From a virus: a stretch of 26,487 bases of DNA. The notes beneath the pieces are model-generated. The model was not told the origin of the DNA, ran no database searches, and saw only the letters and a program-made list of their open reading frames with translations. Shown piece after piece: positions 1 to 26,487 of this stretch; the first letter of the stretch is position 1, and every line of letters begins with the position of its first letter. Location: the IMG/VR virus record IMGVR_UViG_3300028196_000074, positions 1 through 26,487 of that record; one strand, given 5' to 3'. A program made the position numbers and the translations under genes.

Positions 1-639
1 ATCGTCTTTGTTAAGTGCGGCATAGTTAATACCCCCAAATTTGTTTGAAGGTCTAGAAGTTAAGGTATATGGGTTATACTCACTCCACTCCATCCCACTC
101 TCTGTCCATAAGCCACTTTGCTCTACTTTATGGAGCGATTTGATATAGAAATTTTCAAATTTCTTCACACAATCGAAATTACCCCCACCCAAATCGTAAT
201 ATTGTATAAAGTCGTCTCGCATATCTCTAATAGATTCTATGTGTTTAGATATGGGTATAAGATTGTTAATACCTTTTAAAGTACCAAATCTTCTCTGATA
301 AAATGTATGTGTTGGTGTTGAGGTAGATTCAATTGGGAAATTCGATTGTAAGTATTTTACTAAACTTGCATCAAATGAATTTTCTAACTGAAGAATCTTT
401 AATAATGCTTTATTATTATGAACGTATGCTTCGTTGAATTTAAAGGTAAACTTATCTAATGTGGTTGTATGGTTGTCAATATTTTTTAAGTTGATTAGAA
501 CCTCTCTATCGTTGTGTATATCGTATATATATAACAAAGACACCCCATCATTATTAGGGTGTACGGATGTGCTCTCCCATATTGGATGTACATACACTTT
601 ATCCATTACTATTGAACCTTCACTTTGGAAATCAATCAT
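1..639 (-). CDS. Partial protein with a family-A-polymerase-like motif (N-terminal 213 residues)
   Basis: The open frame runs off the left edge of the window, so the C-terminus is missing. ATG at 639 directly follows an in-frame TAG, which fixes the start, and lies 7 bases after the previous gene's stop. The first 190 residues show no exonuclease motif I can recognise. Residues 194-211 read T-S-R-P-S-N then F-G-G-I-N and A-A-L-N-K, which resembles the T-x-R-x-S...N-x-Q-N template-binding segment of family A DNA polymerases. I infer a phage replicative polymerase whose palm and fingers continue outside the window. If so, the N-terminal region is short and proofreading would have to come from a separate protein. 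Alternative: an unrelated phage protein with a chance resemblance. That it is a real gene is near certain; the function is tentative. Confidence 0.55.
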   Translation of the reverse strand, partial: MIDFQSEGSIVMDKVYVHPIWESTSVHPNNDGVSLLYIYDIHNDREVLINLKNIDNHTTTLDKFTFKFNEAYVHNNKALLKILQLENSFDASLVKYLQSNFPIESTSTPTHTFYQRRFGTLKGINNLIPISKHIESIRDMRDDFIQYYDLGGGNFDCVKKFENFYIKSLHKVEQSGLWTESGMEWSEYNPYTLTSRPSNKFGGINYAALNKDD

Positions 640-646
640 CTAATTT

Positions 647-871
647 CTAATCTATTAACTCATCTATATTAATATTATGAGCATCTAATAAATCACTTAG
701 AGATTCTCTATATGTGTCCAAATTAAAATCAGTTTCATCATGTTTCCATTTCCTCCAAAAGTTATGTTGTAGTTCCCATATAAACGATGCCATATCAGCC
801 GATTTCATAGCTTTCTTCATTGCGATTTCATCATCGTTGTTGTCTAAATCAAATTCTAATATCCCTTTCAT
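647..871 (-). CDS. Small conserved phage protein, 74 aa, unknown function
   Basis: Acidic 74-residue protein opening with MKGILEFDLDNNDDE, followed by a helical, tryptophan-rich middle (FIWELQHNFWRKWKH) and ending in LLDAHNINIDELID. Short phage proteins beginning M-K-x-I-L-E-F-x-L and carrying a similar WE/W-rich helix are common in tailed phages; I know of no assigned function. No membrane segment or signal peptide. It is the first gene after a Bacteroidota-like promoter whose -7 box lies only 11 bases before the ATG, and the polymerase-like gene starts 7 bases after its stop, so the two are probably co-transcribed. Confidence 0.75.
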   Translation of the reverse strand: MKGILEFDLDNNDDEIAMKKAMKSADMASFIWELQHNFWRKWKHDETDFNLDTYRESLSDLLDAHNINIDELID

Positions 872-894
872 CTTTGTTCTGTAAATATACGAAA

Positions 895-972
895 TTATTT
901 TGACAATTCCAAAAGTAATTCATGTAATTCTTCGTACTTATCTGCTTCTACTTCTAATTGATACCAATTCAT
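895..972 (-). CDS. Micro-ORF, 25 aa
   Basis: The ATG at 972-970 overlaps the TGA of the SWIM-protein gene as ATGA, a usual sign of translational coupling, and the frame ends in TAA at 895-897. The product, MNWYQLEVEADKYEELHELL plus five residues, is strongly acidic and predicted helical, with leucines and aromatics spaced as in an amphipathic helix. Its 3' end contains the -33 element of the promoter for the next gene. No homologue is recognised. Against it: the length is near the noise floor, and the case rests on the overlap, the amphipathic pattern and the otherwise empty gap. Confidence 0.5.
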   Translation of the reverse strand: MNWYQLEVEADKYEELHELLLELSK

Positions 973-1157
973 ATTGCTAGATGTGTTAGTTTTTCGTTTA
1001 ATCGTTTCATATGTTTACAAGGAGTGTAACTACGGAACTCCCTAGCAGGACATTCACAATCGGTTATTTTAAAATCTGTAACAGTTACAGTATAATAGGA
1101 TAATTTTCCGGTCTTTTTATTCCTACTACCCATTTCCCTATACGTCCACTTTTCCAT
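969..1157 (-). CDS. SWIM-type zinc-finger mini-protein, 62 aa
   Basis: Residues 34-49 read C-E-C-P...C-K-H, that is C34-x-C36-x10-C47-x-H49, matching the SWIM signature CxCx(n)CxH. SWIM fingers bind zinc and are found in proteins that contact DNA or proteins. Here the finger is nearly the whole protein, preceded by about 30 residues (SRNKKTGKLSYYTVTVTDF) that look like a beta-hairpin. The start at 1157 lies inside the end of the upstream gene (20-base overlap), so the two are translated together. The role in the phage is unknown; binding to host DNA or a host protein is a guess. Confidence 0.75.
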   Translation of the reverse strand: MEKWTYREMGSRNKKTGKLSYYTVTVTDFKITDCECPAREFRSYTPCKHMKRLNEKLTHLAI

Positions 1158-1332
1158 CCTTAGTTTTATTTAAACGTTCAACTGCTTTAATTATCTTATC
1201 ACAATTTTCAATAGAGGCCTCTAATTCAGAATCGTCTGAGTAATTTAGACTCCATCTACCATCTTGTAACATCTCAAAATCTTCCTTTAGGAATTTGATT
1301 CTGTTTAGTATTTCTTTTAAATCTGTATCCAT
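1138..1332 (-). CDS. Hypothetical helical protein, 64 aa
   Basis: Mostly charged helix: an N-terminal amphipathic stretch (LKEILNRIKFLKEDFEML) and a C-terminal one (ENCDKIIKAVERLNKTKDGK), separated by a short DGRWSLNY linker. No domain recognised. The start overlaps the stop of the preceding gene by one base (TAATG at 1332), and its 3' end overlaps the SWIM gene by 20 bases, so it sits in the middle of a coupled three- or four-gene unit (1628 to 895). Overlap on both sides and uninterrupted frame use support it as real. Confidence 0.7.
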   Translation of the reverse strand: MDTDLKEILNRIKFLKEDFEMLQDGRWSLNYSDDSELEASIENCDKIIKAVERLNKTKDGKVDV

Positions 1333-1628
1333 TACTCTGTTCTTAATAGTGAATAAAGTAATTCCGAATCCAATACGGATGGTTGAACTATTTCCAACTC
1401 ATGTTCCATATACTCAAACTTTTCGTAATCGTTTGATTGAGATGCCACAATCTCTGTAAGATGAGATTCTAACTTTGTTGAATACATTACCATATCCGAA
1501 TCTACTTCGATTTCGAAGGTATGACCCCCCTTTGGCTTCCAACTCTGTGGACAATCGCCATTACCATCCCAATTATGGGCTCCGTAATTCTCATAGAACT
1601 GAGAATGAATTTTTAATTTACTTTTCAT
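1332..1628 (-). CDS. Conserved phage hypothetical protein, 98 aa
   Basis: The N-terminal half contains QFYENYGAHNWDG followed by CPQSWKPKGGHTFEIEV. I recall a similar Q-F-x-E-N-Y-G-A-H-x-W-D-G...C-P-Q-x-W-K-x-K-G-G pattern from small proteins of other tailed phages, without a known function. The C-terminal half is acidic and helical (SNDYEKFEYMEHELEIVQPS). First gene of the small coupled unit running to 895. The leader before the ATG is A-rich with no Shine-Dalgarno sequence. The family match is from memory and unverified; that it is a coding gene is well supported by length and context. Confidence 0.75.
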   Translation of the reverse strand: MKSKLKIHSQFYENYGAHNWDGNGDCPQSWKPKGGHTFEIEVDSDMVMYSTKLESHLTEIVASQSNDYEKFEYMEHELEIVQPSVLDSELLYSLLRTE

Positions 1629-1729
1629 AACTTTTTATTTTTTATTGTTTAACAAAGCCGTAAAAAGATTTTTACCCTTAAAAATATTGATAAAAATAAT
1701 ATTATCTTGATAAAATGGGTTTTACCCCA
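1629..1729 (-). promoter_or_regulatory. Intergenic regulatory region with direct repeats and a near-palindrome
   Basis: Very AT-rich gap before the gene starting at 1628. It lacks the TTTGG-N19-TATATTA promoter found beside neighbouring genes. On the plus strand it holds two copies of TTGATAAAA (1687-1695 and 1707-1715), exactly 20 bp apart (about two helical turns), and a 16-bp near-palindrome GTAAAAAGATTTTTAC at 1660-1675. These could be binding sites of a regulator, or chance in AT-rich DNA. No promoter can be named here with confidence. Confidence 0.35.
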
Positions 1730-1731
1730 TT
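1714..1731 (-). terminator. Weak stem-loop at the stop of the 90-aa gene
   Basis: Five to six base pairs (ATGGG/CCCAT, plus an A-T) around a six-base loop, overlapping the stop codon at 1730 and followed in the sense strand by TTTTAT. It is short for an intrinsic terminator, so read-through is likely. Confidence 0.35.
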
Positions 1732-2002
1732 ATTTTACTAATTCTACCATTGAAAGAGGAACGTTGTAAGAACCAACTCCATTTAACACTTTGATTACAC
1801 ACTTAGTTCTGTTGATTTTCTCAACTCTACATTGCTTACCAATCATCTTACGGTGGTTAACTTTTACATTAGCCCCAACATAAAGTTGTTGTTTTGTTTC
1901 GTAACCGACCATAGCCTTTTTATTGTTGATGGTGGTAACTACCATTGAGTTTAGATTTCTCAACTCTTCGATTGTCATCTGATTTAATTCTGAATAATTC
2001 AT
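1730..2002 (-). CDS. Small basic protein with an SH3/KOW-like half, 90 aa
   Basis: N-terminal 30 residues form a helix (MTIEELRNLNSMVVTTINNK). The C-terminal part (LYVGANVKVNHRKMIGKQCR then VEKINRTKCVIKVLNGVGSY and NVPLSMVELVK) has alternating hydrophobic residues and glycines in the order expected of a small beta-barrel of KOW/SH3 type, in which a G-A-N-V-K-V-N-H-x-K-x-x-G-K segment would form the first strands. Such folds often bind nucleic acid or ribosomal and transcription proteins; this is inference. It has its own promoter (2055-2110) and an A-rich leader. The family recurs in T4-like phage genomes as I recall, without assigned role. Confidence 0.75.
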   Translation of the reverse strand: MNYSELNQMTIEELRNLNSMVVTTINNKKAMVGYETKQQLYVGANVKVNHRKMIGKQCRVEKINRTKCVIKVLNGVGSYNVPLSMVELVK

Positions 2003-2054
2003 TTGTTTAATTTTTAATTTTCAATTGAGTTAATACCTAACCCTTATTACCCTA

Positions 2055-2110
2055 CTAATATACGACTATTTATTGGATTTACCAAATTTTTAATGTTAAG
2101 AAATTGTTAA
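2055..2110 (-). promoter_or_regulatory. Accessory-gene promoter with tandem TTAACA boxes (for the gene at 2002)
   Basis: Sense strand: -33 element TTTGG (2086-2082), 19-base spacer, -7 element TATATTAG (2062-2055). Upstream are two TTAACA boxes, 2110-2105 and 2099-2094 (the latter TTAACAT to 2093), 11 bases apart. Spacing and boxes fit the Bacteroidota consensus TTG-N19..21-TAnnTTTG with one mismatch. The -7 box is about 53 bases before the ATG. The segment is nearly duplicated at 2881-2950. Confidence 0.6.
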
Positions 2111-2112
2111 AT

Positions 2113-2445
2113 TTAATATCCAACAAAATCAATAGTAACACAATCAGTAACGATACCTTGCTTAACACTCCAATCCCACTCTTCGTTCAACCAATAGTTT
2201 TGAACATTCTCTAACTCTTTCAAACACTCATCATACAACTCTTCGATTTCGTAACCATCTCCAAATTTGACACCACCACATAGTGTTACCAATTCGTTTA
2301 GTTTATCGAAATCATCTTTGTTCTTTTCTATCTGAATTTTGATTTCAGCTTTCATCAAATCGGAAACGGAATCGTTCCAATTGTACATCTCATTAGACCA
2401 AGGTTTTACTACTTTAGGTTTTTCGGTATTTATCATATTTTTCAT
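2113..2445 (-). CDS. Hypothetical acidic protein, 110 aa
   Basis: No domain recognised. Charged and helical through residues 25-60 (DSVSDLMKAEIKIQIEKNKD), with aromatic-rich ends (KPWSNEMYNWND near the start; NYWLNEEWDWSVKQG near the end). One cysteine pair is too far apart for a finger. Single-gene unit with its own promoter (2464-2519) and the next gene's promoter starting right after its stop. The separate promoter and position among early-type genes suggest a host-takeover or accessory role, which is inference. Confidence 0.7.
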   Translation of the reverse strand: MKNMINTEKPKVVKPWSNEMYNWNDSVSDLMKAEIKIQIEKNKDDFDKLNELVTLCGGVKFGDGYEIEELYDECLKELENVQNYWLNEEWDWSVKQGIVTDCVTIDFVGY

Positions 2446-2463
2446 CTCTTAATTATTACAGTA

Positions 2464-2519
2464 CTAATATAGTGATATTATTTCAATTATCCAAATTTTT
2501 TATGTTAAATAAATGTTAA
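2464..2519 (-). promoter_or_regulatory. Accessory-gene promoter with tandem TTAACA boxes (for the gene at 2445)
   Basis: TTTGG at 2495-2491, 19-base spacer, TATATTAG at 2471-2464; two TTAACAT boxes at 2519-2513 and 2508-2502, again 11 bases apart. The spacer sequence differs from the other two copies while boxes and spacing are kept, which points to function rather than recent duplication. The upstream TTAACAT box overlaps the stop codon of the preceding gene. Confidence 0.6.
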
Positions 2520-2848
2520 ATTCCACTTTCCATTCTCTGAACCATATTGTGGTGTTCAGCTTCTGAATACCCAACTATTGATAACGATGGAGTAAATTTG
2601 GTTTCAAACTTACCACCGGCGTATTTCCAAATCACATTATCAATGAAATCTTTCAACATATAAGTTCCATCAGAAGAACCAAACCCCTGGCCCTCATCCC
2701 AATCGTTAGTCCATTCTTCAGCAACTTCCATTGCGATTTCTAACAAATCCCATTGAGGAATTTCTTCATTTTTTACCATTTCATTAAAACCAGCGATGTA
2801 TCCTTTCGCTTTGAAAACTAAACTTTGTGGGTCAACTAAATATCTCAT
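2516..2848 (-). CDS. Hypothetical protein, 110 aa
   Basis: Contains VFKAKGYIAGFNEMV near the start, a helical acidic segment (LLEIAMEVAEEWTNDWDEG), then a glycine-rich turn (QGFGSSDGTYMLKDFID). No catalytic motif recognised and no membrane segment. Transcribed alone from the promoter at 2895-2950. Its stop TAA is embedded in the TTAACA box of the next promoter, so gene end and control region have been packed together. Function unknown. Confidence 0.7.
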   Translation of the reverse strand: MRYLVDPQSLVFKAKGYIAGFNEMVKNEEIPQWDLLEIAMEVAEEWTNDWDEGQGFGSSDGTYMLKDFIDNVIWKYAGGKFETKFTPSLSIVGYSEAEHHNMVQRMESGI

Positions 2849-2880
2849 AACTTTTTAATTTTTAGTTGGGGTAGATTAAC

Positions 2881-2950
2881 CCCTTATTACCCTACTAATA
2901 TACGATGATTAGTTGGATTTACCAAATTTTTAATGTTAAGAAATTGTTAA
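2881..2950 (-). repeat. Second copy of a near-identical promoter repeat (first copy 2041-2110)
   Basis: This 70-bp segment and 2041-2110 match over their first 25 bases and most of the last 40; differences are confined to a short block in the promoter spacer. Both lie in front of unrelated genes, so this is a mobile or recombining promoter cassette rather than a gene duplication. Confidence 0.8.
2895..2950 (-). promoter_or_regulatory. Accessory-gene promoter with tandem TTAACA boxes (for the gene at 2848)
   Basis: TTTGG at 2926-2922, 19-base spacer, TATATTAG at 2902-2895; TTAACA boxes at 2950-2945 and 2939-2934. The leader to the ATG at 2848 is about 45 bases, A-rich near the start codon (AAAAATTAAAAAGTTATG) and without a Shine-Dalgarno sequence. 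Confidence 0.6.
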
Positions 2951-2953
2951 GTT

Positions 2954-3544
2954 TTATGAAAATTCTCTGAAATCGGTTATGTAGTCATTCAATGATGGGT
3001 AATCTTCCGATTTTAGCAAGGTAGTTTGTCGGTTTGTATTTATGATATCATCCATATTACCTATAAGTCTCCATCTTATTTTGAATTTCTTCCAAAGAAT
3101 CTTATCTAACCCATCGTCTGTTCCAACATTATCAAAATCATCTTTTGTTAATTCTAATATGTTATCATCATTTACTTTTTGAGCAAAGTATCGTTCCATC
3201 CAACCTCGTTTTCTATCTTTATCAGTTGGATTAATTTGACGTGGGTTTGGGGTAATTGATTTTTTAATTTCTATATTTTTAATAGCATCATACTCAAAGT
3301 TTTTAGTAAAATCAATACCAATCTCATTTTGTTGGTTTATGATATTAACATCTACATATGGTATTAAGATTTTTGATTTACCATCTACATAGGATGGTTC
3401 TGAAAATACCTCATCAGTACTATATCTATGGTATTGTCCAATATACTCGGTAGTATCTTTAAACATCCACTCTTTGCCCTTAGTTATTAAACCATTGGTT
3501 ATCTGTGCTTTAGTGTAGTATATGCGTTTTCGTTTATCAGGCAT
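2954..3544 (-). CDS. Putative virion/baseplate-associated protein, 196 aa
   Basis: Starts MPDKRKRIYYTKAQITNGLI and continues TKGKEWMFKDTTEYIGQYHR then SYVDGKSKILIPY. I recall this Y-Y-T-K-x-Q-I-x-N-G-L...E-Y-I-G-x-Y-H...K-L-I-P pattern in proteins encoded beside baseplate genes of marine T4-like phages, with no defined role. The reading frame extends 13 codons further up to an ATG at 3583, but the ATG at 3544 forms a TAATG overlap with the stop of the hub gene, the joint used at several other places here, and the family pattern begins there. I chose 3544. Last gene of the tail operon; a soluble structural or assembly role is inferred. Confidence 0.75.
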   Translation of the reverse strand: MPDKRKRIYYTKAQITNGLITKGKEWMFKDTTEYIGQYHRYSTDEVFSEPSYVDGKSKILIPYVDVNIINQQNEIGIDFTKNFEYDAIKNIEIKKSITPNPRQINPTDKDRKRGWMERYFAQKVNDDNILELTKDDFDNVGTDDGLDKILWKKFKIRWRLIGNMDDIINTNRQTTLLKSEDYPSLNDYITDFREFS

Positions 3545-5451
3545 TACCGAATCCTCATTACAGTACCTAGTGAAGTTTCCCAATCACCTTGGCAATCAAA
3601 TGAATGCTCAACTGATATAACACTAAAAGATACTTTTTTGTTTTTGTAGTTACCTGGTAATCTATCAACTGTAATTGGTGACATATATGTAATTCCACCA
3701 ATACCATCAAGAGTAACAGATAAGTTTAACAATAGTGGTAATTCAGAAAATGCACCTTGAGAAAATGGTGTTTTATCTGGATTTCTAGATATAAAAGTTG
3801 ACATTGAATTTCGATATGCCGAACTTCTCTCTGGAGTATACCCTTCCGCACCAAATGACTGCTTTGCAGTTAATAACTTTTGTTCTGTATCATTTGTAGC
3901 TGATTTTGCTTTTGCTGCTTCAACCGCGGCTGCAAGCTTAGCGTCATCAGGATATAAACTTGTGAGTTTGCTTACATTTGATGTCCCATCTTCAATTGCT
4001 TTGGTTGACGCTAATATTAACAAATCTGAGTCAAAATCACTTTCTAATGAAATACTTCTAACACCAATTGACTTTTCCCCAATTGCGGAGAATGAATGTG
4101 GGTCTGGAAACGACTCACTTGCGTTAATTACTGTGTTTCTGTTTATAATAAGAATTGTATCTGTTTCGGATTTTGAGTCTGGTTCAACTTTCGCGGGCAT
4201 CAATTTTGGATTAACTAAATTACCAGTTTCCGTATTTATCCCTTTAAATATTTTATTCAAAATGGATGTGATTTTAACTGACTGAGTTTTAATGTCGCTC
4301 TCATCATCTGCATCGGTTTGTAAATCATCAAAAATCTTTTGAATAACATCTATTGATACTAATATAGAGCCAAGTGTATGGGATGTGTCAGTTAATGTGG
4401 AACTCCAATCCAAACTACCACCTGCTTCATTATACTGGCAAGCTGCACCTTGTAAAACAAACTTATCTGGTGCTGCAGAACCAAATCCTTTATGGTATTC
4501 ATATTTCCCAGCTGTTCCTGCTGCAAATTCAAGTTTAATAGGAGCAGTACCACCACTTCCAAGATACCCATTAAAATAATCTATTAAAGAACCCAATCGT
4601 ATATAAGGAACAAATATAGAATCTTCAAATGTAAAAAACTCACCATTTTCAATGTTACCTGTATAAAAATCTAATTTTTGTTGGAATGTGGTTGCTGATG
4701 CTTCTGATGTCTTTTGTTCAATGTCACCGTCACCCACGTCCGCGTCTGATGCATCCTCATCTGCTTCGATACCAAATGCTTTTTTATATAATGTTTTTAA
4801 TTGGGAAATCAAATCGCTTTCGGTGTCTTCACCCTCGTTATTTGGTTCTTTTTCTGCCGTTTCAGTACCCCCTGCAGTCTGTGAAAAAAGTGCACTTGCT
4901 GAAATAGCTTTTACATTACAACTATATGCCCCATCCGATTCAATTGAGAAACTAAAATTATAAACGTTAGTATCTACAAACCCATTTGTTACACCATCAG
5001 CTGGGTTTGTATGGTCTCTCCAACCATATTCTATTTTCATATTAGCACCTAGAATAAAAAATGATTTTTGAACTTTTTCTAATTGTGCTAATGTGTATAC
5101 TTTGAAAGAAACCTCAGTTTCATAAATTAACGCCTCTGTGTAATCCCCACCACCATTATTAGTTATTTTTACAGATGTTAGAATAGGCTTAAACCTACGA
5201 ATAGTACCCTCAGTATCATACAATGATGTACCACCACCTGTTGGTGCAGTTGAATCTCCTATTTTCATCTCAGCTGCGGTAAGTACGGTGCCAGTTTCAC
5301 CTGCAATTATACTTACATTGACATAGCAATATTTTTTGTAATTCCAATATTTAAAAAAATCATCTCTGAGTTCGTTTGCACCTTCTCTACGTTTTAACTC
5401 ATCGGCAACGGCGGACGGGAATATTGGATTTAAATTTGGGGCTTCTGCCAT
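3544..5451 (-). CDS. Baseplate hub protein candidate (gp27/gpD-like role), 635 aa
   Basis: The N-terminal third contains a beta-rich segment (TSVKITNNGGGDYTEALIYE onward to YTLAQLEKVQKSFFILGANM and KIEYGW). The phrase x-F-F-x-L-G-x-x-M-x-x-E-Y-G-W is what I expect in hub-type proteins of T4-like phages. The C-terminus (VSFSVISVEHSFDCQGDWET) resembles the closing strands of phage hub domains, where S-V-x-H...G-x-W-x-T is typical. Between them, about residues 195-260, lies an acidic low-complexity insert rich in Asp and Glu. It follows the LysM protein by 3 bases and is joined to the next gene by TAATG, inside the tail module. I infer the central hub under the tail tube. No lysozyme domain is visible, unlike T4 gp5. 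Confidence 0.6.
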   Translation of the reverse strand: MAEAPNLNPIFPSAVADELKRREGANELRDDFFKYWNYKKYCYVNVSIIAGETGTVLTAAEMKIGDSTAPTGGGTSLYDTEGTIRRFKPILTSVKITNNGGGDYTEALIYETEVSFKVYTLAQLEKVQKSFFILGANMKIEYGWRDHTNPADGVTNGFVDTNVYNFSFSIESDGAYSCNVKAISASALFSQTAGGTETAEKEPNNEGEDTESDLISQLKTLYKKAFGIEADEDASDADVGDGDIEQKTSEASATTFQQKLDFYTGNIENGEFFTFEDSIFVPYIRLGSLIDYFNGYLGSGGTAPIKLEFAAGTAGKYEYHKGFGSAAPDKFVLQGAACQYNEAGGSLDWSSTLTDTSHTLGSILVSIDVIQKIFDDLQTDADDESDIKTQSVKITSILNKIFKGINTETGNLVNPKLMPAKVEPDSKSETDTILIINRNTVINASESFPDPHSFSAIGEKSIGVRSISLESDFDSDLLILASTKAIEDGTSNVSKLTSLYPDDAKLAAAVEAAKAKSATNDTEQKLLTAKQSFGAEGYTPERSSAYRNSMSTFISRNPDKTPFSQGAFSELPLLLNLSVTLDGIGGITYMSPITVDRLPGNYKNKKVSFSVISVEHSFDCQGDWETSLGTVMRIR

Positions 5452-5454
5452 AAC

Positions 5455-5751
5455 TTATGAATTTAGATTATTATATTCGTTTACTATTGAAATGTAGTCT
5501 TTTGGGATTCTTATTTGAGCTCCTATTGGTACTGATAAATCACCCTTACCTATACCATTCGCTCTTGCTATAATCCACCACAATCTACTATTAGTATAAT
5601 ATTTGTATGCAAGTGAATCTAATCTATCACCTTGTCTGCCTATTATATAAATATCATTTGATTTTTTATCAATCATAGGATATTTAACGGTTGAACGATA
5701 TCGTTTACCATTCTCATTTTTTAAAATGTCTATATCTTTATATCTGTTCAT
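5455..5751 (-). CDS. LysM-domain baseplate protein (gp53-like), 98 aa
   Basis: Residues about 34-83 form a LysM-type module: Y-I-I-G-R-Q-G-D-R-L-D-S-L-A-Y-K-Y-Y, then LWWIIARANGI and V-P-I-G-A-Q-I-R-I-P. LysM modules bind glycans such as peptidoglycan, and T4-like and Mu/P2-like baseplates carry small LysM proteins (gp53, gpX) between hub and wedge. Here it lies between the tube-initiator-like protein (13 bases upstream) and the hub (3 bases downstream), which supports a baseplate place. No signal peptide, as expected of a virion part. Whether it binds glycan or only keeps the fold for assembly cannot be read from the sequence. Confidence 0.75.
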   Translation of the reverse strand: MNRYKDIDILKNENGKRYRSTVKYPMIDKKSNDIYIIGRQGDRLDSLAYKYYTNSRLWWIIARANGIGKGDLSVPIGAQIRIPKDYISIVNEYNNLNS

Positions 5752-5763
5752 ATTATATCCTTA

Positions 5764-8643
5764 TTATGCAAAGTGTGCAGAATCCCAATCGTAAATACCA
5801 GTTACACCTTCTGCCGGTCTAACTCCACCTAATATTTTTAATCCAATTGAAATATCAACACCCATTGGTAATTCACCTAATGGGTTCTCAGATGCTAACA
5901 TTGAAATTTCCCAAGGAGTTTCATCTGACATGGTGTATGATAACGATTCTATAAATGCTAATTTACCATTATATAAACTACCCAAACGGAAGGTTATTAA
6001 AGTTCCTTGATATCCATCTCCACCACCATATTGAGGCATTGTCATTGTTGATAAATATTGTAGTTTTTTCCACATCGGTTTCATTTCAATACGAGATGTT
6101 GCATATGCTTGAAAGTTAAATGAAACACTTCGTTCAAATGTAGTATATTTGTATGCTTGGTCTGCTCTACCATTGTACTTTACAGAATCCCATGATGGTG
6201 AGAATGTTTCTGTGATACCTTTTGCAGTTCCTCTAAATTGAACTTTTTGGCCACCATCTGCTTGAAACCACATATTAACTAAATCAATACCACTTTCACC
6301 TAAATCAAGTGCGTTTATTTTATCGTATCTATCACCTACTTTATCTGTGTTATACCACTCATATCTATTTTCAGATTCACCTAATTTACCAGGATTACCA
6401 AAATTAACTCTTGTGTTTATGTTTTTTGTGTTATAGTCTTCTTTTGTTGCTCTTTCTAATTCTTGACCACTCAACTTACTTCTGAAATCATTGAATGTTG
6501 TATCACCTGCGACTCTATCTGGTATATCACCATATGCGATTGTTTGGTAATCTTTTATTACTTCAGAACCTGGAACTGTACCTTTAGAATCTCCGTTTGC
6601 ATCTACTTTATTAAGACCACCACCATCGAAGGATGCATCAGCCTTTGATTTTAAAGAATCTGAGGCATCATCTATATCAGATATTAGTCTCTTCGTACTA
6701 TCTATACTAGAACCCACTGGTGCATCAACAACACCACTTGCATATTTAATTGGTGCGAGAGGTTTTTTAATATCTATAGTACCAGTAAATTTTGGCTCTT
6801 CGTAGTTTACATACCCTTCTTGAATTGACTCACCAGTGAATGTATTGGTATATCTAGTAGTTGTAGTTACACCAATCCCAAATACTGAATCAAACCCACC
6901 CAATATGTCTGTTTGTTTTGGGAATGGTAATCCATATCCACCGACCTTGTTCAATGCTTGTAAATCGATTTGATATATACTCTTTAATTTATCTTTATAA
7001 CCCCCACCAATCTTTCTTTTGTACTTACCAAGTGTGTCCAATCCAACTAGACCACCTCTATCTGGTTTCAAACCAATGTGTTGTGACCCAACTGCGGTTA
7101 ACATATTAGCAGGAGTCCATACCTTACCAAACTTATTTGTTCTTTGTAGTCCGGCTTGTTTTGTAGACCATAATAACCCTTCTACAGATGCTAACCAACC
7201 ACCCACTCTTGCAACATCTACTAATGCTCTCGATGTTGATGTTACTATGCCACCACGAATCATTCCATCATCAAATGAACTTCTACCAATACCCCAAAGT
7301 TGAGGTTCTCCCTTACCAATACCTTTTCTTTGAATACCTCTAAGAATAAGTGGGTGTCTGAATAAACCCAATCCGTTATTAAATGCGTCTGCTTTTAGAT
7401 TGAACTTATCATACATTCTATCTAAGAATGATGGTGATTGTCTTTGTGCTTGTCCTTTACCAATACCAAACCCAGTTTCACCTGAATTTAATCTACCTGC
7501 TGAATCAAATGATTGTTCATATGTTTTACCTAAAGTAAATTTACCATCATCAATGTTTGAATATAATGAATTTGTATTATCGAATACAGTATTATTAGGA
7601 TTTACACCAATAAATTTAGTTGCATCCACTCCACCAAATTTTGAATTAAATCCAGCTGCGTGTATATCTTGTATATAGTTTATATCTGTTGGGGTTACCC
7701 CTCTATCAGAGTGATTTGGATTAAAGGTAAAATCATTTGGTGTTGTTTCCCCTTTATCTTTATCACCTTGAGTAATATTAGCTTTTGTCGTTTCACCTAA
7801 AAACTTAGAACTTCTATCAGATGGGTTTGGAGTTGTTTCACCTAAGAACTTAGAACTTCTATCGGATTCATTGGGTGTCGTTTCACCTAAAAACTTAGAA
7901 CTTCTATCAGATGGGTTTGGAGTTGTTTCACCTAAGAATCTACTTTCATTATTAGCAGGAGTAGGAGTTGTTTCTCCTAAGAACTTAGAACTTCTATCAG
8001 ATTCATTGGGTGTCGTTTCACCTAAGAATTGTTCAGAGTTATTCATTTTAGATGGAGTAGTCTCCCCTAAAAACCTCTCCTCTAAACTCATTGGCTTAGC
8101 ATCAGTTTCCCCTAAAAACTGTTCAGAGTTATTTGCTGACTTTGGAGTAGTTTCTCCTAAGAACTTTTCTGAGTTATCAAATTTATTAGGGTTTGTTTCT
8201 CCTAAGAACTTTTCTTGTAAATTAGATTTAGTGGGAGTAGTTTCTCCTAAGAATTGCTCAGAGTTGTTTGCTGGTTTTGGAGTAGTTTCTCCTAAAAAGG
8301 TTTCTGAGTTATCAAATTTAGATGGATTGGTTTCTCCTAAGAACTTACTTTCTTTATTTGATGGAGTTGGTGTTGTTTCTCCTAAGAATTGCTCAGAGTT
8401 ATCCATTTTAGATGGGGTAGTCTCTCCTTTAAACTTTTCAGTCTGATTTACCTTTTGTGGATTTACACCCTCTTTATTGGTAGTCGTTTGAGAACGTGGA
8501 ATCTTTGGAGCAGATTCTACCATAGAACTTAAAGGTGTTTTATTTAAGTTTTTGTTAACATTTACTCTTTCGTTAGATTCCAATGGGGTGCTCTTTGGCA
8601 TTCTAAATTTCGATAAATCTGATTTCATATCTTTTAGTGCCAT
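5764..8643 (-). CDS. Baseplate / tail-tube-initiation protein with a 15-residue repeat tract, 959 aa
   Basis: Three parts. Residues 1-72 are a charged, probably disordered leader. Residues 73-282 are fourteen tandem 15-residue units of the form G-E-T-T-P-x5-(S/E)-x-x-F-L, followed by one decayed unit. The remainder is globular, and its last 200 residues (KVQFRGTAKGITETFSPSWD then GRADQAYKYTTFERSVSFNF and MKPMWKKLQYLSTMTMPQYG) look like the conserved domain of the gp48/gp54 baseplate-tube family, in which F-x-P-x-W...G-R-x-D...Y-x-x-x-E-R-S-x-x-F...P-M-W-x-K-L-x-Y-L is typical. T4 gp48 and gp54 are about 320-365 residues, so this protein is far larger. Start: ATG 3 bases after the tape measure stop, with GGAGGG as ribosome site. 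Role inferred: start point of tube polymerisation on the baseplate. Confidence 0.65.
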   Translation of the reverse strand: MALKDMKSDLSKFRMPKSTPLESNERVNVNKNLNKTPLSSMVESAPKIPRSQTTTNKEGVNPQKVNQTEKFKGETTPSKMDNSEQFLGETTPTPSNKESKFLGETNPSKFDNSETFLGETTPKPANNSEQFLGETTPTKSNLQEKFLGETNPNKFDNSEKFLGETTPKSANNSEQFLGETDAKPMSLEERFLGETTPSKMNNSEQFLGETTPNESDRSSKFLGETTPTPANNESRFLGETTPNPSDRSSKFLGETTPNESDRSSKFLGETTPNPSDRSSKFLGETTKANITQGDKDKGETTPNDFTFNPNHSDRGVTPTDINYIQDIHAAGFNSKFGGVDATKFIGVNPNNTVFDNTNSLYSNIDDGKFTLGKTYEQSFDSAGRLNSGETGFGIGKGQAQRQSPSFLDRMYDKFNLKADAFNNGLGLFRHPLILRGIQRKGIGKGEPQLWGIGRSSFDDGMIRGGIVTSTSRALVDVARVGGWLASVEGLLWSTKQAGLQRTNKFGKVWTPANMLTAVGSQHIGLKPDRGGLVGLDTLGKYKRKIGGGYKDKLKSIYQIDLQALNKVGGYGLPFPKQTDILGGFDSVFGIGVTTTTRYTNTFTGESIQEGYVNYEEPKFTGTIDIKKPLAPIKYASGVVDAPVGSSIDSTKRLISDIDDASDSLKSKADASFDGGGLNKVDANGDSKGTVPGSEVIKDYQTIAYGDIPDRVAGDTTFNDFRSKLSGQELERATKEDYNTKNINTRVNFGNPGKLGESENRYEWYNTDKVGDRYDKINALDLGESGIDLVNMWFQADGGQKVQFRGTAKGITETFSPSWDSVKYNGRADQAYKYTTFERSVSFNFQAYATSRIEMKPMWKKLQYLSTMTMPQYGGGDGYQGTLITFRLGSLYNGKLAFIESLSYTMSDETPWEISMLASENPLGELPMGVDISIGLKILGGVRPAEGVTGIYDWDSAHFA
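7798..8427 (-). repeat. Fourteen tandem 45-bp coding repeats (GETTP...FL)
   Basis: Each unit is 45 bp and encodes G-E-(T)-(T/N)-P, a variable five-residue centre, and a conserved ending S/E-x-x-F-L. Units 10, 12, 13 and 14 carry the D-R-S-S-K-F-L ending and are nearly identical in DNA; units 1, 4, 7 and 9 share N-S-E-Q-F-L. These patterns suggest higher-order duplication by slippage or unequal crossover. A decayed fifteenth unit follows to about 7753. No spacer-type variability, and the frame is kept throughout, so this is a protein repeat and not a CRISPR array. Confidence 0.95.
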
Positions 8644-8646
8644 TTA

Positions 8647-11136
8647 TTACCCTCCGAATCCGTTCTTAGATGAAACTTGTCTACTTTGTACTCTACTGAT
8701 TTTAGAAACTACTTTACCATCTACATTAATAAGTATTGGTTGTGATTGTATATCACCCCTCATTCCAATTAGTTCCTTACCTAATGCTTTAATTTCTGTA
8801 ATTAAGGCTGAATTTCCATCATCAGTATCAGATTCATCTGAATCACCACCCATCATATCACCAATACTATCAGCAATTCCCATTAAACTAGGTGCAAGTA
8901 GAACAGTTACTGCTCCTAATCCTGCAAGAGCTAATAAACCAGGTACTCCCATCAGACCGATTGCAGCTAATCCAAACGCAACTCCCATAAGAGCGGGCCC
9001 TAATAGTAACATAGCACCTACATTTTCCATAGTTACTGCATTCATCATATTAACAAGTCCATCAGCTACTGCTGTAATGATTGGTGGTAACTTATCAATT
9101 GCTTTCATTAAGACATCCCCAATTACGGTTGCAATACCCGTTATGATTGGAGCGAGTGCTTGAATAACTAGGGAGAATGCGTATATCCCAGGTGATGCCA
9201 TTAATAAAGCTGCACCGATTGCTAAAATAATTGGTATTGCAGGTGCAGCTGCTGTTCCAAACGCCCCTAATCCTGCCCCGGCAGCGGCCATTCCTCCACC
9301 TGCGGCTGCTCCAGTAGTACCTAATGTAACTTGTGATGCAGCTAAACCTGCGTTAGCTCCAGTTTGAGCTACTGTAGAACCCACACTTAACCAACCCCTG
9401 GCAATGTCAACTAATTTTGCAGCCCCTAAAGCAATATACCTACCTAGTGTAGTATTCATTATTAGATTTCTTGCAGCCATATAACCATTTACTACAAGTG
9501 CTTGAGCTGCTGCTGCTTTATCTAAAATAAAATCTTTAGTTTTAACAACAAAGCTACTATTCATCAATGTGACAGCTGCACCTACAACTACATTTTTAGC
9601 TGCTATCACCCCATTATAAATTCCAGTTGCGGCAGTTGATGCTACAGTAGCTATTTTATTTAATCCTAATGCTTTAGATAACCCACCGAACATTTTTGTT
9701 GCACCACCGATTCCTTCCCCACTCACTAACTTAAATGCTAGTGCTTTTAGATAAACTTTACCAAATTCAATTGCTAGTGTACCTGCGCCTGCGGTTGCGG
9801 AAGCAAATGCTCCTTGTAATGCTTGAACTGTGTCTGCGGAATCTCCGTATTTTGCGGTAAGTTCGTCTTGAACTTTTTTATTGGCCATTTGAGTGGTTAA
9901 TTGGTCTTTTGTCATTCCATATGTCGCAGAAAGAGCATCTAATTGTACATCGGTTAGTTTATTAAATTCCTCTTGACCACCAACACCTTGGAGAATTGCT
10001 TGAGACATCTTCTCTCTTGCGACTGCACGTTCGTCTTCACTAGTTGCTGATTTCATTTCGATTGCAGCTGCTCTTACGGCACTATCGTTAACATCTCTAC
10101 CTAACATCACTCTTGCTTTTGCAGCTGCTTTCAAACTACTTTCGATATCTAACATACTATCAGCGGATGCGTTAAGGTTATCCATGTTTGTACCTTGCTT
10201 AATTAAAGCCGCGTTTTGTTCTAGTATGGAATCTAATTGTTCTTTAGATGCACTTTTTAATCTGTGTGTTTGGGAAGTCATACCTTCCAACATCTTTTTG
10301 GCATTAACACCGTGCTTTTCTGCTATAGTTTTTATATGGTCACTAACATCCCCAGCTTCTACACCTGCATCTTGAAAAGCAACAACTAAATCAGTTGCAG
10401 ATGCTGCATCACCTGTAAGTGATGCTACTTCAGTAACACCTTTTATCATTTCTGATGTTGCTGCGTTTACATTACCAAACTTTTCAGTAATTGCTGTTGC
10501 TGATGCTGCGAGTGCATCTGAACCATAAAGTAATCCAGTAAAACTCATAGATGCTTGGTCGATATTACCTTTTAATGCAAATGCCTCCTTTACACTCAAA
10601 CCTTGCTGAGTGACCATCTCTTTCATTGTATCTATATGAGCGGTTAGTGATGCTCCAACATTTGCAAATGCTTTATTCATAGCAAGAGCGGCTACACCAC
10701 CCTTAGCTATTGCACGTTCTAATTCTGAATCTAATCCGAGAATATTTTTGGTTGTACTCAACAATTCATCGTTGATGGCAGCCCGTTCTCTATTTGCTTT
10801 TAAGATATTTTCAGTTTGGTCTAATTGATTTATTAGATGAGCGTTTATTGCTTCACCCTTTTCTTCGGCTTCTTCTATTAATTCTAATTTAGCCCTCTGT
10901 ACTGCTTCAATTCGAGCATTAACTTTTTCAGATTCCGATTCTAGTTGAACAGTTTCTGTTAAACTTGCTGCTAAATTTTGTTGTGTTATTTTTGCATCGT
11001 TAGAAATCTTACCTTTGACTTTAGCCAAAGAGACAAGTGAATTAAGGATACCACGCTCCCTTTCCCTCAGTTTAAGTTCTTCTTTAACTGATTCGTTGAA
11101 ACGCTGTTGGTCTTTTATTTTCTTTTCTGACGCCAT
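8647..11136 (-). CDS. Tail tape measure protein, 829 aa
   Basis: Long protein placed between tail tube genes and baseplate genes. Residues 1-150 are charged coiled-coil (KVNARIEAVQRAKLELIEEA). The centre is Ala/Gly-rich helical repeats. Two hydrophobic blocks, about 632-705 and 706-759, could insert in the host membrane at DNA entry. The C-terminus ends ILINVDGKVVSKISRVQSRQ, a pattern I associate with tape measure C-termini. Tape measure proteins set tail length, roughly 1.5 angstrom per residue, so about 120 nm here if the full length counts. T4 gp29 (about 590 residues) is the positional equivalent. The start at 11136 is 13 bases after the 79-aa gene; the stop is 3 bases before the next ATG. 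No lysozyme or peptidase motif recognised. Confidence 0.85.
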   Translation of the reverse strand: MASEKKIKDQQRFNESVKEELKLRERERGILNSLVSLAKVKGKISNDAKITQQNLAASLTETVQLESESEKVNARIEAVQRAKLELIEEAEEKGEAINAHLINQLDQTENILKANRERAAINDELLSTTKNILGLDSELERAIAKGGVAALAMNKAFANVGASLTAHIDTMKEMVTQQGLSVKEAFALKGNIDQASMSFTGLLYGSDALAASATAITEKFGNVNAATSEMIKGVTEVASLTGDAASATDLVVAFQDAGVEAGDVSDHIKTIAEKHGVNAKKMLEGMTSQTHRLKSASKEQLDSILEQNAALIKQGTNMDNLNASADSMLDIESSLKAAAKARVMLGRDVNDSAVRAAAIEMKSATSEDERAVAREKMSQAILQGVGGQEEFNKLTDVQLDALSATYGMTKDQLTTQMANKKVQDELTAKYGDSADTVQALQGAFASATAGAGTLAIEFGKVYLKALAFKLVSGEGIGGATKMFGGLSKALGLNKIATVASTAATGIYNGVIAAKNVVVGAAVTLMNSSFVVKTKDFILDKAAAAQALVVNGYMAARNLIMNTTLGRYIALGAAKLVDIARGWLSVGSTVAQTGANAGLAASQVTLGTTGAAAGGGMAAAGAGLGAFGTAAAPAIPIILAIGAALLMASPGIYAFSLVIQALAPIITGIATVIGDVLMKAIDKLPPIITAVADGLVNMMNAVTMENVGAMLLLGPALMGVAFGLAAIGLMGVPGLLALAGLGAVTVLLAPSLMGIADSIGDMMGGDSDESDTDDGNSALITEIKALGKELIGMRGDIQSQPILINVDGKVVSKISRVQSRQVSSKNGFGG

Positions 11137-11149
11137 AGGGTACTTCTAA

Positions 11150-11389
11150 TTATTTACCCATTTTTATTCGTTGGGTATCGTACGCTTTAAGAGCATTGTT
11201 TAGATTTCTTAATTTCTGTTGTGTAGCTTTATCAGGTGCTGATGCTATTACTGTTTCGATTTCACTATCAATTCCTTTTAACTTTTGTGATAATTTCTTA
11301 CTTTTACTTCTGAATATATCAAAAATACCTTCATCCAAACCCGCCTCTGTGAATAATTCTTTAAGTTCTGATAATTTTATACTTGCCAT
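11150..11389 (-). CDS. Small helical protein before the tape measure, 79 aa
   Basis: Lys-rich helical protein: IKLSELKELFTEAGLDEGIF near the start, then KSKKLSQKLKGIDSEIETVI and QQKLRNLNNALKAYDTQRIK. No named domain. It lies between the gp26/gp51-like unit and the tape measure, is the first gene after the ATATTTAT element at 11420-11427, and is 13 bases from the tape measure start. By position it may act in tape measure folding or baseplate assembly, but nothing in the sequence proves it. Confidence 0.75.
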   Translation of the reverse strand: MASIKLSELKELFTEAGLDEGIFDIFRSKSKKLSQKLKGIDSEIETVIASAPDKATQQKLRNLNNALKAYDTQRIKMGK

Positions 11390-11419
11390 AGTGATGTATC
11401 CCTTAATTGTTAGTTGTAT

Positions 11420-11427
11420 ATAAATAT
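11420..11427 (-). promoter_or_regulatory. Late-promoter-like ATATTTAT (before the 79-aa / tape measure unit)
   Basis: Sense context TATATTTATATAC, 30 bases before the ATG at 11389 and directly after the hairpin at 11431-11467. Confidence 0.45.
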
Positions 11428-11430
11428 AGA

Positions 11431-11467
11431 AATACCCAACAAATCATCAAAAAATTCATTGGGTATT
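11431..11467 (-). terminator. Stem-loop after the frameshift extension
   Basis: Nine-base perfect stem AATACCCAA/TTGGGTATT with a 19-base loop containing a T-run. It begins 4 bases after the stop of the shifted frame (11472). It lacks a clean U-tract on its 3' side, so it may be an RNA-end stabiliser or a weak terminator. Confidence 0.4.
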
Positions 11468-11471
11468 AATA

Positions 11472-11687
11472 TTATCTTGTTTTTGATTTAGCCTTCTTCA
11501 TAGCCTTATCATGTTGTTTCTTTTCTTCTTGCTTAAATTCCACTATTTTACCTATGTAAAATGTTCGAGCCCAAACGGGCATATTATAAACATCAGTAAA
11601 GTTGAATCCACCATTACCATGATAGATTAAATCAAAAATGTGAGAGTGTAGTATTTTTCTGTAATTAAGACTGAGGCCAAAAAAACG
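11472..11687 (-). CDS. gp51-like extension read by frameshift from the gp26-like gene
   Basis: This frame is open from just after a TAA at 11690-11688 to TAA at 11474-11472 and has no usable start near its beginning; the first ATG is deep inside. From 11678 it encodes GLSLNYRKILHSHIFDLIYH, then GNGGFNFTDVYNMPVWARTF and YIGKIVEFKQEEKKQHDKAM. The H-G-x-G-G-F-x-x-x-D-V-Y-x-M-P-x-W-x-R-x-F segment looks conserved and coding, of the kind found in short tail-assembly or baseplate-hub helper proteins (gp51 follows gp26 in T4). The gp26-like frame overlaps it and ends at 11665, with a run of seven U at 11685-11679 inside the overlap. Reaching this frame needs a +1 (or -2) shift; the fused product would be about 357 residues. 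Alternative: a sequencing indel in the homopolymer, making this one ordinary gene. Confidence 0.6.
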   Translation of the reverse strand, partial: RFFGLSLNYRKILHSHIFDLIYHGNGGFNFTDVYNMPVWARTFYIGKIVEFKQEEKKQHDKAMKKAKSKTR

Positions 11688-12546
11688 TTACGCCCATTGG
11701 CAGTAACATATCCCTCCTTTCCCCAGTCTCTTCAGAAATAAATTCATAAGTTAAGTCTATATCTGGAACAACTGAGTTTATTTGCCCTCTGAGAGCCCTT
11801 GAGTCGGCAGCAAATAATTCGTTATCCACGAAATGATTAATACTTTCTTGTGATGTATCACCATCTATTGATAGTATTGTATTTTTTAATCTAGTAGTAA
11901 GTTGTTTATCTGTAGCATCTTTCACTCTTTTTGATTTCTTCTTTTGTTCTTCAAGTTGATGTTTGATTTTACGTTCCTTACTTTCAGTTAATGCTTGAAA
12001 TGTTATTGTTCTTTTAGATTGTGGTAATTCAAATGAAAATTCATTCTTATGTAGTTCTGTCTGATTAGTACCATCATACTCTGTAGATTCAAATTGAGTT
12101 AAATCAATTGTTTCTTTCTGTATTGTACCTGGCTGTGTTGGGTCATCAATCTCAACTTCATAATCTTTACCATATCCCAATATTCTAGCCGATACCATAA
12201 CAGCATTTTTATCACCTACTGTAATATCTGTATATTTTACAGGTGCACCTTCACCATTACTAATGATTAAAGCTTGGAACAGTCTATCTAATACACTACC
12301 ATCTTTAATATATGATTGTGTCGTAAGTATATCCTCTTCTTTAGCAGTCATATACTTCATTTCAATCTTACCTGATGATAGCGGGTTATCTTTTTCGTAA
12401 ATAAGACCCTTTGAAGGTAATTCAATTATTTCTGTTGGAAATTTGTAATCAGATACTTGCTTTTGCTCGTATTGTTGTTTTGCGAGTTCAACCATCTCTT
12501 TATTTGATGCGTTGGGGTTGTAGTCGTCTTGTAAGTCTTTACTCAT
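11665..12546 (-). CDS. gp26-like baseplate hub / tail assembly protein, 293 aa (zero-frame product)
   Basis: After a charged leader, residues 38-50 read P-T-E-I-I-E-L-P-S-K-G-L-I-Y and 61-77 I-E-M-K-Y-M-T-A-K-E-E-D-I-L-T-T-Q. I recall E-L-P-S-x-G-x-x-Y...M-T-A-x-E-E-D-I-L-x-x-Q from the gp26-type proteins of T4-like phages. The centre carries a basic helix (KRKIKHQLEEQKKKSKRVKD-like, about 195-220). The last codons are T-F-F-W-P-Q-S. Placed after tail tube and before the tape measure, the position of tail assembly chaperones in many phages. The ATATTTAT element lies 46 bases before the ATG, and a strong terminator separates it from the tube gene. Confidence 0.7.
   Translation of the reverse strand: MSKDLQDDYNPNASNKEMVELAKQQYEQKQVSDYKFPTEIIELPSKGLIYEKDNPLSSGKIEMKYMTAKEEDILTTQSYIKDGSVLDRLFQALIISNGEGAPVKYTDITVGDKNAVMVSARILGYGKDYEVEIDDPTQPGTIQKETIDLTQFESTEYDGTNQTELHKNEFSFELPQSKRTITFQALTESKERKIKHQLEEQKKKSKRVKDATDKQLTTRLKNTILSIDGDTSQESINHFVDNELFAADSRALRGQINSVVPDIDLTYEFISEETGERRDMLLPMGVTFFWPQS
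11679..11685 (-). other. Putative slippery U7 tract (+1 or -2 frameshift site)
   Basis: Sense codons ACG UUU UUU UGG. A Phe-tRNA on the second UUU can slide +1 onto UUU with full pairing while UGG waits in the A site, then continue at GGC. The window for crossing is bounded by the shifted-frame stop at 11688-11690 and the zero-frame stop at 11665. Confidence 0.5.
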
Positions 12547-12591
12547 AACGTTTTTCTTTTTAAAACTTTATTTAGGTTCTTTAATATACTA

Positions 12592-12599
12592 ATAAATAT
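12592..12599 (-). promoter_or_regulatory. Late-promoter-like ATATTTAT (before the gp26-like gene)
   Basis: Sense context AATATTTATTAGTATATTAA, the extended form also present at 24349 and 15712; 45 bases before the ATG at 12546. Confidence 0.5.
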
Positions 12600-12618
12600 T
12601 AAAATAAATTAAATTAAA

Positions 12619-12648
12619 CGAAAAAACCCCAACATTTCTGTTGAGGTT
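12619..12648 (-). terminator. Intrinsic terminator after the tail tube gene
   Basis: Sense hairpin of ten pairs (AACCTCAACA / TGTTGGGGTT, one U-G) closed by a GAAA loop and followed by a T-run. The tail tube stop is 34 bases upstream. It separates the tube gene from the gp26-like unit, which has its own promoter-like element. Confidence 0.85.
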
Positions 12649-12681
12649 TCTAAATATTCAATTTTTATTACAATCCGTATT

Positions 12682-13170
12682 TTAGTATTGTAGTATTGCG
12701 TAGTCGTATGAAAGTGTTAAATCTACAGTTGCTAAATCTTCACCAGTATAGTCCATATCTGAGAACTTTGCTGTTTGAATAAATGCTCCTTTAAGTGTCC
12801 ACTCTTCTACTTTATCACCAACAGGACCCAAACTGTTAAATGTGATATCTTTTTTGTAGAAATCAGAGTATCCATCTCTTCCTGTTACAGATTCGTGGTG
12901 TAATCTTACCCATTCCATTGCTGCTTGTGCTGCTGATGGAACTACTGCATCATAAAGAGATACAGTTATATCACTCCACTCACTTCTACCTTTTACATAT
13001 CGTCTAACATTAATATGGTCGATGGTAACTTTACCATTTGTTATTTCTGGTCGTGAAGTTGCTTTCACTAAATATGCAGGAATTCCCTCCATATACATAA
13101 TGAACCTGTTTGACATCTTCGGTTCGAATGATGTAAACATTACTTCTGTTGGGTCTAATAGTTGTGCCAT
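12682..13170 (-). CDS. 19: Tail tube protein (T4 gp19 family)
   Basis: 162 residues, almost the length of T4 gp19 (163). Shows the tube signature order: F-E-P-K-M-S-N-R-F-I-M-Y near the start, then A-T-S-R-P-E-I-x-N-G, then the strand-loop VRRYVKGRSEWSDITVSLYD and a C-terminal W-T-L-K-G-A-F-I-Q...D-Y-T-G-E-D-L-A-T-V-D-L-T-L-S-Y-D-Y-A. Hexamers of this protein stack into the inner tail tube through which DNA passes. Single-gene unit between two terminators with its own late-type element at 13202, which suits a product needed in high copy. Lies directly after the sheath gene as in T4. Confidence 0.93.
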   Translation of the reverse strand: MAQLLDPTEVMFTSFEPKMSNRFIMYMEGIPAYLVKATSRPEITNGKVTIDHINVRRYVKGRSEWSDITVSLYDAVVPSAAQAAMEWVRLHHESVTGRDGYSDFYKKDITFNSLGPVGDKVEEWTLKGAFIQTAKFSDMDYTGEDLATVDLTLSYDYAILQY

Positions 13171-13201
13171 TTTTGTTTTCCTATGTTTCTAATTCTTTTA
13201 T

Positions 13202-13209
13202 ATAAATAT
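13202..13209 (-). promoter_or_regulatory. Late-promoter-like ATATTTAT (before the tail tube gene)
   Basis: Sense context CTATATTTATATAAAAG, 31 bases before the ATG at 13170 and just downstream of the sheath terminator. Ribosome site AGGA lies before the ATG. Confidence 0.5.
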
Positions 13210-13220
13210 AGTTTATTCTA

Positions 13221-13265
13221 AAAAATAGTTAGTTCCCCCAAAATTATTAGGGGAACTTAACTATT
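13221..13265 (-). terminator. Intrinsic terminator after the tail sheath gene
   Basis: Long sense stem (AATAGTTA-A-GTTCCCC paired with GGGGAACTAACTATT, one bulged A), ten-to-eleven base AT-rich loop, then TTTT. Starts 10 bases after the sheath stop at 13275. Confidence 0.85.
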
Positions 13266-13274
13266 GTCTATATA

Positions 13275-15674
13275 CTATTCTGGAAATGCTGCTCCAGTTG
13301 GTAGTACGTTAAAGTCAAGAACTATAAATTCTGCTGTTTTAGCAGGTTGTAGGAATATCTCTCCTACCATTATGTTTCTATCAATTACATCTGGAGTATT
13401 ATTGGTTTCATCCATAATAACTCTAAATGCATATAAACCTTGTCTTTGTTGAATTGATTCTAAGTAAGGATTAACGATTGATAAGAATCTATTTCTAGTA
13501 GCTGCAGTATTGTTTTCGAATACTAAGTACCTTGTAGATGATGCGATGAATTTCTTCACTGCAATTAACAATCTTCTTACATTGATTCTATCCAATGCTG
13601 ATGGTTTAGCTTGTAAGGTTTTCTGTCCAAATACAGTTACACCTTGACCAGGGAACGTTGCAATAGGATTCAATCTACCTTCGTAAAGTGCATCTCTTTC
13701 TGCTCTAGTCAAACGAGTCTTAGCTTCAATTGCTGAAGTTAACCCACCTCTATTTAATCCGGCAGGCGCAAACCATTCAGCGGCCACTTGGTCGTTAAAT
13801 GCGATAACACCAGGAAGTACTGCCGATGGCGGCACCCATACTGGTTTGTTTTTATCTGTATTAAGTATCTTAACCCAAGGATAGTAAGATGCTACATAAT
13901 TTGAATCAAATGCCTGAACTGCGTTAGTTGCAGTTGAGATTGAATCAGCCCATGCAGATGCATCCATAATAAAGAATGTATCTTGTCTATCTTCACACAT
14001 ATCTTTAGCAAACGTAGTTACTGCAGAATGTAATCTGTGGATAAGACCAGGAATTACTAACATATTAATATCAAATTCATCAGGATTAGATACTGAGTTA
14101 ATTGCTTTTCTAAATGCAATTGTTCCAGTAGCTGTATTAGATGAACAATCATACCCTTGTGTATTTCCAGCTGTAATATCACCAGTAGTACTTACAATTC
14201 TATTTGGTTTGAATCCATCAAAACCACCTTGAAATGGTACTAAGAACTTACGAGAGTTAATTGATGTAGTTGCATCTGATAATGAAATAGAACCACTATT
14301 TGCAGCGGTTGATGAAGGGAAATTAGCTCCAGCTTCTTGGTTATAATCACCTAAGTAAAATGCCGTTCCAGCTGTTGCTGTTGATGAATCAGGCGTTGGT
14401 GCTAAAAACGCTAAGTTATCAGTTGTAGTTAAATCAAAATCAAATCCATAAAATTTCTTAGGATTGTATGAGTTATTAATTGTCTGTGCTGATACATATG
14501 CAGGGTCTGGTACAGTAAATGCAGTTCCGAATGGATTTTGCAATGCAGCAAAACCAAATGGTACTAAAGATACATCAATTGCTTCGTCTTTAACTGCATT
14601 AGTTACTTCTACTCTAATATTTTCTGAGTTATTAGGATAATCACCATTTGTTGATAATTTTCCATTAGCATCAACTGTAATATACTTATCACCAATCACT
14701 CTAACGATAAAGTTTGGAGAATTGGGGTCTAAGTTAACACCTTGAAATGATTCTACTAAGTTAGGTCTGATATCGCTATCAACTACACCTACAAATGGTG
14801 AACCAATAACTTTGTCTTGGTCTACTCTTCGTACAACTACAGTAAATGAACCATATTCAGAACCAGGTACTGAACCTGCTGGTTTAACATCTTGAATACC
14901 AATTTTAAATTCGTAGTTAGTGTTATTACCATGTGATAATGTATGGAACTTAATTAAGTTAGTAGTATTACCACCAACCTTCTGTGATGTAATCCAAGGT
15001 GTTGATGCCTCAGTATATGCTTTAGAGTAATCGATATCTTTAGCCATATCCATTGTTACAACGGGTATTTCACCAGTTGCAAATGATTCCGATTGGAATG
15101 TTTTAAAGTTTGCTAAAACATATCCCTTTTGTGAACCTCTTGCTGAAAATCCAAATGATTTTGTAAAGTAGTTATCACTTGTTGGATTTAATGATGCACT
15201 ATAAGTAACGTTTGTGAATGATGAACCAGACAATCCCAATGTAAACAATGATGCTGATACATTTGTTGCCTCAAACTGGTCTGATACCGAACTACTTTTA
15301 AATACGTCAGTATCGGATGTTACACCTGTAGTTGGGTGTAGTACACCTGCTAATTTAGTACCTGCTGATGAGGATATAATTAATCCGACTGGGTTTTCTA
15401 AGGTATACCCATCTTGTCCTAATACCCTAACGATTGTTGCTGTTCCCGCATCCTCTAAATAAGCTTGAGCAGTATATGGTAGATACGAATCTTCTGTCAA
15501 TCCACCGAATACTTGTTGAAACTTTTGAAATGAGTCTACTTGAGTTGGAACAAATGCAGGGCCTTTAACTGTCGACCCTATTAGTGCTGCTCCGATTTCA
15601 CCAATTCCTTGGGGTAGAAACGACAAGTCCTTTTCTCTGGTAAATACTCCAGGACTTACTATTCTTTCTGCCAT
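13275..15674 (-). CDS. 18: Tail sheath protein (T4 gp18 family), 799 aa
   Basis: Begins MAERIVSPGVFTREKDLSFL, the classic sheath start (S-P-G-V-F/Y-x-x-E-x-D). The C-terminal half carries the sheath core: VWVPPSAVLPGVIAFNDQVA, then WFAPAGLNRGGL, LNPIATFPGQGVTVFGQKTL and INVRRLLIAVKKFIASSTRY. Sheath subunits contract to drive the tube into the host. T4 gp18 has 659 residues, so this one is longer by about 140, the extra length being in the variable middle (roughly residues 100-470, Ser/Thr/Gly-rich) that would lie on the outer surface. AGGAG six bases before the ATG; a GTATTTAT element upstream and a terminator downstream make it a single-gene unit. Confidence 0.95.
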   Translation of the reverse strand: MAERIVSPGVFTREKDLSFLPQGIGEIGAALIGSTVKGPAFVPTQVDSFQKFQQVFGGLTEDSYLPYTAQAYLEDAGTATIVRVLGQDGYTLENPVGLIISSSAGTKLAGVLHPTTGVTSDTDVFKSSSVSDQFEATNVSASLFTLGLSGSSFTNVTYSASLNPTSDNYFTKSFGFSARGSQKGYVLANFKTFQSESFATGEIPVVTMDMAKDIDYSKAYTEASTPWITSQKVGGNTTNLIKFHTLSHGNNTNYEFKIGIQDVKPAGSVPGSEYGSFTVVVRRVDQDKVIGSPFVGVVDSDIRPNLVESFQGVNLDPNSPNFIVRVIGDKYITVDANGKLSTNGDYPNNSENIRVEVTNAVKDEAIDVSLVPFGFAALQNPFGTAFTVPDPAYVSAQTINNSYNPKKFYGFDFDLTTTDNLAFLAPTPDSSTATAGTAFYLGDYNQEAGANFPSSTAANSGSISLSDATTSINSRKFLVPFQGGFDGFKPNRIVSTTGDITAGNTQGYDCSSNTATGTIAFRKAINSVSNPDEFDINMLVIPGLIHRLHSAVTTFAKDMCEDRQDTFFIMDASAWADSISTATNAVQAFDSNYVASYYPWVKILNTDKNKPVWVPPSAVLPGVIAFNDQVAAEWFAPAGLNRGGLTSAIEAKTRLTRAERDALYEGRLNPIATFPGQGVTVFGQKTLQAKPSALDRINVRRLLIAVKKFIASSTRYLVFENNTAATRNRFLSIVNPYLESIQQRQGLYAFRVIMDETNNTPDVIDRNIMVGEIFLQPAKTAEFIVLDFNVLPTGAAFPE

Positions 15675-15711
15675 TTTATTCTCCTATTATAATTTTTTGG
15701 TTTATATACTA

Positions 15712-15719
15712 ATAAATAC
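15712..15719 (-). promoter_or_regulatory. Late-promoter-like GTATTTAT (before the tail sheath gene)
   Basis: Sense context AGTATTTATTAGTATATAAA, one base different in the core but with the same TAGTATA extension as at 12592 and 24349; 37 bases before the ATG at 15674. Confidence 0.45.
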
Positions 15720-15745
15720 TTCTAAAAATTGGAAACGATGTATAT

Positions 15746-16045
15746 TTATGTCGATGGTGTAAACATACCTGTGTTTATATCAAATTCACCATCACCATAC
15801 TTCTCTTTAAGTTCTCCTGCTAACTTAATTTCAGATTCTCTTAGTTTTAAGTATTGGTCTTTTAATTGATTTTTGAATTTTACAACATTATCTTTCTGAG
15901 CTTCGATTAAAGTTAATTCAATCTCAACTTCTCCTAACTTTGCGGTAACTTCTGAAAAATCGTTTCTAAACTTTTCTATTTTTTTAATTTCGTCTTCTTC
16001 AAACTTAATATTTTGTTTTTCAGTAACGTTTTTTACTTCTGCCAT
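15746..16045 (-). CDS. Coiled-coil protein between gp15-like and sheath genes, 99 aa
   Basis: Almost entirely a heptad-patterned charged helix: KIEKFRNDFSEVTAKLGEVE, then IELTLIEAQKDNVVKFKNQL and LKLRESEIKLAGELKEKYGD, followed by G-D-G-E-F-D-I-N-T-G-M-F. The pattern suggests a two-helix hairpin, as in prefoldin-like chaperone subunits. Small coiled-coil proteins of this kind lie near the sheath gene in other T4-like genomes as I recall, with no known role. A late-type element lies 33 bases upstream of the ATG and a second one lies between it and the sheath gene. Confidence 0.75.
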   Translation of the reverse strand: MAEVKNVTEKQNIKFEEDEIKKIEKFRNDFSEVTAKLGEVEIELTLIEAQKDNVVKFKNQLKDQYLKLRESEIKLAGELKEKYGDGEFDINTGMFTPST

Positions 16046-16077
16046 AACATTTATTTTTATTATACTAACTTATAAGT

Positions 16078-16085
16078 ATAAATAT
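16078..16085 (-). promoter_or_regulatory. Late-promoter-like ATATTTAT (before the coiled-coil gene)
   Basis: Sense context AATATTTATACTTATAAG, 32 bases before the ATG at 16045. Confidence 0.45.
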
Positions 16086-16104
16086 TAAAATTATAATCTA
16101 AACA

Positions 16105-16911
16105 CTAAGTGTCTAGTCTAGTATTCCACACAATCTTAGATGTACCAAATGCTTTTTGAGAGTTCATTACTCGTTTACCCCTATCTTCAGGTATAATATA
16201 TGCTTTTGATGTAAGAGTTACGTTACTTTTAACAATACGCTCCTCACCTACTCCATTTGTTGTTTCGAACGAGTAAGATTCACCTTTGATTTGGAATTTA
16301 TATCTTTCACCAAAGACCCCACCTTGAAAGTAAATGATTTGTTCAACCACTTTGTTTAAATCTTCCATATAATCACACCACACTATAACATCATAACTAA
16401 TGTTAACATAATCTGGGTTGTCTACAATATGATACTCATCAATAGGTTTTGAATCTATTAGTTGCGAGAACGCATCGTATCTATTCTTAGGTGTATATTT
16501 TTTTACAAAGGTTCGTGATGTATCATCATCAGTCATTACCTTTAATTTTGAATATTCGGTGTTTACATCCAATGAGTTTCGTTTGAATGAGATTAATGGA
16601 GTCTGAGCCTTACCATTAGCATCTCTTATAAACCCATCACGTTGTGCAGATACCCAATTTTCAGGTGATGCATATAATACAGGTACTGGAATAAACTTTC
16701 CGTTCTCTTCGATGGTGGGTCTGACATCTTTCTCTAAAAAATCTTTAAATGCTAAGTCAATATCATATATACCAACTGATATATTTTTTACATCATCGTT
16801 TTTACGAGATATTTGTTTAGCTTTATTCAATATAGGGTCGTCTGACGTAGAACTTTGTGTTCTTTTCAAATCTACCTTCTCATCTCTATTTTGTCTATAC
16901 TTTATTGCCAT
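16105..16911 (-). CDS. 15: Tail sheath stabiliser / tail completion protein (T4 gp15-like), 268 aa
   Basis: Length close to T4 gp15 (272). Residues about 70-90 read F-I-P-V-P-V-L-Y-A-S-P-E-N-W, comparable to the V-P-I-x-Y-A-S segment of gp15, and about 167-195 read NISYDVIVWCDYMEDLNKVV followed by EQIIYFQ, comparable to the gp15 L-x-I-x-x-R-Y-x-D-D-x-x-x-I-V-E-Q-I-x-x-x-F segment. The family caps the head-proximal end of tube and sheath and joins tail to neck. The start overlaps the stop of the gp14-like gene by one base (TAATG at 16911), so gp13-, gp14- and gp15-like genes are one unit. Confidence 0.75.
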   Translation of the reverse strand: MAIKYRQNRDEKVDLKRTQSSTSDDPILNKAKQISRKNDDVKNISVGIYDIDLAFKDFLEKDVRPTIEENGKFIPVPVLYASPENWVSAQRDGFIRDANGKAQTPLISFKRNSLDVNTEYSKLKVMTDDDTSRTFVKKYTPKNRYDAFSQLIDSKPIDEYHIVDNPDYVNISYDVIVWCDYMEDLNKVVEQIIYFQGGVFGERYKFQIKGESYSFETTNGVGEERIVKSNVTLTSKAYIIPEDRGKRVMNSQKAFGTSKIVWNTRLDT

Positions 16912-17438
16912 TATATACCTATTGGTAAGTCATTGTTATTATTATTAACACCCACTCTAACATCATCTTTTAAATTAAGTTGTGTTTTTCTTGCTACATG
17001 AGTTTCACATAGAATAGATAGATTATATCCTTGTGAATCACCACCATCCCAAGTTTCTGGATTCTTACCTGCGAAGAATTGATTTTGAAATATTACATCT
17101 ACAATATGCTGCTCATCATTCCACTCAATTACATCACCAATCTCAGGAAACACATTTTTATCTTTTAATATGTCTCTTAAAAAATAAAAGTTTACATTTC
17201 TAGTGTAAGATGAACCAAAATCATCAAATACCTGCTCAGCGTTTGTTCTATCAACCAATGTGGGTATTTTTATAGGATTGTGGTATATTTTACTTTTACC
17301 CTCACCATATAAGTTAGATTTAGTATCTTCTATAATTAATTTATAGTAATACACTTCAGTATCTATGATATCCGTTATTAATTCTTTGTTTATTTTTCTA
17401 AACAAAGATGCATCTCTTTCTCCACCAAATAACGCCAT
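16911..17438 (-). CDS. 14: Neck protein (gp14-like), 175 aa
   Basis: Begins MALFGGERDASLFRKINKEL, then YYYKLIIEDTKSNLYGEGKS, NVNFYFLRDILKDKNVFPEI and G-D-V-I-E-W-N-D. I recall F-G-G-E-R-D-x-x-L-F-x-x-I-N-x-E-L...L-Y-G-E-x-x-x-K and V-P-E-x-G-D-x-I-x-W-N from neck proteins of marine T4-like phages. T4 gp14 is larger (about 256 residues), so this is a short form. Neck proteins close the portal after packaging and receive the tail. It lies between gp13-like (24 bases upstream) and gp15-like genes, the T4 order, which is the stronger evidence. AAGGA precedes the ATG. Confidence 0.65.
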   Translation of the reverse strand: MALFGGERDASLFRKINKELITDIIDTEVYYYKLIIEDTKSNLYGEGKSKIYHNPIKIPTLVDRTNAEQVFDDFGSSYTRNVNFYFLRDILKDKNVFPEIGDVIEWNDEQHIVDVIFQNQFFAGKNPETWDGGDSQGYNLSILCETHVARKTQLNLKDDVRVGVNNNNNDLPIGI

Positions 17439-17462
17439 TATATCAATCCTTTATTCATAATA

Positions 17463-18617
17463 TTAGCCAATATAAATTGCTTTTGGAACTCTATTAAGAG
17501 TTAATTCCATAGCTTCTGATTCTTCTTGTTGTGCTTGTAACAATGCTTTTCTAGAAGTTGCTTCTAAGTTTTCTCTTAATTCTGAAATTAAGATTTCTTT
17601 TTCAGAAGATGCCTCACTTCTTAAATCTGCACCATCTAATGTAATTTCTGAGTTAGGGATTGGTACTGAACTAAACTTAGCTCTTACTGCACCTAACATT
17701 TCTTTTGCTAATGCTAATGCGTATTTATGAATCCAACGTTTTCCTACATGATTGATTCTGGTGTATTTAATTCTATCAAATGGTGCGTTTGAATAGTCAG
17801 ATACTACTGAATTGTCTATGATTGGGTTTCTTCTTTCCAAATCTAATATATAATGGAAGTGTACTCTATAACTACTCTCAGGTATTGGGAATAATCTTAC
17901 TCTATTATTTTGAATATCAAATCCATATTGAGATTTACGAACCATATCGTTAAATTCAATTGCCTGAACTCTAAGTAAATCATCATAAAGAGGTGACATC
18001 ATAAATGAAACACCTGGTGAGTAATTACCCCAACCAAATGAGTCCATCATGTTCTGTGAACCTAATCCAGTTCCTACAAATGGGTCAAAGTACCTTACCA
18101 TTGCTGGTGGTGCGTTATGTAACATCTTCTTAATTTCAATTGTATCCACGCCTGCAGTTCCACTTTCCAATGAAACTAACGTAGGGTCGGTTAAATCATA
18201 CACCTGTTGGTCTGCATTTGCAATAAATGAACCTGTATAGTACGTTACTCTACCACCACTACCTGCTTCTGTACCATAATCTTTTGCTAAAGATATCAAT
18301 CCACCTAAGTTTGCATTTAATTCTGTTTGTGATAAATTTGAAGAGGTTGAACTACCCTTTATATTTAAAAGGTTTTCTCTAATATTAAATTGGTTTACTT
18401 GAGTTGAATATTCGGTAACCGCTTCCTCAATACACGCATAAAAGTTTATATCTTGTAATTCAATATCAACAATTGGATAACCCAATCGTTTGGCGCACCA
18501 AGATGACACCTTATCAACATCTTGCTGAAACTCATAATCATTATCATAATAACCAAACGGTGTCATATCTGGAAAGAATGATGATGAACCTGGCCATATT
18601 GGAATTTGTACTGCCAT
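17463..18617 (-). CDS. 13: Neck protein (gp13-like), 384 aa
   Basis: Contains a helical N-terminal domain (VSSWCAKRLGYPIVDIELQD then FYACIEEAVTEYSTQVNQFN) and a conserved C-terminal part (RWIHKYALALAKEMLGAVRA, KFSSVPIPNSEITLDGADLR) ending in a long helix and V-P-K-A-I-Y-I-G. The W-I-x-x-Y-A-L-A-x-A-K-E-x-L-G-x-x-R-x-K-F-S-x-x-P-I-P segment is one I associate with gp13-type neck proteins. T4 gp13 has 309 residues. First of three coupled neck genes; AGGAG six bases before the ATG and a late-type element 22 bases upstream. It would sit under the portal and gate DNA. Confidence 0.7.
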   Translation of the reverse strand: MAVQIPIWPGSSSFFPDMTPFGYYDNDYEFQQDVDKVSSWCAKRLGYPIVDIELQDINFYACIEEAVTEYSTQVNQFNIRENLLNIKGSSTSSNLSQTELNANLGGLISLAKDYGTEAGSGGRVTYYTGSFIANADQQVYDLTDPTLVSLESGTAGVDTIEIKKMLHNAPPAMVRYFDPFVGTGLGSQNMMDSFGWGNYSPGVSFMMSPLYDDLLRVQAIEFNDMVRKSQYGFDIQNNRVRLFPIPESSYRVHFHYILDLERRNPIIDNSVVSDYSNAPFDRIKYTRINHVGKRWIHKYALALAKEMLGAVRAKFSSVPIPNSEITLDGADLRSEASSEKEILISELRENLEATSRKALLQAQQEESEAMELTLNRVPKAIYIG

Positions 18618-18638
18618 TAATATCTCCTATTGTTTATT

Positions 18639-18646
18639 ATAAATAT
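18639..18646 (-). promoter_or_regulatory. Late-promoter-like ATATTTAT (before the neck genes)
   Basis: Sense context CCATATTTATAATAAAC, 21 bases before the ATG at 18617, the closest of the set; the mRNA leader would be very short but still contain the AGGAG site. Confidence 0.5.
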
Positions 18647-18655
18647 GGTAGATTG

Positions 18656-19372
18656 TTATAATCCGAACCTACTTTTTGTTGCGTTATAATTTTGAAGTAT
18701 TTCTGCAGAAGTCAGTACTTTGTTATAATATTTTACGGATGCTATATTACCACCAAAGTAATTTGCAAGCCCATTTCTAGCACCTATAACCGCGTTTGCC
18801 GTTGAAGTTGTTCCACCTGTTATATTACCAGTATTAGCTACGTTAACATCTGATACAGTATCAACGTAAATACCTATACCACCTGCAGTTCCAGAACCAT
18901 CATAGGTTACTACAAATTGATGCCACTTACCATCATTATAAGTACCTGTAGTTATTGAGTATATTCTCTTACTTGTGGAGTTGGTATTACGAATAATATA
19001 GAATACAGTATTAGAACCACTAAACGTAAATTCAGTACCTCTCCAATTCCCACCATGTTCATTTTTTCCTACTATGTATGCAAGACCACTATTAGAACGT
19101 TTTAACCAAACCTCTATACTATGGGGGTCGTTCCATTCGAAATTTAAAGTAGATGTGTTTCCAAACGTTATGTAATCATTTGCATCATCAAAAGCAATAC
19201 TCCCACCATCTTCAGATGCAAATGTAGGGCCATTAGTTAATGTACCAGTATTCTCTCTACCACCTATATCGGTTATAGTTGTTCCACTTCCAGGATATGA
19301 TTTTTTATTTGCAGCATCTGCAGAGAATATTAATCCATCTGTTACTATATCCGGCCCACCATGCGTTCCCAT
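18656..19372 (-). CDS. LamG/concanavalin-like fold protein, paralogue 3, 238 aa
   Basis: Single jelly-roll domain of the laminin-G/ConA type: GPDIVTDGLIFSADAANKKS near the start, S-I-A-F-D-D-A-N-D-Y-I-T-F-G, S-I-E-V-W-L-K-R, W-H-Q-F-V-V-T-Y-D-G-S-G and a C-terminal YNKVLTSAEILQNYNATKSR. The order 'value of a day-object, domain, W-H-x-x-V-x-T-Y-D-G, Y-N-x-x-L-T-x-x-E-I-x-x-N-Y' is typical of LamG_3-type domains, which bind glycans. No signal peptide. I infer a fibre-tip or capsid-decorating receptor-binding protein. Closest in sequence to the next paralogue upstream, with a 47-base identical block encoding the C-terminus. Confidence 0.8.
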   Translation of the reverse strand: MGTHGGPDIVTDGLIFSADAANKKSYPGSGTTITDIGGRENTGTLTNGPTFASEDGGSIAFDDANDYITFGNTSTLNFEWNDPHSIEVWLKRSNSGLAYIVGKNEHGGNWRGTEFTFSGSNTVFYIIRNTNSTSKRIYSITTGTYNDGKWHQFVVTYDGSGTAGGIGIYVDTVSDVNVANTGNITGGTTSTANAVIGARNGLANYFGGNIASVKYYNKVLTSAEILQNYNATKSRFGL

Positions 19373-20097
19373 TATATAAACCTATTTTTTAATGCGTTAT
19401 AATTTTGAAGTATTTCTGCAGAAGTCAGTACTTTGTTATATATTTTAAATGCTCCGAAAGTACCTGGTATATAGGTTGTGGCTCCGTTTCGACTACCTAT
19501 ACAAAGATTTGATGTGCTTGTTATTCCACCTGATATGTCCCCTGTACTTACGGTTGTGGTATCATTTACAGTATCTATTATAATATTCATTCCACTTACA
19601 GTACCCGAGCCATCATATGTACATACGATATGATGCCAATTGTTACCTCTATAAGTAGCATTTTCAGTACCTACAACTATTCTGTTAGAGCTCGCATTTG
19701 TATTTCGTATGAAAAATGCTATTTTACCTACATTAGCATTTCCTCTATATGTTATTTCTACCCCTCTATAATTCCCGCTAGATTCATTTTTACCCACAAT
19801 ATATTTACTGGCATTTGCTGTTGTCCTCAACCATATTTCGTAAGTGAATGAATCATCATGGTCGAAATTAGCAACAGAGGCGTTTCCAAAAGTCACAAAA
19901 TCATTCGAACCATCTAAAGTTATAGTACCCCCAGCTTCAGTAGTATTAAATGAAGGGTTATTAGTTAGTGTACCGACTTCATCACCTATTGTATTATTTA
20001 AATTAGTACCACTACCAATGTATGATTTATGATTGGCAGGGTCGGCTGCTAATACTAATCCATCTGTTACTATTTTTGGTGAATATCTAAATGCCAT
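19372..20097 (-). CDS. LamG/concanavalin-like fold protein, paralogue 2, 241 aa
   Basis: Same layout as its neighbours: SPKIVTDGLVLAADPANHKS, G-G-T-I-T-L-D-G-S-N-D-F-V-T-F-G, S-F-T-Y-E-I-W-L-R-T, W-H-H-I-V-C-T-Y-D-G-S-G and the C-terminal YNKVLTSAEILQNYNALKNR. Linked to paralogue 3 by a TAATG overlap at 19372 and separated from paralogue 1 by no spare base. Differences among the copies concentrate in the loops between strands, as expected where ligand contacts vary. Function inferred as surface glycan binding. Confidence 0.8.
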   Translation of the reverse strand: MAFRYSPKIVTDGLVLAADPANHKSYIGSGTNLNNTIGDEVGTLTNNPSFNTTEAGGTITLDGSNDFVTFGNASVANFDHDDSFTYEIWLRTTANASKYIVGKNESSGNYRGVEITYRGNANVGKIAFFIRNTNASSNRIVVGTENATYRGNNWHHIVCTYDGSGTVSGMNIIIDTVNDTTTVSTGDISGGITSTSNLCIGSRNGATTYIPGTFGAFKIYNKVLTSAEILQNYNALKNRFI

Positions 20098-20823
20098 TTA
20101 TATAAACCTATTTTTTGTTCTGTTATAATTTTGAAGGACTTCTTGTGAGGTAAGTGCTCTGTTATAAACATTTGCAATTGCAACCTTCCCATTTAGACAA
20201 TTATTATTTTGATGTGTCTCTTCCACATTCGAAAGTATTGAGAAAACTCTTGCTGTTCCATCACCCCACGTACCAGTTCCGACAGCAGTAGTAGATGATA
20301 CAGATTGTGCATTTATATATAATACTGAAGTAAATGATGATGACCCATTATATTCGCCTGTACCTACTACGTGAGTCCATTCATTCAAAGCTAAACCAGA
20401 ACTATATATCCTATCCTTTGATGCACCCCCAATATTGATTCTCCAATATAAACTCCCTTCACCGCTTGTAGCTATATATAATGCATTATAATCAGATGCA
20501 TCTGTAGACATTAATCGTGGAGTACCTGTTGAAGTTCCTTCTCGCTTCACCCAACACTCATATGTTATTGCATTGTTATCAGTTCCTTTAGTATCTACTG
20601 ATTCACCGAATTGTATATTATCATTTGTACCATCACCATCAAAGCAAAGGCCACCTACCGAATCTGTTACTAATGACATGCCATTGGCCAATGTTCCTGT
20701 ATTACCTCTTCCCGATAAATCGGTTACTGTAGTTCCACTACCAGGATATGATTTATGATTAGCGGCATCTACTGCTAGAACTAATCCATTTGTTATTATA
20801 TCGGGACCTGTACTTCCAGCCAT
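20098..20823 (-). CDS. LamG/concanavalin-like fold protein, paralogue 1, 241 aa
   Basis: Most diverged of the three: GPDIITNGLVLAVDAANHKS, G-G-L-C-F-D-G-D-G-T-N-D-N-I-Q-F-G, I-T-Y-E-C-W-V-K-R, W-T-H-V-V-G-T-G-E-Y and the C-terminal YNRALTSQEVLQNYNRTKNR. It keeps the fold markers but has different loops (for example the H-Q-N-N-N-C region near residue 205). Its start overlaps the stop of the upstream 83-aa gene (TAATG at 20823). Likely the oldest member of the array or the one under the strongest diversification. Confidence 0.8.
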   Translation of the reverse strand: MAGSTGPDIITNGLVLAVDAANHKSYPGSGTTVTDLSGRGNTGTLANGMSLVTDSVGGLCFDGDGTNDNIQFGESVDTKGTDNNAITYECWVKREGTSTGTPRLMSTDASDYNALYIATSGEGSLYWRINIGGASKDRIYSSGLALNEWTHVVGTGEYNGSSSFTSVLYINAQSVSSTTAVGTGTWGDGTARVFSILSNVEETHQNNNCLNGKVAIANVYNRALTSQEVLQNYNRTKNRFI

Positions 20824-21074
20824 TATGGTAATTCCAAATCATCAACCCATTCTGAGCCGGTTAGTATTGTCATTATTTCAGTATAAGTGTATGGGCCTTC
20901 TTTTGTTGTTAATGAAGAAACTGATGTTGGTATATCACCATCCCATTTAACAAATGTTCTAGAACCTGATACATTTAGTCTAAGAGTATCTACTGATGTC
21001 TCTGCTACATCGTTAAAATCAATACTTCCAGTTTCAGAAGTATCAAATATCATAAAATCTCTTGTGCTACTCAT
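20823..21074 (-). CDS. Small fibre-module protein, 83 aa
   Basis: Acidic protein with MSSTRDFMIFDTSETGSIDF, D-T-L-R-L-N-V-S-G-S-R-T-F-V-K-W-D-G and a C-terminal helix (EIMTILTGSEWVDDLELP). No domain recognised. It is the first gene of a TAATG-linked chain with the three LamG genes and begins 21 bases after the stop of the 142-aa fibre-type gene. The context suggests a virion or fibre-assembly part. Confidence 0.65.
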   Translation of the reverse strand: MSSTRDFMIFDTSETGSIDFNDVAETSVDTLRLNVSGSRTFVKWDGDIPTSVSSLTTKEGPYTYTEIMTILTGSEWVDDLELP

Positions 21075-21095
21075 ATTATTTCCTTTTAATTAATT

Positions 21096-21524
21096 TTAAC
21101 AATCAAATTGACCATCAACTACACCACTTGCATTGATAGAAATTCCAGATTCCCCACTTCCATACATATAAAATCCAGCTTCAGCAGTTGGGCCTGTGTC
21201 ATCATCTTCTTGATAATAAGTTACACCAATATCGTATGGGCTTCCACCACCATCGTGATAAAATGTGGTATCACCTGCGTTGCCACAACCTTCTTCCGGG
21301 CCACCATAGGGGCCGTTTAATGCTTCTTCAGTTAATCCTGCTGATGCTGAATGGTCGTATGAATAAAATTCTGATAGTTTATGTGGTGTACTTCCATCGG
21401 GTTTAGCTGAGCTTGCATCATTTACTGATGTTGTTGATAACGTTGTTAATGAACCATTGGTGTTGCTCATTTCCACTCTGATTTGGCTAATACTTATTGG
21501 GTTTCCACTAGCTGGTAGTGCCAT
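21096..21524 (-). CDS. Tail-fibre-type structural protein, 142 aa
   Basis: The N-terminus reads MALPASGNPISISQIRVEMS and continues SLTTLSTTSV...T-P-H-K-L-S-E-F-Y-S-Y, a pattern (A-L-P-x-S-G-x-I-S-x-x-x-I-x-x-E...x-x-S-E-F-Y-x-Y) that I know from short fibre or particle proteins of marine phages. The C-terminal half is Gly/Asp/Tyr-rich with two cysteines and looks like a surface domain. Its start overlaps the stop of the S74 fibre gene by one base (TAATG at 21524). Likely an adhesin or fibre cap. Confidence 0.65.
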   Translation of the reverse strand: MALPASGNPISISQIRVEMSNTNGSLTTLSTTSVNDASSAKPDGSTPHKLSEFYSYDHSASAGLTEEALNGPYGGPEEGCGNAGDTTFYHDGGGSPYDIGVTYYQEDDDTGPTAEAGFYMYGSGESGISINASGVVDGQFDC

Positions 21525-22546
21525 TATTTAATCCTATTTTTAAGTTCATCAATTTGTTTTTGTTGTTCTTTAATAGTTTCTATCAATAATGGTATTATTT
21601 TTTCATACCGAACTGCTTTCATACCACTACTTCGGGTTTGTACTGCTTCAGGTAGAACTGCTTCTACTTCTTGTGCAATAACACCAACATCATGTCCTTT
21701 ATTACCATGTACTACTGAATCTTCTCTCCAATCAAATTCATACCCACCTAATTCAAGTAATTTTTGTAATGGGGATTCAATTGGTGTGATATTATCTTTC
21801 CATCTTCTATCTGATGTTGAGAATGCTACAACATCATTTGATGCATCAATTCTACCTGCAGTTACACTTCCCGTAAGAGCACCAACTGCCAATGAACCTG
21901 TTATTACTACATTTTTACCATTTACTACAATACCTTCTTGATTATGAGTTCCTATTTTAACTGTATCATCAGAGAATACTTCAAAAATTGGTATACCTGA
22001 TATATCGTTTACTGAGAAAAGAGAACCTGATAGTTCATCTGTTACTGAGAATAAAGTACCGAACCCACCTTCAATAGTAAATACTTCAGTATCTCCAACA
22101 GAACCTGACCTATATATTTCTACTGAACCCGTTACTCCTATTGAGCCTGTAATTTGCGCTGAACCCGAAAATGGAAACGCTACTTTTGCTGTGTTGGCTG
22201 CAACATCAGCTGCAATTGAAGAACTTAATGCGGTATGTGAGCCTGATATCATTGTTGGTGTCAGTGCTTTTACCAATGTAAGTGTAGTTACCTCCGAATC
22301 CATTAGTGCTCCAGCAGATGTTACGTTAGTAGCGTCTGTTACGTCTGCGGATGCCTCAATTGCATCTAATTTATTTTTTAATACTGTTGTGAAATCGTTG
22401 GCAGTTTGAGTAGGTAGTGAGGTTAGCGATGAACCATTTCCATAAAATGAACCTGAGAATAATGATGCTGATACGTGAGTACCTACTACTAATTTATTTA
22501 AACTTGCATCACTACCCGATGTGATGACTTTTTTCCATGCTGGCAT
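21524..22546 (-). CDS. Tail fibre with C-terminal S74 intramolecular chaperone, 340 aa
   Basis: Residues 1-240 are Gly/Ser/Thr/Val-rich fibre shaft, including a block (about 77-122) shared with the long fibre encoded upstream. Residues 243-340 are the S74 peptidase-type chaperone: T-S-D-R-R-W-K-D-N-I, E-L-G-G-Y-E-F-D-W, H-D-V-G-V-I-A-Q-E-V-E-A-V-L-P-E, V-R-Y-E-K-I-I-P-L-L-I-E-T-I-K-E-Q and a coiled-coil end. Ser245 and Lys250 are five residues apart, as are the catalytic Ser and Lys of the endosialidase chaperone, so self-cleavage is predicted between Thr244 and Ser245 after trimer folding. AGGAG lies six bases before the ATG. Confidence 0.9.
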   Translation of the reverse strand: MPAWKKVITSGSDASLNKLVVGTHVSASLFSGSFYGNGSSLTSLPTQTANDFTTVLKNKLDAIEASADVTDATNVTSAGALMDSEVTTLTLVKALTPTMISGSHTALSSSIAADVAANTAKVAFPFSGSAQITGSIGVTGSVEIYRSGSVGDTEVFTIEGGFGTLFSVTDELSGSLFSVNDISGIPIFEVFSDDTVKIGTHNQEGIVVNGKNVVITGSLAVGALTGSVTAGRIDASNDVVAFSTSDRRWKDNITPIESPLQKLLELGGYEFDWREDSVVHGNKGHDVGVIAQEVEAVLPEAVQTRSSGMKAVRYEKIIPLLIETIKEQQKQIDELKNRIK

Positions 22547-22621
22547 ATATCTCTCCTATTATGGTTGGCAATGACACATCGTCACCCACTTCCGTTTGTT
22601 GGCCTATAATAGCTATTTAAT

Positions 22622-22629
22622 ATAAATAT
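22622..22629 (-). promoter_or_regulatory. Late-promoter-like ATATTTAT (before the S74 fibre gene)
   Basis: Sense context TATATTTATATTAAATAGC, 75 bases before the ATG at 22546, the longest leader of the set; the leader can fold (see findings). Confidence 0.4.
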
Positions 22630-22648
22630 AAGAATTTTATTATTAAAG

Positions 22649-22672
22649 TAAAAAATCCCCATAAGGAGACTT
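22649..22672 (-). terminator. Putative terminator after the 65-aa gene
   Basis: Sense TCTCC-TTAT-GGGGA stem (one U-G pair) followed by six T. Preceded by a second perfect hairpin, TAACACA-TAG-TGTGTTA (22680-22696), whose loop is the stop codon of the upstream gene. Confidence 0.6.
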
Positions 22673-22686
22673 TTAATTATAACACA

Positions 22687-22884
22687 CTATGTGTTAGTTA
22701 TATTTTTTTGAATTTTAACTGCAGTTTCAAATACTAATTGAACATCATTGCCTTTAAAAGTTGATTCTGATATTAACTGTAATAAGAACTCTAGTTCTTC
22801 TTTTGAAAATACTTCGGTGTCACTTTTTTTATTTTGTTTAAGTTGTTGTAATGATGCCATAACGGTTTTTAATTTTTTTAACAT
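22687..22884 (-). CDS. Small helical protein in the fibre module, 65 aa
   Basis: Helical protein; the core SKEELEFLLQLISESTFKGN then DVQLVFETAVKIQKNI resembles small proteins I recall near fibre genes of T4-like phages (S-K-E-E-L-E-F-L-L...S-T-F-K-G), without a known role. Two starts are possible: ATG at 22884 (6 bases after the previous stop) or ATG at 22860, giving 57 residues and a start MASLQQLKQNKK that looks more usual. I list the longer one. Two hairpins follow at the 3' end. Confidence 0.65.
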   Translation of the reverse strand: MLKKLKTVMASLQQLKQNKKSDTEVFSKEELEFLLQLISESTFKGNDVQLVFETAVKIQKNITNT

Positions 22885-22889
22885 TTTGA

Positions 22890-24308
22890 TTATGCATAGA
22901 TGTAAATTTCATTATCATCCGTTTTAACATGAATAGTACCTACACCTTGAAATGTTGGTGCAGATGATGGTGCAGATGTGGATGATTCAATATTACCTAA
23001 TTTAGAAGTTGGTGTACCACCTGTAGTTACATTATGTGCTAATTGTGATTTATATCCAAATGTTGCACCATTACCATCAGAATCATCACAGAAAATAGAG
23101 TGACCTGCTTGAGCAGTTCCGTTTCCAGTACCACCGAATATAATTCCACTATCACCAGAGGTTGAACCTGAGTTTAATAGAATAAATTGGTCTTCTACAT
23201 TTAAGTTAGTTACTTGTAATTCAGTTTTCGTACCTGTAATTGTTAAGTTACCTGGTATGAGAATCGTATCACTAGAATCACCGATAGTTGCTGCTCCTCC
23301 TAATGAAGCGTTTAATGCGGTTTTAACATTTGCTGTATCTGTTACATCTGCACTTGCTTCTATAGCATCAAGTTTATCGTGATGAGTAGTACTCATTAAA
23401 CCAGCGATTGTATCGGTTGCTTCTCCAATAATTACATTATCACCATCAGATGAATTAATTGTTATCTGTGCAGCGGCTGTTGTTTTGGATAGGTTAGTAC
23501 TTACGTTTGTTGCTTTTGCCGTATTGGTTGCTACGGCAGCTGCGATTGAAGAACTTAATGCGGTATGTGAGCCTGATATCATTGTTGGAGTCAACGCCTT
23601 TACCAATGCGATTGTGGCTAATTCAGAATCCATTAATGCCCCAGCTGCAGTTACGTTAGTAGCATCGGCAGTTGCTTTTGCTGTGTTGGTTGCTACGTCA
23701 GCTGCGATTGAAGAACTTAATGCGGTATGTGAGCCTGATATCATTGTTGGAGTCAGTGCTTTTACTAATGCAATTGTGGCTAATTCAGAATCCATTAATG
23801 CTCCAGCCGCAGTTACATTAGTGGTATCAGCAGTTACTTTTGCGGTGTTAGCGTCTATTTCAGCCAACAAAGTATTTGCTAGTTTGTCTTCGGTAATTTG
23901 GTCATCACCTATGTAGGCTGTTTTTATTGTAGTTCCTTGCCAAACACCTGTACTGATAGTTCCAACTGAAGTAATGTTAGAACCATCAGCGATAAGTCCA
24001 TTGGTTAAAGCTATATCGTTAGCGTTGGCAGTTATACCAGTTCCACCAACAACATTTAAAGTTGCATCACCAGTAGTTGCACCACCAGTTAAACCATCAC
24101 CAGCAACAACACTTGAAATATCACCAGAACCTGCTCCTGCACCAATATCTGAAAGAACTTCAGCACCTGTTCTAAAATGAACAACACCCGATGAACTAAT
24201 TACCAAAAACTTATCAGTATCTAGTCCTGCGTTTGATGCACTACTTATTGATAGTGTATGTAGTTCTGCAACCGAACCTGATACTATTACTTTTTTCCAT
24301 CCTGCCAT
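22890..24308 (-). CDS. Long repeat-containing tail fibre protein, 472 aa
   Basis: Gly/Ala/Thr-rich throughout. Begins MAGWKKVIVSGSVAELHTLS, a start shared in style with the S74 fibre (M-P-A-W-K-K-V-I-T-S-G-S) and probably the virion-attachment segment. Residues about 60-110 are Gly-rich (V-A-G-D-G-L-T-G-G-A-T-T-G). Residues about 155-275 hold two copies of a 54-residue unit ending T-P-T-M-I-S-G-S-H-T-A-L-S-S-S-I-A. The C-terminal part (LQVTNLNVEDQFILLNSGST then GIIFGGTGNGTAQAGHSIFC) looks like a knob or beta-structured head domain. No S74 domain, so trimerisation must come from elsewhere. GAGG seven bases before the ATG. Confidence 0.8.
   Translation of the reverse strand: MAGWKKVIVSGSVAELHTLSISSASNAGLDTDKFLVISSSGVVHFRTGAEVLSDIGAGAGSGDISSVVAGDGLTGGATTGDATLNVVGGTGITANANDIALTNGLIADGSNITSVGTISTGVWQGTTIKTAYIGDDQITEDKLANTLLAEIDANTAKVTADTTNVTAAGALMDSELATIALVKALTPTMISGSHTALSSSIAADVATNTAKATADATNVTAAGALMDSELATIALVKALTPTMISGSHTALSSSIAAAVATNTAKATNVSTNLSKTTAAAQITINSSDGDNVIIGEATDTIAGLMSTTHHDKLDAIEASADVTDTANVKTALNASLGGAATIGDSSDTILIPGNLTITGTKTELQVTNLNVEDQFILLNSGSTSGDSGIIFGGTGNGTAQAGHSIFCDDSDGNGATFGYKSQLAHNVTTGGTPTSKLGNIESSTSAPSSAPTFQGVGTIHVKTDDNEIYIYA
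23539..23862 (-). repeat. Two tandem 162-bp repeats in the long fibre gene
   Basis: A 54-residue unit occurs twice head to tail. A 44-base core is identical at 23545-23588, 23707-23750 and, in the S74 fibre gene, 22215-22258. The unit encodes A-L-M-D-S-E-L-A-T-I-A-L-V-K-A-L-T-P-T-M-I. Exact borders depend on alignment. Confidence 0.85.
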
Positions 24309-24348
24309 TTTTTGACCTCTTTAAATTCTCTTGTTCTATATTATACTA

Positions 24349-24356
24349 ATAAATAT
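24349..24356 (-). promoter_or_regulatory. Late-promoter-like ATATTTAT (before the long fibre gene)
   Basis: Sense context AATATTTATTAGTATAATAT, the extended form; 40 bases before the ATG at 24308, in a 54-base gap after the 130-aa fibre gene. Confidence 0.5.
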
Positions 24357-24362
24357 TAACTT

Positions 24363-24755
24363 TTATAAATAAACGAAAAAATTACTTCCACTTATTGATA
24401 TTGCGCCAGATTCACCACTTGGTAGTGTAGCTGATTCTTTTATTATGAACGTTCCCTCTGAATTTACCTTTACCTTATCACTTCCATTAATTTTTACCAA
24501 AAACATATTGGTTGATGGTGTATCATTTTCAATTAATGAAAGAGATGATGTTAATGCTCCAGTTAATTCAACCGAACCTGTGATTTGTGCGTTGGTAGTT
24601 ACAATTGATTCAATAGAATCAGAACCATTATTTTTTTTAAAAAACAACTTACCATCAAATGTGTTTACAGACAATTCACCCAATGTTAAGTCACTAATAC
24701 TTGGTACTTTAGATTGAACACTACTTCTTTTTAATTTTATTTCATTAGATGCCAC
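24363..24755 (-). CDS. Short tail fibre protein, 130 aa (GTG start)
   Basis: N-terminus reads M-A-S-N-E-I-K-L-K-R-S-S then V-P-S-I-S-D-L-T-L-G-E-L-S-V-N-T-F-D-G-K-L-F-F-K. The pattern I-K-L-K-R-S...P-x-x-S-D-L-x-x-G-E-L-x-x-N-x-x-D-G-K-L-F-x-K is widely used at the base of phage fibre and tail-spike proteins. The rest is Ser/Thr-rich beta structure ending S-G-S-N-F-F-V-Y-L. GTG at 24755 is the start, supported by GAGGG a few bases upstream and by the pattern starting right after it; no in-frame ATG lies near. 20-base gap to the collagen-like gene upstream. Confidence 0.75.
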   Translation of the reverse strand: MASNEIKLKRSSVQSKVPSISDLTLGELSVNTFDGKLFFKKNNGSDSIESIVTTNAQITGSVELTGALTSSLSLIENDTPSTNMFLVKINGSDKVKVNSEGTFIIKESATLPSGESGAISISGSNFFVYL

Positions 24756-24775
24756 TATTATCCCTCAATTATTAA

Positions 24776-25126
24776 TTAAAAACTACCACCATCTAGTGAA
24801 TCAAATGATATAGAACCTGATACTGATAGTGAACCTGATAGTTGTAGGGATGATGTAGTTGCATATATTACCCCACCTTCAATTAGTGTAAATACCCCAC
24901 CACCATCAGCACCTGCTGGCCCTTGTATTCCTTGAGAACCAGTTTCACCTTGAACCCCTCTGTCACCCTTTGGGCCTGCTGCGTTTATCTGAACTATAGA
25001 TGTTACTGGTTGAGTAACTTCAACATTAGATGCTAGATTAGTATCTATAACCTCAATTTTATTATTGGAGTTGGTTACAGTTACTTTATTATCGGCATTT
25101 GTTATATTTACTTTCTTAGATGCCAT
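24776..25126 (-). CDS. Collagen-like tail fibre protein, 116 aa
   Basis: Residues 1-48 are Asn/Val/Thr-rich beta repeats (D-N-K-V-T-V-T-N-S-N-N-K-I-E-V). Residues 51-75 are eight uninterrupted Gly-x-y triplets (GPKGDRGVQGETGSQGIQGP then AGADG), expected to form a short collagen triple helix and so a trimer. The C-terminal part is a small beta segment with G-S-L-S-V-S-G-S-I-S-F. Such triplets are common in phage fibres. ATG one base after the previous stop. Likely a trimeric linker or attachment segment. Confidence 0.8.
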   Translation of the reverse strand: MASKKVNITNADNKVTVTNSNNKIEVIDTNLASNVEVTQPVTSIVQINAAGPKGDRGVQGETGSQGIQGPAGADGGGVFTLIEGGVIYATTSSLQLSGSLSVSGSISFDSLDGGSF

Positions 25127-25127
25127 T

Positions 25128-25520
25128 TTATCGCGTTACCTCTTTAGATAAGTTTACCTTACCTTCTAGCAATCTAACCACATATTCAGAATTACCACTA
25201 CCAGAGTAGATTTCCAAATCATAATGTGCAGTTGTAAAATCTAATGCGGATGAAGTTACTGCTGAAACATATATTCCTATTGAGCCCGATGATAATGGTG
25301 TACTTCCGTTTGAACCACTAAAGTTTAAGCCTGTGTTATCTGATTGTAAGGTACTTGATAGTGTTAAATACACATCAGATGAACCAACGGTTGGTCTTAC
25401 TTGCATTCGTCCATTATATGACGTTAAATCAATAGGAATGTCATTAGAATCTTTGTATTGTATTTCAAATTCTAATGTTGACCCTTGTTCTATTGTAAAT
25501 GAATATTTCCCTGCTGACAT
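25128..25520 (-). CDS. Fibre/baseplate attachment-type protein, 130 aa
   Basis: Beta-rich: F-T-I-E-Q-G-S-T-L-E-F-E-I-Q-Y-K-D-S-N-D-I-P-I-D-L-T-S-Y-N-G-R-M-Q-V-R-P near the start and Y-D-L-E-I-Y-S-G-S-G-N-S-E-Y-V-V-R-L-L-E-G-K-V-N-L-S-K-E-V-T-R at the end. The plan Q-G-x-x-x-x-x-x-I-x-x-x-D...P-I-D-L-T-x-Y-x-x-R-M-Q-V-R...Y-D-L-E-x-x...V-x-x-L-L-x-G-x-V-x-x-x-x-E-V-T-R is that of an Ig-like virion domain found at phage baseplate or fibre roots (compare BppU-type N-terminal domains). First gene of the fibre unit; a late-type element lies 25 bases before the ATG. Confidence 0.7.
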   Translation of the reverse strand: MSAGKYSFTIEQGSTLEFEIQYKDSNDIPIDLTSYNGRMQVRPTVGSSDVYLTLSSTLQSDNTGLNFSGSNGSTPLSSGSIGIYVSAVTSSALDFTTAHYDLEIYSGSGNSEYVVRLLEGKVNLSKEVTR

Positions 25521-25544
25521 AGTTACCTTTGATTAGTGTTTACA

Positions 25545-25552
25545 ATAAATAT
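25545..25552 (-). promoter_or_regulatory. Late-promoter-like ATATTTAT (before the fibre unit)
   Basis: Sense context TATATATTTATTGTAAAC, 24 bases before the ATG at 25520, immediately after the phoH stop. Confidence 0.45.
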
Positions 25553-25559
25553 ATACAAT

Positions 25560-26219
25560 TTAATATTCTGTTAATAATCTTAAAATATCATTTAAAGATT
25601 CATGTCTATGGTTATCCCTTAATACAACATCATACACCCACTTTGAATTTTTCAATTTAGGAACTTCATGTATTGCTGAATCATTTCTGAATTTTAAATC
25701 AATTTGTTGTGGGTCACCACATAATATCATAGTAGAGCCTTTACCGACACGACCTAACACCATAAGAAGTTGTTGTTTAGTTAGATTTTGAAACTCATCT
25801 ACTATAACTATGGAATTATCAAATGTTCTTCCTCTAAAGTGTGTTAATGATACTAATTCGATTTGCTCATCTACCATCATTTTATCTAAAATAGCAGGTT
25901 TGTTATAAACTTTTCTCATATTAGATTTAATTGGTACTAACCATGGCTCCATCTTTTCATCTAATGAGCCAGGTAGAAACCCATTGTCCTCATTTGATAC
26001 AGTTGGTCTTGTTATAACTATTTTATTAACTTGTCTTTTAAAAAACATATCCAATCCAACTTGACATGCTAATAAAGTTTTACCACTACCAGCTTGTCCT
26101 ATGATGAAATTAAACGGATGATTGAGTATTTCTGCTTTTGATGTTTTTTGTTCATCTGATAGTGAAATTGTAAATTTAATGTTTCCTTTAGGTGGTTTTC
26201 TCTCTACGTTCTCTGGCAT
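25560..26219 (-). CDS. phoH: PhoH-type ATPase, 219 aa
   Basis: P-loop NTPase with Walker A GQAGSGKT (residues 41-48), Walker B I-V-I-V-D-E-F-Q-N (137-145), the C-G-D-P-Q-Q segment (167-172) and R-D-N-H-R-H (201-206), the order of PhoH and superfamily I helicase-like folds. The P-x-V-S-N-E-D-N-G-F-L-P-G segment after residue 72 is typical of PhoH. Length matches the single-domain phage PhoH proteins, which are widespread in marine phages; bacterial forms can carry an added N-terminal domain. The biochemical role in phages is unsettled (RNA metabolism and phosphate stress have been proposed). Stand-alone gene with a late-type element 30 bases upstream, placed next to the fibre unit. Confidence 0.92.
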   Translation of the reverse strand: MPENVERKPPKGNIKFTISLSDEQKTSKAEILNHPFNFIIGQAGSGKTLLACQVGLDMFFKRQVNKIVITRPTVSNEDNGFLPGSLDEKMEPWLVPIKSNMRKVYNKPAILDKMMVDEQIELVSLTHFRGRTFDNSIVIVDEFQNLTKQQLLMVLGRVGKGSTMILCGDPQQIDLKFRNDSAIHEVPKLKNSKWVYDVVLRDNHRHESLNDILRLLTEY

Positions 26220-26248
26220 ATGTAATCCTATCTTAAATAACCTTTAGT

Positions 26249-26256
26249 ATAAATAT
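26249..26256 (-). promoter_or_regulatory. Late-promoter-like ATATTTAT (before phoH)
   Basis: Sense context TGATATTTATACTAAAGG, 29 bases before the ATG at 26219, between the terminator at 26290-26315 and the gene. Confidence 0.45.
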
Positions 26257-26289
26257 CAAGTCATTTTTTATTACAACATTTAAGGCATA

Positions 26290-26315
26290 AAAAAAGGGGA
26301 ACATTTCTGCTCCCC
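26290..26315 (-). terminator. Intrinsic terminator after the right-end gene
   Basis: Sense GGGGAGCA-GAAA-TGTTCCCC (eight pairs, one G-U) followed by seven T. Its loop region matches that of the tail tube terminator (CA-GAAA-TG). Confidence 0.9.
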
Positions 26316-26350
26316 TCTTTAAATTAAGTATAAACTCTATAATCTAATGA

Positions 26351-26487
26351 TTACTGAATTTTGTTTAATGAATCAACGTATACTTTACCATAAAATTCTC
26401 CACGTAGCATTTTCTTCGCGTAACGTGTCATAACGCCCTTACGAGGAGTGAAGTTTTTAGGGTCATATACCAATGGAGTCATAATCA
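26351..26487 (-). CDS. Unidentified gene, C-terminal 43 or more residues (runs off the window)
   Basis: The open frame ends in TAA at 26353-26351 and reads MTPLVYDPKNFTPRKGVMTR, then YAKKMLRGEFYGKVYVDSLN and K-I-Q. The first Met codon at 26482 could be a start, but the frame is still open at the window edge, so the gene may be longer. Basic, with a helical Y-A-K-K-M-L-R-G segment. A clean terminator 35 bases after the stop supports it as a real gene end. No family recognised. Confidence 0.55.
   Translation of the reverse strand, partial: IMTPLVYDPKNFTPRKGVMTRYAKKMLRGEFYGKVYVDSLNKIQ

Follow-up and report, generated by a model that had tools for sequence, protein, structure and literature searches.

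The PHO box of Escherichia coli replaces the -35 element of the promoter, and the consensus of the Bacillus subtilis regulator PhoP is TT(A/T/C)ACA-N5-TT(A/T/C)ACA. In the middle promoters of phage T4, a MotA box at -30 takes the place of the -35 element, MotA and AsiA being encoded by the phage. The PHO box has been described as two direct repeats of 11 nt, each with seven conserved and four loose nucleotides, and PhoB without its receiver domain as a constitutive DNA binder (PMC4415409). Regulators of the OmpR/PhoB family bind direct repeats with strict spacing; PhoP of Mycobacterium tuberculosis, for example, recognises 7-bp repeats with a strict 4-bp spacer (PMC4832192). The promoters of the Bacteroidota (sigma-ABfr type) consist of a -33 TTTG and a -7 TANNTTTG element, some 19-21 bp apart. 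In Flavobacterium johnsoniae, the -7 element spans -12 to -5, the start lies 4-5 nt past it and the -33 element is described as barely evident (PMC6847099).

An element combining features of these systems is present in a 26.5-kb virus fragment, the whole of which is referred to here as the window. Since it encodes a tail sheath (E 1.4e-70) and PhoH (E 1.1e-60), it is read as part of a T4-like myovirus. Within the phage collection, its sheath is most similar to those of a Microcystis phage (58.5%), an unannotated record and the immuto phages of Flavobacterium. The sheath of this Microcystis phage, Mel-JY01 (PP395634), is closer to that of the window than is that of any listed Flavobacterium phage, and its recorded host may be worth re-examining. 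No DNA match to window positions 1300-3600 was found. The related records used for comparison, G001 (178 kb), G002 (169 kb), G003 (167 kb) and G007 (266 kb), were picked for holding at least one copy of the motif.

Three promoter copies in the window

The composite TTAACA-N5-TTAACA-N7-TTTGG-N19-TATATTAG has exactly three matches in the window, at 2055-2110, 2464-2519 and 2895-2950, all on the minus strand, and none in 100 dinucleotide shuffles of it, which bears out the earlier note's claim of four elements at fixed spacings. In copy 1, the -7 element TATATTAG lies at 2055-2062, the -33 element TTTGG at 2082-2086, 19 nt before it, and the proximal and distal TTAACA boxes at 2094-2099 and 2105-2110. 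The corresponding motif matches are at 2464-2471, 2491-2495, 2503-2508 and 2514-2519 in copy 2, and at 2895-2902, 2922-2926, 2934-2939 and 2945-2950 in copy 3. The core searched for without boxes matches the window at 2055-2086, 2464-2495 and 2895-2926. When the distance between the -7 element and the start in F. johnsoniae is applied, starts are predicted at about 2050, 2459 and 2890; TTTGG would then occupy -36 to -32 and the boxes about -49 to -44 and -60 to -55. Conservation runs beyond the -7 box (TA-nn-GTAA).

The three copies are real, as the earlier note had it, but cannot count as three separate cases. Over 77 nt, copy 3 shares 92% identity with copy 1, and the two are therefore taken as a recent duplication, while copy 2 is only 71% identical to copy 1 and retains all elements, in agreement with the earlier description of a middle copy that differs in its spacer with boxes and distances unchanged. 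The window thus provides about two independent instances. The box pair alone (one mismatch allowed) is found three times against 0.82 expected, which is weak evidence within the window; the strength comes from the full composite and from the relatives. The orientation also required amendment: each copy is on the minus strand and would drive the small open reading frame on its left.

These reading frames, all on the minus strand, encode proteins of 90 aa behind copy 1 (1730-2002), 110 aa behind copy 2 (2113-2445) and 110 aa behind copy 3 (2516-2848). Orthologs of the first (59-76% identity) stand behind paired promoters in G001, G002 and G003, the second has one in G001 with a box-pair promoter (41% identity), and the third has orthologs with box-pair promoters in G002 and G007, its G001 ortholog falling below the box-pair threshold and being scored as unpaired. 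In 11 aligned regions upstream of the 90-aa gene, both boxes, TTTGG and parts of the -7 element are invariant and the spacer drifts, seven of the ten relatives aligned having come from the motif search and so not being independent. Such a pattern bears on the idea that the similarity merely reflects a recently duplicated intergenic cassette with no regulatory role. The near-identity of copies 1 and 3 is what such a duplication would leave, but copy 2 and the orthologs (seven of ten motif-derived) keep boxes and core as the spacer diverges, the geometry is conserved and, in the related phages, the promoter class is kept gene by gene; this explanation is barely credible. The 90-aa product is predicted to form a long helix and a KOW/SH3-like barrel (pLDDT 85), with Spt5/NusG KOW domains as best Foldseek matches at weak E-values (0.015).

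By sequence, the core resembles that of host promoters. In all three window copies, the -33 element and the 19-bp spacing are those of Bacteroidota promoters, and the phage promoter shares both core elements of the sigma-ABfr class. The phage GTAA sits at about the expected start, 4-5 nt after the -7 box (PMC6847099). The earlier note's view of a host-type promoter has support in the sequence through TTTGG and TAnnTT(A/T)G, which match the Bacteroidota -33 and -7 elements, and is weakened in that the -7 box of the window lineage is TATATTAG, one base off TANNTTTG, rather than TAnnTTTG. Moreover, the phage form is far stricter than host promoters: TTTGG is near-invariant, the spacer is almost always 19 and, unlike in the sigma-ABfr class, a box pair stands upstream. 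Among 41 relatives of G017, core-like matches had spacers of 17 to 21, many of them probably chance.

Distribution and geometry in viruses and bacteria

Among 2.9 million viral contigs scanned, the full composite with boxes 11 bp apart occurs in 73 stretches. Changing the box distance to 10 bp left eight and to 12 bp none, and changing the gap of 7 between box and TTTGG to 6 left 35 and to 8 none; the helically phased pair postulated in the earlier note is thus supported as a site that is both specific and phased. With a TAnnTTTG box instead, the composite occurs in 88 viral stretches. The core spacer is 19 in all 92 matches of the retrieved loci, though 18-20 was allowed; the loci L004-L076 and L164-L243 were retrieved through the motif itself, so that neither exactness there nor the motif logo is evidence.

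A looser composite was found in only seven stretches of 84,980 bacterial and archaeal genomes (GTDB, 257 Gb), and, its -7 box having been relaxed, the contrast with viruses is if anything understated. At least three of the seven appear phage-like by eye. By the same inspection, the promoters of L158 are nearly identical to those of virus record G006, L159 has a tRNA-like sequence and a DHFR-like gene beside its promoter, and L157 has the appearance of a prophage. The pair followed by TTTGG has four matches in 295 Bacteroidia genomes, two of them on the phage-like contig of G017, against none for the control, and a single box with the full core was not found in 60 Bacteroidia genomes. Pair promoters are absent from the whole immuto and Riemerella phage RAP44 genomes and from the 50 kb searched of the 213.5-kb Chryseobacterium phage MA9V-1, and among 50,697 phage records blastn found only weak matches to two of the promoters. 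In L069 (G006) and L158, an apparent tRNA gene (GCCGAAGTGGTGGAATAGGTAGACACGAGGG) immediately follows a paired promoter; the bin of contig L158 hints at Schleiferiaceae as a candidate host family.

From sequence, the composite is a genuine and widespread phage promoter class that is nearly absent from bacterial genomes, and its strict geometry and gene-by-gene conservation belong to the same level of evidence. No published description of the motif was found in the literature searched on Bacteroidetes and Flavobacterium phage promoters and on Bacteroides start sites. As far as that literature shows, the class is previously unlisted, a variant of host-type phage promoters.

The pair is borne by several phage records that appear mutually unrelated: G361 (59 kb) has no sheath gene, G008 has 287 kb and G375 is a contig of 15 kb. 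On the latter (L301), 14 paired promoters were counted, about one per two or three small genes. Such a scatter over unrelated-looking phages favours a host factor, as would be expected if the pair and the adjoining A/T tracts were a UP element for two C-terminal domains of the alpha subunits of the host RNA polymerase, giving extra-strong, immediate-early promoters of the T4 kind, which act at once after infection and need no phage protein synthesis. The pair and tracts, at -60 to -37, fit the position of the UP element (A/T-rich, -40 to -60), and T4 early promoters, described as UP/-35/TGn/-10 with extra conserved regions, likewise serve many small early genes, depend on the host sigma factor and are conserved far upstream of the -33/-35 element (PMC2988021). 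However, T4 relies on A/T-rich UP elements, which are degenerate, whereas the present class has a strict 6-mer direct repeat at 11 bp that mostly matches at 12 of 12 bases and whose spacing tolerates hardly any change. Nor did two Bacteroidia genomes show a positional TTAACA signal at their candidate host promoters (62 and 72). A UP element is thus unlikely.

Two promoter classes in related phages

Together, G001, G002, G003, G007 and the window contain 72 exact N5 pairs on the coding strand and none on the other. A strict core follows 55 of them; by eye, the other 17 are followed by a variant core, for example CTTGG or CTTGT with a -7 box. A second class consists of the same core without the pair. 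Under a wider rule, 76 paired and 56 unpaired promoters were counted in these five sequences, with 14 to 28 paired promoters per phage, and a promoter could be assigned to 72 paired-class and 40 unpaired-class genes. The boxes of most paired promoters match at 12 of 12 bases.

The class of promoter is retained by 45 of 50 reciprocal-best ortholog pairs (permuted mean 27.4, maximum 40 in 5,000 permutations). The unpaired class includes the genes for SSB, DnaB helicase, MazG, the clamp, exonuclease, primase, DNA polymerase and the prohead protease. Genes of the paired class are mostly of unknown function, together with an AAA_5/MoxR-like ATPase with a large partner (weak CobT-like similarity) and an HNH endonuclease. 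Replication genes do not fall cleanly outside the paired class, since the exonuclease gene, unpaired in G002, has the box pair in G001 and G003. No N5 pair was found around the tail-sheath genes of 80 relatives (832 kb, at loci not chosen by motif), and neither class was found in the immuto phage. Gene length does not split the classes (median 115.5 versus 163.5 aa, p = 0.09). The proposal in the earlier note that the pair coordinates accessory genes gains from this, as the pair marks one of two conserved classes and is absent around sheath genes. The composite also recurs before other genes of the related genomes, the point on which that note had staked its reading.

The distance from -7 element to start codon is 8 nt or less in 16 of the 40 unpaired-class genes and in 3 of the 72 paired-class ones (p = 2.8e-6). 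This suggests leaderless or nearly leaderless mRNAs for the unpaired-class replication genes of G001, G002, G003 and G007.

The -7 boxes also differ. In G007, the paired class has TATATTTG or TATCTTTG; in G002, the -7 boxes of paired promoters (TTAG, TTTA) are weaker than those of the bare core, and in G001 TTAG occurs in both. The difference in G002 suggests that the boxes help rather than hinder, which speaks against their being an operator for a repressor that shuts the genes off later in infection. Activation and repression alike could use a phased tandem site ahead of a complete host-type core, but the boxes lie upstream of the -33 element and not over the core, and repression is highly improbable.

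An activator unrelated to the OmpR/PhoB family, encoded by the phage or carried in the virion and analogous to T4 MotA, would make the genes delayed-early. Its site would be expected to be essentially restricted to phages and strictly spaced, as is observed, and a 72-aa helix-turn-helix-like protein is common to G001, G002, G003 and G007, with no match in the immuto phage, which lacks promoters of this kind. However, this protein, whose gene is located among those for replication, scores just 0.065 for Pfam HTH_28; the promoters retain the -33 element that T4 middle promoters lack; and MotA (PF09114) was not found in any of the four relatives, though the control was silent. Identity with T4 middle promoters is rejected on the latter two grounds, and such an activator appears improbable. 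Sigma70_r2 (PF04542) is above the cut-off in G008 only, and in 35 proteins scanned with Pfam, of which 32 are encoded behind box-pair promoters, no convincing DNA-binding domain was detected.

A terminator-like hairpin lies between boxes and -7 element in 12 of the 76 paired promoters (shuffled mean 0.3, maximum 2 in 20 runs). Its 5' arm holds the -33 box (TTTGG/CTTGG) and its T-run fills the 19-bp spacer. In other loci, the count is 6 of 180 promoters (shuffled mean 0.7), these 180 having been retrieved by motif. Besides the 12 in G001, G002, G003 and G007, nested hairpins are seen in L053, L056, L181, L219 and L220 and, by eye, in L363 near 3234; none was found in the window copies. As to terminators nested within promoters, the literature searched yielded only work on terminator efficiency. 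Upstream of structural genes lies ATA(T/C)TTATA, a candidate late promoter with eight matches between window positions 5646 and 26256, all on the minus strand (2.65 expected), seven of them 20-80 nt before the start of a structural or PhoH gene.

A candidate recogniser of the box pair

The likeliest recogniser of the TTAACA pair is a regulator of the OmpR/PhoB type, with a probability of roughly 0.45. The pair is nearly identical to the PhoP consensus of B. subtilis and, unlike the E. coli PHO box, leaves a complete -33 element in place. It is a direct repeat in a strict 11-bp register, as the counts by box distance indicate, and its units of 6+5 bp correspond to the tandem 11-nt repeats of the PHO box of E. 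coli PhoB and B. subtilis PhoP (PMC4415409).

It is proposed that each of the three window copies is a dedicated phage promoter whose full host-type core would be read by the host primary sigma factor. Directly upstream of it, the tandem repeat TTAACA-N5-TTAACA at about -60 to -44 would form a PHO-box-like site, to which a winged-helix regulator of the OmpR/PhoB family would bind as a head-to-tail dimer. By binding there, the regulator would attract RNA polymerase to accessory and host-takeover genes or stabilise it at them, and these genes would presumably be transcribed early in infection. The bare core would serve most replication genes with a detected promoter, and ATA(T/C)TTATA the structural genes. 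For the window lineage, PhoB of the host or a paralogue of it would be this regulator, while in two other pair-bearing lineages a receiver-less PhoB-like protein of the phage could take the role.

Bacterial genomes offer some context for this proposal. The pattern pair-N8-TTG has eight matches outside the phage-like contig in 198 Bacteroidia genomes, and since the reversed control has six, only the gene context of these matches speaks. Three of the eight precede phosphate-uptake genes (LTD with Porin_O_P twice, PhoU_div with PHO4 once), and two of these loci (G080, G117) are syntenic and so represent one case. The other five have no clear phosphate link, preceding genes for a TonB receptor, a CHU_C protein, RimP/NusA or DUF2807, or lying elsewhere. 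Pfam families found at these phosphate loci (pf00932, pf07396) occur in the phosphate-response table of F. johnsoniae, where OprP was not itself induced (PMC8115612). In the seven GTDB stretches with the full composite, open reading frames and two Pfam look-ups revealed no phosphate gene adjoining the promoter. The PHO reading cannot be extended to two pieces of Bacteroidia genomes, because porin and PHO4 homologs were not found in them.

Some phages carry a candidate regulator of their own. Receiver-less Trans_reg_C proteins of 136 and 127 aa are encoded by the pair-bearing G008 (L346:4801-5211) and G375 (L301:7399-7782), and with a third from L363 (5001-5381) they form a set of PhoB/RegX3-like proteins of 126-136 aa. 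The G008 protein has RegX3 (5e-13) and PhoB (2e-12) as best PDB matches, and the G375 gene is itself preceded by a pair promoter. G001, G002, G003, G007 and G361 yielded no Trans_reg_C protein, and an HMM built from the G008 and G375 proteins gave noise only in the relatives of the window. L363, found by protein and the only phage with a PhoB-like protein that was not chosen by motif, encodes a 41% identical protein and has many pair-free cores and no box pair. A phage PhoB-like protein as universal recogniser is therefore rejected for the window lineage, where none was found, and is weakened by L363.

The number of sites, 14 to 28 per phage, would be unusual for a starvation switch and counts against the PHO reading, as do the lack of a single box with full core in the 60 Bacteroidia genomes and the box pair before the exonuclease gene in G001 and G003. 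Zeng and Chisholm reportedly found in 2012 that genes of marine cyanophages use the host PhoBR system. The phage genes pstS and phoA are described in a review as upregulated in phosphorus-limited hosts (PMC6359870). In the cyanophages a few phosphate genes respond, whereas here the promoters, at 14 to 28 per phage, precede mostly unknown, non-structural genes. In its fullest form, which is doubtful, the PHO reading would mean that a clade of large marine Bacteroidota phages has wired its host-takeover genes, by 14 to 28 promoters per genome, to the phosphate-starvation regulator of the host through perfect PHO-box-like repeats on complete host-type promoters. Other phages sharing the site would carry their own always-active, receiver-less PhoB-like protein, firing it without starvation, and some promoters would have an intrinsic terminator folded into the spacer between -33 and -7.

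Little is known of the promoters of large uncultured phages of the Bacteroidota. The signature described here, present in at least 73 viral stretches, sets apparent takeover genes apart from those for replication and structure in raw metagenomes. Should the pair be a PHO box, entire programmes of phage expression, beyond a few nutrient genes, would be gated by the phosphate state of the host, and viral attack on marine Bacteroidota would be linked to phosphorus supply.
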